From: Anaerolineales bacterium | GTDB lineage: Bacteria > Chloroflexota > Anaerolineae > Anaerolineales > UBA4823 | Direction: 5' to 3' | Assembly: GCA_025057645.1 (NCBI GenBank) | Contig: JANXBJ010000001.1 | Span: 616,357 to 680,356 of the forward strand | DNA: 64,000 nt | Part shown: piece by piece, positions 1 through 64,000 of the stretch | How positions within the stretch are numbered: the stretch's first letter is position 1 | How the letters are laid out: each line of letters opens with the position of its first letter | Position numbers and translations under genes: made by a program | Notes under the pieces: model-generated | Seen by the model: only the letters and a program-made list of their open reading frames with translations | Databases searched by the model: none | Told to the model about the DNA's origin: nothing

Positions 1-178
1 TGATTTTGAGTCCTTCCCGGCAAACACCTCACCAAACCCTTGATCACGCTCCGTAAAGTTTTCGGAACGACAAAAAATCATGTTCGTCAGAACAACGCCT
101 GTAACGGGGATTATATGGTAAAATTCCAGCCGAATAAGATCCTATAGCCAAATTCATCAGGATCATATAAGGCTACCA

Positions 179-574
179 GTGCAAAAGAAAACCTCCCCTC
201 GCTCCTATGTATATGCTTTTTCTATAGCCGGTTTGCTTATCTTACTTGTGCTCGTTTTTTCAACCTATTGGCTGATTACCAACGAGGAGAAAACCGCTCT
301 TATTCGAGACATATTGATTATCCTAATCGGATTTGAATTCTTACTCCTGGGCGTTGCGTTAATTCTCCTCGTCATCCAACTAGCACGCCTGATCAACTTA
401 CTCCAGAACGAAATAAAGCCAATTCTTGACTCGACCAACGAAACGGTGAATACCCTCAAGGGAACGACTGCGTTCTTAAGCGAAAACCTTGTAGAACCCG
501 TGATCAAGCTCAATGAATATGTTGCTGGCCTGCAGCGGCTATTACAAATCACCGGTATAACAAAGAAGAAATAA
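179..574 (+). CDS. Small two-helix membrane protein of unknown function
   Basis: I do not recognise the family. The 131-residue product has two hydrophobic segments, roughly residues 12-33 and 43-67, followed by a polar and probably helical tail (about 75-125). It resembles small DUF948-like membrane proteins in layout only. The GTG start has no Shine-Dalgarno, but a TATAAG box at 166-171 ends 7 bases before it, so the transcript may be leaderless. A second -10-like box (TGG then TAAAAT) lies at 119-124. The stop is 21 bases before the YtxH-like gene, and the two are probably cotranscribed. Such pairs usually act at the envelope, but that is inference. Confidence 0.75.
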   Translation: MQKKTSPRSYVYAFSIAGLLILLVLVFSTYWLITNEEKTALIRDILIILIGFEFLLLGVALILLVIQLARLINLLQNEIKPILDSTNETVNTLKGTTAFLSENLVEPVIKLNEYVAGLQRLLQITGITKKK

Positions 575-595
575 ACCACCCTAGGAGAGTGAACA

Positions 596-1015
596 ATGTC
601 TGATCGCGAGAGTGACTTCAGCGCATTCCTTGCCGGGTTCGTTCTCGGCGGATTAATCGGGGCGGCGATTGCTCTGCTCTATGCCCCTCAATCGGGCGAG
701 GAGACCCGAACTCTGATTCGGGAGAAGAGCATTGAACTTAAAGACAAGGCCCTCGAATCCGCTGAGGAGGCACGCATCCGAGCCGAAAAAGCCCTTGAAG
801 AAGCCCGCGTCAAGGCCGAGAAAGCTCTGGCCGAAACCCGACAACGCGCCGAAGAGTTGGCCGAACTCACCCGTCAACGGGCTATCGAACTCCAACAACG
901 GGGTCAAGAGCTTCTCGAGGAGCAGAAGGCAAAACTGGAGCAAACTTTAGAAGCAGGGAAAAAGGCTTTCAAAAAGACATCTGACGAAGGGGAGACTCCT
1001 GCTCCTTCTGCCTAA
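596..1015 (+). CDS. YtxH-like (gas-vesicle-type) membrane-anchored coiled-coil protein
   Basis: A 139-residue protein. An N-terminal glycine-rich hydrophobic segment (about 9-30, pattern GFVLGGLIGAAIALLYAP) is followed at once by SGEETR, the usual signature of YtxH-family proteins. The rest is a long charged alanine/glutamate-rich coiled coil with a repeated EEAR/EKAL/ETRQRAEEL pattern (about 45-125). The family is membrane-anchored and stress-associated, and its molecular role is unclear. The Shine-Dalgarno GGAGAG sits at 583-588 before the ATG. It follows the small membrane protein on the same strand and converges on nnr across an imperfect hairpin. Confidence 0.85.
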   Translation: MSDRESDFSAFLAGFVLGGLIGAAIALLYAPQSGEETRTLIREKSIELKDKALESAEEARIRAEKALEEARVKAEKALAETRQRAEELAELTRQRAIELQQRGQELLEEQKAKLEQTLEAGKKAFKKTSDEGETPAPSA

Positions 1016-1038
1016 TCCCTTCTAGAGTCGGACGAGGC

Positions 1039-1080
1039 AAGACGAAACAGGACGGCTAAGAATCCGTTCTATCTTGTCTT
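1039..1080. terminator. Imperfect hairpin between convergent genes
   Basis: The 17-base arms 1039-1055 and 1064-1080 pair with two G-T wobbles and two A-C mismatches around an 8-base loop. The hairpin lies in the 100-base gap between the YtxH-like gene and the convergent nnr gene, so it could terminate both. No strong T-run follows on either strand, so this is moderate evidence only. Confidence 0.45.
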
Positions 1081-1115
1081 GTCTCTAGGTCTCAACTCTC
1101 GCTCTTTGTGAAAAC

Positions 1116-2684
1116 TTACCTGCTCAAGCGACTGAAGATTTCGGGAATCGCTTCGAGCACATCCGAAGCCAGGACGCAGCGGGAAGTCCCCAACTTCTGG
1201 GCCGCCAATAAACCAGCCTGGCCATGAATCCACACACCACTCGCAGCGGCTTCAAAGGCATTCATCCCTTGCGCCCTAAGCCCACCGATCAAACCCGCCA
1301 GCACATCCCCGGTTCCTGCTCGAGCCAATGCCGAAGTAGCGATCGGGCTAACCGCCGTCCGGCCGCCGGGCTCGGCGATCACACTAAAAGCCCCCTTGAG
1401 GACGACAACCTGCCCCCATTGTTGGGCAAACTGCTCTGCCACCCGAATGCGTTCGGCTTGGATCTCAGCCACCTTCAACCCCGTTAGCACACCCATCTCT
1501 CCCGGATGAGGGGTCAAGACGGTCTCCCGGGGCAGCTTTTGATACCAGTATTGATCCTGAACCAGCAGTTTCAGGCCGTCGGCATCGATAACAAGACGGG
1601 TGAGGTTCTGCTGACCAAGCTCAAGTAAACCCTTTATCAATCCGGATGGCCCGGAATGCAAGCCAAAGCCAGGCCCAACCACTGAGGCCTCCGCTGTCTT
1701 CAACCGCTCTGCGAGAAACGGCAGGGAAGCCTCAGAAAGAAACCCTCCTTGCTCTGGAAGGACCAACCAAGTTGCTTCTGGAAGATGCCCGGCTAGGGAT
1801 TGATATACCGAGCGCACCACTCCCAAGGTCACCAAACCGGCTCCGGATAGGTAAGCAGCTTTGGCAGCCAAGTAGGCAGCTCCGGTAAAATTTTCGCTGC
1901 CGGCTATGATCAGCACCGTTCCAAAAGTTCCCTTGTGGGAGTCATCCGGGCGCCTTGGCAGCCTTTCTTGCACCCACCGATCGTCGATGACAAAGCGAGA
2001 GATGCTTTCCCACTTTGGGAATCGATGATCCAAGCCAATATCAGCGATTTCGATCCGCCCACAAAAAGAATAAGCCGGGAACTTTAACAAGCCTGCCTTT
2101 ACCGCAGCCATGGTCACCGTTAGATGCGCAGGGAGCGTCTCTTCACTCGCCTGACCCCGATCACAATCTACCCCCGAAGGACAGTCCACAGCCACGACAT
2201 ATGTCGGAGAAGACTTGGCTTCAAGGCATCGCTTGGCAGCTTTCAACACTTTCGCCAGGGACTCTTTTAGCGGCAGTTGAAAACCCGTACCTAAAACGCC
2301 GTCCAACAGGACATCGCTTTGGCCGATAGCAGCCTGCAACTGCCGATATTCTGCGTCATCCTTCTCTACGCAGATCACCATTCCGCCTCGGTCGAGCACC
2401 CTTCCCACCAGAGGATCATCAGCGGGTCTCTCCTTGACTAGATAGGCCACCACTTTCCAGCCCAGCTTGGCCAGGTAAGCCAGCGCCACCAGGGTATCTC
2501 CGCCGTTATTTCCCGAGCCAACCAAGCCAACGACAGTGCGATTGGTTTGACTCCCAAATTCCTGCGCTACAATTTGCCCTAAACTGACGCCAGCATTCTC
2601 CATCATTTGGGCATAGGTCAGGCCCAATTGATCGGCTTCTTGCTCGATCGCCCGCATCTCCGAGACGGTAACGTACTTCCTCAC
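1116..2684 (-). CDS. nnr: Bifunctional NAD(P)H-hydrate epimerase / ADP-dependent NAD(P)HX dehydratase
   Basis: Repairs damaged (hydrated) NADH and NADPH: the N-terminal YjeF_N domain (about 1-215) epimerises R-NAD(P)HX, and the C-terminal ribokinase-like domain (about 230-520) dehydrates S-NAD(P)HX using ADP. Visible motifs are GSGNNGGDTLVALAYLAKLG in the epimerase half, and LTPHPGEMGVLTG plus ARAGTGDVLAGLIGG, the nucleotide-binding and catalytic loop, in the dehydratase half. At 522 residues it has the usual length of the fused bacterial enzyme. The start lies 2 bases past the stop of the upstream aldehyde ferredoxin oxidoreductase gene, so the two are one operon. Pairing nucleotide repair with an oxidoreductase is plausible housekeeping rather than a dedicated pathway. 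Confidence 0.95.
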   Translation of the reverse strand: MRKYVTVSEMRAIEQEADQLGLTYAQMMENAGVSLGQIVAQEFGSQTNRTVVGLVGSGNNGGDTLVALAYLAKLGWKVVAYLVKERPADDPLVGRVLDRGGMVICVEKDDAEYRQLQAAIGQSDVLLDGVLGTGFQLPLKESLAKVLKAAKRCLEAKSSPTYVVAVDCPSGVDCDRGQASEETLPAHLTVTMAAVKAGLLKFPAYSFCGRIEIADIGLDHRFPKWESISRFVIDDRWVQERLPRRPDDSHKGTFGTVLIIAGSENFTGAAYLAAKAAYLSGAGLVTLGVVRSVYQSLAGHLPEATWLVLPEQGGFLSEASLPFLAERLKTAEASVVGPGFGLHSGPSGLIKGLLELGQQNLTRLVIDADGLKLLVQDQYWYQKLPRETVLTPHPGEMGVLTGLKVAEIQAERIRVAEQFAQQWGQVVVLKGAFSVIAEPGGRTAVSPIATSALARAGTGDVLAGLIGGLRAQGMNAFEAAASGVWIHGQAGLLAAQKLGTSRCVLASDVLEAIPEIFSRLSR

Positions 2685-2686
2685 TG

Positions 2687-4522
2687 CTATACTCCCTCCT
2701 CACTCCAGAGGTCCGGAATAAGCCATCCCAAGTTCAATTCTCGCAATTTCTCCCTCGAAGGCTTGCCCGAAGTGAGGTCCCACCCTCTTACGCAATAGTA
2801 TGCCTGTCGCATTTCCTCAAATGGAACGACATAGCTTTCCAGTTCCCCTTGACCGTCCTCATAGGGCTGCCGAAATGCCTTGGGCATCCTTTCGTTTTCC
2901 GGACTCAAGCCCAAGCGTACGTTAATGGCGCGCTTTAGATTCCACCCTCGCTCACCGCTCCTCATCAGCGCACCAACATCGAGGTCCAATCCGCAGGCAG
3001 CATTGACAAGCGCAACAATACTTTCCGGAGGGATATTGGTAAAAATACACATCACAAGACTGTTGAACACCGTGCGCCAGTCTTGATGCAGAGAGACATT
3101 TTTAGCCTTCTCAGCCCCCCCTAACCGTGAATGAGGCTCTAATCCAATACTGGATTCGACTTGACCGATCTCGACAAAAAAGTAATCTGACTGATTATGA
3201 CTAGCCCCGATCGGAGAGGTAGCGTAGACCAAAGCCATCCCAGAAGCCCCTCTCGGGTCATGGTAAGCCACTTCCAAACCGTTCACCTGCACGGCTTCCT
3301 CTGCCACTCCATAATGCTCGGCTAAACCTTTACTTCCCAGGGCTAACAACGCTCCAAAGCCCTCTCGCTCGGCGATCCTCGGGATAAGCTTACGCACTGC
3401 ATGTGCATCTCCCCACTGCAACTCCAATCCGTCGGTATCAGAAATAGGGATCAGCCCCTTTTCATAGAGGCTAAAAGCTAATCCGATTGTATTGCTTGTG
3501 CTAATCGTGTCCAGCCCTAGCCGGTCACACAGCTCACCGAGTTCGGTAATCGCAATGGGATCAGAGATCAACAGATTCGGGCCAAACCCGACGATTGTCT
3601 CATACTCAGGCCCCTTCTTTTTGGGCGAATCCTCGTACTGCACAACCCGTCCGCAAGCGATCACACAAGCATGGCATGCACTCACCCCTTTGAGCAAATT
3701 CTCGGCAAAATATGCCCCAGAAACCTTCTCCACCCCTTCGAAGCGGCTTTGCCGGTAGTAGCGCTTAGGCATCAGTCCCAGGTAATCAAAATATTCCGCA
3801 CCCCCAGCCGTCCCAAGCTCCCTCAGAACCACAGACTGGTTCTCATTGCGCAAGTTCCGGTTCGCCTCGGCTCGTAGGGCATGATACTGTTCTGGTTGAG
3901 CCACAGGAATTGACCTAGAGCCACGCACGGCAATCGCTTTGAGATTCTTTGAACCCATCACAGCCCCCATTCCTGTTCGGCCGGCCACCCGTCCGTGGTC
4001 AGTCAGAATGAGGGAATAGGGCACCCTGTTTTCTCCGGCAGGCCCGATGACCGCAACCCGGAAGCCCCTTTCCCCTAGCTCCTCGACAACCATTTGCTGA
4101 GCCCTGTAGGTCTCTTTTCCCCAGAGCCTCTTCGCATCACGAATGTACACCTTGCTGTCGTCAATAACCAAATACACCGGAGCTGCCGCCTTCCCCCGCA
4201 ACAAGAGCCCGTCAAAACCGGCTTTGCGCAGCTCCGCGCCCCAAAACCCGCCGAAATTGGATTCCCCCCAAAGGGAGGTGGCCGGTGACTTTCCACAGGC
4301 TACAAAGCGACCCACCGCAGGCCCAGCCGTGCCACTGAGAGGCCCACCGATGAATAGTAGAGGGGCACTTTCAGAAAAAGGGTCTAACCCCGCGGTCAAT
4401 TCCGAATATAGCAGCCGGGCTCCAAGCGAGGCACCGCCGAGAAAATCCACTTCCCACTGCCTAGGAACCTCGAGCAAGCGGCTTTGACCGCTGGACAAAT
4501 CCAATTCCAGAATATTCTGCAC
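2687..4522 (-). CDS. aor: Aldehyde ferredoxin oxidoreductase (tungsten/molybdenum-pterin, iron-sulfur)
   Basis: Oxidises aldehydes to carboxylic acids with ferredoxin as acceptor, using a bis-pterin W or Mo centre and one [4Fe-4S] cluster; cytoplasmic. Family hallmarks are the N-terminal ILELDLSSG strand, GGPLSGTAGPAVGRF, GRTGMGAVMGSKNLKAIAVRG and the cluster motif C283-x2-C286-x3-C290 (CHACVIAC). I chose GTG at 4522 because it gives 611 residues, the family's usual size, and starts exactly where homology-like sequence begins. An in-frame ATG at 4651 would add 43 residues that look non-coding. The stop almost touches the nnr start. Cofactor genes moaC and moaDE occur 50 kb away in this window. 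The exact substrate cannot be told from sequence. Confidence 0.9.
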   Translation of the reverse strand: MQNILELDLSSGQSRLLEVPRQWEVDFLGGASLGARLLYSELTAGLDPFSESAPLLFIGGPLSGTAGPAVGRFVACGKSPATSLWGESNFGGFWGAELRKAGFDGLLLRGKAAAPVYLVIDDSKVYIRDAKRLWGKETYRAQQMVVEELGERGFRVAVIGPAGENRVPYSLILTDHGRVAGRTGMGAVMGSKNLKAIAVRGSRSIPVAQPEQYHALRAEANRNLRNENQSVVLRELGTAGGAEYFDYLGLMPKRYYRQSRFEGVEKVSGAYFAENLLKGVSACHACVIACGRVVQYEDSPKKKGPEYETIVGFGPNLLISDPIAITELGELCDRLGLDTISTSNTIGLAFSLYEKGLIPISDTDGLELQWGDAHAVRKLIPRIAEREGFGALLALGSKGLAEHYGVAEEAVQVNGLEVAYHDPRGASGMALVYATSPIGASHNQSDYFFVEIGQVESSIGLEPHSRLGGAEKAKNVSLHQDWRTVFNSLVMCIFTNIPPESIVALVNAACGLDLDVGALMRSGERGWNLKRAINVRLGLSPENERMPKAFRQPYEDGQGELESYVVPFEEMRQAYYCVRGWDLTSGKPSREKLRELNLGWLIPDLWSEEGV

Positions 4523-4684
4523 TGAACACCCCAAATCGTCCAAGAAGTCAGCTAACCTAACAAAATTGTACGGTATAGAGCAGCGATTTCCGGGTATTAT
4601 TTTACTGCAGATGTTAGCGATTGAAAGCAATAAGGGAGCAGAGGGATGCACTGGAGGAGACCCGAGGAGTGCGCAGTAACTTCC

Positions 4685-4713
4685 TTGACACCACGCTCAA
4701 CAATGGCTATAAT
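4685..4713 (+). promoter_or_regulatory. Consensus sigma-70-type promoter for tRNA-Gly
   Basis: TTGACA at 4685-4690, a 17-base spacer and TATAAT at 4708-4713 form a perfect consensus promoter. The predicted transcription start, near 4720, is about 8 bases before the tRNA. This is the clearest promoter in the window and shows that the host uses standard -35/-10 elements. Confidence 0.85.
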
Positions 4714-4727
4714 ATACACGAGGTTGA

Positions 4728-4799
4728 GCGGGTGTCGCCAAGCGGTAAGGCAGCAGCTTCCCAAGCTGCCATTCGTGGGTTCGAATCCCATCACCCGCT
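4728..4799 (+). tRNA. tRNA-Gly (anticodon CCC)
   Basis: A complete cloverleaf. The acceptor stem is GCGGGTG (4728-4734) with CACCCGC (4792-4798) and discriminator T at 4799. The D stem is GCC/GGC, the anticodon stem GCAGC/GCTGC with loop TTCCCAA (anticodon CCC, reading GGG), and the T arm GTGGG-TTCGAAT-CCCAT. The 3' CCA is not encoded. It is a single gene, not part of an array. Confidence 0.95.
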
Positions 4800-4865
4800 C
4801 TTTCTCCTTTAACTCCCTAAAGATTTGCATAGCAAACCAGTTTATCAAATCAACGGGCAGATCCC

Positions 4866-5255
4866 ATGGACACCAAGGAGTCACCCCTTATTCTTTACGT
4901 TGAAGACAATTTAGATAATCGCACCCTTGTGAGGAGAATCCTTGAGGCTGAAGGCTTTTCAGTGATCGAAGCTGCCTCGGGAAAAGAGATGTTTGAAAAG
5001 CTCGAAACTGTCACCCCCGATCTGATTCTCATGGACATCAACCTGCCCGAAATCGACGGATATACCCTCACGACTACTCTCAAATCCCAACTCAAACCCG
5101 AAATCCCGATCGTCGCCTTGACCGCCAACGTGATGAAAGGCGATCGAGAGAAAACCCTTGCGGCAGGGTGTGACGGTTACATTCAAAAACCGATTGACGT
5201 TGATGCGCTACCTCAACAGGTGCGATCCTTCTTAGGCTCTAAAGCAAAGGGATGA
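4866..5255 (+). CDS. Stand-alone CheY-like response regulator receiver
   Basis: A 129-residue single-domain receiver with no output domain. The acidic pair is in LYVEDN, the phosphoacceptor is D57 in LILMDINLPEIDGY, the switch threonine is in VALTAN and the lysine in IQKPIDVDAL, so the phosphorylation site is complete. It probably works as a phosphate shuttle or by protein contact. The ATG of the next receiver overlaps its stop (ATGA at 5252-5255), which implies translational coupling. It heads a seven-gene signalling cluster whose only histidine kinase is encoded at 9688-12444; that this kinase is its partner is inference. Confidence 0.92.
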   Translation: MDTKESPLILYVEDNLDNRTLVRRILEAEGFSVIEAASGKEMFEKLETVTPDLILMDINLPEIDGYTLTTTLKSQLKPEIPIVALTANVMKGDREKTLAAGCDGYIQKPIDVDALPQQVRSFLGSKAKG

Positions 5256-5692
5256 ACATGGACGGAGTTTCCCGACAAAGAGGAAACCACAGCCTCGGAT
5301 CGCAGGATATCACCGTACTGGTAGTCGAAGACAACGTTGCTAACTTTGTTTTGATTGCCCGCCTGTTGGGTTATCTCGGCATCCATTGTGAGTGGAAAAC
5401 CTCCGGTTACGAGGTGGTCGAGTATGCTGATCTGCTTCCGAAATTGGATCTAATCCTGATGGACATCCGCTTGCCCTATGAAGATGGGTACGAAGCACTA
5501 AAGAAAATCCGTTCTTCTCCAAAATTAGCTTCTATTCCGGTGATCGCCATCACTGCTGAGGCCTCCCTAGAGCAGATGCAAAAAGCCCATGCTGCGGGCT
5601 TTGATGGATTTATTGGGAAACCGATCGACCCCGATCGCTTCCCCGAGCAAATCAAGGAAATTCTGAACGGACAGCCGGTTTGGGAACTCTAG
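5252..5692 (+). CDS. Stand-alone response regulator receiver (second copy)
   Basis: A 146-residue receiver with a short polar N-terminal extension (about 1-18). The acidic site is LVVEDN, the phosphoacceptor D71 in LILMDIRLPYEDGY, the threonine in IAITAEAS and the lysine in FIGKPIDPDRF. It is related to the preceding receiver but clearly diverged from it. The start overlaps the upstream stop by four bases (ATGA), so the two are translated in a fixed ratio. It has no DNA-binding or enzymatic output domain. Confidence 0.92.
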   Translation: MNMDGVSRQRGNHSLGSQDITVLVVEDNVANFVLIARLLGYLGIHCEWKTSGYEVVEYADLLPKLDLILMDIRLPYEDGYEALKKIRSSPKLASIPVIAITAEASLEQMQKAHAAGFDGFIGKPIDPDRFPEQIKEILNGQPVWEL

Positions 5693-5720
5693 AATTTCTT
5701 CAAGAAAGCGAGAAAGCTCC

Positions 5721-6434
5721 ATGACATTGCCAAACCTCTTATCTGACACTCCCCTTCCAGATGAGGATAAGACCGGTCTTCAGGACACTGCTCAGGACAG
5801 TCGCCCAGAAGAGCAAGCCAGCTTTATTAGAGATGCGCTTGTGCTTGTCGATAGCTTCTCTCGCATGATAACGGGCATACCTGATCTACGTACATACATA
5901 ACCATCTTCCATGATAAAGAATCCTCGATTTTTCTCCTAAAAGACCAGAAACTAACCACTACCACCTCCACCCCAATCATCAATCATCTGATCGCAGAGA
6001 TGATGAAAAGCGGCTCTGCCACCTTGTTCACGGATACCTCGCTAAGAACCCCGGATTTCCTGGGAAAGCCGAGTGGCTCTTCTTGGCTGGTCATTCCCCT
6101 AAAAAGCGAACACCAAATTATCGGGGCGATCGTCTTTCAAGGACCAAAGAACGGACCGTATTTCGCAGAAAGTGATAAGCAAATCTTAAACTCGCTAATT
6201 GAACCTATCTCCGGCCTCTTTCAAGGCGTTTTACTTTTGCAGTCAACACGCCAGGTCTTGGAGCTTCAGTCCCAAAATGTTCGCGCAATATCTCGCGTTC
6301 AGGAAGACCTCACCAGACTGACGGACAAGCTCCTCGAAACGCTAGATGTAGATTTAGTGTTAGAGACCGGTGTAATAGAATTGCGCCAAATGTTCGATCT
6401 CGCTGAAGTGGAAATCCAGCTCCATGCAACATAA
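5721..6434 (+). CDS. GAF-domain protein without output domain
   Basis: A 237-residue soluble protein. Residues about 35-180 look like a GAF small-molecule-binding domain: a helix with DALVLVDSFSRMI, then SSWLVIPLKSEHQIIGAIVFQ, the typical central strands. A helical C-terminal stretch (about 180-237) ends in LETGVIELRQMFDLAEVEIQL. No kinase, cyclase or DNA-binding domain is visible. It lies 28 bases after the second receiver and 43 before the Cache-HAMP-GAF sensor, inside the same transcription unit. The ligand is unknown. Confidence 0.8.
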   Translation: MTLPNLLSDTPLPDEDKTGLQDTAQDSRPEEQASFIRDALVLVDSFSRMITGIPDLRTYITIFHDKESSIFLLKDQKLTTTTSTPIINHLIAEMMKSGSATLFTDTSLRTPDFLGKPSGSSWLVIPLKSEHQIIGAIVFQGPKNGPYFAESDKQILNSLIEPISGLFQGVLLLQSTRQVLELQSQNVRAISRVQEDLTRLTDKLLETLDVDLVLETGVIELRQMFDLAEVEIQLHAT

Positions 6435-6477
6435 CTTTCATATCTAGTCCGTATGAATCCACAAGGGTAAACACACG

Positions 6478-8934
6478 ATGAAACCACCCCGACTCTCACG
6501 AAGACTTTCTATTCACACCCTCTTACTTGGAATTCTAACGTTCTTGTCGTTCCTTGCCATCCTAGGAAATGTGGCAAGCTCCATTTATACTACCAATAAC
6601 ATCGGGGACGTAACTCAAGAGCAAAGCGCCGAGATTATCAAAGAAAGGTTGTTGTCCTCATTGGTCTCGATTAACCGAGGCATCGCTCTCGATGTTGGAA
6701 GATCTTTGGAGAAAACGGCCGAAATGGCTACCATTCTTGCAGAATATACCCTGGACGCTTGGACAAGTCCGGATCGGGTCTCTATGGGGTGGGCTGAGGA
6801 GGAGACTCTCACTAGAGGCGATCAGGGTCAATGGACAAACGGGAAGGAGGACACCTCCAGCCTATTTATTCCCAATTTTGTAAGCATAACTCCACAAGTC
6901 CTCGCAGAGGTCGAAAAAAGCCGACGTCTCGACCTAGTGTTCGAGTCGATCCAGAAAAGCAATCCCGAGATTGCTGCGATTTATTTCACTTCGAAAAATG
7001 AGGTCACCCGCTATTACCCAAACATTGGGCTTGGCGGAGTGATTCCTCCGAACTTCAAAGCCACACAACGACCTTGGTATCTGGCTGCTATTCAAACATC
7101 AATCCCTCGAAGCGAGGTAGTTTGGACGACAAGCCTCGACACTACCGGACTAGGGATGGTCGGCACGGTCTCGAAGGCCATCTATGATCGCGGGAGTCTG
7201 ATCGGGGTTGTCGGGATAGACGTTTTAGTTGAAGACATCCTTGCCAATGTTGAAAAACCTCTAGAGCTTCGGGGTGGATATAACTTTCTCATTGACTATC
7301 AAGGCTATGCACTCGTGCTGCCTGAGCAGGCCTACTTAGATATCCTTGAACGTCAGCCGGCCGAAGGGGAGTTCCTAACCAACCTGAGAGACGCTAGAAA
7401 CGAGTTTCTAACAACGATAAGCGAAATGAGAAAAGGCAATAGTGGCGTTCAAGAAATTGATCTTGGCGAAAGAACCCTATTAGTAGCCTATCAACCCGTC
7501 GCCTATGCCGATTGGAGTCTTGCGAGTGTTGTAGACGCAGCGTATTATCTTGCCCCCATCACAGGTCTTCAACGGGAGTTACGCTCAACTACCCAACGTT
7601 TTATTGTAACGCAAGTTCTACCCTTGTCTGCTGCCGTATTCACGCTGATTGTATTTATCGGCTTGGTTTTATCGAATCTAATTACAGTCCCTGTGCGCCA
7701 GCTCGCCCTTGCTGCTGAGAAACTCGGTCGCAACGAATGGAATGTCGATATCCCCGAAGACGCCCCGGGCGAGATCGGCTTGTTCGCCCGCACCTTTCGC
7801 AACATGGCAGACCACCTGAAAGACCTGATTAGTAACCTTGAACAAAAGGTAGCCGAGCGAACAGAAGCCTTACACCGTAGGGCTACTCAACTTCAAGCCT
7901 CGATCGAAGTCGGACGGGCCGTCGCTTCGGAGCGTAACCTCGAGAAATTGCTTTCCATGGTAACCCATCTAATCAGCGAACGATTTGGGTTTTACCATGT
8001 AGGGGTGTTTCTGATCGATGCCAAAGGGGAATATGCTTGGCTAAAGGCCGCCAACAGCGAGGGAGGCCAGCGGATGTTGCAGCGCCAACATCGCCTGAAG
8101 GTCAACGAGCAAGGTATTGTCGGCTATGTGACTGGCACAGGAAAAGCCCGCATCGCTCTGGACGTTGGCGAAGATGCTGTTTTTTTCAATAACCCAGACC
8201 TGCCGTTCACTCGCTCCGAAATGGCTCTTCCCCTGATCGCTCAGGGGCGAATCTTGGGCGCCCTAGACATCCAGAGCGAAAAAGGCGGTGCTTTCACCGA
8301 AGAAGATATCGAGGTGCTCAGCGGCATGGCTAACCTGGTCGCAATAGCTATTCAAAACGCAGAGCTGTTCGCTGAAACGCAAGCAGCCCTTGAGGCGACA
8401 CGGCGCGCTTACCAAGAAATGAGCCTAAAAGGCTGGATTGACCTTATCAGGCGCACTCCCTATCCCACCTACCTTAGCACACACTTAAAGAAAGTCACCC
8501 GTCTGCCACGATCCTCCTCTCCGCTCGTGGAACGGGTTCTCCAAACCAACGATATTCAAAGAGGAGACGAGCACGAGATCGCACTTCCAATCTTTGTCAA
8601 GGGCAATCGCATAGGCGTGCTCCGCCTGCGTCGGCATGTTCACCAGCCGCCGTTTAGCGATACAGATATCGATCTCTTTCAAGATATCGCTCTCCGCATC
8701 GGGACAGCTCTAGAAGCTGCGCGACTTTATCAAGAATCACAGAAACGGGCCTTACGCGAAAAACTTGTCGGCGAAATTACCTCCAAAATCCGGTCCTCCA
8801 ATGAGCCGACCGAAATTCTTCGGATCGCTGTTCAAGAGCTGCAAAAGGCCTTGCAAGCCACCAAAGCCCAAGTCACCTTCTTCCCGCCCAAATCTGCGAA
8901 AGGTGAAAACGGTCATCATGAGGGAGTGGAATGA
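6478..8934 (+). CDS. Membrane sensor: Cache - HAMP - GAF - GAF, no kinase domain
   Basis: An 818-residue receptor. TM1 (about 10-35) is followed by a large extracytoplasmic Cache-type sensor (about 40-375; the PWYLAAI motif is typical of dCache domains), then TM2 (about 382-405), a HAMP linker (about 405-460, NLITVPVRQLALAAEKLG), and a coiled coil ending QKVAERTEALHRRA. A GAF domain (about 480-635) and a second GAF-like region (about 660-760) follow. The chain ends with a helix and no histidine kinase, methyl-accepting or cyclase output, so it must signal through a partner. The stop overlaps the ParA-like start (ATGA, 8931-8934), which makes that ATPase and the kinase after it the obvious candidates. 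Confidence 0.9.
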   Translation: MKPPRLSRRLSIHTLLLGILTFLSFLAILGNVASSIYTTNNIGDVTQEQSAEIIKERLLSSLVSINRGIALDVGRSLEKTAEMATILAEYTLDAWTSPDRVSMGWAEEETLTRGDQGQWTNGKEDTSSLFIPNFVSITPQVLAEVEKSRRLDLVFESIQKSNPEIAAIYFTSKNEVTRYYPNIGLGGVIPPNFKATQRPWYLAAIQTSIPRSEVVWTTSLDTTGLGMVGTVSKAIYDRGSLIGVVGIDVLVEDILANVEKPLELRGGYNFLIDYQGYALVLPEQAYLDILERQPAEGEFLTNLRDARNEFLTTISEMRKGNSGVQEIDLGERTLLVAYQPVAYADWSLASVVDAAYYLAPITGLQRELRSTTQRFIVTQVLPLSAAVFTLIVFIGLVLSNLITVPVRQLALAAEKLGRNEWNVDIPEDAPGEIGLFARTFRNMADHLKDLISNLEQKVAERTEALHRRATQLQASIEVGRAVASERNLEKLLSMVTHLISERFGFYHVGVFLIDAKGEYAWLKAANSEGGQRMLQRQHRLKVNEQGIVGYVTGTGKARIALDVGEDAVFFNNPDLPFTRSEMALPLIAQGRILGALDIQSEKGGAFTEEDIEVLSGMANLVAIAIQNAELFAETQAALEATRRAYQEMSLKGWIDLIRRTPYPTYLSTHLKKVTRLPRSSSPLVERVLQTNDIQRGDEHEIALPIFVKGNRIGVLRLRRHVHQPPFSDTDIDLFQDIALRIGTALEAARLYQESQKRALREKLVGEITSKIRSSNEPTEILRIAVQELQKALQATKAQVTFFPPKSAKGENGHHEGVE

Positions 8935-9719
8935 GCTATATTCTTGCCATTGCTAATCAAAAAGGCGGTGTAGCAAAAACCACTACCGCTGCTGGACTCA
9001 GCGGCGCTTTGGTTCAGGAAGGATACGAGGTTCTGGCCATCGATTTAGACCCGCAGGCTAACCTGACCATTGCTCTAGGCCTCAACCCTCGTGAAGTGCG
9101 TCATTCAGCCGCCGATCTCTTTATCCATACCGAGAAGCTCGCCTCCCTAACCCAGGCAACTTCGATCCCGGGCCTAGATATCGTGCCGGCAAACCGGGAG
9201 ATGGAACTCTCCGAGCGCTTTATCCCTCTTAGGAAAAACCATGAGCTCATTTTACGACAGCAATTGCTGGCTTCCGAAATTACATCGGCCTATGATTTTG
9301 TCGTCTTAGACTGTCCCGCTTTTCTCGGAGCGATTACCACCAACGCTATGGTAGCAGCAAACCTCTTGATCATCCCGACTCAGCCTGAGTATTTCTCGCT
9401 CCACGCCTTGAGAAACACGCTGACTCAGGTAAGAACTGTTCGTCAAACTTTCAACCCTTCTTTAGCCTATCGCATCTTGATTACCCTGCGCGACCTGCGC
9501 AATCGCGTGCATCGCACCATGAGCGAGCATTTGCTCAACACATTCCCGGATGGGGTGTTGAAGACCTCAATTGATTTAGATACCAAACTGCGAGAAAGTG
9601 CTGCGACCGGCATGCCAGTCAACTTTTGCTATCCAAAGAGCAGAGGAGCGGAACAATATCGGGCGCTTGCAACGGAGATTTTAGAGTATGTGCGCGAAAA
9701 GAACTCTATCCCGGCTTGA
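8931..9719 (+). CDS. ParA/Soj-family ATPase in a signalling cluster
   Basis: A 262-residue deviant-Walker ATPase. Walker A is [10 protein letters not shown] (residues about 10-19), with alanine where glycine is more usual. The switch is IDLDPQAN, and [17 protein letters not shown] takes the Walker B position. Family members dimerise with ATP and position chromosomes, plasmids or protein arrays. No ParB gene or parS-like site is seen nearby. Its start overlaps the stop of the membrane sensor and its end overlaps the kinase gene by 32 bases, which points to placing or gating the signalling complex rather than partitioning DNA. That role is inference from context. Confidence 0.88.
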
Positions 9720-12444
9720 GAATATCCTCTTGGAGCTTCAGCAAGAAGTAAAGCAGACGGCCCCGGAGAGCGGCCCAGACTTGCTTTTCGGGCTCGGGGC
9801 AACAGCCCCTGCATTGGATACGGAAGAGACTCAAGAGACCCTACCCCTTTATGAGTCCAAACCCATCCCCCTTACCTCTTCTTTCCCTGGTCTGGAGTCT
9901 CAAACAATCGTTGTCCAAGCCAACGGCGACATTCGGTTCCTGCCCTCGCTCGAAGAGACCTCTTCCATCCCCGAAGTTTTCCTAACTGAACTTGGCAAGC
10001 GAGCTTATCATCAAAACCAACTCCTCTACCAAGACGCCCAAGACCATCAACCCGCTGTTCTCTCCCTCGCCAAGTCGGTCGACGAACGCGAATTTCTGTT
10101 TGAATTCATCAAAGAGGACCCTCAGCGCAAATGGGACCCTGACGAAATTCTGCTCCTCGAACAAGTCGCCGAACAGCTTCGGTTAGCACTCGAAGATGCC
10201 AACTTGTTCCAGCAGACCAAGCAAGCGCTCAGCAAAACTGAGGAGCGCGCAAGAGAACTGAGCGTCCTCAACGACCTCAGTCGCGCTTTGACATCTGCCA
10301 CAAATCTCGACCAGATTTTTCACGCCGTTTACGAACACGTCTCGCAGCTCATGGAAGCCTATAACTTCTATATCGCAATTTATGACGAGGCCAGAGACCG
10401 AATACGATTTCCATTTGTCGTGCTCGATGGCGCTCCCCTCACCGAACAGCACCCCGAAGCCGGCTTCTGGATGGGCGAAATTCCCCCTATAGAAGGCCTG
10501 ACAGGGTATGTCCTCCGCACCAAACAGCCCCTTCTGCTCAGCGGGGATATCGAGAGCCAACTCAAGGAGAGAGGCATTAGTTTTATTCAGGTCGGAGATG
10601 TCTCGGCCAAGTCCTGGCTGGGCACACCGATCTTCCTCGGCGACAAGGTCATCGGAGTGATTGCCGTTCAACACGAGTACCTCCCGAATCTATACGATCA
10701 GCACCACGCTGACCTACTCATGGCCATCGGCAACGGAATGGCCATTGCGATCCAAAACGTTCGCCTGCTCGAGACCTTGCGCCGGCGGGCTGAGGAGCTT
10801 CAGATCGCTTCCGAAATCGCCCGCGATGTTTCCGGCACCTTGGCTCTCGACTTATTGCTTAAGAACGTGGTCAACCTGGTCAGGGATCGCTTCGGCTTCT
10901 ATCACTCCTCCGTCTTCCTCCTCGATGAAGAAGGCCAATATGCTGTGGTTCGCGAGTCCACCGGCTTAGCTGGTGAGGAAATGAAACGCAGGGGACACAA
11001 ACTAGCCGTGGGGTCGCGCTCAATTATCGGTTATGTTACCCAACATGGTGAGCCCCTGATTGTCAATGATGTATCCCAGAGCGACATCCACCGCTTCAAT
11101 CCCCTGCTCCCCGAAACGAAATCCGAACTGGGCATCCCGCTCAAAATCGGTGACAAGGTGATCGGCGCCCTTGACGTTCAATCCACCCAGGTAAACGCCT
11201 TTTCGCCAGATAATGTCTCGATTCTCCAGCTCCTCGCAGATCAAATCGCCATTGCCATCAGCAACGCTCAGGCCTACGAACTTTCCCAGAAGGCTGTAGA
11301 AGAAATGCGCAAGGCCGATCAACTGAAAAGCCAGTTCCTGGCTAACATGAGCCACGAGCTGCGCACCCCGTTGAACTCGATTATCGGCTTCTCGCGCGTG
11401 ATTCTAAAAGGGATCGACGGGCCAATCACCGACTTACAACGCCAAGACCTAAATGCTATCTATCATTCTGGTCAACACTTGTTGAGCCTAATTAATGACA
11501 TCCTCGACCTGTCGAAGATCGAAGCGGGGAAGATGGAGTTATTCTTCGAAGACGAAGTCAACCTTGTCGAGGTTATCCAAGGAGTGTTGCCTACCGTCCG
11601 AGGCTTGATCAAAGATAAGCCGATCGAGTTGGTGGTCGAACTGCCGCCTGAGCTACCCCCCGTGCGGGCCGACCCGACCAAAATCCGCCAAGTTTTGCTC
11701 AACCTTTTCTCGAACGCGGCCAAGTTCACCGAGAAAGGGTTTATCAAGGTCGAAGCCCAAGTAGAGCAAGTCAATTCTCACAAGGAGGTCCTAATCAAAG
11801 TAACCGACACCGGAATCGGCATTGCCCTAGAAGATCAAGGAAAACTGTTCGAGCCTTTCTCCCAAGTGGATCCTTCACCTACTCGAAAGACCGGAGGCAG
11901 CGGCCTTGGGCTTTCGATCTCTCGTCACTTGGTCGAAATGCACGGTGGGAGGATCGGTGTTCAAAGCGAATTGGGCAAGGGTTCTATGTTTTACTTTACC
12001 ATTCCCGTGCCCTCTAGGGAGCTACCCGAAGCCGATGCCCAACCCGATCTCTCTCCAGAAGCTTCAACCCAAACGACAGTCCTAGCGATCGACAGCGAAG
12101 AATTCGTGCTAAATCTATATCAACGTTATCTTGAAGATCACAACATCAAGGTGTTCAAATGTTCAGCACCTGAGGAAGCGATTCAACTAACCCAAACTCT
12201 CTCCCCTTCGGTGATTGTGATCGATCCGGCCCTCCAACTTAACTCCGATCCTCCTAAAGATGGATGGCATCTCATCCAGGAGCTAAAATCTAACCCCGAA
12301 ACTGAAAAAATCCCGATCGTGGTGTGTTCATTAGTCGAAGACCCGGAGCGGGCCGAACGATTCGGAGTGGCTCGGTATCTGCTCAAGCCTCTCATAGAAG
12401 AAGACCTAATTACTGCGATCAAGAAAGTTCTGCACAAGGCATAA
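9688..12444 (+). CDS. Soluble multi-GAF hybrid histidine kinase with C-terminal receiver
   Basis: A 918-residue cytoplasmic kinase with no membrane segment. In order: a GAF-like N-terminal region (about 60-190), GAF (about 205-365), GAF (about 375-540), HisKA with phosphoacceptor H556 in [12 protein letters not shown], HATPase with N box NLFSNAAKF and G boxes DTGIGI and [15 protein letters not shown] (about 650-780), then a receiver (about 790-915) with D846 in VIVIDPALQ and lysine in LLKPL. The ATG at 9688 overlaps the ParA-like gene by 32 bases. It is the only kinase of the cluster and could serve its own receiver, the two stand-alone receivers and the receiver fused to the downstream PLP enzyme. 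Confidence 0.92.
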
Positions 12445-12451
12445 GGCCGTA

Positions 12452-14140
12452 ATGTCCGGGGTAAGCTACGCTGTCCACTGCATAGATTGCGGCCACACTG
12501 AACCATTTCGTCTGGTTCAAACCACTTGCTCACAGTGCGGGAGCAACTGGCGTGAAGTGCACTACGACCTGGAGAAAGTCAAGCCGATCTTTGAGCATCA
12601 GCTCTCAGAACGTCCCTTCGATCTCTGGCGGTATCGCGAACTATTACCTATTGCAGAATATATCCCTTATCTATCGATGGGCGAAGGGGGAACACCTCTA
12701 ATCCATGCGAACAACCTCGGAATGATGCTGGGGTGTCCTAACTTGTTTATCAAGGACGAGCGCCAAGGGCCAACCAACTCCTTCAAAGACCGGCAGGCAG
12801 CCATTGCCATTGCGGCGATGAAAGAAGCCGAGATTACCGAAGCAGTTCTAGCTTCGACGGGTAACGTTGCCATTGCTTACTCAGCGTATGCCGCGCGCGC
12901 TGGGATCAAGCTCTGGGCCTTCTTGACCAGCCTCGTGCCGCTCGAAAAAATGCGCGAGGTGGCGATCTACGGGACAAAGGTCATTAAGGTTACCGGCACC
13001 TACGACCAAGCGAAGCGTCTAGCAGCCGAGTTTGCTCGCCAGCGTAACCTGCACCTTGAACGGGGAGCCTGCTCCATCCCTTCAGTTGAATCGATGAAAA
13101 CGCTGGCCTTTGAGATCGCTGAGCAGTTGACCTATTATCTGCGAACAAATTCAGATGCCCTCGCTAACCTGCCCACCAAGTGGAAGGCTCCGGACTGGTA
13201 CGTCCAATCTGTCAGTGGCGGAATAGGCCCTCTGGGCGTCCTCAAAGGTTTCACGGAACTCTACCAGATGGGGCTTATCGATCGCATTCCCTCTATCGCC
13301 TGCATCCAAGCCGAGGGTTGTGCTCCGATGGTCCATGCCTGGAAAGCTAACAAAGCGGTAGCCGACCCTGTTCTCAACCCCAAGACTCACATCACCACTC
13401 TCTCCACGGGTGACCCAGGTCGCACCTACACTTTGCTTCGCGAGCGAATGCTTCGACTTGGCGGAGGAGCCTTCGAAAGCGTGAGCGACGAGGAAACTTT
13501 TCGCACCATTCATATTCTCGCTAAGCTAGAAGGCCTCTCCACCGAATCGGCTGCAGCAGTAGCCTTTGCTGGAACAATCAAACTCTTGCGCCAAGGGATC
13601 ATCAAACCAAACGAGATCATTGTCGTCAATTGTACCGGTCATACGATGCCGGTCGAAACCCTAGTACTCGGGGATGGTTGGGCAACAGACATTTCTATTT
13701 CTCGTCTCGAAATGGAGGCCAAACCCCAAGAAGGACTGTATGGCGCTCTGAGCAACCTGACGCCGGAGAAGGTGCGTAAAATCGTGATCATTGACGACAT
13801 CGAAGACGCTCGCCGCCTGCTACGACGCATCCTCCAATCCCAAGGAGACTTCTTGATCCGCGAAGCGGCGAGTGGGATGGAAGGCATCCAAATGATTCAA
13901 GAGGATCCGCCGGATGTCATCATCCTCGACTTGATGATGCCGGAGATGGATGGGTTCGCTGTACTGAGCCATCTACAACAATTTCCCGATTTGGCTTCCA
14001 TCCCGGTCATTGTTGTCACCGCCAAAGAGCTGACAAAAGAGGAGCAAGCTCTCCTGCGCGGAAAAGTCAAAGCTCTGATGCACAAAGGCAAATTTATGAG
14101 CGATGATTTGGCTGATGAGATTCTAGAAGCCATTCATTAG
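12452..14140 (+). CDS. Threonine-synthase-like PLP enzyme fused to a C-terminal response regulator receiver
   Basis: A 562-residue fusion. An N-terminal zinc-ribbon-like Cys4 (C10, C13, C26, C29) and a fold-type II PLP domain (about 65-415, PLP lysine K112 in TNSFKDRQA, phosphate loop STGNVA, SVSGGIGP) match threonine synthase-like lyases. A short linker (about 425-445) leads to a complete receiver (about 446-562): IIDDIED acidic site, phosphoacceptor D493 in VIILDLMMPEMDGF, threonine in IVVTAKE and lysine in LMHKGK. It starts 7 bases after the kinase stop. Phosphorylation may control the enzyme, or the enzyme body may act as a sensor or scaffold; neither is shown. A second, ordinary threonine-synthase-like gene lies at 52522-53667. 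Confidence 0.9.
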   Translation: MSGVSYAVHCIDCGHTEPFRLVQTTCSQCGSNWREVHYDLEKVKPIFEHQLSERPFDLWRYRELLPIAEYIPYLSMGEGGTPLIHANNLGMMLGCPNLFIKDERQGPTNSFKDRQAAIAIAAMKEAEITEAVLASTGNVAIAYSAYAARAGIKLWAFLTSLVPLEKMREVAIYGTKVIKVTGTYDQAKRLAAEFARQRNLHLERGACSIPSVESMKTLAFEIAEQLTYYLRTNSDALANLPTKWKAPDWYVQSVSGGIGPLGVLKGFTELYQMGLIDRIPSIACIQAEGCAPMVHAWKANKAVADPVLNPKTHITTLSTGDPGRTYTLLRERMLRLGGGAFESVSDEETFRTIHILAKLEGLSTESAAAVAFAGTIKLLRQGIIKPNEIIVVNCTGHTMPVETLVLGDGWATDISISRLEMEAKPQEGLYGALSNLTPEKVRKIVIIDDIEDARRLLRRILQSQGDFLIREAASGMEGIQMIQEDPPDVIILDLMMPEMDGFAVLSHLQQFPDLASIPVIVVTAKELTKEEQALLRGKVKALMHKGKFMSDDLADEILEAIH

Positions 14141-14152
14141 GCCACCTTTCTT

Positions 14153-15154
14153 ATGCTCGAAAAAACGGTCGTCCGCCCGGCGGCTCGTTCCCCCGTCCTG
14201 AATCTTACCGGTATTCTCTCGGCGGTCTTTTCCGCTACCCTGCTGGGTTTCACCCCAATTCTAGGAAAACTTGCCATCCTATATGGAGTGGCCCCTTTCC
14301 TAGTAGTAACTTTGCGGACCGTTTTAGCCGCATTTTTTATGGGGCTGACGCTGCTCGCAACAAATCGAGCCAGTTTTTTTATCTATCCCGCTGGTCTTCT
14401 AGGGTGTGCACTCGCAGGCATCTTAAATGGAGTGGGTTCGCTTTTCTACTATCAAGCTTTAGCCCTGATTAACGCCAACGTGGGGCAGTTGATCTTTCTG
14501 ACCTACCCGGTTTTCGTCACCCTCTGGCTCATCTTAGATCGTTACACGCCATCGGCTGTTTCCTTTATTCGGGTAGGCCTGATTGTTTTCGGGATCGGAT
14601 TCCTCATTATCGGCGCTCACACTCCGCTTAATCTCAGAGGAGTGTTCTTTATGCTGGTCGCAGCTGCAGGATATGGATTGCACTTGCTCGTCAACCAGCG
14701 CGTGCTGCTCGAAATGCCTGCCCCAACCGTAACCTTCTACACTCTGCTGTTCATGTCTCTCGTGGTCCTCCCCTTTGGCGTCTTCAGCGGCCAAGTTTTT
14801 CATACCGCTAGCTCCCTTTCTTTGGTTCTCCTCTCCTTTGTGCCCGTTCTTGCCCTAGCGGGGGTCACTTTTCTGTCTAGGCTCGCCCTCTTTCTGGGCG
14901 TCAAGCGGATTGGGGGTCTGCAGACCGCCCTTTTAGGGGTAACCGAGCTGTTGGTGACGCTCACCTTCGCAAAGCTATGGTTGCAGGAAACCCTCAACCT
15001 TTTTCAGTGGATCGGGGTGGCGTTGATTGTGCTCAGCATCGTGCTGCTCAGTCAGGAAAAGCCGCTCCAGCGGAAACCGGGCAAAAGCACTTGGTTGCAC
15101 TGGCTCCAGCCTCACACCTTCCCGAACCGCCAAAACCCTCCGTTATTAGACTAA
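14153..15154 (+). CDS. DMT-superfamily (EamA) transporter
   Basis: A 333-residue integral membrane protein with about ten hydrophobic helices arranged as two EamA repeats (about 18-150 and 160-305). Motifs include the first-repeat LGFTPILGKLAI and a second-repeat helix ending LLGVTELLVTLTFAKLWLQETL, a typical DMT end. Members export amino acids, nucleobases or other metabolites; the substrate cannot be told. No Shine-Dalgarno is clear. It starts 12 bases after the PLP-receiver gene and may be the last gene of that unit, which would fit an amino-acid exporter, but the link is positional only. Confidence 0.88.
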   Translation: MLEKTVVRPAARSPVLNLTGILSAVFSATLLGFTPILGKLAILYGVAPFLVVTLRTVLAAFFMGLTLLATNRASFFIYPAGLLGCALAGILNGVGSLFYYQALALINANVGQLIFLTYPVFVTLWLILDRYTPSAVSFIRVGLIVFGIGFLIIGAHTPLNLRGVFFMLVAAAGYGLHLLVNQRVLLEMPAPTVTFYTLLFMSLVVLPFGVFSGQVFHTASSLSLVLLSFVPVLALAGVTFLSRLALFLGVKRIGGLQTALLGVTELLVTLTFAKLWLQETLNLFQWIGVALIVLSIVLLSQEKPLQRKPGKSTWLHWLQPHTFPNRQNPPLLD

Positions 15155-15270
15155 AACTCTTCGGCCATACGCTCCTCTGCCCTGTCTTATCTAAAGGCGA
15201 TCGTGCGGGGACTTGTCCGAACCGAAGGTTCCTAGGGCTCTTCTTTTTTCACAGTGCGAATCCTGCCCTG

Positions 15271-15279
15271 TGTTATACT
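15271..15279 (+). promoter_or_regulatory. Extended -10 promoter before ornithine carbamoyltransferase
   Basis: TGT followed by TATACT (15274-15279) forms an extended -10 box, with predicted start near 15286. The best -35 candidate, TTCACA at 15248-15253, is 20 bases away, longer than optimal. The argF Shine-Dalgarno GGAG lies at 15305-15308. Confidence 0.45.
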
Positions 15280-15316
15280 TTTTGATGAGAGCTATTCTAC
15301 CTGTGGAGCTTACGAA

Positions 15317-16234
15317 ATGAAGCATTTCCTAGATGTCCTCGATTATTCCTCCGAAGAACTACAAGAGATGCTCGATCTAGCCGTGAAGCTAAAGTCGCAA
15401 TGGAAAAAAGGCGGCAATCCCCCTCTATTGCGGGGCAAAGTTTTGGGGATGATCTTTCAGAAGCCCAGCCTGCGCACCCGTGTTTCCTTTGATATGGCGA
15501 TGCGTCACTTAGGCGGAGATGCCCTTTACCTCTCACCTGCCGAGATCGGCTTGGGAAAGCGGGAGGCTATCAAGGATGTGGCTCAGGTGCTCTCGGGATA
15601 CGTCGATGCAATCATGGCTCGTGTTTTTGACCACGAGCACGTACTGGAACTCGCCCGGTGGTCGAGCGTTCCTGTGTTGAACGGATTGAGTGACTACAAC
15701 CATCCCTGCCAGGCCATGGCCGATGCCCTGACCATTTACGAAAAGTTTGGAACCCTGAAAGACATCCGAGTTACCTTCGTTGGCGATGGAAATAACGTCG
15801 CTGTTTCACTGATGCACATTTGTGTAAAGCTCGGTGCGCACTTCACTATCGCCAACCCAGAAGGCTACGACATGCCTTCCCGAGCGATCGAGCTGGCAAG
15901 GGAGGTTGCCGAAAAAACTGGCAGTCAATTGAACTTTTTGCGCGATCCTCACCAGGCTGTGAAAGGGGCTCAAGTAATCTACACCGATACATGGACGAGT
16001 ATGGGGCAGGAGGAGGAAGCAGCGATCCGAGAGCAAGTCTTTCCCCCTTATCAGGTTAATGAAGCCCTCGTGCGGGAAGCGGACAAGGATGTCATCGTAA
16101 TGCATTGCTTACCTGCCCATAGAGGCCAGGAAATCACCGATGAAGTCGCCGATGGTCCACACTCGGTATTGTTCCCCCAAGCCCATAACCGCCTCCACGC
16201 CCAAAAGGCAATTCTTGTCAAGCTGTTAGTTTAG
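15317..16234 (+). CDS. argF: Ornithine carbamoyltransferase
   Basis: Transfers the carbamoyl group between carbamoyl phosphate and ornithine/citrulline, in arginine synthesis or, run backwards, in arginine fermentation. The carbamoyl-phosphate loop is PSLRTRVSF (classical STRTR has T rather than L), with [11 protein letters not shown] as the next binding segment, [12 protein letters not shown] as the ornithine-domain glycine loop and MHCLPAHRG as the catalytic cysteine loop. I place the start at ATG 15317, which has GGAG 8 bases upstream and gives 305 residues, the family's normal length. An in-frame start at 15254 would add 21 odd residues. Acetylornithine carbamoyltransferase is a less likely alternative. 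Alanine dehydrogenase follows after 23 bases. Confidence 0.9.
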
Positions 16235-16257
16235 GTTTTTTATAAAGGGGCTAGACC

Positions 16258-17340
16258 ATGAATATCGGCATCCCTAAAGAGCGACGTCCGTTTGAATTTC
16301 GCGTTGGGTTAACCCCCGCAGGTGTCCAAATGTTGGTCGACCATGGGCACGTCTGCTATGTCGAACACGAAGCGGGGTTGGCTGCGGGTTTCACCGATCA
16401 GGAATACGAAAGCGCCGGAGCTAGGATCGCCTACTCCCCGCAAGAGGTCTTTGGCCGAGCGGATCTGCTGCTGAAAGTAGCTAGGCCCACCCTCGAGGAA
16501 ATCGGTTGGATGCGCCCCGGCACTGCAGTGGCCGGCCTGCTCCACCTGACCTCCGCAAGGCAGGAAAAGATCGAAGCACTACTGAGGTCAAAAATCACGG
16601 CCATTGCGTTTGAGCAAGTCTCTCTCCCCGACGGCACCATGCCGATTCGGCGTCCTCTCGCAGCCATCGGAGGAGTGATGGTGCCTCAAATTGCCGCTCG
16701 TCTCTTACAGATCGACTTCGGTGGCAAGGGAATGTTGCTGGGCGGGATCGTGGGCGTTCCGCCGGCTGAAGTGGTTATCGTGGGCGCAGGGGTAACCGGC
16801 ACCGCAGCCACTAAGGGGTTCGTCGGCATGGGAGCGCATGTCACTGTTTTGGACACCAACATCAATGCACTGCAAAGACTATACGATCGCTTTCCGAATA
16901 TCCTCACTCTCATAAGCAACCCAGTAAACCTCAAACGCGTGCTATCCTATGCGGATGTGCTGGTTGGTGCCGTTCTAATCCCCCATCAGCGTGCCCCCAT
17001 TGTCATTACTCGAGAGATGGTCAGACTGATGAAACCGCGGTCGATCATCATCGACATGAGCATTGATGAAGGAGGCTGCGTTGAGACTTCAAGGCCAACC
17101 ACTCACGACCGGCCTACATATATCGAAGAGGGCGTAATCCATTACTGCGTACCTAACATCCCAAGCGTCATTGCCCGTACCTCTACCTATGCTTACGTCA
17201 ACGCAGCCTTTCCTTACATTCAAGAGTTAGCTAACAAGGGAATCGAGCGCGCTATTCAGGAGGACCCATCGCTGGGAATCGCAGTTGCAACCCATCAAGG
17301 GCGTGCGGTTAACCTTAGCCGACTCACTCCTGCCGAATAG
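16258..17340 (+). CDS. ald: Alanine dehydrogenase
   Basis: Interconverts L-alanine and pyruvate plus ammonia with NAD(H). Conserved features: substrate arginine R15 in PFEFRVGLTPAG, the lysine in DLLLKVARP, the histidine in LLHLTSARQ, the Rossmann loop VIVGAGVTGTAATKG (about residues 173-187), and the catalytic aspartate loop IIDMSIDEGGCVETSRPTTH followed by HYCVPNIPS. Length, 360 residues, is typical. It lies 23 bases after argF and 10 before the CoA-transferase gene, so the three probably form an amino-acid catabolism unit. Related transhydrogenase alpha subunits lack this alanine-site set. Confidence 0.93.
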   Translation: MNIGIPKERRPFEFRVGLTPAGVQMLVDHGHVCYVEHEAGLAAGFTDQEYESAGARIAYSPQEVFGRADLLLKVARPTLEEIGWMRPGTAVAGLLHLTSARQEKIEALLRSKITAIAFEQVSLPDGTMPIRRPLAAIGGVMVPQIAARLLQIDFGGKGMLLGGIVGVPPAEVVIVGAGVTGTAATKGFVGMGAHVTVLDTNINALQRLYDRFPNILTLISNPVNLKRVLSYADVLVGAVLIPHQRAPIVITREMVRLMKPRSIIIDMSIDEGGCVETSRPTTHDRPTYIEEGVIHYCVPNIPSVIARTSTYAYVNAAFPYIQELANKGIERAIQEDPSLGIAVATHQGRAVNLSRLTPAE

Positions 17341-17350
17341 GAAGGCCTCC

Positions 17351-18646
17351 ATGGACTGGATCAAGCAATATCAATCAAGGGTCGTTACAGCAGAAGAGGC
17401 TGTACGCCAAATCAAATCCAATCAGCGTGTCTTCCTCACGGGCAACTGTTCAGTGCCCCAAAAGCTACTGGCCGCACTGGTTGAGTACGCTCCCCATCTC
17501 GAAAACGTCGAGATTTGCCATGCCCTCACTGTTGGGCCTGCAGACTACGTTAAGCCAGAACTGCAAGGACATCTCCGCGTCAATACGATGTTCATCAGTA
17601 GCAATGTTCGCAAAGCCGTCCATGAAGGACGGGCAGACTTCACCCCGGTTTTGCTATCCGAATTCCCTCTTCTGTTCAAGCGCAAAATCTTGCCTGTGGA
17701 TGTTGCCCTAGTTCATGTTTCCCCACCCGATGAACACGGGTTCTGCAGCTTCGGGATTGAAGTGGGATTGACTAAGAGCGTCGCCGAGTCGGCTTCTATA
17801 ATTATCGCTGAGGTCAATCAGCAAATGCCACGCACTTTAGGGGACTCGTTCATTCACGTCAGTCGTTTACACTACATCGTGCCGACCGACTATGAGCTCC
17901 CGGAGCTGCCGATGGCCGATGAAGGCAACAGGGAAATCTACGAAAAAATTGCCTCCTACGTAGCCGAATTGATTCCTGACGGTGCCACAATGCAAATGGG
18001 TATCGGAGCGATCCCAGATGCAGTGCTAAAACACTTGTTCAACAAGAAAGACCTCGGTATTCACACCGAAATGTTCTCGGATGGCGTAATCGATCTGGTG
18101 GAAGCAGGGGTTCTGACCAACAGCCGTAAGACCCTGCATCCCGGGAAAATCATCGCCGGCTTTATTCTAGGCACTCGAAGGCTATATAGATGGGTCGATG
18201 ACAATCCGCTCATCGAGCTGCATCCCACCGAATATGTAAATGACCCCTTCATTATTGCGCAAAACGAACGGATGGTCGCCATCAACTCCGCAATTGAAGT
18301 GGACTTGACCGGTCAGGTATGTGCGGATAGCATTGGCCACCGGCTCTATAGCGGGGTGGGCGGGCAGCTGGACTTCATCTACGGCGCCTCCCGCTCCAAA
18401 GGAGGTGTGCCAATTATTGCTCTTCCTAGCACGGCCAAAGATTTTAGCCGCATCGTTGCCACGCTAAAACCCGGAGCCGGTGTTGTGACCACCCGCAATC
18501 ATGTCCACTACGTGATCACCGAGTATGGAATCGCCGACCTTTACGGGAAAACCATCCGCCAACGGGCACAAGCCCTAATCAACATCGCCCACCCTAAATT
18601 TCGAGAGGAGCTAACCCGCCAGGCTAAAGAGCTAAACTATATCTAG
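17351..18646 (+). CDS. Acetyl-CoA hydrolase/transferase family CoA-transferase (4-hydroxybutyrate CoA-transferase type)
   Basis: A family I CoA-transferase that moves CoA between acyl groups through a glutamyl-CoA intermediate. The catalytic glutamate is E240 in IHTEMFSDGVIDL; GIGAIPDAVL and YGIADLYGKTIRQRA are further family motifs. The 431-residue length matches 4-hydroxybutyrate and butyryl-CoA:acetate transferases. ATG 17351 is chosen because an upstream in-frame start at 17285 would lie inside the alanine dehydrogenase gene. Context suggests fermentation of amino-acid-derived acids; the acyl substrate is not certain. Confidence 0.88.
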   Translation: MDWIKQYQSRVVTAEEAVRQIKSNQRVFLTGNCSVPQKLLAALVEYAPHLENVEICHALTVGPADYVKPELQGHLRVNTMFISSNVRKAVHEGRADFTPVLLSEFPLLFKRKILPVDVALVHVSPPDEHGFCSFGIEVGLTKSVAESASIIIAEVNQQMPRTLGDSFIHVSRLHYIVPTDYELPELPMADEGNREIYEKIASYVAELIPDGATMQMGIGAIPDAVLKHLFNKKDLGIHTEMFSDGVIDLVEAGVLTNSRKTLHPGKIIAGFILGTRRLYRWVDDNPLIELHPTEYVNDPFIIAQNERMVAINSAIEVDLTGQVCADSIGHRLYSGVGGQLDFIYGASRSKGGVPIIALPSTAKDFSRIVATLKPGAGVVTTRNHVHYVITEYGIADLYGKTIRQRAQALINIAHPKFREELTRQAKELNYI

Positions 18647-18729
18647 ACAAGGAAGACAACACAACCTAAGTCCGTCCTTACCACCTGCGCTTAATGTAGA
18701 ATTGAGTTCGAACCTTTCGAACAGACTTT

Positions 18730-21060
18730 ATGGTATTCTCCCCAAGTCTCCCTTTTTTCAGTGGCACTCCTTTGAGTTCGCCTCTTCCTCTGGCTCGGTT
18801 TTTACCTCCTTATTACCTCCGCACCCTTTCTTCTTATCTGGAACAGTCCCCAAAAGAGAGCCCCGAACGGGGGCTAATTTTAGACCCTTTTGGTAGCTCT
18901 CCGATCCTGCCCGTTGAGCTCGCCAATGCCGGAGCAGCCGTGATCGTCTGTTGCAATAACCCTGTCCTCAGATACATGCTCCAACTCATCGCCTGTTCCC
19001 CCTCTGTTGCGGAGTTTCAAGCTCTACTCGCCGAATTTTCAGCGCTTAGGAAATTCGAGTTCCGCATCGAAACCTACCTGCGTTCTTTGTATCAATCTAC
19101 ATGTAACACTTGCGAGGCTGAAGTAGAAGTCGACTCCTTTATCTGGGAAAGAGAACCAGAAGCAGATTCCTCCCGTATGGTCCTAAAACAGTATCGCTGC
19201 CCCAACTGCGGCTCTGAAGGACAGTTCCCGGTCACAGCCCAAGATCAGCAAAGGTTGGAGAAGTTCCCCTCACGGTCTTATCTTGAGGCTCAAGCAGCTA
19301 GTAAAGTTGTTCTCCTCAACGAACGCTGCTATCCATCCGTAATTGAAGCACTGGGAGTGTATCCGACCCGCTCTCTCTATGCAATTCTCACCGTGATCAA
19401 CAAATTAGATGAACTAAAGCTCAGTCAACGCCAATGGCAAATTGCGTATGGCTTGCTCATCGGAGCCTTTGACTTATGCAACTCCCTCTGGGCATACCCC
19501 CTAAGACGCCACCGCCCCAAACAACTCGCTTTGCCTACCCATTACTTGGAAAACAACTTCTGGCAATGTCTAGAAAAATCCAGAGACCTATGGACGCGTT
19601 TTCTAACCGCCACTTCTCTATCCCCGGTGAAGATTTTCGATTACCCTAAACTCCCCCACCATGGGGAAATCTCGGTCTTCGAGGGCAAGTTGAAAGAGCT
19701 CTTACATCGGATCCCAGCCCAGGAATTTTCTGCTGTAGTCACCGTCCTTCCAAGACCAAACCAGGCCTTCTGGACACTTTGTGCGGTCTGGAGTGGATGG
19801 CTAGAAGGGAGGCAGAAGGCCTCCCCTCTCAAACCTGTGCTTTTGCGCAAGAGATACGACTGGGGTTGGTACTGTCGCGCATTAGCCACGACCTTCCAAT
19901 GGCTCAACACTTTCTTGCCGGCCGGTACGAAGTGCTTCGCTCTTATAGAAGAGTATGAGGTCAACTTTCTTGCTGCCGCCCTTCTTGCTGCCGATTCTGC
20001 CGGCCTTTTGCTGGAGAGCCTGACTCTCAGAAGCACCCAGCAAAGGGCGCAAATCCACTGGCAAACCTTCCCTTCATCCCTTCGGCGAGCTCCTCTAGAG
20101 AGAACCGACCGAGACAATTTGCTTGCGAAAATCGAAGCCCAGATCGATTGCGCCTGCCAAAATTATGTCCGCCATCACCTCGAACCCCTCTCCTATGCCC
20201 AAGCCCATGCCATCTCCCTCGCCCACATTGTCCGTTCTGCCCGCCATAAAAGTTCAACAGCATCCGAGCCTTTGCTGTCGGAGGCTGTACCCCTCCAAAC
20301 GGTTTCAGACTATCCCAATTTTTTCCTCCAACTCTTCGAAAGGGCCATTCAATCCTCCTCTATGCTCACTGCCCTAGAGGAGAACGAAAAGAGCCTAGAA
20401 AGTCGCCTTTGGTGGGTCAAACACCTCGATCTTGTGCGTCCTCCACTCTCGGATTACATCGAAAATATCGTCCTCGACTACCTGCTCAACCACAGCGCAG
20501 TCACTTATATAGAAGTCGAGCAGGAAGTGTTGGCCAGAACTCATTCGATTATCGCTCCGCCTCCAGCGCTCATTCATGAATGCATTGCATCCTATGCCTC
20601 TCTTGATCCTGAAACGCAAAAGTGGAGCTTGCGATTAGAGGAGCTGCCCCAGAATCGAGCCGCAGATCTCTCAGAAGTGCGTCAGCACATTCTTAACCTC
20701 GCCCAAAGGCTGCAATTTGAGGCAAGAGAAGGCCCACCTCTGACTTGGTATGACAATCAGCAGACAAAAAAGCTAGTCTGGGAGATACAAACCCACGCCG
20801 GAATTTACAACCTCCTTCGCTCTCTCTCTACAGATGCGCCGATCATCTTAGTCATCCCGGGCAGCCGCATCAATTTGCTCCTCCATAAGCTACAGCTCTA
20901 TCCCTTCTTGCACGCACAACTCGGAAAGCGAATTCAAGTGCTTCGCTTTCGCCAGATGCGCTGGATAAGCGTGCAACCTAACATCGGGCTAACCCTTCTT
21001 GAGCGCTGGCTCTCGATTGAGCCCCCAAAATACCAGAATCCCCAATTACCTCTTTGGTAG
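18730..21060 (+). CDS. Large unassigned protein resembling a degenerate DNA methyltransferase with zinc ribbon
   Basis: A 776-residue protein of no certain family. The order of parts resembles DUF1156-type adenine-specific methylases: LDPFGSSPILPVELANAGA at about 56-74 sits where the SAM-binding LDPFCGSGT motif belongs, a Cys4 zinc ribbon follows (CNTC about residues 122-125, CPNCG about 157-161), VTVLPRPNQAFWTLC (about 338) takes the place of the DPPY motif, and YDWGWYCRALATTF then FLPAGTKCFALIEE match late methylase helices and strands. Key SAM and DPPY residues are missing, so catalysis is doubtful. The N-terminus is uncertain because there is no Shine-Dalgarno. A TAGAAT box (18697-18702) and a TTCGAA-CCT-TTCGAA palindrome (18707-18721) precede it. 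Confidence 0.7.
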   Translation: MVFSPSLPFFSGTPLSSPLPLARFLPPYYLRTLSSYLEQSPKESPERGLILDPFGSSPILPVELANAGAAVIVCCNNPVLRYMLQLIACSPSVAEFQALLAEFSALRKFEFRIETYLRSLYQSTCNTCEAEVEVDSFIWEREPEADSSRMVLKQYRCPNCGSEGQFPVTAQDQQRLEKFPSRSYLEAQAASKVVLLNERCYPSVIEALGVYPTRSLYAILTVINKLDELKLSQRQWQIAYGLLIGAFDLCNSLWAYPLRRHRPKQLALPTHYLENNFWQCLEKSRDLWTRFLTATSLSPVKIFDYPKLPHHGEISVFEGKLKELLHRIPAQEFSAVVTVLPRPNQAFWTLCAVWSGWLEGRQKASPLKPVLLRKRYDWGWYCRALATTFQWLNTFLPAGTKCFALIEEYEVNFLAAALLAADSAGLLLESLTLRSTQQRAQIHWQTFPSSLRRAPLERTDRDNLLAKIEAQIDCACQNYVRHHLEPLSYAQAHAISLAHIVRSARHKSSTASEPLLSEAVPLQTVSDYPNFFLQLFERAIQSSSMLTALEENEKSLESRLWWVKHLDLVRPPLSDYIENIVLDYLLNHSAVTYIEVEQEVLARTHSIIAPPPALIHECIASYASLDPETQKWSLRLEELPQNRAADLSEVRQHILNLAQRLQFEAREGPPLTWYDNQQTKKLVWEIQTHAGIYNLLRSLSTDAPIILVIPGSRINLLLHKLQLYPFLHAQLGKRIQVLRFRQMRWISVQPNIGLTLLERWLSIEPPKYQNPQLPLW

Positions 21061-21315
21061 TAAACCCGATTTCAGCAGAAAAATCCCTTTAAGCAAAACC
21101 CCGCTGTGCCGTGTGCAGCGAAGTTTTGAACCTGCTTTCGCAGGTGGGTTCCTCCCCAAATGCTCCGCCTTGGCTTCCGCCTATCGCGTCACATTTGCAA
21201 GATTGGAACCCTTCTTGTGAGTGTTGGCCCAAAACCCAAGCGCCGCATCACGCACACAGCAGGGCACTTAAACTTATACCACAAAAAATATCAGATGAGT
21301 AGAGCTCTTTTAGAC

Positions 21316-23103
21316 TCACGATTTTTGAACTGTGGCAGGCAGCTCGACCCGAATGTGCAGTTCTTCTAGCTGTTTTGGCTCCACCGGCGAAGGCGCACCA
21401 GCCATCACGTCCCTTGCAGCCTGATTCTTGGGGAAAGCGATTACCTCACGAATATTCGGCTCGCCAGCTAAGATCATGCAAATGCGGTCAATGCCCGGAG
21501 CAATGCCACCGTGAGGGGGTGTCCCGTATTCAAAGGCCTCCAACATGTGGCCAAAGCGTTCCCGAGCAACTTCGAGATCCAAACCGATGAGTTTGAAGAC
21601 TTTCTCCTGAAGAGCACGATCGTGGATACGGATCGATCCACCACCAATTTCATAATTGTTCAGCACCAGATCGTACTGTTGACCGCGCGCCCTTCCCGGG
21701 TCTGTATCCAGCAAGGGGATATCTTCCGGCATTGGCGCCGTAAAAAGGTGGTGACTCGGGTCCCATCTTTGCTCCTCTTCATTCCACACCACAAAGGGAA
21801 AATCAATAATCCAACAGAAAGCCAATACGTTCTCATCGATCAAGCCTAATTTTTCAGCCAAGTGCACTCTCAATCGCCCTAGGGCTTCAAAGACAATCTT
21901 ATCTTTGTCAGCAATAAAAACCAGCAGATCGCCTGCTTCAGCCCGCATCCGCTCAAACAAAGCCGCTTGCACTTCGGGGGAGAGGAATTTTGCGAAAGTC
22001 GATCGCACTTCCCCCTCGTGTGGCAGAGCAATATATGCCAGGCCCTTCGCTCCGAATTGCTTGACAAACTCGGTCAACTCATCGATTTGCTTCCGGCTAT
22101 ATTCCCCACATCCTTTCACATTGATCCCCCTTACACTCCCGCCACTTCGAATTGCTTGTTCAAAAACGGCGAAACCACAGTTGTGCATCAGATCTGTGAC
22201 ATTCACCAGCTCCAAGCCATAGCGCAAATCAGGATTGTCCTTCCCGAAGCGCTCCAGCGCCTCTCGGTAAGAGAGCCTAGGAAAAGGCGAGGCAAGAATG
22301 CGCTTTTCAGGGACCACAGCCGCAACAAGTTTAGTGAACAAATCTTCCACAAGCTGCATCACATCCTCGCGGTCAACGAAGGACATTTCTATATCCAACT
22401 GGGTGAATTCCGGCTGGCGATCGCCGCGTTGATCCTCATCCCGAAAGCAACGCGCAATCTGAAAATAACGCTCCACTCCGGCGACCATCAATAGCTGCTT
22501 GAGCTGTTGAGGAGATTGGGGCAACGCATAGAATTCACCCGGGTGCAGCCGTGAGGGCACTAAATAATTGCGAGCTCCCTCGGGGGTGGTCTTAAACAAG
22601 ATCGGCGTCTCAATTTCCCAAAAACCTCGTTCGTCCAAATAATCGCGGATAAACTTAACCACCCGATGTCTCAATTCCAAATTACGACGCATCCTCTCTC
22701 GACGTAGGTCAAGATAGCGATACTTGAGACGAGTGTGCTCATCAATTTCCTCATCTTTGTAGATTAAGAAAGGAGGCGTCTTTGCGGAATTTAGTACACG
22801 CAACTCTTGAGCAGCCACTTCGATTTCACCTGTGGCCAATGCGGGGTTCTCAGAGCCGGGCGGGCGTTTGCGGACAATGCCTTCCACCTGAATAACCCAT
22901 TCCATCCTCAAGGCATCCGCAGCCTGATGAGCTTGGGGGGCAGTTTGTGAGTCAAAGACGACTTGGGTAATTCCAAATCGGTCGCGCAGGTCAATAAACG
23001 TCACCCCTCCGTGATCGCGTCGGCGGTGAACCCAGCCCGCTAGCTTAACAGTTTTTCCAACATCCTCTGTTCTCAACTCGCCACAAGTATGTGTTTTATA
23101 CAT
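21316..23103 (-). CDS. aspS: Aspartyl-tRNA synthetase (bacterial type)
   Basis: Charges tRNA with aspartate. An N-terminal OB-fold anticodon domain (about 1-105, [20 protein letters not shown]) is followed by class II catalytic motifs: motif 2 around [16 protein letters not shown] and motif 3 [16 protein letters not shown] bacterial GAD insertion lies about 290-410. At 595 residues it is the normal size. ATG 23103 is chosen because GGGAGTGGG precedes it; an in-frame start at 23154 adds 17 residues with no family match. The 47-base gap to the upstream XRE-cupin gene suggests possible cotranscription. Whether it is discriminating or also charges tRNA-Asn was not determined. Confidence 0.95.
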
Positions 23104-23150
23104 AAAAAACCCACTCCCGGCAAAATTTTTATTTCTAGGTTCCTCTTCTC

Positions 23151-23747
23151 TCAAGCGCTCTCAACAAATTGGATCTCTCTCCTCCGCAATGAATGCGGCA
23201 GATCGAACAATACGACCAAGGCTCGGCTACGCTCCTTCGCCGCATTGCGCCAGCGGTGCTTCCGATGGGCGAGAAACATTAGGCAATCGCCCGGTTCAAG
23301 GAGGTAGCGCTCTCTTTCCACTTCGTACTCAATCGCCCCTTCCAAACAATAAACAAATTCATCCGCAGAATGGACCATATGAAATCGTCCACTTCCCCCA
23401 CCAGCCTCCAAAGTGAGCAAGAAAGGTTCGATCCCGCCTGCAAAAGGCTCAGTTCCAAAGCCTTCCCATACTCCTCTGAGGAAAGGCAATTTAACCCCCT
23501 GATCTTTCTTGCAAAAAACAATGGACTTGTTCTGAGCGCGCTCCTGAAAGAAATAGATCATCGGAACATCCAAGGCTTCGGCAATTTTATAAAGCGTGCT
23601 GACCGAAGGCGAGCTCAGGTCTTTTTCGATTTTGCTCAGCGCATTCACCGAGAGCCCACTCAGTCGAGCAAGGGAACGCAGAGAGAGCCGCCTCTCAACA
23701 CGCAACTCCTTGATGCGCTCGCCGATCCTGAACAAATTCCCTTTCAT
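23151..23747 (-). CDS. XRE-family regulator with C-terminal cupin domain
   Basis: A 198-residue transcription factor. The HTH_3 domain (about 6-62) has [20 protein letters not shown] followed by [21 protein letters not shown]-terminal cupin (about 105-185) has [20 protein letters not shown] and [19 protein letters not shown], which keeps metal/ligand-type histidines. Such HTH-cupin proteins sense small metabolites. It stands between aspS (downstream, same strand) and the divergent acyl-CoA synthetase gene, and the 211-base divergent region is the natural place for its operator. A TATAAT box for it lies at 23800-23805 on the minus strand. Confidence 0.9.
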
Positions 23748-23886
23748 GAGCTTACAGAAAAGGGTAGAGGACTTAACCTAGCAAAAGGCTCAAACTTCGA
23801 TTATAACCCTAAATCGAAAAAGTCTTTGCTGTGTATATGCAGCGCTACTCATGACTTTTGTAATTGGGTTTTGAGAAAGATTATCC

Positions 23887-23914
23887 TTGTGAAATCTGTA
23901 ACGTGTCCTATACT
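23887..23914 (+). promoter_or_regulatory. Predicted promoter for the acyl-CoA synthetase gene
   Basis: TTGTGA at 23887-23892, a 16-base spacer and TATACT at 23909-23914 give a good sigma-70-type match with start near 23921. It lies in the divergent region shared with the XRE-cupin regulator, so regulation by that protein is possible but unproven. Confidence 0.55.
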
Positions 23915-23958
23915 TGATTGTGGGATAGAATAATCGAACTTTCAAAGGGAAGAGGACG

Positions 23959-26727
23959 ATGGACCGAAGCACCTTACCGAATTTCGATCCTGTTCACGAT
24001 GTTCTGCATTATGAAAAGAAGCCCCTAGATGTGTTATTCGCACCCAAGAATGTGGCGCTCGTTGGCGCAACGGAAGCCCCAAATACGGTCGGGCGCACTG
24101 TGCTTTGGAATCTGATCAGCAGCCCATTCGGCGGAACGGTCTTCCCAGTGAATCCTAAGCGCTCCAGCGTCCTGGGGATCAAGGCTTACCCCTCCGTTGC
24201 TGACGTTCCCGAACCGATTGATGTCGTGGTCATCACCACACCTGCGCCAACCGTCCCAGAGATTATCCGTCAATCCGTTGAAGTGGGCGTCAAAGGAGCG
24301 ATCATCATCTCCGCTGGCTTCAAAGAGATCGGACCTGAAGGAGCTAAGTTGGAGCAGCAGATTTTAGAATACGCCCGCAGAGGAAACATGCGCATTATTG
24401 GCCCGAACTGTTTGGGGGTGATGTGCCCGATCTCTGGTTTCAACGCCACCTTTGCCTCAACCATGGCCCACAAGGGTTCGGTAGGCTTCATCAGCCAAAG
24501 CGGGGCTTTGTGCACAGCGGTTCTAGACTGGAGCCTAAAGGTAAATGTTGGCTTTAGTGCCTTTGTCTCCGTCGGCTCGATGATTGACGTCGGATGGGGA
24601 GACCTCATCTATTACCTAGGTGACGATCCGAACACTCAAAGCATTGTCATCTATATGGAAACCATAGGCGACGCTCGAGCCTTTCTCTCCGCTGCTCGTG
24701 AAGTAGCCTATATCAAACCCATTATCGTGATCAAACCGGGACGCACAGCAGGAGCGGCAAAGGCTGCGGCCTCCCACACCGGTTCGCTGACCGGGAGCGA
24801 CGAAGTCCTCGAAGCAGCTTTTAGGCGTAGCGGCGTGCTGCGTGTCAATACCATCGCTGAGCTCTTCTATATGGCAGACGTGCTCGCCAAGCAACCTCGC
24901 CCAAGGGGCCCCCGTTTGACGATCCTCACCAATGCCGGTGGACCGGGTGTGATCGCCACCGATGCCCTGATCCTAAACGGTGGCCAACTGGCCGAGCTAA
25001 GCGCTGAAACCATGGAAGCATTGGACCAAATCCTCCCTCCCGTTTGGAGCAAAAACAATCCAATTGACATTATTGGAGATGCGAGTCCTGAACGGTATGC
25101 GAAAGCCTTAGAAGTGGCAGCTAAGGACCCTAATAGCGACGGCCTATTGGTTATCCTAACCCCTCAGGCTATGACCGATCCAACCAGAACGGCCGAGAAA
25201 CTTGTGCCCTACGCACAGAATTTGGGAAAGCCGATCTTAGCCAGCTGGATGGGAGGCGAGGAGGTAGAGGAAGGCTCACGAATTCTGAGTCAAGCGAAAA
25301 TTCCTAATTTCCCCTACCCCGACACAGCAGCGCGAATGTTTACCTACATGGCCCAATATTCCGAAAACCTGGCTAGCTTGTATGAAACTCCCGCAGCAAA
25401 TCACACCGACATCACAGCAACCTTGAACAAAGAGGAAGCAACTCGGATCATAGAGCAGGCTCGCAAGGAGGGTCGCACTCTACTAACCGAATATGAGTCC
25501 AAACAAATCCTCCAGTGCTACCACATCCCAATAGTCCAGACCCTGATCGCCGAAAACGAAGAGCAAGCCGTGGAATTCGCCAATCAGATCGGCTATCCGG
25601 TTGTGGTGAAGCTCCATTCCGAAACCATTACGCACAAAACTGATGTCGGCGGGGTCAAGCTTAATCTTCAATCCGATGCCGAAGTGCGAGCAGCGTTCCA
25701 AGCGATTAGGACTTCCGTATACAACAAAGTCGGGGAAAAATCGCCTGACGGCAAGCCCCATTTTCTAGGGGTCACCGTCCAGCCGATGATTGCCTCAGAA
25801 GGCTATGAACTGATTCTCGGCAGCAGTGTTGATCCCCAATTTGGGCCGGTATTGCTCTTCGGCTTAGGGGGTCAACTAGTAGAGGTCTTTCGCGACCGCG
25901 CTCTAGGCTTACCTCCCCTCAATGCTACTCTAGCGCGAAGGATGATGGAGCAGACCAAAATTTATACTGCTCTCAAGGGGGTACGCGGTCGAAAACCGGT
26001 CGATCTTTCGGCACTTGAGCAGCTTTTAGTGCGATTCAGCCGCTTGGTCACCGACAATCTCTGGATCAAGGAAATAGACATCAATCCTCTTTTGGTTTCT
26101 CCAGATCAGATTGTCGCCCTAGATGCGCGCATCGTAATCCACGATCCTTCTTTGGGCGAAGATCAGTTGCCAAGGTTGGCAATTCGTCCTTACCCAACCC
26201 AATACGTGTCCACGTGGACAGACAAGCTGAACTGCACCTACACCATCCGCCCCACTCTACCCGAAGATGAGCCTCTGCTCGTCAAGTTCCACGAGAACCT
26301 TTCGGATCGAACAGTATACCTCCGCTTTCTACACCCCATGCTCCTGAGTCAGCGTGTCGCCCACGAAAGACTGGCACGGATCTGCCACGGAGACTATGAC
26401 CGCGAAATCACCCTAGTTGCAGAACAAGAAAACTGCGAAAGCGGTGAAAGGCGGATTGTCGGTGCTGGCCGTTTGAGTAAGATCCATTCGCTTGACGAAG
26501 CGAGGTTTAGCCTCTTAATCAGTGACTTATACCAAGGGAGAGGAATTGGCAGCGAACTGCTCAAGCGCATCCTCCACGTTGCACGAGAAGAGAAACTGAG
26601 GCGCATCGAAGCCCTCTTAACCCCCGATAACGAAGTCATGATCCATTTGCTTACGAAAATGGGCTTCACCCTTCGCCCGATCAATCAAAATCAACTCCTT
26701 TTAGCCGAGAAAACGATTCAACCGTAA
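23959..26727 (+). CDS. ADP-forming acyl-CoA synthetase fused to GNAT acetyltransferase (Pat/Acd-like)
   Basis: 922 residues in four parts: CoA-binding (about 25-160, [20 protein letters not shown]), succinyl-CoA-ligase-like (about 175-480), ATP-grasp (about 495-725, [19 protein letters not shown]) and C-terminal GNAT (about 745-915, [13 protein letters not shown] as the acetyl-CoA loop). The phosphohistidine of ADP-forming synthetases is present as H273 in [12 protein letters not shown]. The same architecture occurs in the lysine acetyltransferase Pat, where the synthetase half is reported to be inactive; here the histidine argues for an active, ATP-yielding acyl-CoA synthetase. Good Shine-Dalgarno AGAGG at 23950-23954. 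A strong terminator follows at 26754. Confidence 0.9.
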
Positions 26728-26753
26728 ACCCACCCGAAGCCTTCAGCAGAAGA

Positions 26754-26794
26754 GCAGCGCTCGATTCCACATCGGGCGCTGCATAATCTTTTTG
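26754..26794 (+). terminator. Rho-independent terminator after the acyl-CoA synthetase gene
   Basis: GCAGCGC pairs with GCGCTGC, extended by a T-G wobble and CGAT/ATCG, giving a 12-pair stem with a 5-base loop (26754-26782). ATAATCTTTTTG follows. This is the strongest simple terminator in the window. Confidence 0.85.
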
Positions 26795-26903
26795 TAAGCT
26801 CCTAAAAGGCCCTAGATTCCGGGGAAAGAATAGCGCCTCTGAAAACGAATTTTGGATTAGAATTAATCTGTTACTTTAGCGCGTAAGCCGTTCGGAGGTT
26901 CGA

Positions 26904-28004
26904 TTGGCGTCTACGAAGCAGGGCAGTAAGACACTCGGTGTGTTCTTTATAAATGCGCTTGTTTTCATTGTTTTGGGCATCGCAGTTTACCTGGGTTGGC
27001 TCAGATACCAGAACCGAACTCACTCAGCACACATAGGGGGGTTCGATGTATCTGTAGAGTCCAATTCACTCGCACAGCAAACACCAGAGCCAACCCCCAT
27101 CTCCCTGCCCGATTTGCCTAAAGCGAATCCTTCGCCCAGCATTGTTCGTCACGCTGTCTATCTAACGATTATCCCAGAGCGCTCCCCCACCAAAGTCATC
27201 ACCTACACGGTCAAGTCCGGTGACACCCTGTTCACGATCGCCGAGAAATTCAACCTAAAGCCAGCCACCTTACTATGGGGAAACTACGAAGTTCTCCAAG
27301 ATAACCCACACTTCCTAAAGCCAGGGCAAGTTCTCAATATCCTCCCCGTGGATGGAACTTACTATCAATGGCAGGAAGGGGATACTATCGAGAAAGTTGC
27401 TCAGTTTTTCAAGACAGAACCTCAGAAGATTATCGAATTCAGTGGCAACAACATCGACCTTACAAAGATCGGCGAGCCCAATTCGGGGATCGAACCCGGC
27501 ACGTGGATCGTGGTTCCGGGAGGCAAGCGAGCAATCAAGGACTGGGGTCCTCCCCCTATTACGCGCAAGAATCCTGCCTCGGCCCGATATTACGGCTCCG
27601 GCTCTTGTGGAGAAGTCTATGAGGGAGCCGTTGGCACAGGAAGCTTTGTCTGGCCGACAACCGAACGCACAATTTCAGGCTATCACTATGATCCAGTTGT
27701 GCATCCCGCCATTGATATAGCCGGACAGATCGGTAATCCGGTTTTTGCAGCGGATACGGGAGTGGTGGTTTACTCCGGGTGGAGCGACTTCGGCTATGGT
27801 TATCTTCTCGTAATTGACCATGGCAATGGATGGCAATCAGCTTATGCGCACCTAAACTCTATTGCGGCGACTTGTGGGATGAGCGTCTTTCGCGGCGGAG
27901 CAATCGCCACCTTAGGAAACTCCGGCAATTCCACTGGTCCTCATCTTCACTTTGAGCTAATCTACAACGGAGTAAAAGTTAACCCTTTAGACTTCCTCAA
28001 TTAG
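26904..28004 (+). CDS. Membrane-anchored LysM - M23 (lysostaphin-type) peptidase
   Basis: A 366-residue exported cell-wall protein. It has a signal anchor (about 10-32), a linker, two LysM peptidoglycan-binding repeats (about 97-143, YTVKSGDTLFTIAEKF; about 147-200) and an M23 domain (about 245-366). The zinc residues H267 and D271 (HPAID) and H347/H349 (HLHFE) are all present, so an active endopeptidase is likely. Two cysteines in the M23 region may pair. The start is TTG, supported by GGAGG at 26895-26899. It probably remodels peptidoglycan. It stands alone behind the terminator of the previous gene. Confidence 0.93.
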   Translation: MASTKQGSKTLGVFFINALVFIVLGIAVYLGWLRYQNRTHSAHIGGFDVSVESNSLAQQTPEPTPISLPDLPKANPSPSIVRHAVYLTIIPERSPTKVITYTVKSGDTLFTIAEKFNLKPATLLWGNYEVLQDNPHFLKPGQVLNILPVDGTYYQWQEGDTIEKVAQFFKTEPQKIIEFSGNNIDLTKIGEPNSGIEPGTWIVVPGGKRAIKDWGPPPITRKNPASARYYGSGSCGEVYEGAVGTGSFVWPTTERTISGYHYDPVVHPAIDIAGQIGNPVFAADTGVVVYSGWSDFGYGYLLVIDHGNGWQSAYAHLNSIAATCGMSVFRGGAIATLGNSGNSTGPHLHFELIYNGVKVNPLDFLN

Positions 28005-28064
28005 CACTACTTTCTAAGCCGCCGCCCCCTACAAAATAGAGCTCCATAATCCTCAAAAATCATG

Positions 28065-28070
28065 TAAAAT
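28065..28070 (+). promoter_or_regulatory. Candidate -10 box before the DUF4870 gene
   Basis: TAAAAT at 28065-28070, preceded by TG, with predicted start near 28077 and AGGAGG Shine-Dalgarno before ATG 28100. The same TG/GG-TAAAAT arrangement recurs before several genes in this window. No clear -35 element is present. Confidence 0.4.
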
Positions 28071-28099
28071 CGTACCAAATCCCTCAGGAGGTTCCCAGC

Positions 28100-28411
28100 A
28101 TGTCTACCCAATTTTCAGCCGAGATCACCAGCGATGATAAGCTGTGGGCAGCTCTCAGCTATATCTTCTCGCCTATCGTTCCGATCATTCTCCTGCTAAT
28201 GGAGGACAAGAAGAGCCGCCCCTTCATTAAGTACCATGCAGTTCAAGCGATCGCTGCCTTTATAGTGATTTTTGTGATAGCCACCGTGACCTTGGGTTGC
28301 GGCTCGATTGTGGTGCTCGTCATGTTCTACTGGGCCTACAAGGCTTATCAAGGGGAGTACGTTGAAATCCCGATTATCACTAACTTCATCAAAAATCAGG
28401 GTTGGGTTTAA
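28100..28411 (+). CDS. DUF4870-family small membrane protein
   Basis: 103 residues. The opening DDKLWAALSYIFSPIVPIIL, a charged loop with MEDKKSRPFIKYHAVQA, and a second long hydrophobic stretch (about 50-78) followed by YWAYKAYQGEYVEIPII are characteristic of DUF4870/YtzE-like small membrane proteins. Two to three helices. The function of the family is unknown. The Shine-Dalgarno AGGAGG is strong. It is a single-gene unit between the M23 peptidase and the glycine riboswitch. Confidence 0.88.
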   Translation: MSTQFSAEITSDDKLWAALSYIFSPIVPIILLLMEDKKSRPFIKYHAVQAIAAFIVIFVIATVTLGCGSIVVLVMFYWAYKAYQGEYVEIPIITNFIKNQGWV

Positions 28412-28580
28412 GCCGGCTTTTCTTGCCCTGCTCACCCTTTGTCTGCGACAACACTGCAACCTCAAGTTGAGCTCTCTGCACCGATCTCCTGTACACCATT
28501 AGGCCAAACCTAAAATTACCACCCGACGTTTATCGAACAACACATCGCAGGACCCTAACATTGAAAGAGCAAACTGATGT

Positions 28581-28609
28581 TTTACGAAGCTGCGCAGTTT
28601 GTGTATAAT
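28581..28609 (+). promoter_or_regulatory. Promoter of the glycine cleavage operon
   Basis: TTTACG (28581-28586), a 17-base spacer and TATAAT (28604-28609), with predicted transcription start near 28616. This is just upstream of the first glycine aptamer, which starts at 28631. Confidence 0.75.
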
Positions 28610-28630
28610 AGTTAGTGCCAATTGAACACG

Positions 28631-28813
28631 ACTGCAGGGGAGAGGCTCGTTACCGAGCGCCGAAGGGGCAAGTTCAACGAGAGAGGCGAGTTGAACGAAA
28701 CTCTCAGGCAAAAGGACCCTGCAGTTGCTACCTCTGGAAAGTCTGCTCGTGGGCAGCACCGACGGGGCAAGCGGGAAGTTATCCCTGCGAATCTCTCAGG
28801 TCAAAGACAGAGG
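28631..28813 (+). ncRNA. Tandem glycine riboswitch (two aptamers)
   Basis: Aptamer 1 spans 28631-28725: closing stem ACTGCAGGG/CCCTGCAGT, core GAGAGG, CCGAAGGGGCAA and ACTCTCAGGCAAAAGGAC. Aptamer 2 spans 28731-28813: closing stem CCTCTG/CAGAGG, core ACCGACGGGGCAA and AATCTCTCAGGTCAAAGAC. The short linker and leader fit the usual tandem arrangement. The 3' strand of the second closing stem (28808-28813) shares AGG with the 5' arm of the terminator at 28811, so glycine binding should block termination and switch the gcv genes on. Confidence 0.93.
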
Positions 28814-28840
28814 CGCATGAATCTCGTCGTGCGCCTTTTT
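28811..28840 (+). terminator. Riboswitch-controlled intrinsic terminator
   Basis: AGGCGCA (28811-28817) pairs with TGCGCCT (28830-28836), followed by five T (28836-28840). The 5' arm overlaps the closing stem of aptamer 2, the expected geometry for transcription control. The gcvH Shine-Dalgarno lies downstream and is not occluded. Confidence 0.8.
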
Positions 28841-28875
28841 CCATTTCTAAATCTCGTGCATGTGTGGAGGTAGCG

Positions 28876-29265
28876 ATGAACATTCCATCCGATCTTAAAT
28901 ATACAAAGAATGATGAATGGCTGCGTGTCGAGGGGAATCAAGGCACAATTGGGATCACCGACTACGCTCAGAGCCAACTCTCCGATATAGTCTTTGTCGA
29001 AATCACCGTCAGCGAAGGAGATGTGGTCAAACAAGGGGAGACTTGCGCAACGGTGGAGAGCGTCAAAGCTGCTGCGGATGTCTATATGCCGGTTAGCGGC
29101 AAGGTGATTGCGATTAATCACTCCCTCCCTGAAAAGCCCGAAGTAATCAATCGCGATCCCTATGGCGAAGCCTGGATGGTGAAAATCGAGTTTACCAACC
29201 CTTCTGAACTCGACCAACTGCTAGACGCCGCAGCTTACGAAGAGCATCTTGCCCAAAAAGAATAG
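28876..29265 (+). CDS. gcvH: Glycine cleavage system H protein
   Basis: Lipoyl carrier that shuttles the aminomethyl group between the P, T and L proteins. The lipoylated lysine is K64 in ESVKAAADV, and the DEWLRVEG and ITDYAQSQLSDIVFVE segments are typical. Length is 129 residues, as usual. ATG 28876 follows GGAGG at 28866-28870; reading further upstream in frame would enter the riboswitch. First gene of the glycine-controlled operon, 9 bases before gcvPA. Confidence 0.96.
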   Translation: MNIPSDLKYTKNDEWLRVEGNQGTIGITDYAQSQLSDIVFVEITVSEGDVVKQGETCATVESVKAAADVYMPVSGKVIAINHSLPEKPEVINRDPYGEAWMVKIEFTNPSELDQLLDAAAYEEHLAQKE

Positions 29266-29274
29266 GAGGAAGCT

Positions 29275-30624
29275 ATGTTCCTTCCCCACACGGATAAAGA
29301 ACGCCAACAAATGCTGGAAACAATTGGCGTAAAAACTATCGAAGAACTGTTTGCCGCCATTCCCCAAAAGTATCGCTTTCCGGAGTTGAAGCTTCCCTCT
29401 GCGCTTACTGAGATGGAAGCCCAAGCGGTCATTTCCGACCTCGCTTCTACGAACGATAACCTCCAAGAGATGATTTGCTTTTTGGGAGCAGGTGCCTACA
29501 ACCATTATATCCCTGCTGTCGTTGATGCTATCATCCGCCGCGGGGAATTTCTCACTGCCTACACCCCTTATCAAGCGGAGGTCTCCCAAGGAACCCTGCA
29601 GTCGATCTTCGATTTCCAGAGCCTGATGACCGCCTTGACAGGGATGGAAGTTTCAAACGCTTCCCACTATGACGGAGCAACCGCAGTAGCCGAGGCGGTT
29701 ACGATGGCTAATGCCCATTTTCGGGGTAAGAGGAATCGGGTCATCCTTTCCCCTGCTCTCCATCCCCACTATCGCCAGACAGTGCGCACCTACCATGCGA
29801 ATACCGGCATCGAATTCGTAGGGGATGAACCCTCTGCGGACCTCCGGGCGAGTCCCGAGTCTCTTGCCGAATTACTAAACGAAAACACGGCCTTGGTAAT
29901 CGTACAGTATCCTGATTTCTTTGGCCGCATCTACGACTACACCCAGCTAGCCGCCAAAGCCCATCAGGCCGGAGCTCTGTTCGCAGTTTCGGTTAATCCA
30001 ATCGCTCTGGGTTTGCTCAAGCCACCGTCTGAGTTCGGAGCCGACATTGTAACCGGCGAAGGACAACCTTTGGGAATCCCGCTCTCCTTCGGTGGTCCCT
30101 ACCTAGGCATCTTTACCACAAGAAAAGAATACGTCAGAAGAATGGCTGGACGCTTGGTCGGGGAGACCGTAGATAACCGCGGTCAAAAGGCGTATGTGCT
30201 TACTCTCACCGCTCGCGAGCAGCATATTCGACGCGAAAAAGCCACTTCGAATATTTGCACTAACCAAGGGCTGATGGCACTTGCTGCCACTGTCTACCTC
30301 AGCTTAGTTGGGAAGCACGGCCTCCGTCAAGTGGCCGAGCTTTGTTACCATAAAGCTCACTACGCAGCCGATCAGATCAAAGCTATAGAAGGCTTTTCGT
30401 TATGGTCTGACGAGCCGTTCTTTAACGAATTTGTCGTCAAATCCCCCACCCCGCCCCAAGAGCTGAACCAGAAACTGCTCGAATATGGGATCATTGGTGG
30501 ATACGACCTCGAACAAGACTATCCATCCTTGAAAGGCTATGTTATGTTCGCCGTCACCGAAATGAATACCAAAGAGGAAATCGACTATCTGGTCTCTACC
30601 CTTGCGGAGGTCAGCCATGCCTGA
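29275..30624 (+). CDS. gcvPA: Glycine dehydrogenase (decarboxylating) subunit 1
   Basis: Alpha half of the split P protein, which decarboxylates glycine and loads the aminomethyl group on GcvH. 449 residues with the family opening FLPHTDKERQQMLETIGV and segments YTPYQAEVSQGTLQSIFDFQ and DGATAVAEAVTMA. The catalytic PLP lysine is in the partner subunit. AGGAGG lies 4 bases before the start. The gene overlaps gcvPB by 8 bases, consistent with a tight complex. Confidence 0.95.
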   Translation: MFLPHTDKERQQMLETIGVKTIEELFAAIPQKYRFPELKLPSALTEMEAQAVISDLASTNDNLQEMICFLGAGAYNHYIPAVVDAIIRRGEFLTAYTPYQAEVSQGTLQSIFDFQSLMTALTGMEVSNASHYDGATAVAEAVTMANAHFRGKRNRVILSPALHPHYRQTVRTYHANTGIEFVGDEPSADLRASPESLAELLNENTALVIVQYPDFFGRIYDYTQLAAKAHQAGALFAVSVNPIALGLLKPPSEFGADIVTGEGQPLGIPLSFGGPYLGIFTTRKEYVRRMAGRLVGETVDNRGQKAYVLTLTAREQHIRREKATSNICTNQGLMALAATVYLSLVGKHGLRQVAELCYHKAHYAADQIKAIEGFSLWSDEPFFNEFVVKSPTPPQELNQKLLEYGIIGGYDLEQDYPSLKGYVMFAVTEMNTKEEIDYLVSTLAEVSHA

Positions 30625-32086
30625 GCCGGATTTGTGTGAACTCTCTGTACCAAATCGAATCGGGTTTCGTTTCCCGGAGGTCGATGTTCCGTGCGCCGAG
30701 CTCCCCAAAGGGCTAGTCAGAGAGCACTTGCCCTTACCGGAACTCTACGAACTGGACGTCATCCGTCGTTACACTCGCCTCTCTCAACTCAACCACGCCA
30801 TTGACACGGGCTACTACCCATTAGGCTCATGCACCATGAAATACAACCCGAAAATCAATGAGGAAATGGCCAGATTAGCGGGTTTTGCCGCAGTGCACCC
30901 TCTACAGCCTGTTCAATCTGTGCAGGGTTGTCTGGCCCTAATGTACGAGCTTCAGGAGTGGCTAAAGGAAATCGGCGGCTTTGCTGGTGTTACATTGCAG
31001 CCAGCCGCTGGCGCACAAGGAGAACTCACGGGGATCCTTATCATCCGCGCCTACCATAAAGATCGTGGTGAGCTACAGCGAACCAAAATCCTTATCCCCG
31101 ACTCAGCTCACGGCACCAACCCTGCTACCTCTGCTATGAGCGGGATGACCGTTGTGGAAATTAAGTCTGACGAACGAGGGAATACCGACCTGGACTCTCT
31201 TCGCAAGCAATGCGACGAGACTCTGGCCGGGATTATGATCACAAACCCGAACACCCTTGGTCTCTTCGATGAAAACATCGAAGAAGTAATCCGCTTAGTG
31301 CACGAAGCAGGAGGATTGGTCTACGGAGACGGGGCCAATATGAATGCCTTGCTTGGGATCGTTCGCCCCGGGGACCTTGGTATCGACGTTTTACACTTCA
31401 ACCTCCACAAAACCTTCTCCACACCCCATGGAGGCGGTGGCCCAGGTTCAGGGCCGGTGGGTGTGTGCGACAAGCTAGTCGATTATCTGCCGAGCCCCAT
31501 TGTCACCATCACCCAGGAAGGAGACGAGGAAACGCCTCCTGTTTACGGTTTTTACACCCCTCCCAAATCCATAGGGCGCGTAAAGTCCTTCCATGGGCAT
31601 TTTGGCATGATGGTCCGCGCCTATACATATATGCTGATGCATGGAAAGGAGGGGCTGCGAAAAGTCTCAGAACACGCTGTGCTCAACGCAAACTATCTCC
31701 GCGCTCGCCTAAGAAACGTATATCATATCCCCTATGATCGCATCTGCATGCATGAGTTCGTTGCTGAAGGGCGTTGGGAAGACGCACCGGAAGTTCGCGC
31801 CTTAGATATTTCCAAGCGCCTTATGGACTTTGGCTTCCATCCACCGACCAACTACTTTCCTTTGATTGTGCACGAGGCCCTAATGATCGAGCCAACCGAA
31901 ACAGAAAGCAAGCAGACGCTAGATGCCTTTGCCGATGCCCTTATTCGCATTGCCGAAGAGGCTCGCACCAATCCCGATCTGCTTAAGTCAGCTCCCCATC
32001 ACACCCCGGTTGGAAGAGTTGACGAGGTTAAAGCCGCTCGGGATTTGATCCTTGCTTGCGGAGTGAGCGTGGAGGAGGACACATAA
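30617..32086 (+). CDS. gcvPB: Glycine dehydrogenase (decarboxylating) subunit 2
   Basis: Beta half of the split P protein, with the PLP-binding lysine K265 in HFNLHKTFSTPHGGGGPG. SCTMKYNPKINE and PAAGAQGELTGILIIRAYH are family motifs. The ATG at 30617 overlaps the end of gcvPA by 8 bases; an in-frame start at 30602 adds five residues and is less likely. 489 residues. No gcvT or lpd gene follows, so the T and L proteins must be encoded elsewhere. Confidence 0.95.
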   Translation: MPEPDLCELSVPNRIGFRFPEVDVPCAELPKGLVREHLPLPELYELDVIRRYTRLSQLNHAIDTGYYPLGSCTMKYNPKINEEMARLAGFAAVHPLQPVQSVQGCLALMYELQEWLKEIGGFAGVTLQPAAGAQGELTGILIIRAYHKDRGELQRTKILIPDSAHGTNPATSAMSGMTVVEIKSDERGNTDLDSLRKQCDETLAGIMITNPNTLGLFDENIEEVIRLVHEAGGLVYGDGANMNALLGIVRPGDLGIDVLHFNLHKTFSTPHGGGGPGSGPVGVCDKLVDYLPSPIVTITQEGDEETPPVYGFYTPPKSIGRVKSFHGHFGMMVRAYTYMLMHGKEGLRKVSEHAVLNANYLRARLRNVYHIPYDRICMHEFVAEGRWEDAPEVRALDISKRLMDFGFHPPTNYFPLIVHEALMIEPTETESKQTLDAFADALIRIAEEARTNPDLLKSAPHHTPVGRVDEVKAARDLILACGVSVEEDT

Positions 32087-32110
32087 CCCGGTGACCTCTC
32101 ACTATGGCGC

Positions 32111-32148
32111 AGTCTCCCGCAGATCAAAGTCTCTGCGGGAGACTCTTT
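32111..32148 (+). terminator. Hairpin after the gcv operon
   Basis: A perfect 13-pair stem, AGTCTCCCGCAGA (32111-32123) with TCTGCGGGAGACT (32132-32144), and an 8-base loop. CTTTAT follows, a short T-run. Its position 24 bases after the gcvPB stop supports a terminator role. Confidence 0.7.
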
Positions 32149-32320
32149 ATGCGCAGCCCTTGGAGCGCAAGCCTCTCCCCTGCGAGCTCAGCTCGGCAAT
32201 ACACCTAGAATCACCGCGCACAGATAATGTGCCGAGAGTGACCCCGGCAAGTCACCAAGGATCAAAACAGAATCCCCTCAAACTGATGTAAAATTATAAG
32301 CCGTTTGAGAGAGCGAATCC

Positions 32321-34072
32321 ATGAACTGCAAAGGCTTCTCGTTTGTCAAGCCACGTAAAACAGTCGAAGTCACCCTTCCAGATGGACGCACCATCCGAGG
32401 CCCCCGCAATGCACCGATCAAAGATTTCTTTACGCTCCTCGAAGGGGAGGGGCTTCCACCGATCGTGGGAGCAATCGTCAACGACGAACTGCGCGAACTC
32501 ACCTACCCAATTAAGACGGATTGCAGCGCTCGGCCGGTAACCATGGGCGAAGCTGATGGAATGCGTATCTACCGTCGTTCGCTAACCATGTTGCTCGAAA
32601 CCGCTTTTCACAAACTCTATCCGAATGCTTACTTGACTATTGACCATTCGGTCTCCTCGGGGGGCTACTTCTGTCAAGTTCTTAACCGTCCTCCGCTAAC
32701 CGACGCAGAACTAAAAGAACTAGAGGCAACCATGCGGAGCATGGTCGAAGCAGACTTACCTCTAATCCGCACCGAAGTCCCTTTGCATGAAGCAATTCAA
32801 TATTTTGTTTCGATAAATGCGGATGACATGGTGCGCCTTCTGAAGTGGAGGCGAAAACCTTACGTGACGCTTTATGAGCTCGATGGCTTTCGAGATTACC
32901 ACCACGGTTACATGGTTCCGACCACAGGCTATCTTAAGTGGTTTGCGCTTAGCCAAGCAAACGGCGGCTTCACGTTACGGTTTCCCCGGCGACATGCCCC
33001 TACCCAGCTATTGCCCCTTCCAAGTTATTCCAAACTTCTCGAAGCCTTCCGCCAGTATGGTGACTGGCTGGAGCGGCTAGGGATCGGGAATGTAGGAGCT
33101 TTGAACGATGCTATCGAAGCCAATCGTGCGGCTGAGATCATCCTTGTCTCTGAAGCTCTGCATGAGCAAATGGTTTCCAACATCGCCTCCATGATCGTAG
33201 AGCGGCAAGACCAAGTTCGCGTAATCCTAGTCGCCGGTCCCTCTTCCTCGGGTAAAACCACTTTCTCTAAACGCCTCGCTATTCAGCTCCTAGCTCGCGG
33301 CTTATCGCCCTTTCCATTAGAAATGGATAACTACTTCGTCAACCGGGAGGATACCCCAAAGGATGATAATGGAAACTATGACTTTGAGTCCGTAGAGGCC
33401 CTGAAGTGGCAACAGCTCGACACTGACCTCTCCAATCTAATCGCCGGACGCAGGGTGCAGTTACCTCGTTATGATTTCATTAGCGGGAAGAGTCAACCGG
33501 GCGACATCGTTCAACTCTCCCAAAACCATATCATCATCCTCGAAGGGATTCACGGACTCAATCCCAAACTGTTTCAATCTGTGCGTGAAAATCAAATTTT
33601 TCGAATCTACGTCTCGGCCCTAACCCAACTAAACTTGGACCGCCACAATCGGGTTTCGACAACCGACACTCGCCTAATTCGCCGCATTGTGCGCGACTCC
33701 CGCGAACGGGGTTACACCGCCCAGCAGACCATCCGGATTTGGGAGTCGGTGCGCCGCGGCGAAAAGCGGTATATTTTCCCCTATCAAAACAACGCAGATG
33801 TGATGTTCAATTCTGCCCTAGTCTATGAACTCTCAGCACTAAAACCCTTTGCCGAACCGCTTTTGCGTCAAGTGCCTCATGGAACACCTGAATACATTGA
33901 GGCCAAAAGGTTGCTCGCTTTCTTGGAATGGTTTCTTCCCATAGACAGCAACTTAATCCCGGATAACTCAATCCTCCGCGAATTTATCGGGGACTCGATT
34001 CTCAAGGAATTCAAGCTTTGGAAGAACGACCTAAAAGACCCACCGAAGGGCACCAACGAAAACCATGTTTGA
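32321..34072 (+). CDS. TGS - tRNA_SAD - uridine-kinase-like fusion nucleoside kinase
   Basis: 583 residues. A TGS domain (about 15-80, VTLPDGRTIRG) and a threonyl/alanyl-tRNA-synthetase second-additional-domain-like region (about 90-250) precede a P-loop kinase of the uridine kinase/phosphoribulokinase family (about 285-500). Walker A is VAGPSSSGKTTFSKRL; EMDNYFVNREDTPKDD and IILEGIHGLNP are kinase motifs. This fusion is known in several bacterial groups but its substrate is not established. A TG-TAAAAT box lies at 32287-32294 and TATAAG at 32295-32300. The last codons overlap tgt by 8 bases, so the two are coupled, hinting at nucleotide or tRNA metabolism. Confidence 0.88.
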   Translation: MNCKGFSFVKPRKTVEVTLPDGRTIRGPRNAPIKDFFTLLEGEGLPPIVGAIVNDELRELTYPIKTDCSARPVTMGEADGMRIYRRSLTMLLETAFHKLYPNAYLTIDHSVSSGGYFCQVLNRPPLTDAELKELEATMRSMVEADLPLIRTEVPLHEAIQYFVSINADDMVRLLKWRRKPYVTLYELDGFRDYHHGYMVPTTGYLKWFALSQANGGFTLRFPRRHAPTQLLPLPSYSKLLEAFRQYGDWLERLGIGNVGALNDAIEANRAAEIILVSEALHEQMVSNIASMIVERQDQVRVILVAGPSSSGKTTFSKRLAIQLLARGLSPFPLEMDNYFVNREDTPKDDNGNYDFESVEALKWQQLDTDLSNLIAGRRVQLPRYDFISGKSQPGDIVQLSQNHIIILEGIHGLNPKLFQSVRENQIFRIYVSALTQLNLDRHNRVSTTDTRLIRRIVRDSRERGYTAQQTIRIWESVRRGEKRYIFPYQNNADVMFNSALVYELSALKPFAEPLLRQVPHGTPEYIEAKRLLAFLEWFLPIDSNLIPDNSILREFIGDSILKEFKLWKNDLKDPPKGTNENHV

Positions 34073-35153
34073 ATTCCGCATCGAAGCCACAGATGGGGAC
34101 GCTCGCGCCGGATGTCTCTCCACCCCCCACGGAGAAATTCCAACCCCGGTCTTTGCTCCGGTCGGCACCCAAGCAACTGTAAAATCGCTCACGCCTAGGC
34201 AACTTGAAGAAATCGGCACCACTCTCGTGCTCGCTAACACCTATCACCTCTATCTCCGCCCTGGCGATGAGCGCATTGCCCGGCTGGGCGGCTTACACAA
34301 ATTTATGAATTGGAACAAACCTCTTCTGACTGACTCTGGGGGATTTCAGGTATTTTCGTTAGCCCAGATTAGCCAAATCGATGAAGAGGGCGTCACTTTC
34401 AAAAGCCACGTTGACGGCTCGCTGCAACGATTAACCCCAGAGAAATCCATTGCGATTCAGGAAAACCTCGGCGCTGATATTATCATGGCGTTTGACCAGT
34501 GCCCTCCACCCTATGACCGAGAGATTAATGAACGAGCCGTAATCCGAACTCACGCTTGGGCCGAGCGATGCCTACGAGCAAAAAAGCGTTCCGATCAAGC
34601 CTTATTCGGCATCGTTCAAGGGGGGATTTTCGAAGACTTGCGCACCAAGTCGGCCGAGTTCATCGCTTCGCTCGATTTTCCCGGCAATGCTATTGGAGGA
34701 CTATCGGTTGGCGAAACGAAAGAAGAAATGCTGCGGATTCTTGACCTGACCAACCAGCTTTTGCCAAGGAACAAGCCACGTTATTTAATGGGTGTCGGTA
34801 CGCCCTTTGATATTGTGCAAGGGGTGGCTCGAGGGATAGACATTTTTGACTGCGTCCTGCCTACTCGTTTGGCGCGCCACACCACAGCTTTGCGGAGAAA
34901 GGACCGCCTCAACCTCACCAACGCAATTTACGCTGAAGACCCCCTGCCGATCGCTGAAGATTGTCAGTGTTATACTTGCCAGAACTTCTCGAGAGCCTAT
35001 TTGCGTCATCTCATTCTAGCCAAGGAAATGCTTGCCGCAACCTTGCTCTCAATCCACAATCTCTACACCCTAATCAAGCTCACCCAGGAGATCCGCCAAG
35101 CAATCCTCGAAAAAACGTTCCATTCTTTACTGGAGGAATTTGCCGAACCATGA
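34065..35153 (+). CDS. tgt: tRNA-guanine transglycosylase (queuine tRNA-ribosyltransferase)
   Basis: Exchanges the wobble guanine of GUN-anticodon tRNAs for preQ1, leading to queuosine. The substrate loop is LLTDSGGFQVFSL with the catalytic aspartate, MGVGTPFDIVQGVARGIDIFDCVLPTR contains the second aspartate, and the zinc site starts CQCYTCQNFSRAYL with a later histidine in LLSIHN. 362 residues, typical length. It overlaps the upstream kinase gene (8 bases) and the downstream uppP (ATGA). Confidence 0.95.
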   Translation: MFEFRIEATDGDARAGCLSTPHGEIPTPVFAPVGTQATVKSLTPRQLEEIGTTLVLANTYHLYLRPGDERIARLGGLHKFMNWNKPLLTDSGGFQVFSLAQISQIDEEGVTFKSHVDGSLQRLTPEKSIAIQENLGADIIMAFDQCPPPYDREINERAVIRTHAWAERCLRAKKRSDQALFGIVQGGIFEDLRTKSAEFIASLDFPGNAIGGLSVGETKEEMLRILDLTNQLLPRNKPRYLMGVGTPFDIVQGVARGIDIFDCVLPTRLARHTTALRRKDRLNLTNAIYAEDPLPIAEDCQCYTCQNFSRAYLRHLILAKEMLAATLLSIHNLYTLIKLTQEIRQAILEKTFHSLLEEFAEP

Positions 35154-35971
35154 CTCCACTTCAATCCATCCTGCTTGGTATCCTTCAAGGGCTAACCGAG
35201 TTCATTCCCATTTCTTCCTCTGCACACCTAGCCCTTCTGCCCTATTTTGTTAATTGGCGGGTGTCTTCAGAAATCGAGTTTATCTTTGACATCTTAGTCC
35301 AATTTGCAACGCTCGGTGCCGTCCTCGTGTATTACTGGAGCGACCTCAAGCAGATGTTTTGCTCACTTCTCAGGAATCTTTTGGGCAACCGAGACTGGAG
35401 TCATCCGGATAGCCGGTTGGCGTTTGCTGTCCTTGTTGGCACCCTGCCAGTTGTTGTGCTCGGTTACCCCCTCAAAGGCCTCGTTCAAGAAGCGTTCAAG
35501 CAGCCCTTGTGGATTGGCTGTGCCTTATTGTTTACCTCGATGCTTCTATATACCTCTGAGAAACGACACCGAGCTGGTATCTCCACTCGCCCGCTGACTC
35601 TACTCGATGCATTGTTGATCGGTCTCTGGCAAACTTTAGCGGTCTTCCCGGGGATATCTCGCTCGGGAGCAACTATTGCTGGAGGGTTATTCCGCAATCT
35701 CGATCGGCAGCAGGCCACCCGATTCTCCTTTCTCCTTTCGATCCCAGCTCTTGCAGGAGCAGGGATAGTCTCGCTAGTCGATTTTATTCAGTTACCCAAT
35801 TCCCTTCAATATTTACCTATCATTCTCCCAGGACTCCTGACCGCATTTGTCGTCGGCTACCTTTCCATCTTCTGGTTGGTCAGGTACGTTCAAAATCATT
35901 CCCTCTCTCTGTTTGCGTATTATTGCTTCGTCCTCGGCGTTGTCGTACTCCTCAGTGTAGCCCTTCGGTGA
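35150..35971 (+). CDS. uppP: Undecaprenyl-diphosphatase (UppP/BacA)
   Basis: Recycles the undecaprenyl carrier used for cell-wall synthesis; integral membrane protein with about eight helices. Motif 1 is LQGLTEFIPISSSAHL (about residues 11-26) and motif 2 is FPGISRSGATI. ATG 35150 forms an ATGA overlap with the tgt stop and gives 273 residues, the usual size. An in-frame start at 34961 lies deep inside tgt and is rejected. Confidence 0.95.
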   Translation: MTPLQSILLGILQGLTEFIPISSSAHLALLPYFVNWRVSSEIEFIFDILVQFATLGAVLVYYWSDLKQMFCSLLRNLLGNRDWSHPDSRLAFAVLVGTLPVVVLGYPLKGLVQEAFKQPLWIGCALLFTSMLLYTSEKRHRAGISTRPLTLLDALLIGLWQTLAVFPGISRSGATIAGGLFRNLDRQQATRFSFLLSIPALAGAGIVSLVDFIQLPNSLQYLPIILPGLLTAFVVGYLSIFWLVRYVQNHSLSLFAYYCFVLGVVVLLSVALR

Positions 35972-36028
35972 CGACAAGCCTTCCCCAACTGCGCCCAAGC
36001 TTCCGCTGATTCTCGGAAAGGCTGCCAA

Positions 36029-36322
36029 ATAAATGGTAGTTTCGCAATGGTTTCGCAATCGCTCAATAACGGTGCATCAAGCCGGCGCTTGTATTACTCG
36101 AGAGGCAGTTGAAATCAAGAGCTTTGCCCCTATCCCTCTCCCACCCGTAGTTCACAACTCACCCGAAAAGGTGTATCATTGGAGTACACAAATCGGCTCT
36201 ATGTCAGGAGAGTCGGGAGTGATTTACCAGTCCATGCGGATGGAGAAATCTTCTGCACGCAAGGTAAATCCGTTTATCTCCCAAACCTACCCCTCGTCTG
36301 GCAAGTGATCAGTGTCAAATGA
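36029..36322 (+). pseudogene. Decayed C-terminal remnant of a diacylglycerol/lipid-kinase-like gene
   Basis: No open gene spans this 346-base gap, but translation in shifting frames gives what looks like the tail of a DAGK/YegS-type lipid kinase. Residues INGSFAMVSQSLNNG occur near 36029-36073, ITREAVEIKSFAPIPLPPVV in another frame at 36093-36152, and a last open stretch (36113-36322) contains SDLPVHADGEIF then VYLPNLPLVWQVI, like the conserved C-terminal DGE strand and final strand of that family. That stretch ends in a TGA overlapping the plsC start (ATGA at 36319-36322), as an intact coupled gene would. The N-terminal catalytic half is absent. Confidence 0.5.
36151..36179 (+). promoter_or_regulatory. 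Predicted promoter for plsC inside the kinase remnant
   Basis: TTCACA (36151-36156), a 17-base spacer and TATCAT (36174-36179), each one base from consensus. Predicted start is near 36186, giving a leader of about 130 bases before plsC. Confidence 0.5.
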
Positions 36323-37041
36323 TCCCCCAGGTAATTGCTCTTCCCCTCGCTCGTTTCTTGAACTTTGTTATAAAGCAAATTAGCGCCGTGCTCCTAGATC
36401 TCGAGGCCGATGAGCTGCGTAAAGTTCCACCGAAAGGACCCTTGATCCTTGCCGCTAATCATATTAACTTCATCGAGGTCCCGGTAGTCTATACGCACCT
36501 CCAACCCAGACCTATCACCGGGTTAGCCAAAGCCGAGATTTGGAACACCCCCTTGATGGCGTTGCTCTTCAATCTATGGGGAGGGATTCCCGTGCGGCGC
36601 GGTGAAGCGGACATTCTCGCCGTAAAGAGGTGCCTCCAAGCCCTACGCGAGGAAAAAATTGTGGCCATTGCCCCCGAAGGTACGCGGAGCGGGGATGGCC
36701 GTCTCCGTAAAGGACACTCCGGGATCGTGTGGTTAGCAATGAAGTCTAAAGCTCCGATTCTACCGCTAGCCTTTTACGGCGCAGAAAATTACTGGCGAAA
36801 ACTCCGCAATTTACGCAAAATCCCCTTTAGGGTTCGCGTAGGTGAACCTTTCATTATTGAGCCTCCTTCAGAGCCCCTAAACCAAAGGCTTCGCGCTCAA
36901 ATCACGGACGAGATCATGGTGCGAATCGCTGCGCTCCTCCCCCCCGCTTATCGGGGTATCTACGCTCATCGAGTGAACGAGAGGCCGCGCTACCTCAAGC
37001 CTTTTACCTTCGATCCTCCTGCGGACCCAATATCCGCATAA
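36319..37041 (+). CDS. plsC: 1-acyl-sn-glycerol-3-phosphate acyltransferase (PlsC family)
   Basis: Acylates lysophosphatidate to phosphatidate at the inner membrane. Block I is AANHINFIEVP: the usual NHX4D catalytic motif is NHX4E here. Block III is PEGTRSGDGRLRKGHSGI and block IV ILPLAFYG. 240 residues, normal for the family, with a hydrophobic N-terminus. There is no Shine-Dalgarno at ATG 36319. The start overlaps the stop of the decayed lipid-kinase reading frame, consistent with former translational coupling. Asp-to-Glu replacement may keep activity, but this needs testing. Confidence 0.88.
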   Translation: MIPQVIALPLARFLNFVIKQISAVLLDLEADELRKVPPKGPLILAANHINFIEVPVVYTHLQPRPITGLAKAEIWNTPLMALLFNLWGGIPVRRGEADILAVKRCLQALREEKIVAIAPEGTRSGDGRLRKGHSGIVWLAMKSKAPILPLAFYGAENYWRKLRNLRKIPFRVRVGEPFIIEPPSEPLNQRLRAQITDEIMVRIAALLPPAYRGIYAHRVNERPRYLKPFTFDPPADPISA

Positions 37042-37107
37042 GATGCGAGAAAACCTACACAATCTAAACCTTCATGATTTGTGTAATATCGAGTATACTA
37101 CGACAAC

Positions 37108-37911
37108 ATGGACAAAGAAACTCCGACTTCTGTAACCCTTTCCGACTTCACCAGCAAGAAACGGCGTCTGACGGCGGGACAACCCTTGCTTGTCCTTGCG
37201 ATTTACAGCTGGAGCCTCCCTATTATCCTCTTCGTTGTTTTCCTTATTGGTTTCCTTATTGGGTATTTCCTCCGCCCGGTAACCCATTCCACCCAAGCAG
37301 CCCGCCCGACCTCGGCAGCTAACCAGGCCACAGCCGGATCAAGCGAACAATCCCGTCAGCAGATTATGGCCTTAATTGCTGCCCAAACCTCAAATTACAT
37401 TGGCAATGAACGGGCGCCGGTGCGAATGTACGAATTCAGCGATTTTCGCTGCCCTTACTGCGCCAAATACAACCTAGAGACCGGCAAAAAGATTTTCGCA
37501 AACTACATCAACACAGGAAAAGTATACTTGGGCTTTATCCACCTTGCTATCTTAGGAGAGGATTCTGTCCGGGCCGCATTAGCTAGCGAGTGCGCCGCTG
37601 AACAGCAGAAATTTTGGGAATACCACGAATTGCTTTTCGCTCAACGCCAGAAGAGCAATACCCCAGACTATAGTAGCGAAAACTTAAAGGCATTGGCTCG
37701 ACAGCTTGGCCTCGATCTCCGCTCTTTCTCCGAATGTCTAGATAGCGGCCGGCACACCTCCACAGTTTTACAGCAGACTCAATTTGCCCGACAAATCGGG
37801 TTGAGCAGCACTCCTTCTTTTATCATCAATGGCAAGGCAATCATCGGTGCACAGCCCTATGAGGTCTTTGAGAGCATCATTGAAGCAGCCCTTGAAGAAA
37901 GTGCTCAATGA
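37108..37911 (+). CDS. Membrane-anchored DsbA/thioredoxin-fold oxidoreductase
   Basis: 267 residues. A single membrane anchor (about 30-57) is followed by an S/T/A-rich linker and a DsbA-type thioredoxin domain (about 90-265). The active site is CPYC in SDFRCPYCAKYN, and the cis-proline loop is STPSFIING. It should act outside the membrane as a disulfide oxidase or isomerase, similar to BdbD. No Shine-Dalgarno is present; TATACT at 37094-37099 ends 8 bases before the ATG, so the mRNA may be leaderless. Its 3' end is overlapped by the convergent alcohol dehydrogenase gene for 144 bases. No VKOR or DsbB partner is adjacent. Confidence 0.9.
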   Translation: MDKETPTSVTLSDFTSKKRRLTAGQPLLVLAIYSWSLPIILFVVFLIGFLIGYFLRPVTHSTQAARPTSAANQATAGSSEQSRQQIMALIAAQTSNYIGNERAPVRMYEFSDFRCPYCAKYNLETGKKIFANYINTGKVYLGFIHLAILGEDSVRAALASECAAEQQKFWEYHELLFAQRQKSNTPDYSSENLKALARQLGLDLRSFSECLDSGRHTSTVLQQTQFARQIGLSSTPSFIINGKAIIGAQPYEVFESIIEAALEESAQ

Positions 37912-38961
37912 GCCCGGGCGGGTCTCTAATATTGGGGCTACCTGTAAAACCTTTGCCCCTCTGATCCTGCGATTCTTCAAATCCAAGAGTGCTTGGTTTG
38001 CGTGTTCAAACGGGTAGAGCTGGTACTCGGGCCGAATTCCCTCCTGAACCACCAAGCGAAAGCAAGCTTCAACATCTTGTCGGGTCACGTTAGCCACGCT
38101 TTTGATCTCTTTCTCCATCCATAGCTGCGTGGCATAATCCAACCCCGCTAGGAGATGTCGATCATGGTCCTCTTTGCGGATGGCGTTGATCACCAACCTC
38201 CCCCCAGGAGAGAGGTGACGGAGAGCTTCAAGAACGGGCTTCCATACCGGGGTTGTATCGATCACGGCATCAAGAAGTTGGGGAGGATGATCCTCGATCG
38301 CACCTGCCCAGGCCGCTCCGAGCCGCAACGCAAACTCCCTTTCTTCTGGGCTGCGAGAGAAAACAAAAATCTCACTGTGGGGGTATAGAGCTCTGGAGAT
38401 CAGAAGCACCAAATGATTAGAGGCTCCAAAACCACATAGCCCCAACCGACTTCCATTCTCGATCCCACTCAAGCGTAAAGAACGATACCCGATCGCTCCA
38501 GCGCACAGCAAAGGCGCAGCGGTATATGGGTCAAGTTGCTCGGGAATAGCGTAAGCAAAGCTTTCCCTGACCACCATATACTCAGCGTATCCCCCGTGAG
38601 CATCTCGCCCCGTTCCCTTAAATTCTGCGCAGAGGTTTTCTTCCCCGCGTGAACAATACTTACATCGCCCACAGGCCTCATAAATCCATGCTACCCCGAC
38701 TCGCTCACCAATCTGAAATCTCTTTGCCTCCTTTCCCTTTTCCACTACTCTCCCCACCACTTGATGACCTGGCACCATTGGCAACCTTGAAGGAGGGGTT
38801 CTTCCTTCTATCTCATCAAGCTCAGTATGGCATACCCCACAGGCCTCTACTTGGATTAGAACCTCGTCTTGTTTGGGAACAGGCAGAGGCAACTCCACCA
38901 GTCTCAAGGGCGCCGAACCCTCTCCGATCGTCTGAATGTGATCGATAACCCAGGCCTTCAT
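37768..38961 (-). CDS. Zinc-dependent alcohol dehydrogenase (MDR family) with antisense C-terminal extension
   Basis: Medium-chain dehydrogenase. The catalytic zinc site is in CGVCHTELDEIEG and GHQVVG, the structural zinc cysteines in CGRCKYCSRGEENLC, and the nucleotide loop is LCGFGASNH. Family members of this AdhA/CAD-like type are about 330-345 residues and end as here at GAKVLQV (residue 341). This reading frame continues 56 residues to 397, and most of the extra part is antisense to the 3' end of the DsbA-like gene, so a lost stop codon is likely. Shine-Dalgarno AGGAGGG precedes ATG 38961. NAD(P) preference and substrate are unknown. Confidence 0.9.
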   Translation of the reverse strand: MKAWVIDHIQTIGEGSAPLRLVELPLPVPKQDEVLIQVEACGVCHTELDEIEGRTPPSRLPMVPGHQVVGRVVEKGKEAKRFQIGERVGVAWIYEACGRCKYCSRGEENLCAEFKGTGRDAHGGYAEYMVVRESFAYAIPEQLDPYTAAPLLCAGAIGYRSLRLSGIENGSRLGLCGFGASNHLVLLISRALYPHSEIFVFSRSPEEREFALRLGAAWAGAIEDHPPQLLDAVIDTTPVWKPVLEALRHLSPGGRLVINAIRKEDHDRHLLAGLDYATQLWMEKEIKSVANVTRQDVEACFRLVVQEGIRPEYQLYPFEHANQALLDLKNRRIRGAKVLQVAPILETRPGSLSTFFKGCFNDALKDLIGLCTDDCLAIDDKRRSAAQPDLSGKLSLL

Positions 38962-39012
38962 GCCAACCCTCCTATGCCAGATATGCCTATTTCACCGGTC
39001 GCAAAAACTAAC

Positions 39013-40131
39013 TTACAGAGCTCGCTGGTAATTGCGGTGACGCTTATACCAAGTGACTCCAATTGCCTCCATGTCGGACTTACTGGCGAGATTCCTCTCG
39101 TCGACCTGAACCACCTCTACGTGCTCAAAAGGATATTGCCGCACCGTCTTCTCCAATTCGGTATACAAAAGGACATTTGCGCCCGACCCCCAGTATTCAG
39201 GCAGCAGCCCAGCACCGTTGACATTGAGCCATTTCGTGCGTCGTTTCTCCAGCAACAGCCAAAACCAACCCAGAGGAAAGATTTTTCCCCTAGCTCTTTG
39301 AAGACCGCGCGAAATATCCCGATACGCAATCAGGAACCCAATGAGATTTTCGCCCTTCATTACCACCTTAACCAAGGGCGGATCAACAATACTGAGGATT
39401 GAATGAGCGATCATAGCCAATTCTTTTTCGGTTGGTGGGACAAAACTATAATTTCGGGCAAATGCTTCGGCATATACCCTAGCCACGGTGGGAATCCATC
39501 GTCGCATCTCCCTCTTTGAAGTAAAATTTTTGACCCAAAAGCGTCTTTTCTGACGGACCCTTTCTGCAAGCCTTAGAATTCGTTCCGGCAGCTGATGGTT
39601 CACGTGCAAATAGCCAGAGAGATGATCGGTCTCCTTTTCAAACCCAGCAGCGGTGATCAGCCGATGATAATACGAATAGTTATAAGGGATAGACAACGCC
39701 GGCAGATGATCAAAGCCCTCCACCAACACTCCGCCCGCCTGTGAACCTAACAGCCCTTTGGGCCCGATAACTCTTTCGAGCCCCCGTCTCCTCGACCAGT
39801 CAAATACGGCTTCAAACAACGCTTGGGACACACTTTCGTCTTCGACCGAATCGAAAAAGCAAAATATCGCATCCTTGGTACGACGAAAGTGGTTGTGGCG
39901 GCGATTCTCTTGCACACCGACCCGTCCTACGACCTCATTACCGTCCAAAGCTAAAAAATACTCTGCCTGCGAATGCTCATAAAACGGATGGCGATGGGGG
40001 TCCAAATTCTTTTCCATTTCCTCCCAGAGCGGAGGCACCCAATAAGGACAAGATCGATACAATCTGAACGGGAAAGCAATAAAACGTCTCACCCACTCAC
40101 GATTGTCGAGATCGATTTTTACGATTTTCAT
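39013..40131 (-). CDS. GNAT-superfamily acyltransferase-like protein
   Basis: 372 residues. The N-terminal half (about 1-160) looks like a GNAT fold: EYFLALDGNEVVGRVGVQENR, FCFFDSVEDESVSQALFEAV and RVIGPKGLLGSQAGGVLVEG. The C-terminal half (about 195-365) has a second acetyltransferase-like layout with KGENLIGFLIAYRD and YWGSGANVLLYTELEKTV. The family is widespread and uncharacterised. The Shine-Dalgarno AGGAG is 7 bases before ATG. It lies 51 bases upstream of the alcohol dehydrogenase gene on the same strand; substrate unknown. Confidence 0.75.
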   Translation of the reverse strand: MKIVKIDLDNREWVRRFIAFPFRLYRSCPYWVPPLWEEMEKNLDPHRHPFYEHSQAEYFLALDGNEVVGRVGVQENRRHNHFRRTKDAIFCFFDSVEDESVSQALFEAVFDWSRRRGLERVIGPKGLLGSQAGGVLVEGFDHLPALSIPYNYSYYHRLITAAGFEKETDHLSGYLHVNHQLPERILRLAERVRQKRRFWVKNFTSKREMRRWIPTVARVYAEAFARNYSFVPPTEKELAMIAHSILSIVDPPLVKVVMKGENLIGFLIAYRDISRGLQRARGKIFPLGWFWLLLEKRRTKWLNVNGAGLLPEYWGSGANVLLYTELEKTVRQYPFEHVEVVQVDERNLASKSDMEAIGVTWYKRHRNYQRAL

Positions 40132-40152
40132 CTATAACTCCTGGTACAGAAG

Positions 40153-43100
40153 CTAAGGAGAGGGAGTCAGAGTCGGGGTTACGGTGCTGGTAGGCAGAGG
40201 AGTCTCTGTAGATGTAGGAGTAGGAGTGAACGTCGGGGTCAAGGTCTGGGTTGGGGTTGGTGTAGAAGTAGGGGTGGGAGTTGGCACTTGAAGGATCACC
40301 CGAATGCTCTTTTCAGCGTAGGTCTCTTCAGTACTAAAAACAGTAAGACGCAAGGTGACCAACCCGTTTGGCAGGTTGCTCACATCCCAAGCCGCAATTG
40401 CATCGTTCGCTCGGGCAGGCTCATTTCGCTTAATAATAGTAGTCCACTCGGTCGGCTCGGTCCCCAAACCATAATCAACTTGAAAAGACTGAAACCATTC
40501 AGTTGCATCGGCCACCAGATACAAATTTACGCTAGGAGCGGTGATCGTGTCCCCATCTCTAGGTGAAATAAACTCCAGTTTCGGACGCGGGTCGTCCGGC
40601 CGACATTCTCGCTCTGGGACAAAGCGAATCTTTTTGTCAAAACCGTTCTGCTTCGCCCACCTCCTCCCCTCGGGGTCCTCTCGAATCCACTCGATCGCAA
40701 AGGGGTCGGTCACGTTGAGCACGAATTCTTCTTTCACAAAATCCGAACAAGCTGCCGAAGCTCTCAAGCCCGTCCAAGTATCGACCTGCGCCATGTGCCA
40801 CAAATCCTGTTCCTTTGGCAAAGGAGGCTGATCGGCCGCAAACATCTCCGTTGTTTGCTTCGGACACCACTGAGAAGGCTCAGTGCCCGAAACGGCACAA
40901 ATCACTCGATCCACTATCCCCGCAGGACGGATAAACGGCGAGGGCTTTCCTCCGGTGATCCTTGGCACAGCTTCTCTCATAAAGGCCGACCAAATTGGGG
41001 CTGCACCACTAATTCCACTCACCTCACTCATAGGCGTATAGTCCGCATTTCCCACCCAAACGCCTACAGCTAACTCAGGCGTATACCCAATCGTCCAATT
41101 ATCGCGAAAATCATTGGTCGTCCCAGTTTTTACCGCCGCCGGAAAGGGCAAGTTGAGGGGGGAATTGCGACCAAACATCGGTGCCCGCGCTTCATTATCC
41201 GACAATATAGAAGTGATCAGAAAGACATGTTCAGGTCGCAAGACTTGTTGGACGGGGCCTCGAGGGGCCTCGTAAACCAAATTGCCCTGATGATCTAAAA
41301 TTTTGGTGATCGAGATCAGCGGAGTTTTGCGGCCCATATTAGCCAGAATAGCATAGACATTCGTCAGTTCTAGCAAGCTTACCTCTCCCCCACCCAGCGT
41401 CAAAGAGAGCCCATAATCCTCCCGTGTTAAGGTAGTAATGCCCAATCGCTTGGCCATCGCCAGAAAACCGTCCTCGCCCGGCACGAGCGGGTCGTCATAA
41501 ATGCCTACAAATTGCAGGGCCTTCACTGCAGGCACGTTATAGGAGTTAGCTAGCGCAGCTCGCACAGTTACCGGACCGTGAAACTTTCCGTCGTAATTCA
41601 CGGGCTTAAACGGAGGGCGTCTGTCCTCCGGGCGTCCCGAGGGAGGAAATTCCGAAGGTACATCCCAGATCAGCGTTGCCGGTGTCCATCCTTTCTCGAA
41701 CGCAGCCAGATAGGTGATAGGCTTGATCGAAGAACCCGGCTGGCGTGGACTGAGAGCCATATTTACTTGTCCATCGATGGCCTCGTCATAGAAGTCAGCC
41801 GAGCCAACCATGGCTAAAATCTCGCCGCTCGGGGGGTGAATAGCTACCAAGGCTCCTGTTTTGACGTTCTTCTCCCGCAACCCAGAGACATGTTCTTTGA
41901 CCAAACGTTCTGCGAGTTGTTGTAATTCACTATCGAGCGTGGTATAGACAGTGAAGCCGGAACGATAGATTGTCTGCACATCGAACAAGTCTTCTAGTTG
42001 CTGTCGGATATAATTGACCCAATGGGGATGCCTCATGGGCACATTAGGGGACGGAAAGGTGTAATTTAAGATCTCCTCACGTGCCCGTGTAGCTGCAACA
42101 GCATCCACACAAACCGGCTGCGGAGAATTACTGACGTAGATGCACCCCTGTTCTTGACTGACGCGATACATCAGCACCAACACATCGCTAAACCGCTTCA
42201 GTGTGACCTCCCGGTTGGTATGGATATCGTAGATGGCCGGAGCCTGAGGCAGTCCGGCGAGAAAAGCAGCCTGAGCTAGGGTTAATTTATCCGCTGTCGT
42301 GCGGAAGTAAGTTTCTGCCGCCGCCTCAACTCCATAGGCGAGATTGCCATAGTAGTTTTCATTGAGGTAAATTTCTAAGATTTCATCTTTGGAATAGCGG
42401 CGCGTTAGCTCAGCAGCGAGAATTGCCTCGCGCACCTTGCGTTGATAGGAGCGGTTGCTGCGCTCTTCGGGGCTGAACAGCAAATTGCGCGCCAGTTGTT
42501 GGGTAATCGTAGAAGCACCCGATACTGTATCCTGACTCACTAAGTTCTGATAGAAAGCGCGAAAAATTGCAAAGACATCATAGCCGGGGTGGTTGTAGTA
42601 TTCTTTATCTTCTGTCGCAATCGTTGCGGCAACCATATAAGGCGAGATTTTCTCTAGGGGGACATAGGTTCGCCGGCCTGCGTTGGGATCCAGAATTTCG
42701 TAGAGAACATTCCCATCTCGATCCAAGATGCGCGTAGTTTCGAACTGGGATGCCCTCTGTCTAAGATTTTCGATATCGGGCAATTCTTGCAATATGCGGA
42801 AGTACTGCACAAGAACAAACGAGACCGAACAGATAAAGAGCAATACGGTGGCAAAAAGCGCTAAGACCAGACTGCGCAGCAAACAACCGCGGATCAGCCC
42901 CCAATTGATTTGAGTCCCCTTTCCCACCGCCTCGACAGGGCCTCGTCGGAGCTCTTGAACACGACCTCTTCCCAAAAGGTTTGAGGCCGGCTGGGGAGGC
43001 ACATTCGGGGGCATCCTCAGAGGGTCGCCAGCAAAAGTCCGAGGGCTTTCCCGAGGCCTTGGGCGGATCTGTGTGACTTCGGAGGAACTCATACGGGGGG

Positions 43101-43485
43101 TCAAGCGAGTGGCATCAGCATCCACCTCGGTTAGCCGGCGCGGCAAAGGCAAACCATGTGTCCCTATTTCCGGTGGAGAGTGGGGGGGTGTATCTCCTAA
43201 CTCAGGGAATGAGGGTTCACGCTCGGAGGTCTCAGGGGAGGGTGCTTGAACGCCGACTCCTCCGCTCTGTTCAGCTTCTGAAGGCAAATCCCCATCCCGT
43301 GTAGCCCGAATCTCCTCATACCACCCGCCGGTGAGATCGGGTAAGCCGGTAGGGTGCCGCCCAAGCTCCTTTGTATCTTGATCCGCTTCAGAACTCTCCG
43401 GCGATACTCCATCTCCTTCTGAGAGAATACGCCGAAAGCGCTTTGCTGCGTCTTCTCCGGGGGAAGGCTCAGCAGCCTCGCTCAT
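40153..43485 (-). CDS. Class A penicillin-binding protein (PBP1A-type) with long disordered N- and C-terminal tails
   Basis: Bifunctional peptidoglycan glycosyltransferase/transpeptidase, 1110 residues. A cytoplasmic, charged and proline-rich region of about 200 residues precedes the single TM (about 205-235). The GT51 domain (about 265-440) has ATEDKEYYNHPGYD with the catalytic glutamate, and STITQQLARNLL. The transpeptidase has S585-x-x-K in PGSSIKP, SYN in ANSYNVPA, and VKTGTTNDFRDNW. An Ig-like/PASTA-like end is followed by a C-terminal tail of about 45 residues made almost entirely of P, T and S. GAGGAG precedes the ATG. The MaoC-like gene lies 23 bases upstream. Confidence 0.94.
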   Translation of the reverse strand: MSEAAEPSPGEDAAKRFRRILSEGDGVSPESSEADQDTKELGRHPTGLPDLTGGWYEEIRATRDGDLPSEAEQSGGVGVQAPSPETSEREPSFPELGDTPPHSPPEIGTHGLPLPRRLTEVDADATRLTPRMSSSEVTQIRPRPRESPRTFAGDPLRMPPNVPPQPASNLLGRGRVQELRRGPVEAVGKGTQINWGLIRGCLLRSLVLALFATVLLFICSVSFVLVQYFRILQELPDIENLRQRASQFETTRILDRDGNVLYEILDPNAGRRTYVPLEKISPYMVAATIATEDKEYYNHPGYDVFAIFRAFYQNLVSQDTVSGASTITQQLARNLLFSPEERSNRSYQRKVREAILAAELTRRYSKDEILEIYLNENYYGNLAYGVEAAAETYFRTTADKLTLAQAAFLAGLPQAPAIYDIHTNREVTLKRFSDVLVLMYRVSQEQGCIYVSNSPQPVCVDAVAATRAREEILNYTFPSPNVPMRHPHWVNYIRQQLEDLFDVQTIYRSGFTVYTTLDSELQQLAERLVKEHVSGLREKNVKTGALVAIHPPSGEILAMVGSADFYDEAIDGQVNMALSPRQPGSSIKPITYLAAFEKGWTPATLIWDVPSEFPPSGRPEDRRPPFKPVNYDGKFHGPVTVRAALANSYNVPAVKALQFVGIYDDPLVPGEDGFLAMAKRLGITTLTREDYGLSLTLGGGEVSLLELTNVYAILANMGRKTPLISITKILDHQGNLVYEAPRGPVQQVLRPEHVFLITSILSDNEARAPMFGRNSPLNLPFPAAVKTGTTNDFRDNWTIGYTPELAVGVWVGNADYTPMSEVSGISGAAPIWSAFMREAVPRITGGKPSPFIRPAGIVDRVICAVSGTEPSQWCPKQTTEMFAADQPPLPKEQDLWHMAQVDTWTGLRASAACSDFVKEEFVLNVTDPFAIEWIREDPEGRRWAKQNGFDKKIRFVPERECRPDDPRPKLEFISPRDGDTITAPSVNLYLVADATEWFQSFQVDYGLGTEPTEWTTIIKRNEPARANDAIAAWDVSNLPNGLVTLRLTVFSTEETYAEKSIRVILQVPTPTPTSTPTPTQTLTPTFTPTPTSTETPLPTSTVTPTLTPSP

Positions 43486-43508
43486 CGAGCTCTCCTCACC
43501 GAACTGGG

Positions 43509-43973
43509 TTAGGACTTAGAGGCAACCAACACCGACCACCTACCCCTCATAACTGCTTCCGAGTGTTGATTAAGGACTTCAACTCGTATAGTTACCATCC
43601 CCCCTCCCAACCGAGGCAGGGGCTTCAAGTCAACTACCTCTAACCTCACACGGATTGTGTCGCCGATGAAAATCGGTTTGGTAAATTTCCACTCTTCAAT
43701 CTCACGAAATGCAAGAACCGTGCCTTCCAGGATGCCTGTGCGCATTGCCAGACCACTAGCCACTGACAGTCCCAACAATCCATGGGCAATCCTCTGTCCG
43801 AACGGGGTGGTCTTTGCAAACTCAACATCGGTGTGGATTTGATTATAATCGCCCGAGAGTCCAGCGAAGGCAAGGATATCGTGTTCGGTGATTGTTCTGC
43901 CCACGCTGACAAAGGATTGTCCAAGTTCAAACTCTTCAAAGTACTGCCCACGACGCTCAATCGAGTTTACCAA
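43509..43973 (-). CDS. MaoC-like (R)-specific enoyl-CoA hydratase-type protein
   Basis: 154 residues, one hot-dog fold. The hydratase signature is GDYNQIHTDVEFAKTTPFGQ followed by RIAHGLLGL, which keeps the catalytic aspartate and histidine. TTG at 43973 is my start choice because AAGGAG lies 6 bases before it; an in-frame GTG at 44006 adds 11 residues with a poorer site. It acts on acyl-CoA chains in fatty acid or hydroxyalkanoate metabolism. The PBP gene starts 23 bases after its stop, so the two may be cotranscribed without a functional link. Confidence 0.87.
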   Translation of the reverse strand: MVNSIERRGQYFEEFELGQSFVSVGRTITEHDILAFAGLSGDYNQIHTDVEFAKTTPFGQRIAHGLLGLSVASGLAMRTGILEGTVLAFREIEEWKFTKPIFIGDTIRVRLEVVDLKPLPRLGGGMVTIRVEVLNQHSEAVMRGRWSVLVASKS

Positions 43974-44119
43974 CGTGTACTCCTTGAACCAGTTGGATTC
44001 TAGCACAACCTGAGAAAAATCCTAATCAGAGAACACCCTTTTTACAAATTCGTTCCGCAATCCAAAGCAAACTCTTTACCACATCCACACCTCTACCCAC
44101 CCAAATCTTGGGGTTACGG

Positions 44120-44125
44120 TAAAAT
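44120..44125 (+). promoter_or_regulatory. Candidate -10 box before the DarA-like pair
   Basis: TAAAAT preceded by GG, with predicted start near 44132 and a leader of about 34 bases lacking a Shine-Dalgarno. It resembles other TG/GG-TAAAAT boxes in the window. Confidence 0.35.
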
Positions 44126-44165
44126 TGCGGTCAAATCCCCCGGTCGAATTTCTGAAGTCCTGCTC

Positions 44166-44510
44166 ATGAATTCATCGAACTCACCACTTTACTTAGCTAT
44201 CGCAATCGTCCAGAGCCAGGATGAAAAAGCGGTTTCCGATGCTCTTCAGAGAGCGGGTTTCGAAGGAGCCAGCATTGCCACCTATGGCGCATGGCTTGGC
44301 AGGCGAAATAGCACCCTACTGATTCGGGTTCCAGCACCCCAAATTCAAGCTTTCCTCGAGATCATGCATGCCCACTGCCACCAGCGCACTGAGTATATCG
44401 CCACTCCTATAGAAGGAACCGCCGCACTCCCTGTCCCGCTCTCAACCCCAATTACCATCGGAGGTGCAACGATCTTTCTGATCCCGATTGAGTTCTACGA
44501 GGAGCTATAG
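44166..44510 (+). CDS. DarA/PstA-like PII-fold cyclic-di-AMP receptor (DUF970)
   Basis: 114 residues with the DUF970 pattern: LYLAIAIVQSQDEKAVSDAL, a GASIATYGAWLGRRNSTLLIRV strand pair, then a loop TPIEGTAALPVPLSTPITIGGATIFLIPIEFYEEL that matches the long B-loop end of DarA. Trimeric DarA proteins bind c-di-AMP. In this copy the position normally GGFLR is GAWLG. The second copy begins four bases past its stop. No target is known from context. Confidence 0.85.
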   Translation: MNSSNSPLYLAIAIVQSQDEKAVSDALQRAGFEGASIATYGAWLGRRNSTLLIRVPAPQIQAFLEIMHAHCHQRTEYIATPIEGTAALPVPLSTPITIGGATIFLIPIEFYEEL

Positions 44511-44514
44511 ACCA

Positions 44515-44781
44515 ATGAAGCTGATCATCGCAATCATCCGTGATGTAGACAACGAAGCAGTATGTCAATCCCTCATAGGGGCCAACTTTCGCGTCACCCA
44601 GGTTGCCTCAACCGGAGGCTTTCTCCGCAAAGGCTCTACGACCTTGATGATTGGTGTCGAGGAGGATCGAGTCCAGGAGGCCATAGGGATTATTCGTCAA
44701 AGTACGTCTTCCCCTCAAGAAGCCAACATCAAACGAGCCACCATTTTTGTCCTCAACGTGACTCAGTTCACTCAGATTTGA
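44515..44781 (+). CDS. Short DarA-like PII-fold protein (second copy, reduced loop)
   Basis: 88 residues. The N-terminal half is very close to DarA (MKLIIAIIRDVDNEAVCQSL, VASTGGFLRKGSTTLMIGVE), including GGFLRKG, which contributes to the c-di-AMP pocket. The B-loop of about 20 residues present in DarA and in the first copy is missing, and the protein runs directly from SPQEANIKRATIFVLNV to its end. ATG 44515 has GAGGAG upstream, inside the end of the first gene. A mixed trimer with the first copy is possible. The 3' end overlaps the convergent AMMECR1 gene by 14 bases. Confidence 0.83.
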   Translation: MKLIIAIIRDVDNEAVCQSLIGANFRVTQVASTGGFLRKGSTTLMIGVEEDRVQEAIGIIRQSTSSPQEANIKRATIFVLNVTQFTQI

Positions 44782-45355
44782 GAAATTCTCCCTCCCGAAA
44801 TTCAATGACCTGATAGACGGAAGCTTCCATTTTTTCTTTGCGCCAGAGGCCCGGGTCAACTCCCATCTTCATGCAGAGATGGTCCAAAAAATCCTCAGGG
44901 TCGGGAATTTTATCCCACACTTGGGGCAAAAAGGTCGCCCGTCTCCCCATCCAGTATAGAACAACCCCATCTTGATAAGCCCTTATCCGCTTGGGAAGCT
45001 CCCCAGGGCTCTCATAAATTAACTTTTCAGGCTTGGTTAGCACCGAAATTTCAATCTCGATCTCAGAGAGCTCCTCCTTTGAAAGGGGAGGAAAACGAAA
45101 GTCCCGAAACGCCGCAGCTAAGGCATGTTCTTTCACATCCTCAATCAAAGGCTGATAAGCCTCTAGCGTTCCCACACACCCCCTGAGCTCCCCATTGATC
45201 GTAAGAGTTACAAACGTAGCCGCCGGTTGAAGCAACCTTTCGGACGGGGGCGGCAACTCTTCCTTCGATTTGATCCCAAAATGTTGTTCTAAGGTGCGCC
45301 GCGCAACCTTAAGCAAGTACTTTTTCTCCTCGTCACTCAAAGCTTGGATTTCCAT
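44768..45355 (-). CDS. AMMECR1-domain protein
   Basis: A 195-residue AMMECR1 (AmmeMemoRadiSam protein A-like) protein. The hallmark is LRGCVGTLEAYQPL (consensus LRGCIGT), with AFRDFRFPPLSKEEL and WDKIPDPEDFLDHLCMKMG. Biochemical role is still poorly defined; the conserved cysteine suggests a catalytic or metal role. ATG 45355 is preceded by AAGGAG and is chosen over an in-frame start at 45409. The partner MEMO1 and radical SAM genes are not in this window. Confidence 0.9.
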   Translation of the reverse strand: MEIQALSDEEKKYLLKVARRTLEQHFGIKSKEELPPPSERLLQPAATFVTLTINGELRGCVGTLEAYQPLIEDVKEHALAAAFRDFRFPPLSKEELSEIEIEISVLTKPEKLIYESPGELPKRIRAYQDGVVLYWMGRRATFLPQVWDKIPDPEDFLDHLCMKMGVDPGLWRKEKMEASVYQVIEFREGEFLKSE

Positions 45356-45446
45356 CCTCTCTCCTTGCACCTCTCTACTAATCATACAGTTCAAAAATCT
45401 CCAAGTCAAGCGGTCAGAATCCCCTCCCTTTCAATAAGCCCTCACT

Positions 45447-45452
45447 TATAAT
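45447..45452 (+). promoter_or_regulatory. Candidate -10 box for the rpsF operon
   Basis: TATAAT with predicted start near 45459. No good -35 hexamer lies 16-18 bases upstream. It would give a structured leader of about 230 bases before rpsF. Confidence 0.45.
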
Positions 45453-45469
45453 ACCGTTGCGACTAAGCA

Positions 45470-45626
45470 CTCCGAAACCGGAGCGCCACATGAGAGACGA
45501 AGCATGAGAAAACCGAATGGAGTTTGGGGCCTTGAATAGCGCCGAAGTCTGTACGACTTCAAAAAGGCCTACTCAAAAAGGGTGTCTTGAGATAAAATAA
45601 GAATAAGCCACGCGTTTGCGTGGCTT
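45470..45626 (+). ncRNA. Structured mRNA leader before rpsF
   Basis: Four consecutive hairpins can be drawn in the non-coding leader: CTCCG/CGGAG (45470-45483); GGCCTT/AAGGCC (45528-45533 with 45564-45569) enclosing GAAGTC/GACTTC (45544-45560); CTCAA/TTGAG (45572-45591); and AAGCCACGC/GCGTGGCTT (45605-45626). The last, a 9-pair stem with a GTTT loop, could be an attenuator. Ribosomal protein operons with S6 and S18 are commonly autoregulated through leader RNA, but I cannot match the published S6:S18 motif here. The rest of the 331-base gap between the AMMECR1 gene and rpsF holds only the -10 box and the rpsF ribosome site. Confidence 0.45.
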
Positions 45627-45686
45627 ACTTTCCGCCTTCGGCAGAGATGAACAGTCCGAGGGCAATCCCGTGGAAAGGAGACTCTT

Positions 45687-45968
45687 ATGCGAAATTACGA
45701 ACTCATGTTTATTGCGCATCCCGACCTTGACGAAAGCGCACTCAATGATCTAATTCAAAAGGTCTCTTCTTGGATTCAGGAGAACAACGGTCAAATCGAG
45801 AGAGTTGAGCAGTGGGGCAAGCGCAAGCTAGCTTACCCGATACGTAAACAGAGTGAAGGGCATTATGTTCTCATGAACTTAGCCCTTCCCCCGGTTTTTG
45901 TCCCACAACTCGAGCGCAATTTGCGCTATTTGGAACAGGTAATGCGCTTCCTAATTACGTTGCAATAG
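45687..45968 (+). CDS. rpsF: 30S ribosomal protein S6
   Basis: 93 residues. MRNYELMFIAHPDLDE opening, WGKRKLAYPIRKQSEGHYVLMNL middle and LRYLEQVMRFLI end are typical of S6, which pairs with S18 in the platform of the small subunit. AAAGGAG lies before the ATG. First gene of the conserved rpsF-ssb-rpsR operon; ssb starts 70 bases later. It lacks the acidic C-terminal tail of some S6 proteins. Confidence 0.96.
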   Translation: MRNYELMFIAHPDLDESALNDLIQKVSSWIQENNGQIERVEQWGKRKLAYPIRKQSEGHYVLMNLALPPVFVPQLERNLRYLEQVMRFLITLQ

Positions 45969-46038
45969 AACAGATGTCTCGTCTTGCTTTCAAGCCATTA
46001 GGAAGCCCTTTGCTTTGCTTCCCATGGAGGTACCCAGA

Positions 46039-46431
46039 ATGACCCGAGGATTAAACAAAGTCTTTTTGATCGGACGCGTTGGACGTGACCCGGAGATGCG
46101 TTACACCCCATCTGGGCGTCCTGTAACCACCTTTTGTATCGGCACCAGTCGCTCATGGAACACGGCAGATGGTGATAAGAGAACCGAAACCGAATGGTTC
46201 AACGTGGTTGCATGGGGAAATCTAGCAGAAATTTGCAAGCAGTACCTCACCAAAAAGAGCTTGGTTTATATAGAAGGAAGACTGCAGAATCGCCATTGGG
46301 AAGATTCGGAAGGCGTTAAGCACGTCACAACCGAAATCGTCGCCAACGAGATGATCATGTTGGACGATAAACGAGAAAGTAACAACCAGTCGGGTGCTGA
46401 GGACACCGGTGATGAAGAATATCCCTTCTAG
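46039..46431 (+). CDS. ssb: Single-stranded DNA-binding protein
   Basis: 130 residues. The OB fold begins LNKVFLIGRVGRDPEMRYTPSG and contains WFNVVAWGNLAEI and YIEGRLQNRHWED. A short acidic tail ends in DEEYPF, equivalent to the DDDIPF tip that recruits repair and replication partners. The ATG at 46039 has GGAGG 8 bases upstream; an in-frame start at 46015 is less likely. It sits between rpsF and rpsR in the standard order. Confidence 0.96.
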   Translation: MTRGLNKVFLIGRVGRDPEMRYTPSGRPVTTFCIGTSRSWNTADGDKRTETEWFNVVAWGNLAEICKQYLTKKSLVYIEGRLQNRHWEDSEGVKHVTTEIVANEMIMLDDKRESNNQSGAEDTGDEEYPF

Positions 46432-46446
46432 AGAGGAGAGTCAACT

Positions 46447-46719
46447 GTGAGCACAGACCAGACCACAACCGAAGAAGTTCAAGCAACGCCTCGGCGCTTT
46501 TACACACCACCCAGAATCTGCTTCTTTTGCACTGACCATACCGCAGTAATCGACTACAAAAATGTGGAACTGCTGCGCCGCTTCATCAGCGAAGATGGCA
46601 AAATTCGACCCCGTCGTCAAACCGGAACGTGCGCAAAGCACCAACGCCGACTTGCCGTTGCGATCAAGCGAGCGCGTCATCTAGCGCTTCTCCAATTTAC
46701 TGGAGAGATTGTCGAATAA
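46447..46719 (+). CDS. rpsR: 30S ribosomal protein S18 (zinc-ribbon-type)
   Basis: 90 residues, GTG start behind [32 protein letters not shown] and [20 protein letters not shown] are diagnostic. It keeps CFFC and a later CxxH, so it is the metal-binding (C+) form of S18 rather than the zinc-free paralogue. Last ribosomal gene of the operon, 15 bases after ssb. Confidence 0.96.
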
Positions 46720-46795
46720 ATCCTCAACTCAAGTGACCTAGCCGAAAGAGAATGTGGCCTTCGAAGCCCAAAGCTGGTCGCCTAAGAGGCATCCT

Positions 46796-48220
46796 ATGGC
46801 ACGCAATCCAAAACTCTACACCCAAAGCAAGAAACACCAGGCTCGCTTGGAGCGCGAAAGACGGCTGAACCGATTGATCATCACGGGGAGCCTGATTGCC
46901 ATCGCTCTAGTCATCCTTATCGTAGGATATGGTCTCCTAGACCAATTCGTATTGAGTAATCTTCGCCCGGTTGCGGTGGTTAATGGAGAAAGGATCACTA
47001 ACCGAGAATGGCAGACGTTTGTTCGTTTTAGTCGTCAACACCTTATCAATCAAATGATCGCCACTGTGCAGGATTATCAGTTATTTGCTCAGGTTTATGG
47101 GGATGATCCTTCATTTGCCTCTTTCTATTCTTCCCGGCTGACCCAACTCGAGCAACAGCTCTCTCCTTCGTCTGTCGGACAACAAGCCCTTGACACCCTT
47201 ATCGAGGCTAAGTTATTGGAACAGGAAGCGAGAAAACGCAACCTCACGATTAGTGAAGAAGAAGTTGACCGATTGATCGAAGAAACGTTTGGTTATTATC
47301 GCAACGGAACCCCCACCCCCAGTCCAACCCTGCCACAAATAGCAACCTCTACACTCTCGCCTACCCAACTGGCGTTAATCTCCCCCACTCCAACGTCCAC
47401 GCAAACCCCCACTCCTTCTCTTACTCCTACTCCATTGTCAACAGCGACTCCGATCGCAACCTTAACCCAAGCCAACACCACCCCTTCACCAACCTCTACC
47501 CCCACTTTACCCCTCGAACCAACTCCAACCCCCTACACCTACGAATCGTTCCTCGCCGATTACCGAGAGGTGCTGAAAAGCTACGAAGCGATCCAGGTTA
47601 GCGAAGAAGATATCCGAAGGATCGTCCGCAATCAGCTGCTCAGCCAAAAAATGGAGGAAGTTGTTCTTGCAGAGCTTGGAGTTGCTCCAGAGCAAGAAAT
47701 GATCTGGGCGAGGCATATCTTGGTGGAGGACGAAGCGAAAGCACAAGAGGTGCTGGCTAAACTTAAGGCTGGAGAGGATTGGACCAAATTGGCTGCAGAA
47801 TATTCTACAGATACCAGCAACAAGGACAGCGGCGGCGATCTGGGATGGTTCTATCGTGGAGTGATGGTGCCCGAATTTGAGAACGCCGCCTTTGCCCTGA
47901 AAGAAATTGGCGAAGTCAGCCAGCCCATCAAAACACAATTTGGTTTTCATGTTATTCAGTTGTTGGGTCGGGAAACGCGCCGCCTTTCCGAGGTCGAATG
48001 GGAACGCTACCGAGAAGAACAATTCCAAAAGTGGCTTTCCGAGCTTAGAGCCACAGCGAAAATCGAGATCGATGAGAGTTGGCCAAATCGTGTCCCCTCT
48101 ATCCCTGCGATCCCTCAGGAAGTTCGGCGGGCAATTGACGCATTGAGTTCCACACAATTTCAACCCGTGCCTCAACCTACCATTGCGGAAACCACACCTT
48201 TGGTTACCGCCACGCCATAA
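46796..48220 (+). CDS. Membrane-anchored peptidyl-prolyl isomerase (parvulin, SurA/PrsA-like)
   Basis: About 474 residues. A basic N-terminus, a TM segment (about 27-48), a SurA-N-like helical region (about 55-180), a P/T/S-rich insert of about 70 residues (about 180-250), a second helical piece and a PpiC parvulin domain (about 300-400, IWARHILVEDEAKAQEVL, DSGGDLGWF, GFHVIQLL). It should fold exported proteins outside the membrane. ATG 46796 (MARNPKLY) follows AAGAGG; GTG 46754 is an alternative adding 14 residues. A bidirectional hairpin separates it from smc. Confidence 0.9.
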   Translation: MARNPKLYTQSKKHQARLERERRLNRLIITGSLIAIALVILIVGYGLLDQFVLSNLRPVAVVNGERITNREWQTFVRFSRQHLINQMIATVQDYQLFAQVYGDDPSFASFYSSRLTQLEQQLSPSSVGQQALDTLIEAKLLEQEARKRNLTISEEEVDRLIEETFGYYRNGTPTPSPTLPQIATSTLSPTQLALISPTPTSTQTPTPSLTPTPLSTATPIATLTQANTTPSPTSTPTLPLEPTPTPYTYESFLADYREVLKSYEAIQVSEEDIRRIVRNQLLSQKMEEVVLAELGVAPEQEMIWARHILVEDEAKAQEVLAKLKAGEDWTKLAAEYSTDTSNKDSGGDLGWFYRGVMVPEFENAAFALKEIGEVSQPIKTQFGFHVIQLLGRETRRLSEVEWERYREEQFQKWLSELRATAKIEIDESWPNRVPSIPAIPQEVRRAIDALSSTQFQPVPQPTIAETTPLVTATP

Positions 48221-48241
48221 AGGCGTTCGTCGGTTGAGAAT

Positions 48242-48275
48242 AGAACGCAGGCCGAGCGGTCGGGCCTGCGTTCTT
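48242..48275. terminator. Bidirectional terminator hairpin between ppiC-like gene and smc
   Basis: A perfect 12-pair stem: AGAACGCAGGCC (48242-48253) with GGCCTGCGTTCT (48263-48274), loop of 9 bases. It lies between convergent stops, and the smc stop is inside the 3' arm. T-runs on both sides are short. Confidence 0.65.
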
Positions 48276-51200
48276 ATCCCGGACTCATGACTCGGTCTAA
48301 CTCATCGAGCTTCAGGCTAATGACCTGACTGGTCGAATCTCGCCCTAAAGTCACCCCGTAAATAATCTCGGCAACTTGAACAGTATGACGGTTATGAGTC
48401 ACGAGGATAAACTGAGTAGTCTCACTCAGTTCCTTGAGCAGCTCCTGAAATCGAGCGATATTCGCCTCGTCCAGCATTGCATCCACCTCATCCAGAACGC
48501 AAAATGGAGCAGGTGAGACCTTCAACAAGGCGAAAATCAAAGCCACAGCCGCTAGGCTGCGCTCCCCACCCGAAAGCAAAGACAACCCTTGAGCCCTCTT
48601 ACCGGGCAGACGCACTTCAATCTCAATGCCGGCATTCAGGAGCTCATCGCCATCCGTCAGGAACAATCTCGCACTTCCGCCCCTAAACAGCCGGGCAAAG
48701 ATGCTCCTGAACTCCTCAGCAACGGCCTCATAGGTTTGCAAGAAATCTTGCTCGATCGTTTCGTCTAAGTGATGCAAGATTTCTAGAACGTCTTCTTCGG
48801 CCTTGAGCAAGTCGGCTATCTGCTCCTGCATAAATTGATAACGCTGTTTGACTTGCTCGTATTCCACTCTTGCTTCCGGGCTAACCGCACCCAGCCGGCG
48901 CAATTGCCCGCGATAACGCCTGATCTGCTCTTCCAAGTCAGGATGAATCTCAGAGACTCTAGGCAAGGTTTCCACCATTCCATCGATCGGCAAAGGACGA
49001 GGCCCGCTGATCTCTTCGCCGTAATCGAAGGCAACCAATCCGAAATCTTCCTCAATCTTTTGGCGCCAAGCCTCCAACCGTTCTTGTTGGCGAGCGAGGG
49101 TGACGCGAAGTTGGGCAAGGTTGTGCTCCTGTTGCTGGAGCGTTCGTTGTAAATCTTGGACCTCCCCCCTAAGCGCTTCCATTTGGCTCTCTAATTCCTC
49201 AATTTCCATCCTTAAGGGCTCTATCTTTGCGATTAAGTCGCTTTGAGCCTGCTCTATCTGATTCTCCCTGTTTCGTAACTGGGCAAGGGCGGCTTCAAGT
49301 TCAACCAGCTGCTCCTCGGTTTCCCTGTGTTTCGCCCCAACATGATTCAGAGCTTGTTTTGCCATTTCACGTTGCTGCACGCGCTCCTTGATCTTAGACA
49401 CGGTGCCGTCCAGTGCTCGTTCCATGGCTTCAAGGTAGGCTTCCCATTGTGCAACCCGGCGCTGGAATTGATCTAGCGCAATCTCGGAAAGTCGTTGGCT
49501 TTGCTCGCGAATTTGGGTCTCTAGAAGAGGAACCTGTCGACCCAACTCCTCCTGTTTTAGCTCCGCAACGCAGATTTCTTGATCTAGAACTCTGCCTTCC
49601 TCCTCCAATTCTTCAAGATGTTTTTTCAGAATCTCCTGGCGGACTCGGTCTTTCTCGATCTCTTGAGTAAGCTGAGTTAGCCTTTGTTCAACAACGGCAA
49701 CGCTCTCACGCACCCTCGCTTGTTCCTTCCGCATAGCTTGACAGGATGTGCCCACTTCGACAATTTGTTGATCCAAAGCCGCTAATTCTCGGTCTAGTGC
49801 CTCAATTTCCAAGTCCAAAAGAGCAATTTGACGCCGAATCTCTCTTTTCTCGCGCGGTCGGCGCAGCTTCCCTGCTTCGATCTTGCCGGCACTAGCGATA
49901 AGCCCCTGGGGGAAATACAGTTCTCCGTTTAGGGTAACAAGGATCGGTGGGTCACTCAACGTTTGGTGCAGTACTTTCGCAACCTCTGTGTTCTCTACCA
50001 ACAACACACGATAAAAAATCCTTTCGAGTACGTCCCGGTAACGAGGTTCAATGCTCACCAAATCTTTTAGCCATCCGATAACCCCCTCTTGAGAAAAAGC
50101 GGGAAGTTCCGGTAAGTTGCGCCTCTCGTGCAGCGGCAAGAAAACACCCCGTAGATTCTCCTGGGCTAAAAGCTTGGCGAGCGACTCTGCAGTGGAGAGA
50201 TCAGGGGTTAAGATGGTATCCACCATCTCACCCAGATAGGCAGCGACAGCCACTTCGAACTTGGCCGGAACATCAAGCATTGACCCAAGAACGCCTAAAA
50301 TGGCTAACCCCTGATCCTTTCGACGAAAAAGATACTGAACGGCTTGACTGTAATCGGTTAGGGCCTGATCCGCTTGCTCTAGTACAGAAAGTCGAGCAAA
50401 CAGTTTCATCCGCTCGGATTCTAATTTGGTTCGATGCTCCTGCTTTCTCTTTCTAAGCTCTAGATCACGCTGCTCGTCCGCCTGCAGCTCCTCTAGCCTC
50501 TGCTGATAAAATGCCAATTCCTCACGAAGCTCGTTCAGAGAGGAACGAAGGTCCTCCAATGTTCCGCTTCTAGCTCGAAGCGTCGTCTCCACCCTGACCA
50601 ACTCCTCGCGCTTTGCCCTTGCAAGCTCCGCTCGTTGTTTTTGCTGACGAATTACTTGCTGAAGGCGCGCCTCTAATTCAGCTCGCTGACGCACCAGTAG
50701 GTTTAATTGGGAACTCAAGTCGTCCAGAAGGACTTTTTCATCCTCGTATTCCTTTTGCTTGTGAGCCAATTCTCGCCGGGCTGCTTCCACTTTTGCAACA
50801 GTCTCCCGGTACTCCTCTTGGAGCACCGCTTGTTCTGCTTGTGCCTCACGCACCTTCTCACTAAGCTCCTCCTCCTCCTCCATAAGACGAGTGCGCTGCG
50901 CCTCCAGATCGACTTGAATCAAGCGCAAGGCATCTTTGCGCTCACCCAGAACCGCCAGCTGACGATTGACGGAATGGCGTGTCTCCGCAAGATGATTCAG
51001 CTCCTGGCGCAACTGTTCGAGAAGTCTTCGCCGGGCAAGAAGATGCTCTCGTAGAGAAGTTAATTCACGCTCTTTTCTCAGCAGCTGCTGCTGTGATTCC
51101 TCAACTGCGTTTTCGCGTTGCTCAACGAATTCCTTCTGCAAGGCGAATTGCTTCTGTTCTTGATGCCAATGAAAACCATACCACTCTAGGAGCAATTTTT

Positions 51201-51873
51201 TGAGCTCGCTCCGAATCTGCTCGTACTCTTCAAGGCGTTTCACTTGTTTCTCCAAGCTTCTCAACCGAGGCTCGATCTCTGACAAAAGATCGTACACTCT
51301 TTCCAAGTTCCTTCTTGTCGATTCGAGACGGCGCAAAGCCTCTTCACGGCGACTACGGTAAACGCCAACTCCGGCTGCTTCCTCGAACAACTGGCGGCGG
51401 TCTTCGGCCTTCAACGCTAAAACTCCATCAACCAATCCCTGCCCGATCACAGTATACGTCCGCCCCGACAACCCTGAACGGGCAAGCAACTCATTCACAT
51501 CCTTCAAGCGCACACGTTGACCGTTGATTAGGTATTCGTTTTGCCCGTCGCGATACGCCCGACGAGTAATCGCAACCTCGCTAAACTCGATCGGCATCCA
51601 TTGATCGAGGTTGTCGAAGACCATTGTCGCTTGAGCCATACCTGCTCTTGCCCGCAAATCTGAGCCGGAGAAAATCATATCCTCAGTCCTCCGCCCGCGC
51701 AGTAGGGCGTAAGACTGTTCCCCCAACACCCAGCGAATAGCATCCGCAATATTTGATTTACCCGAGCCATTCGGCCCTACGATTGCAGTAACCGAACCGC
51801 TAAAGACAAACAATGTCTTACTTGCAAAGGTTTTATACCCTTGCAATTCCAACGATTTTAGACGTAGAGCCAT
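48274..51873 (-). CDS. smc: Chromosome segregation ATPase SMC
   Basis: About 1199 residues. An N-terminal ATPase half has Walker A GPNGSGKSN and R-loop region GRRTEDMIFSGS; a long coiled coil, a hinge (about 510-660, GVLGSMLDVPAKFEVAVAAYLG) and a second coiled coil follow; the C-terminal half has signature LSGGERSLAAVALIFALL and Walker B FCVLDEVDAMLDEAN. It organises chromosomes with ScpAB, whose genes are not here. ATG 51873 (MALRLKSLELQGYKTF) is chosen; GTG 51879 would overlap the rnc stop as GTGA and is possible. Last gene of a moaC-moaDE-thrC-rnc-smc run. Confidence 0.95.
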   Translation of the reverse strand: MALRLKSLELQGYKTFASKTLFVFSGSVTAIVGPNGSGKSNIADAIRWVLGEQSYALLRGRRTEDMIFSGSDLRARAGMAQATMVFDNLDQWMPIEFSEVAITRRAYRDGQNEYLINGQRVRLKDVNELLARSGLSGRTYTVIGQGLVDGVLALKAEDRRQLFEEAAGVGVYRSRREEALRRLESTRRNLERVYDLLSEIEPRLRSLEKQVKRLEEYEQIRSELKKLLLEWYGFHWHQEQKQFALQKEFVEQRENAVEESQQQLLRKERELTSLREHLLARRRLLEQLRQELNHLAETRHSVNRQLAVLGERKDALRLIQVDLEAQRTRLMEEEEELSEKVREAQAEQAVLQEEYRETVAKVEAARRELAHKQKEYEDEKVLLDDLSSQLNLLVRQRAELEARLQQVIRQQKQRAELARAKREELVRVETTLRARSGTLEDLRSSLNELREELAFYQQRLEELQADEQRDLELRKRKQEHRTKLESERMKLFARLSVLEQADQALTDYSQAVQYLFRRKDQGLAILGVLGSMLDVPAKFEVAVAAYLGEMVDTILTPDLSTAESLAKLLAQENLRGVFLPLHERRNLPELPAFSQEGVIGWLKDLVSIEPRYRDVLERIFYRVLLVENTEVAKVLHQTLSDPPILVTLNGELYFPQGLIASAGKIEAGKLRRPREKREIRRQIALLDLEIEALDRELAALDQQIVEVGTSCQAMRKEQARVRESVAVVEQRLTQLTQEIEKDRVRQEILKKHLEELEEEGRVLDQEICVAELKQEELGRQVPLLETQIREQSQRLSEIALDQFQRRVAQWEAYLEAMERALDGTVSKIKERVQQREMAKQALNHVGAKHRETEEQLVELEAALAQLRNRENQIEQAQSDLIAKIEPLRMEIEELESQMEALRGEVQDLQRTLQQQEHNLAQLRVTLARQQERLEAWRQKIEEDFGLVAFDYGEEISGPRPLPIDGMVETLPRVSEIHPDLEEQIRRYRGQLRRLGAVSPEARVEYEQVKQRYQFMQEQIADLLKAEEDVLEILHHLDETIEQDFLQTYEAVAEEFRSIFARLFRGGSARLFLTDGDELLNAGIEIEVRLPGKRAQGLSLLSGGERSLAAVALIFALLKVSPAPFCVLDEVDAMLDEANIARFQELLKELSETTQFILVTHNRHTVQVAEIIYGVTLGRDSTSQVISLKLDELDRVMSPG

Positions 51874-51875
51874 GG

Positions 51876-52544
51876 TCACTGGTCCAGATTCAAAGTCTTG
51901 AGTGCTGACCGAGCAGCATTCTTGGAAGCAATTCGCTTGTTCGGACCCTCTCCCTTACCGTAACAGCGGTTGCCGATATAGACTTCAACTTCGAAAATTT
52001 TTGCATGCTCTGGCCCGCGGACCGAGACTGTGCGGTAAACCGGTGGTCCATATCCATTCGATTGCGACCATTCCTGTAAAATGCTTTTGGGTTCCTTTTC
52101 CTTGTTTTGAGCGATGATATCCTCAGCAGCCTTTTGAACAATCGGCCTTAAAAACTGTTGTACAGTGTCCATTCCGCCATCAAGATAGATCGCCCCTACC
52201 ACAGCTTCGAATGTTGCGCAGAGCAAATTGGCCCGTTCTCGTCCTCCCGACTCTTCCTCACCCTTCCCTAAACGCATCATCTGGCCCAAGCCCAATTGCT
52301 TGGCGAATTCCGCTAATTGTTCCGTTTTGACCAACGCTGAGCGAAGTTTAGTTAAGTCCCCCTCACTCATTTCGGGAAAATGGTGATAAATCCACTCGGC
52401 GACAAAAAAGTCCAAAACCGCATCACCCAAGAATTCCAAGCGCTCGTTATCCTCAATAACCTCATCGTGTTCGTTCAAGTAAGAACGATGGGTCAATGCC
52501 CTTTGGAGTAAGTATTCGTCCTTAATGGGAAGATTGTGCTTCAT
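51876..52544 (-). CDS. rnc: Ribonuclease III
   Basis: 222 residues. The catalytic signature NERLEFLGDAVLDFF is at about 33-47, the second metal glutamate in ATFEAVVGAIYLDGG, and a C-terminal double-stranded RNA-binding domain (about 152-220) ends NKRIASKNAARSALKTL. It processes rRNA and cleaves double-stranded RNA. The start lies 23 bases inside the end of the upstream threonine-synthase-like gene, and the stop touches the smc start. The rnc-smc pairing is common in bacteria. Confidence 0.96.
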   Translation of the reverse strand: MKHNLPIKDEYLLQRALTHRSYLNEHDEVIEDNERLEFLGDAVLDFFVAEWIYHHFPEMSEGDLTKLRSALVKTEQLAEFAKQLGLGQMMRLGKGEEESGGRERANLLCATFEAVVGAIYLDGGMDTVQQFLRPIVQKAAEDIIAQNKEKEPKSILQEWSQSNGYGPPVYRTVSVRGPEHAKIFEVEVYIGNRCYGKGEGPNKRIASKNAARSALKTLNLDQ

Positions 52545-53667
52545 ATTGCTCCAAGGCCTTGTATCCCGATCCGGATAAGATCACAACTACCGGCTGTCGC
52601 ATAATTTCAACGTAGTTGAGTAAAACTGGAAAAACCACAGCCGAGGTTGGTTCGACCAAAAAACCCATTTGGGTAGCAGTTTTCATCCCTTCGATGATCT
52701 CTTCTTCGTCTACAGCAAAAAATGAACCCCCGCTCTTCTCAACCGCTTCCAAAACCGCATCTCCCCTTATGGGGTATTTGATGCGAATTCCTTCCGCAAG
52801 AGTCTCGCCTTCCACAACCCACGATAGGCCTGCCCTTCCGTAGGAATAGACAGCCCATAGGGGTGCGCAAGCCCGAGCCTGCACACCGTAAATTTGGGGC
52901 ATCACTTCGATCTTTCCACGCATCCTCAGCCACTCAAACCCCGAAGCAACCCCCAGTAACAAACCACCCTGGCCTACCGGTAACAGAATACTTCCCGGCG
53001 CGCCCCCAAGCTGATCGAACAGTTCGAGAGCTAGGGTTGCATACCCAATCAGATGAAAAGGCATCCAAGCATGACTGGCATAAACAATCGAGGCTATACT
53101 CTTTCCTCGCAGGTCACGGTAGAGCGCTTCGGTGACTCTAGAGCGCGGCCCTTCAACCAAATGGAGTTGAGCGCCAAACTGTGAAATCTGTGCCCGTTTG
53201 GCCCCCGAGACACTGCTCGGCACGTAGATGTGAGCCTCCAATCCAGCCCTCGAAGCGTAAGCCGCCAGCGAGGCCCCGGCGTTCCCCGAAGAATCCTCGT
53301 AGACGGTGTCAATCCCCCGGTTCACCAAGAACTGCACACAAGCAGCGCTGCCCCGGTCCTTGAACGATCCAGTTGGGTTGAAATGTTCACACTTGAAGCA
53401 CACTTCGACCGGGCGCCGATCTTTGTCCCCCACTGAACTCCAAACTAGAGGGGTTAAGCCCTCCCCTAGACTAATCACCTCGGCAGAAGCCCCGAAGGCC
53501 TCAGGGTGTAAATAGTTCCAAATCCCCATTGACGGGTTAATGCGTTCTGGCGCCTCTCTCAGAGGCCACTCGAGGATCTCGTAGAAGCCACCACATATAG
53601 GGCACTTTTCCGCCGCACCCACTTCCGGATAGGAGCGCTTACAGTTTGCGCATCGGATAGACATCAT
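52522..53667 (-). CDS. thrC: Threonine synthase (or close PLP-dependent relative)
   Basis: 381 residues. An N-terminal zinc ribbon (C6, C9, C22, C25) is followed by a fold-type II PLP domain with K103 in NPTGSFKDRGSA, phosphate-site DSSGNAGASLAAYA and LPVGQGGLLLG. It probably converts O-phosphohomoserine to threonine; some relatives are cysteate or other synthases. The start overlaps the moaDE stop (ATGATG at 53662-53667) and the end overlaps rnc by 23 bases. Compared with the receiver-fused copy at 12452 it has a normal length and no extra domain, so this is the better candidate for the housekeeping enzyme. Confidence 0.85.
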   Translation of the reverse strand: MMSIRCANCKRSYPEVGAAEKCPICGGFYEILEWPLREAPERINPSMGIWNYLHPEAFGASAEVISLGEGLTPLVWSSVGDKDRRPVEVCFKCEHFNPTGSFKDRGSAACVQFLVNRGIDTVYEDSSGNAGASLAAYASRAGLEAHIYVPSSVSGAKRAQISQFGAQLHLVEGPRSRVTEALYRDLRGKSIASIVYASHAWMPFHLIGYATLALELFDQLGGAPGSILLPVGQGGLLLGVASGFEWLRMRGKIEVMPQIYGVQARACAPLWAVYSYGRAGLSWVVEGETLAEGIRIKYPIRGDAVLEAVEKSGGSFFAVDEEEIIEGMKTATQMGFLVEPTSAVVFPVLLNYVEIMRQPVVVILSGSGYKALEQYEAQSSH

Positions 53668-54377
53668 ACGACCGTGTCACTCTTGCGGGGAAAGTATTCT
53701 CCCTCCACCCAAACTTCTCCCGCCGGGCCCACCTCCTTCTTCCACACCGGAACGATCTCCTTAACCCGATCGATGCCATACCTTGCGGCTTCAAAGATGC
53801 CCCGATCGCGATGGGCAGCCGTACACGCAACCAAAACTGTCGGCGTTCCCGGATCGAGGTGCCCTAACCGTTGGATGATGGCTACTCCCTCGACCTCAGG
53901 CCAGCGGGTACGAATCTCGCGCACCACCTGCAGCATTTTTTGCTTGGCCATCTCTTCGTAGGCTTCGTACTCAAGGTAGCTCGTTTGCCTGACCAACTCC
54001 CCCGTCGTCACCTCACGCACAAAACCGACAAACACACAGCTCCCGCCAGTGGTTGGGCGGACTAACTGTCGCAAAATTGCATCGATATCAAAGTCTTTCT
54101 CGGTCAGCTCAAGGATGGTAGGAAGCACACTTTCCCCGCCACTCACAGGCGGAAAGATCGCCACTTCGGCGCCATCAGGGATCAGATCGTCATCAAAGGC
54201 ATACTCCTTATTCACCGCAACCAAGATGCGAGAAAAATCCAAGCCCGAATCGGGATACCGTTCACGGAGAAAATGTTTAAGCTCCTCTACCTTCAGAGGG
54301 GCCTCAAAAGAAAAATTTTCTTCACCTTTTCCGATCTTCTGCTTATATGTGGCAAAGTAAAGCACGCGGATGTTCAC
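53664..54377 (-). CDS. Molybdopterin synthase, MoaD-MoaE fusion
   Basis: 237 residues. Residues 1-81 are MoaD (ubiquitin-like sulfur carrier, ending FPPVSGG) and about 86-230 are MoaE (catalytic subunit, SCVFVGFVREVTTGE, YLEYEAYEEMA, VPVWKKEV). The MoaD Gly80-Gly81, which must be free to carry the thiocarboxylate, is followed by ESVLP and the MoaE part. Cleavage after the glycines is therefore expected, as reported for the mycobacterial fusion MoaX. GTG start with GGAGG 4 bases upstream. It follows moaC by 21 bases. Product: molybdopterin for Mo or W enzymes such as the oxidoreductase at 2687. Confidence 0.92.
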   Translation of the reverse strand: MNIRVLYFATYKQKIGKGEENFSFEAPLKVEELKHFLRERYPDSGLDFSRILVAVNKEYAFDDDLIPDGAEVAIFPPVSGGESVLPTILELTEKDFDIDAILRQLVRPTTGGSCVFVGFVREVTTGELVRQTSYLEYEAYEEMAKQKMLQVVREIRTRWPEVEGVAIIQRLGHLDPGTPTVLVACTAAHRDRGIFEAARYGIDRVKEIVPVWKKEVGPAGEVWVEGEYFPRKSDTVV

Positions 54378-54398
54378 ACAACCTCCGTTTCACTTCAC

Positions 54399-54878
54399 TT
54401 ATTCGTTGATAATGTCTCCGCTTCTTCCCCCATGTTTCTCCACCAAACGGATATTCTGAATGCGCATCGTCTTCTCCACAGACTTCACCATATCGTAAAC
54501 GGTTAGCGCTGCAACACTTACAGCAGTCAGCGCTTCCATCTCCACCCCGGTTTTACCACTCGTGCGAACTCGAGCTTGAATTTGCACCCCCGGCAGCTCC
54601 TCATCAACCCACACATCGACTTCGACAAAATCAAGGCTCAAGGGATGACACAGGGGGATTAACTCAGAGGTCTTCTTCGCCCCCAGCACACCGGCAATTC
54701 GAGCCACGTTCAAAAGATCACCTTTACGGGTCACTCCTGCTCGAATGGCCTCGAGGGTTTCCGGGCGCATGAGCACTTCGCCCCTGGCAACTGCCCAACG
54801 CTCGGTGACCTCCTTATCCCCAACATCAACCATCCGAGCCTTTCCTTGGGAGTCAAAATGGGAGAGCTTTTGTTCCAC
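54399..54878 (-). CDS. moaC: Cyclic pyranopterin monophosphate synthase
   Basis: 159 residues. [20 protein letters not shown] and [21 protein letters not shown] are the diagnostic segments, with the catalytic lysine in MVKSVEK. It converts the MoaA product to cyclic pyranopterin monophosphate. The GTG start has no Shine-Dalgarno but directly follows an extended -10 promoter, so the transcript is probably leaderless. moaA is not in the window. It heads the run moaC, moaDE, thrC, rnc, smc. Confidence 0.94.
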
Positions 54879-54885
54879 ACTGGAA

Positions 54886-54894
54886 ATTATAGCA
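54886..54894 (-). promoter_or_regulatory. Extended -10 promoter of moaC
   Basis: TGC-TATAAT on the minus strand (hexamer 54891 down to 54886). The predicted start is 54879 or 54878, one base from or exactly at the GTG of moaC. No -35 match and no Shine-Dalgarno are present. Confidence 0.65.
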
Positions 54895-54916
54895 TCATCT
54901 CTCCAACCTCACCTCG

Positions 54917-54925
54917 TGATATAAT
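54917..54925 (+). promoter_or_regulatory. Extended -10 promoter of ftsY
   Basis: TGA-TATAAT (hexamer 54920-54925). The predicted start is 54932 to 54934, at or just before the GTG of ftsY. No -35 match and no Shine-Dalgarno. It is back to back with the moaC promoter, 22 bases away. Confidence 0.65.
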
Positions 54926-54933
54926 TCACCTTT

Positions 54934-55851
54934 GTGATCAACATTTTTAGTAAATGGAAAGCTGGACTTACAAAAACCAGCCAAGCGGCCTTCACCCAAA
55001 TTAAGTCCATCCTTGCTGGTGGAGATATTGATCCTTCCACCTACGAGGATATAGAAGCGCTCTTAATACAGGCCGACCTGGGTGTTGAGACCACACAGGA
55101 AGTCATCCAAGCCTTGAAACAAGCCCAAATTAACCCGAACATCATCAAGAGTATCGATTTGGAGAAACTGCTTCGCCAAGAATTGAGCAAGCGCCTTATT
55201 GAACCACCCCCTCTTTCCCTAGAACACCGCCCCACGGTAATCCTCATTGTGGGGGTAAACGGATCGGGAAAAACAACCACGATCGCCAAGCTCGCTCACT
55301 ATTTTCGTCAGCAAGGCAAAACCGTGCTCCTCGGAGCGGCCGACACCTTTCGTGCGGCTGCAATTGATCAACTCCAAATTTGGGCCGAGCGTTTGGACCT
55401 TCCTGTTATTAGCGGCTCACCCGGGGCCGACTCAGGCGCAGTGGCTTACGACACAGTCCAAGCCTCCATTGCCCGCAAAATTGACGTAACAATCATCGAC
55501 ACTGCCGGGCGTTTACATACCCGTTATAATCTCATGGAAGAACTCAAAAAGGTGCACCGTGTGATCGGAAAAGCCTTACCCGGTGCTCCTCATTATGTCT
55601 GGCTTGTGCTCGATGCCACTACCGGCCAGAACGCACTGCAGCAGGCCCGTGCGTTTCAACAGGCCGTCCAAGTCAACGGTGTGATCCTTGCTAAGCTCGA
55701 CTCCTCGGCTAAAGGAGGAATGGCATTTGCTATCCAAAAAGAGCTTGGAGTACCTATATACTTCGCTGGCTTGGGAGAAACCTACCAAGATTTAGAACCC
55801 TTTAACCCCCAAGCCTTCCTAGATGGAATTCTTCCTGTCTCATCTTCATAA
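54934..55851 (+). CDS. ftsY: Signal recognition particle receptor FtsY
   Basis: 305 residues, GTPase that docks SRP-ribosome complexes at the membrane. The N domain (about 1-85) is followed by the G domain: G1 GVNGSGKTTTIAKLA, DTFRAAAIDQL, G3 DTAGRLHTR, G4 in LAKLDSSAKGG, and GLGETYQDLEPF near the end. It lacks the long acidic A domain of proteobacterial FtsY. GTG start; the predicted transcript is leaderless. prfB follows 19 bases later. Confidence 0.95.
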   Translation: MINIFSKWKAGLTKTSQAAFTQIKSILAGGDIDPSTYEDIEALLIQADLGVETTQEVIQALKQAQINPNIIKSIDLEKLLRQELSKRLIEPPPLSLEHRPTVILIVGVNGSGKTTTIAKLAHYFRQQGKTVLLGAADTFRAAAIDQLQIWAERLDLPVISGSPGADSGAVAYDTVQASIARKIDVTIIDTAGRLHTRYNLMEELKKVHRVIGKALPGAPHYVWLVLDATTGQNALQQARAFQQAVQVNGVILAKLDSSAKGGMAFAIQKELGVPIYFAGLGETYQDLEPFNPQAFLDGILPVSSS

Positions 55852-55870
55852 ATGGGAGAAAAAGCGAGCT

Positions 55871-56972
55871 ATGGAAGACCTGATCGAACACTTGAAGGGC
55901 CAATCTGAACGAATCCAAAACCTATTGGTGCGTCTTTGACATCCCTGAAAAAGAAAAGCAACTAAACGAGCTGAGAAAACAATCCGAGTCGGAGAATTTC
56001 TGGCAAGACCCAGACCAAGCCCAAAGGGTCATGAGGACGATTGCTCTGCTGGGCGACGAGGTGCAACCTTGGCTGGAACTTCAGCAAAGGGTTAAGGACG
56101 CGCTGGACTTGGCTGCTCTGGATGACGAATCATTGCGCGAAGAGCTACAAGCCGAAATCGCTTCCATCGAGAAGGCGATTCAAAAGCGCGAGTTCTATGC
56201 CATGTTTTCGGGCAAATACGACCGCAACGATGCCCTTTTGGCGATCCATGCCGGGGCAGGCGGGACTGACTCGCAGGATTGGGCAGAGATGCTCGAACGG
56301 ATGTACTTGCGCTGGGCAGAACGGAACGGTTTCAAGACAGAGATCCTCGATCGCAGCATTGGCGAAGAGGCAGGGATCAAGAGCGTAACGATTTCGGTAG
56401 AAGGTAAGTATGCATATGGATACTTGCGTTCCGAAAAAGGAGTACACCGCCTCGTGCGCCTGTCCCCCTTCGATGCCTCCCACCGTCGCCACACTTCTTT
56501 CGCGTTAGTAGAAGTCTTGCCGCAGGTAGAAGATGACAAAGAAATCGAAATCAACCCTAACGATCTGCGGATTGACACCTTCCGCGCAGCCGGCGCCGGA
56601 GGACAAAACGTTCAGAAAAACGATACTGCAGTGCGCATCACCCACCTTCCCACCGGGATTGTAGTCACCTGCCAGAACGAACGCTCTCAGTTGCAAAATC
56701 GCGAAAACGCCTTACGAGTCCTGCGCTCGCGCCTATTGGAGCTCAAGCAAAGGGAGCAGGAAGAACAAATGGCACAATTACGCGGCGAATTTCAAAAAGT
56801 GGAATGGGGAAACCAAATCCGCTCTTACGTACTCCATCCCTACCAGCTTGTTAAGGACCACCGCACAGGCTACGAAACCAGCAACACCACGGCCGTGTTA
56901 GACGGGGAACTGAATGGCTTTATGGAAGCCTACTTGCGCCACCAAATTGGGGAAATGGAGTCTTCCCGGTAG
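55871..56972 (+). CDS. prfB: Peptide chain release factor 2, with programmed +1 frameshift
   Basis: Recognises UGA and UAA. ATG 55871 opens a 22-codon frame that ends in CTT TGA C at 55934-55940, the conserved RF2 slippery site. A +1 slip from CTT continues at GAC 55938 to the stop at 56972, giving about 366 residues, the normal length. SPF (RLSPFDASHRRH) and GGQ (GAGGQNVQKND) motifs are intact. The UGA makes RF2 autoregulate: low RF2 favours frameshifting. GGTG upstream of the slip may act as the stimulatory Shine-Dalgarno-like element, weaker than in enterics. The downstream membrane-protein gene starts inside its 3' end. Confidence 0.95.
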
Positions 56973-59370
56973 CTTCTTAGGGTACCTGATTTTGGGGCTT
57001 TTTCTTGGGGGGTGTGTCAATCTATACGACCCCGAATCATCTCACGAGTGGCATACCGATCTGGTTCACGTCCTCCAAGACAACGAACTTGCCTCCCAGA
57101 CGCTCTTCTTGAAAGAAGCTTCTCTGAGCAAGCTTGTCCTCTGGGCTTCCCCGGCAACGCCGCCACCCCCGGGCGCAAGACTCACCTTAACCCTATTCGA
57201 TCTCAACCAAACCCCTAGGTACCTGCTTTCTCTTTCCCAACCTCTTAGCGATTGTCGAGAACAAAGGTGCATCTTTACCTTCCCAGAAAACCAATATATC
57301 CCCGGCGGGAAGTATGCTATTGTGCTCGAGTCAGACGCCCCGGTCTATTTGTGGGGCAGTTTGCTGGATAGCTATTCCCAAGGCAGCTTTTCGCTTAATA
57401 ATCAGCCTCGGTCTGCCGATTTGGGTTTCTCGCTCGAGTATCGATATACATTTCAAAGTTTTTGGCTCGATTCCCTGAATTTCATCCGGAATCTTGACCT
57501 GTTGGTCCCAACGGTGGCATTGCTCCTCACCCCGGGCACTCTACTCCTCAAGCTCATTCGCTTCCCTTTCCCCCACGACCGCTCCCTGAGTGTCTACTTG
57601 ATTCTCAGTACCAGCCTAGCTGCAATCCCTCTCTGGATGGCCTGGACCGGCTTTCTCCAAATCCGATGGCAGGGAGATTTGGCTCGTTTTCTTACTTACG
57701 TGATTTTCTCTCTGCTTGTGTTAGTGTCTATACGAAATCGAAGGAGTTGGTTAGCGAAAATCCATCTCGTCGACCTACTCCTTCTGCTGATCTTCTTCCT
57801 TGCGTTAGCCGTCCGCCTGCTTATGTCACGCAATTTGGTTGCCCCAGCCTGGGTAGACTCAGTGCACCATGCCCTGATTACTCGATTAATCCTCGAAAAC
57901 GGCACTTATCCTGCCTCATACGAGCCCTACTTTTCCTCGACAACTACCTCCTATCACTCGGGCTTCCATGCAAATCTTGCGCTTTTCACTTGGCTTTCTG
58001 CTTTACCGCTACCGCTTGCTATGCTAGTCTTCGGACAAATTCTCAACGCCCTAAGTGTCTATAGTGCCTACGCTTTTACCCTGGCCTTCTATCCCAACCG
58101 CTACGCCGGGCTATTCTCAGCCACCCTAGTCGCTTTCCTCTCGCCCATGCCGGCCTACTATACCAGTTGGGGCCGCTACACGCATCTCTGTGGGCTGTTG
58201 GTTCTCCCCGCCTCGATCTATCTCTTCAGGAGAAACCTGCCCTCAGACTATCCTCTAAGCCCACGTCCCAGCATTCCCACACTTGTAGTCATTTCACTCG
58301 TTTTTGCAGGGCTGGTCATCATCCATTATCGAGTAAGTTATTTTGCGCTCCTTCTGCTCGGGTTGTCCGCCCTCGAAAAGCTCCTCCGTCCCTCCTCTCA
58401 AAGCCGCAAGATCCGTTTCCTCCGTCTCCTTGTTGAGGTTGGCCTAACCGGACTGACGGTTTTGGTGTTCTCCTTACCCTGGTTACCTAAGGCCTGGACA
58501 ACCCTGATTCTCCCCAAAATTAGCGCCTGGAATCGACCGCCACCTGTCCTTGAAACCCTCCCCATTAACCTTCTCACTCCCGCACTGGGGAAGATTGTCC
58601 TAGGCTTAGCCGGACTCGGGCTTGCGCTCGAAACGATCCGTCGTTCTCGAGGCGGGCTAACCCTTGCGCTCTGGGTCGTACTCTGCTATGCAACGGTCTA
58701 CCTAAGCCACTTCCTTTCCATAGGAGTCGGCTTCCTCAACATGACCGCCGTGACCATCAGCCTCTACCTCCCGCTCGCCGCTCTAGGCGGACACGGCCTA
58801 CACCGGCTGTGCTTCTGGGTTTACCACCTTCCGGCAAAGCTCAAAAGACCATGGGTTCTCACCGCTTCCCTGTTGACATTTATCCTACTAGCCGCTTTTT
58901 TAGGGGGGCGTTCTCTTTTGCCGTTGCTCAACCCTCGCACCTTTCTAGTACGCGGTGACGATTTGACTGCAATGGAGTTCATCGTTTCGACAACATCCCC
59001 CCATCAAAAATTTCTCATCCAACCTTTCCTATGGGGTTACGGACTATACGCCGGAAGCGACGGTGGAGCTTGGATTCCTGCCATGGCTCAGCGCACTACG
59101 ATTCCTCCGCCCGTGATTTTCGCTTTATCTGAAGACAATGCTCAGGTTCAAAGACTCAATCAGATTTCTCAAAAAGTTCTAGAAAGGCCCAGGGATGCCT
59201 CTGCAATAGCCCAGATCATGCGTGAAAACGGGCTACAATACCTTTATCTCGGCGCAAAGGGAGGGTCCATTTCTCCGTGGGAAATCTCTCAATCCCCTCA
59301 CTTTCGATTGATCTACCACAAGGAACGGGTCTTCATTTTTGAGCTGCGATCCCTACAAACCCATCCGTGA
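56914..59370 (+). CDS. Large polytopic membrane protein, GT-C-fold-like
   Basis: 818 residues. An N-terminal signal with lipobox-like LFLGGC (Cys34) is followed by an extracytoplasmic beta-rich region (about 40-180) and then about 11-13 TM helices (about 190-640). Between helices, AWVDSVHHALITRLILENG and TTTSYHSGFHANLALF resemble the acidic and histidine loops of GT-C glycosyltransferases and DUF6541 proteins. The C-terminal soluble part (about 655-810) resembles the periplasmic end of such enzymes. Function is inferred only: lipid-linked sugar transfer or glycan assembly. ATG 56914 overlaps prfB by 59 bases; TTG 56947 is an alternative. The 3' end overlaps the convergent SCP2-like gene by 38 bases. 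Confidence 0.75.
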   Translation: MALWKPTCATKLGKWSLPGSFLGYLILGLFLGGCVNLYDPESSHEWHTDLVHVLQDNELASQTLFLKEASLSKLVLWASPATPPPPGARLTLTLFDLNQTPRYLLSLSQPLSDCREQRCIFTFPENQYIPGGKYAIVLESDAPVYLWGSLLDSYSQGSFSLNNQPRSADLGFSLEYRYTFQSFWLDSLNFIRNLDLLVPTVALLLTPGTLLLKLIRFPFPHDRSLSVYLILSTSLAAIPLWMAWTGFLQIRWQGDLARFLTYVIFSLLVLVSIRNRRSWLAKIHLVDLLLLLIFFLALAVRLLMSRNLVAPAWVDSVHHALITRLILENGTYPASYEPYFSSTTTSYHSGFHANLALFTWLSALPLPLAMLVFGQILNALSVYSAYAFTLAFYPNRYAGLFSATLVAFLSPMPAYYTSWGRYTHLCGLLVLPASIYLFRRNLPSDYPLSPRPSIPTLVVISLVFAGLVIIHYRVSYFALLLLGLSALEKLLRPSSQSRKIRFLRLLVEVGLTGLTVLVFSLPWLPKAWTTLILPKISAWNRPPPVLETLPINLLTPALGKIVLGLAGLGLALETIRRSRGGLTLALWVVLCYATVYLSHFLSIGVGFLNMTAVTISLYLPLAALGGHGLHRLCFWVYHLPAKLKRPWVLTASLLTFILLAAFLGGRSLLPLLNPRTFLVRGDDLTAMEFIVSTTSPHQKFLIQPFLWGYGLYAGSDGGAWIPAMAQRTTIPPPVIFALSEDNAQVQRLNQISQKVLERPRDASAIAQIMRENGLQYLYLGAKGGSISPWEISQSPHFRLIYHKERVFIFELRSLQTHP

Positions 59371-59755
59371 TCTCTCGGCAGCAACGCACAAAATCCAGCA
59401 CGGTCGGCACGTTCCTCATCATGATGGCCATGTTCCCCCGAACGCGCAACTTTCGGGTGAGCATCGCCTGCATTGGATCTAGCTTCCCAGATAGCAAGGC
59501 AACATAATTTTGATAAGGAGCAGAGAGCACAAATGTGGCTTGGGTTTGCCTCTCATCTTCAACGATTTTGACATCCCGGCAAGTTCCATGCCACAGGTCG
59601 AGATAGACCGAGAGCGTCTCTTTCAGGACTTCGTCCGCCTCAATGACAAATAGCAAATCCCATTCCCAATTGCGAGCGATTTCTGCGTAACGCTCATCTG
59701 AGTTCAGCTTTTCCTTTAGCTTAAAAAACCAGTCCTTTTCGGGAAAGATTGCCAT
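59333..59755 (-). CDS. SCP2 sterol-binding-domain-like protein
   Basis: 140 residues. A helical N-terminus is followed by LSVYLDLWHGTCRDVKIVED and a C-terminal GKLDPMQAMLTRKLRVRGNMAIMM, which closely resembles the conserved end of SCP2 lipid-binding domains (GKLDPMQAFMSGKLKIKGN). It likely binds acyl or other lipophilic ligands. AGGTG lies 5 bases before ATG. It converges on the membrane-protein gene and is divergent from the ABC binding-protein gene. Confidence 0.82.
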   Translation of the reverse strand: MAIFPEKDWFFKLKEKLNSDERYAEIARNWEWDLLFVIEADEVLKETLSVYLDLWHGTCRDVKIVEDERQTQATFVLSAPYQNYVALLSGKLDPMQAMLTRKLRVRGNMAIMMRNVPTVLDFVRCCREITDGFVGIAAQK

Positions 59756-59936
59756 CTTTTCACCTCGTGAATTGGTAAAATAGAGTTTACATTATAAGCC
59801 AAAAGGGTTGTAAAATCGAGCAGCCGGGCTGCACTTCTCTTTGCTGGCTTGCAACCCAAGTATCTTCATCAATTCTAGTTTCAGAAACGGCATAGATAAT
59901 TATGGAGAGAGAAACTTGGACTAAGGAGAGAGAGCT

Positions 59937-60809
59937 ATGAAAAAGTCCCATATCCTTGCCCTATTCTTTTTCCTATTTTTGAGCATTCTTGTCGGTGCAT
60001 GCGCTCCAAACGTCACCCCCTCGCCGGTTTCGACCGAACCGGTCACACCTGCAGAAACCCAAGCGCCGCCCGCAGCAGAGACCGAAGCCCCTCCAACCGA
60101 GCCGGCGGGGGCGGCAAAGCTGCCCGATCTAGGGGGCAGAGTCATCACGGTTGCGGTCGAGAATGCTTATCCTCCCTTTAACATGATTGATCAGACTATG
60201 GGAGAAGCCGTTGGCTGGGACTACGATGCGGTGCGCGAGATCTGCAGACGCATTAACTGTGTCCCAGAATTCAAACAAGCCGCTTGGGATGGAATCTTCC
60301 TCGCAATGCAGGCGGGTGAATATGACATGCTAGCAGACGGAGTCACGATCACGGCCGAACGAGAGGAAATTGTTGACTTTTCAATCCCCTATGTAACGGT
60401 CGGACAAGTCCTACTCGTTAGGGAGGACGAGACAGCCACTATTGACGAGATCAAAGCCGACGCTAACCGTTTGATCGGCACTCAACTGGGGACCACAAAT
60501 GAAATTGTGGCCAAGGAACATTTCCCTGCAGAAAGGGTGAAATCGTTTGAGGACTTCGGAGCAGCAGTGCTCGCCTTGCTTTCAAAGGATATCGATGGGG
60601 TTGTGATTGACAACGTCAGCGCGCTCAGCTTTATCAAGGAGAATCCGGGCAAACTCAAAGTGGCCGGCCAGCTGACCTCCGATGAACAACTCGGCTTCGT
60701 CTTTCCGCCCGGCAGCGACCTGCGTGAAGCCGTGAACGCTGCGTTGCAATCTATGATCGAGGACGGAACCCTAGAGGCCCTTAACAAAAAGTGGGGGCTG
60801 ACCCAGTAA
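59937..60809 (+). CDS. Amino-acid ABC transporter substrate-binding lipoprotein
   Basis: 290 residues. A signal peptide with lipobox VGAC (Cys22) and a P/T/A/E-rich linker (about 24-62) are followed by an SBP_bac_3 domain (about 65-290): [45 protein letters not shown] and [13 protein letters not shown]. These match binding proteins for polar or basic amino acids. AAGGAG is well placed. A 10-pair hairpin (60837-60865) separates it from the permease gene. No ATPase gene is seen nearby. Upstream, TAAAAT at 59811-59816 and a GCAGCC-G-GGCTGC dyad (59820-59832) are possible promoter and operator. Confidence 0.92.
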
Positions 60810-60836
60810 GCTTACCCACAAGCCGTTTCTGAACCC

Positions 60837-60865
60837 CAGCCGGGAGAGTTCCCTCCTCCCGGCTG
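60837..60865 (+). terminator. Intercistronic hairpin between ABC binding protein and permease genes
   Basis: A perfect 10-pair stem, CAGCCGGGAG with CTCCCGGCTG, and a 9-base loop. TTCTCCCC follows, so it is a weak terminator or an mRNA-stabilising element. Such hairpins often keep binding protein levels above permease levels. Confidence 0.55.
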
Positions 60866-60887
60866 TTCTCCCCATACGAGGGCAAAG

Positions 60888-61754
60888 ATGCAAGCTGTCC
60901 ACCCCCAGAAACCTCCTCACCTTCAACAGCAAGGCTTCAAGCTCTCTTCTCTTCCGTGGTGGGCAATCATTTTGCTCATTGCAGGATTAGTTATTATTTA
61001 CTTTATCCTCACCGATAAGAACTACTCCGAGACTTTTCAATACTTGCTGTCAGGTGTAGTCACGACACTGAGAATCACTTTGCTCGCCTTTCCAATTGCC
61101 ACAATCATCGGTTTATTTGTTGGGCTCGCCCGCCTTTCCCGAAATGTGATCCTCAACACCATAGCTACGATTTACATTGAGGTGGTCCGAGGGATCCCCT
61201 TAGTCGTCTTGATCTTGGTTATCGCTTTCGGCCTTGTGCCTATTCTAGTCGATCTGACGAATAGGATCGGGCAATGGGGGGTTGCCGTTTTTCCTAAGGG
61301 TGGGATTGGCGCCCTCTTCAACTCGCTAGCCAACTACAGCATCCGCAACATCTCCATGGAGCTGCGCGCCATTATTGCCCTAGCCATCGGCTACGGGGCC
61401 TTTGAGGCCGAGGTGTTTCGAGCGGGGATTCAGTCGATCGGCAAAGGTCAAATGGAAGCAGCTCGTTCCTTAGGCATGAACTACTTTCTGGCTATGCGCT
61501 TGATTATTCTACCGCAAGCCGTTCGACGCATCCTTCCGCCCTTGGGAAACGACTTTATTGCCCTCTTGAAAGACTCTTCACTTGCAACCGTACTCGCCGT
61601 CAACGAGCTAACCCAGCTAACGCGTCTACGTCGCTCCAGCACCTTCCGGGTCATGGAGGCCTTTAATGTGGCGGCTTTCCTATACCTGACGATGACCCTC
61701 CTCCTTTCGGGTTTCGTTCGGTTTCTCGAGCGCAAAATGCGGATAGGAGAATAG
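60888..61754 (+). CDS. Amino-acid ABC transporter permease
   Basis: 288 residues. An N-terminal TM (about 24-44) and the HisM/GlnP-type permease domain (about 55-280): YLLSGVVTTLRITLLAFPIA, EVVRGIPLVVLI, and the EAA loop EAARSLGMNYFLAMRLIILPQ, which contacts the ATPase. About five to six helices. Start ATG 60888, 78 bases after the binding-protein gene. The matching ATPase must be elsewhere. Confidence 0.92.
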   Translation: MQAVHPQKPPHLQQQGFKLSSLPWWAIILLIAGLVIIYFILTDKNYSETFQYLLSGVVTTLRITLLAFPIATIIGLFVGLARLSRNVILNTIATIYIEVVRGIPLVVLILVIAFGLVPILVDLTNRIGQWGVAVFPKGGIGALFNSLANYSIRNISMELRAIIALAIGYGAFEAEVFRAGIQSIGKGQMEAARSLGMNYFLAMRLIILPQAVRRILPPLGNDFIALLKDSSLATVLAVNELTQLTRLRRSSTFRVMEAFNVAAFLYLTMTLLLSGFVRFLERKMRIGE

Positions 61755-61778
61755 TTAGACTCCAGAGGGAAACGGAGG

Positions 61779-61784
61779 TATAAT
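61779..61784 (+). promoter_or_regulatory. Candidate -10 box before secD
   Basis: TATAAT preceded by GGAGG, with predicted start near 61791, about 65 bases before secD. A good -35 is not apparent. Confidence 0.4.
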
Positions 61785-61855
61785 CGCTACGTTAGCCAGC
61801 CGGTTAGAATTTGAGGCCATGGCTGGCGTTTGTTTGCATCGGAGGTGCTAACATC

Positions 61856-63217
61856 ATGACGAGGAACATGATCCTTTCGCTCGTTGCCATATTTATAATC
61901 CTTGCGCTTTCGATTTACCTTGTTCTGCCCACTACCACTTCATTTTTAGGACGACCCATCGTGACCAAATTGGGGTTAGACCTGGTCGGTGGACAACAGG
62001 TCGTTCTCCAGGTCGATTTGCCCGAGAACGCTGTTCCCGACCGAGATTTGCTGGTAAAAGCAAGCCAGATTGTCGAGAACCGCGTCAATGGTTTAGGAGT
62101 TGCGGAAGCCGTTGTGCAACTTGCCGGCAATCGCTACATTAATGTCGAGCTCCCGGCTGTCAAGGATGTCACAGAGAGCATCGACACGCTCAAACAAACT
62201 GGAGTGCTTGAATTTGTCGACATGTCGCACCTGAGCGACGAAGAAGCTTTTGCGCTGATCGATCAAACGATCCGCACTGATCTAGAGGAAACCCTCGGTA
62301 GTGAAACCACCTCTCCGATTACGACAACCGGCGTAGTAACCGAGACGGTATTTCACACCATTATGACCGGTGCAATGTTGGAAAGTGTGGAGACGACAAC
62401 AAACCAACTTGGCGAACCGGTCGTCTCTTTCCGTCTGACACCGGAAGGAACAAAAATCTTCGCCGAGCACACACGTCAGCATCAGGGAAAAATCCTCGCC
62501 ATCGTCCTCGATAAAAAAGTGATCTCTACTCCTCGCATCCGCGAGCCAATCGAAACCGGGGAAGGAGTCATTGAAGGAAACTTCACTCTCGAAAGCGCCA
62601 ACGCCTTAACCGTCCAATTGCGTTACGGGTCTCTCCCTGTACCTCTAAAAGTAGCCGAGACCCGCACAATCGGTCCCACCCTAGGAGAAGACTCACTGCG
62701 TAAGAGTCTGGTTGCCGGCGCTATCGGTTTTACAATCGTAATTCTCTTTATGATCCTTTACTACCGTTTACCGGGAGTGGTCGCCATTTCTGCAATCCTC
62801 ACGTATGCCCTGATCACTTTCGCAATCTTTCGCACTATTCCGGTCACCCTGACTCTCCCCGGCATTGCCGGATTCTTGCTCAGCACCGGGTCCGCACTCG
62901 ATGCAAACATCCTCATTTTCGAACGCTTTAAGGAGGAATTACGAAGCGGACGGCCCTTGGGCTTGGCAGTTGACATCGGCTGGAAAAGAGCCTGGCCCTC
63001 AATCCGAGACTCCAATATCGCTACCATCCTCACCAGTCTGATCCTCTTTTGGTTTGGCAGCACTTTCGGCGCCACAATTGTCAAGGGATTTTCACTGACC
63101 TTGCTCATCGGTGTGCTCGTGAGCTTATTCTCTGCAATCGTGGTCACACGCACCTTCCTCAACCTCGTTTTCCTCTACTTTCAACCTTCAAACTATGCCA
63201 AATGGTTTGGCCTATAA
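61856..63217 (+). CDS. secD: Protein translocase subunit SecD
   Basis: 453 residues; with SecF it uses the proton gradient to assist export after SecYEG. TM1 (about 5-25) is followed by the periplasmic P1 region with LGLDLVGGQQVVLQVDL, a head region (about 115-250) and a six-helix domain (about 275-445). Conserved motifs: GPTLGEDSLRKSLVAGAIGF, GIAGFLLSTGSALDANILIFERFKEE. In GSALDANI the more usual motif is GMAVDANV. ATG 61856 has GGAGG upstream; an in-frame start at 61811 is less likely. secF starts 8 bases later. Confidence 0.95.
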   Translation: MTRNMILSLVAIFIILALSIYLVLPTTTSFLGRPIVTKLGLDLVGGQQVVLQVDLPENAVPDRDLLVKASQIVENRVNGLGVAEAVVQLAGNRYINVELPAVKDVTESIDTLKQTGVLEFVDMSHLSDEEAFALIDQTIRTDLEETLGSETTSPITTTGVVTETVFHTIMTGAMLESVETTTNQLGEPVVSFRLTPEGTKIFAEHTRQHQGKILAIVLDKKVISTPRIREPIETGEGVIEGNFTLESANALTVQLRYGSLPVPLKVAETRTIGPTLGEDSLRKSLVAGAIGFTIVILFMILYYRLPGVVAISAILTYALITFAIFRTIPVTLTLPGIAGFLLSTGSALDANILIFERFKEELRSGRPLGLAVDIGWKRAWPSIRDSNIATILTSLILFWFGSTFGATIVKGFSLTLLIGVLVSLFSAIVVTRTFLNLVFLYFQPSNYAKWFGL

Positions 63218-63225
63218 GGTGAAAT

Positions 63226-64000
63226 ATGATTAACATTCTCGGAAAGCGCTACTACTTTTTCCTGCTCTCCCTGCTAATTATTGTGCCGGGGATGATCACA
63301 CTGGGGATTTGGAGACTTCCTCTGGCAATTGATTTCACCGGGGGCTCTTTTTTAGAATTCAAGTTCAACAACCGTCAACCTCCTCCTCCAGCAGAGATCG
63401 TCCTCCTTTTCAACGACTTGGGGATCAGAGACGCTCAAGTGGTAACCACGGAGCAACAAACCATTATCGCCAAGTCGAGCTTTCTGGATGAAACCTCCCA
63501 AGCGAAATTGCTAAAATCGATGGAAGAGACCTTCCAGGATTCGATCACTGTTTTGCGCTTCGATAGCGTTGGACCAACCATCGGACAGCAAGTCACCCAA
63601 CGAGCGGTGATCGCCTTGGCCATTGCAGCACTCGCGGTCATCCTCTACATAACCTTCGCCTTCCGTGGAGTAGAACATGCCTTTCGATATGGGTTATGTG
63701 CAATCATTGCCATGATCCATGATGTGGCCGTCGTAATCAGCATTGTCGCCATCGGTGGAAGGTTCTTCGGCTGGCAGTTCGACTCCCTAACCCTGACGGC
63801 CCTGCTAACTGTTATCGGCTTCTCGGTGCAAGACAAAATCGTTGTTTTCGATCGTATTCGCGAGAACAGCGCCTTTCTCAAGAGGCTGCCCTTTGAAACC
63901 CTGGTCAACCACTCGATTGTCCAGACCCTCCAACGCTCGATCAACACTCAATTGATGACCGTTGAGTTTATGTTACTCGCCCTGGCTTTGTTTGGCGGCG
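63226..64000 (+). CDS. secF: Protein translocase subunit SecF (partial, runs off the window end)
   Basis: 258 residues are visible. KRYYFFLLSLLIIVPG (TM1), IDFTGGSFLEFKF (the usual DFxGG motif), a periplasmic loop, SVGPTIGQQVTQRAVIALAIA and DVAVVISIVAIGGRFFGWQFDS, then LLTVIGFSVQDKIVVFDRIRENS, where the usual motif is GYSINDTVVVFDR. AAGGTG is 5 bases from ATG. The C-terminal helices lie beyond position 64000. Confidence 0.95.
   Translation, partial: MINILGKRYYFFLLSLLIIVPGMITLGIWRLPLAIDFTGGSFLEFKFNNRQPPPPAEIVLLFNDLGIRDAQVVTTEQQTIIAKSSFLDETSQAKLLKSMEETFQDSITVLRFDSVGPTIGQQVTQRAVIALAIAALAVILYITFAFRGVEHAFRYGLCAIIAMIHDVAVVISIVAIGGRFFGWQFDSLTLTALLTVIGFSVQDKIVVFDRIRENSAFLKRLPFETLVNHSIVQTLQRSINTQLMTVEFMLLALALFGG

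Follow-up and report, generated by a model that had tools for sequence, protein, structure and literature searches.

Can a two-component signal act directly on an enzyme of amino-acid metabolism? The question is raised by a gene (12452..14140, + strand) in the 64,000-nucleotide stretch of Anaerolineales DNA analysed here, which is referred to throughout as the window. The gene encodes a 562 aa protein that joins a threonine-synthase-like enzyme (PALP) to a response-regulator receiver (REC). Its frame runs from an ATG at 12452 to a stop at 14138-14140, and the ORF listing and the translation contain no break, which bears out the first-pass annotation of this DNA in reading the locus as a single uninterrupted 562-codon fusion. 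The domain search that was proposed there finds both domains in one chain, with PALP at residues 75-396 (Pfam, E 7.5e-57) and Response_reg at residues 444-544 (Pfam, E 5.3e-20). In combination with an alignment of 130 homologues and an AlphaFold model, the protein can be divided into a zinc ribbon-like segment (aa 1-58), a fold-type II PLP enzyme body of the threonine-synthase superfamily (aa 59-405), a linker (aa 409-439) and a complete receiver (aa 440-562). The ribbon carries four cysteines, C10, C13, C26 and C29, all of which are invariant across the aligned homologues. The AlphaFold model, for which an 83-sequence alignment served as input, has a mean pLDDT of 88 and comprises two well-folded bodies and a disordered linker with pLDDT below 50.

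Conservation of both domains

The active residues are intact on both sides of the fusion. The PLP Schiff-base lysine, K112 (12785..12787, + strand), lies in the motif SFKDRQ, is present in 130/130 homologues and aligns with K61 of the Thermus threonine synthase (ThrC). T136-G137-N138, K166, K216-T217 and G396-H397 of the enzyme body are likewise invariant, as is the glycine-rich loop SGGxGPxG at residues 255-262 (S255-G256-G257 and G259-P260 in 130/130), and the C-terminal position 395 is S or T in all 130 sequences. The Schiff-base lysine, the asparagine of the STGN loop, the glycine-rich phosphate loop, the C-terminal S/T and the fold matches given below are those of a fold-type II PLP enzyme. 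The phospho-acceptor of the receiver, D493 (13928..13930, + strand), is found in every homologue and is accompanied within the Response_reg domain by the acidic pair (D or E at position 448, which is D448 in the window protein, and D449, both in 130/130), by T or S at position 523 (129/130 with one gap; T523 in the window protein) and by K545 (128/130 or 98%, with two gaps). K112, D493, the acidic pair, the Thr and the Lys had all been noted in the single sequence and are confirmed here as invariant or nearly so.

A degenerate enzyme body, which had also been entertained at first, was rejected because the catalytic core is invariant in 130 homologues; moreover, the enzyme is more conserved than the receiver, the mean pairwise identity being 61% in the enzyme and 49% in the receiver, and as low as 34% in the linker. 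The distance matrices of enzyme and receiver correlate with r 0.83, a value matched by 0/500 permutations, and the two domains have been inherited together vertically. The correlation reflects shared descent and alone is not proof of functional coupling. Within the variable linker G428, L429 and L433 are conserved. They belong to a short motif just ahead of the receiver (aa 427-433; 13730-13750 of the window) that takes the form E/D-G-L-L-x-A-L in the family.

Distribution and phylogeny

A protein search at E<=1e-60 yields a match in 102/298 genomes of the class Anaerolineae and in 71/190 of those of high quality. The class matches are nearly all full-length fusions with 45-63% identity, many genomes contain two copies, and one of the 102 (G044) encodes a REC-less enzyme. 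In a sample of the phylum 46/400 genomes match, four of them with REC-less proteins of 37-38% identity, and the fusion is also encoded by seven sampled genomes outside the Anaerolineae. Named records of the fusion family belong to Anaerolineales, Anaerolineae and Thermoflexales. A pattern-based scan of contigs from other genomes returned at least ten long matches, all from Chloroflexota, and the other loci among the matches listed are mainly receiver matches. Far from being absent from all relatives, the fusion is thus present in about 100 genomes of the class, and because the same fusion is read from so many other genomes a sequencing or assembly artefact was rejected. The observation also lies far outside what chance would give.

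In a tree of the enzyme domain (81 rows) the fused proteins make up one side of a branch with a support of 100. No intact REC-less member falls inside the fused clade, the nearest REC-less proteins being only 37-38% identical, and fusion matches without a receiver are situated at contig edges or in frame-broken genes; one such broken gene without an attached receiver is found at L258. One clade has added a second receiver to the same protein and its members group together in the tree. A recent one-off fusion was rejected as the fused forms constitute one old clade. The joining of PALP and receiver is genuine, and a large group of Chloroflexota (Anaerolineae) has conserved it, keeping receiver and enzyme together in one chain.

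Gene neighbourhood of the fusion

The fusion is gene 7 in a run of eight genes of the same direction (+ strand) that are separated by small gaps or overlaps. The run begins with two stand-alone receivers, REC1 (4866..5255, 129 aa) and REC2 (5252..5692, 146 aa), followed by a 237 aa GAF-like protein with a weak GAF match (5721..6434) and an 818 aa kinase-less membrane sensor with the Pfam architecture dCache-HAMP-GAF-GAF (6478..8934). Next are a 262 aa ParA-type ATPase (8931..9719; Pfam AAA_31, 8e-45), which overlaps both neighbours, and a 918 aa hybrid histidine kinase with the Pfam architecture GAF-GAF-HisKA-HATPase_c-REC (9688..12444), the gene of which ends 7 bp upstream of the fusion gene. 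The last gene, 12 bp downstream of the fusion, encodes a 333 aa transporter of the EamA/DMT family (14153..15154; Pfam EamA, 8e-24). Ahead of the run lies TTGACA-17-TATAAT (4685..4713, + strand), a consensus match only, which at 12/12 is the sole perfect sigma-70 consensus in the scanned region. The hybrid kinase is presumed to be the partner of the fusion. In its own receiver a serine replaces the usual second acidic residue, so that the relay could be indirect.

Neighbouring genes were counted in the 98 homologous loci whose flanks exceed 3 kb on both sides. A kinase or receiver gene adjoins the fusion in 91/98, typically across a gap of about 0-40 bp, and is missing from the remaining seven. 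The usual adjacent gene is a catalytically intact kinase directly upstream, and the upstream kinases contain the H-box motif in 96/102 and the DxGxG motif in 100/102 cases. In other lineages the gene that directly follows the fusion encodes a REC-HisKA-HATPase protein or a stand-alone receiver. An EamA gene is located within 5 kb downstream in 37/98 loci.

The same gene order recurs in 12 genomes of the same order (L278-L289), in which three to eight tandem kinase-less sensors are followed by ParA, the kinase and the fusion. In the tandem sensors that were scanned, Pfam recognises dCache, MASE11, HAMP and GAF domains; it finds neither a kinase domain nor CheA or MCP signalling domains. Homologues of REC1 and REC2 head the run in relatives where the sequence extends that far, those of REC1 (61-64% identical) in L282 and L286 and those of REC2 (76-81% identical) in L279, L282 and L286. 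ParA takes the same place in the run of relatives and is present in only part of the fusion family. Overall, this arrangement uncovers a large conserved operon in which many kinase-less sensors would feed one kinase, with the fusion enzyme as the likely output.

Proposed function of the fusion protein

It is proposed, with a probability of roughly 0.55, that the fusion protein is a response regulator with enzymatic output in which the receiver gates a PLP enzyme that acts on a substrate other than O-phosphohomoserine; phosphotransfer, the direction in which control acts, the chemistry and any export are all predicted features of this scheme. In its favour are the breadth of the fusion and its single clade, the invariant cores of both domains, the stronger constraint on the enzyme and the correlated distances, the linkage to intact kinases, the second receiver gained in one clade and the precedent of receivers on metabolic enzymes (PMC5847659). 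The co-encoded sensors would pick up signals and convey them to the hybrid kinase, which, judging from the genetic linkage, would phosphorylate the receiver on D493. The phosphorylated receiver would then alter the activity of the PLP enzyme to which it is joined, with a sign that is likewise putative, probably by means of domain closure or an oligomer interface. Fold-type II enzymes of the threonine-synthase superfamily open and close around their substrate, as is established for threonine synthase, and a docking receiver could gate this movement. The AlphaFold model, in which a disordered linker separates the enzyme from the C-terminal receiver, lends no support to a docked arrangement of the two. 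The reaction would be a beta- or gamma-replacement or an elimination on an amino-acid substrate, and in lineages with an adjacent EamA exporter the product may pass to it. It appears that in these bacteria an amino-acid-type enzyme is switched by phosphorylation directly and not via gene expression.

The seven loci without an adjacent kinase or receiver gene speak against this scheme, as does the EamA link, which is seen in only 37/98 loci. The first-pass annotation had suggested that a two-component signal acts on threonine or related metabolism. The PLP enzyme as the target is upheld by the catalytic residues kept on both sides and by the kinase that is usually its neighbour, but threonine as the product is unlikely because the substrate-phosphate pocket is replaced, as set out below. 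If true, the gating of the enzyme by its receiver would amount to direct post-translational two-component control of a threonine-synthase-superfamily PLP enzyme on the scale of a phylum, with transcription bypassed.

More speculatively, and with considerable doubt, the whole run may be seen as a multi-receptor array that is chemotaxis-like in its layout and not in its parts. Membrane sensors that lack a kinase domain, as many as eight of them (dCache, MASE11, HAMP, GAF), would converge together with ParA on one HisKA-type hybrid kinase and from there on the phospho-gated PLP enzyme as the main output. This enzyme would make a small molecule resembling an amino acid, which EamA would export in many lineages and which might serve as an intercellular signal.

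As the main alternative, the PLP domain might be the sensor, such that an amino acid bound as an aldimine tunes the phosphorylation of the receiver or its choice of partner. PLP enzyme bodies have a precedent as sensory domains in MocR/GabR, where an aminotransferase body binds the effector (PMC5320631, PMC6917764), the enzyme precedes the receiver in the fusion chain, downstream receivers or REC-kinases could read the state of the receiver, and the invariant lysine fits a sensor and an enzyme alike. Nevertheless, a chemical core that is invariant as a whole, glycine loop included, and a PALP domain under stronger conservation than the receiver suit catalysis better than ligand sensing, and the run already holds many dedicated sensor proteins. 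As the enzyme is more constrained than the receiver and dedicated sensors are at hand, the enzyme reading is preferred and a sensory PLP domain, though conceivable, is rather unlikely.

Relation to threonine synthase

An enzyme gated by its receiver could in principle be a true threonine synthase. Among solved structures, threonine synthases come closest in sequence (2zsj, E 1.6e-60), the top NCBIfam matches bear this name, and one of the two nearest folds is that of the Arabidopsis ThrC 2c2b (Z 45.6, 389 aligned, rmsd 2.3). The other, aligned over model residues 1-401, is that of CapA2, a cysteate synthase (9k3c; Z 42.9, 369 aligned, rmsd 2.3). The protein, however, falls under the curated cut-offs of TIGR00260 (152.5 vs 167.1 bits) and PRK08197 (241.5 vs 303 bits), as well as that of TIGR03844 for cysteate synthase (81.8 vs 324.9 bits).

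The active site points the same way. T88, S155, R160 and N188 of the Thermus ThrC, which contact the substrate phosphate in the 1V7C structure and whose letters agree with the aligned 1uim sequence, are replaced in 130/130 homologues, where V/A/K, G, A/S/G/T and a GG loop stand instead. K116 of the Thermus enzyme is retained as K166. The alignment to characterised threonine synthases that had been suggested at the outset therefore gives a divided answer, in that the PLP lysine has its counterpart in K61 but the four phosphate contacts are lost. To judge from these residues, the chemistry core is intact and the O-phosphohomoserine pocket is not.

A canonical ThrC with a GNAGN loop is encoded on contig C63 of the same genome (G000) and scores 307 bits. 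The gene at 52522, previously taken for a separate normal threonine synthase, reaches 102 bits against the ThrC cut-off of 167 and has to cede that role to the gene on C63. In the whole of G000 no match to the homoserine kinase model TIGR00191 exceeds its cut-off (best 26 bits), though the canonical ThrC is present, and an alternative kinase may serve in its place. Taken together, the fusion enzyme is probably not a threonine synthase, and a ThrC under two-component control is improbable. Annotations probably give such fusion proteins the name 'threonine synthase', against which the active-site evidence speaks.

It is also very unlikely that the receiver acts as a localisation device, a scaffold or a phosphate buffer within a large sensor complex that includes ParA, leaving the rate of the enzyme unaffected, for although the disordered linker of the AlphaFold model, the ParA and several sensor proteins of the run and the G428, L429, L433 motif, which could bind a partner, would fit this role, ParA occurs in only part of the family and the fused receiver in every intact member.

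Comparison with known systems

A phospho-gated PLP enzyme would take its place among the response regulators with enzymatic output domains, such as CheB and PleD. These share with the fusion a receiver that is joined to an enzyme, which it places, or in the fusion would place, under two-component control. Receivers are also fused to a KaiC-type NTPase, a BcsA-like glycosyltransferase, thioredoxin reductase and pyruvate phosphate dikinase, and archaeal receiver-enzyme fusions are described as usually limited to one family or genus (PMC5847659), whereas the phyletic spread of the Chloroflexota fusion is wider. A literature search of open-licence papers found no description of a fold-type II PLP enzyme joined to a receiver; receivers on metabolic enzymes are as such already known.

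ThrC (TIGR00260, PDB 1uim/1v7c, 2zsj, 2c2b) shares the fold, the PLP lysine, the STGN loop and the C-terminal S/T of the S/T-G motif at about 30% identity. Unlike ThrC, the fusion has its substrate-phosphate residues and GNAGN loop replaced, scores under the cut-offs and has a receiver attached. To the same superfamily belongs cysteate synthase (TIGR03844; CapA2 of Alistipes, PDB 9k3c), which was compared by profile score and fold and gives an 87-bit profile match; the fusion reaches 82 bits against a TIGR03844 cut-off of 325, and cysteate synthase has no receiver. MocR/GabR, too, are regulatory proteins that contain a PLP enzyme body; they combine a fold type I aminotransferase with a DNA-binding domain, whereas the fusion combines fold type II with a receiver and has no DNA-binding domain. 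The wHTH and aminotransferase-like domains that define MocR/GabR are not among its Pfam matches, which consist of PALP and Response_reg only.

Additional features of fusion loci

In one clade (L189, L191, L192, L198, L202 and L274) a second, REC-less threonine-synthase-like enzyme is encoded close downstream of the fusion; it is about 30% identical and contains SFKARG and YPTGGGTGL motifs. A frame of 1695 aa at L195 (8138-13225) has about 1000 aa without a Pfam match ahead of PALP-REC-REC, which may reflect a wrongly called start or a genuine extension. Genes for an alanine-dehydrogenase-like protein and a CoA-transferase lie near the fusion at 16258-18646 of the window, and they are found on the opposite strand in L127 (10862-13260) and L132, which belong to another family of the class.
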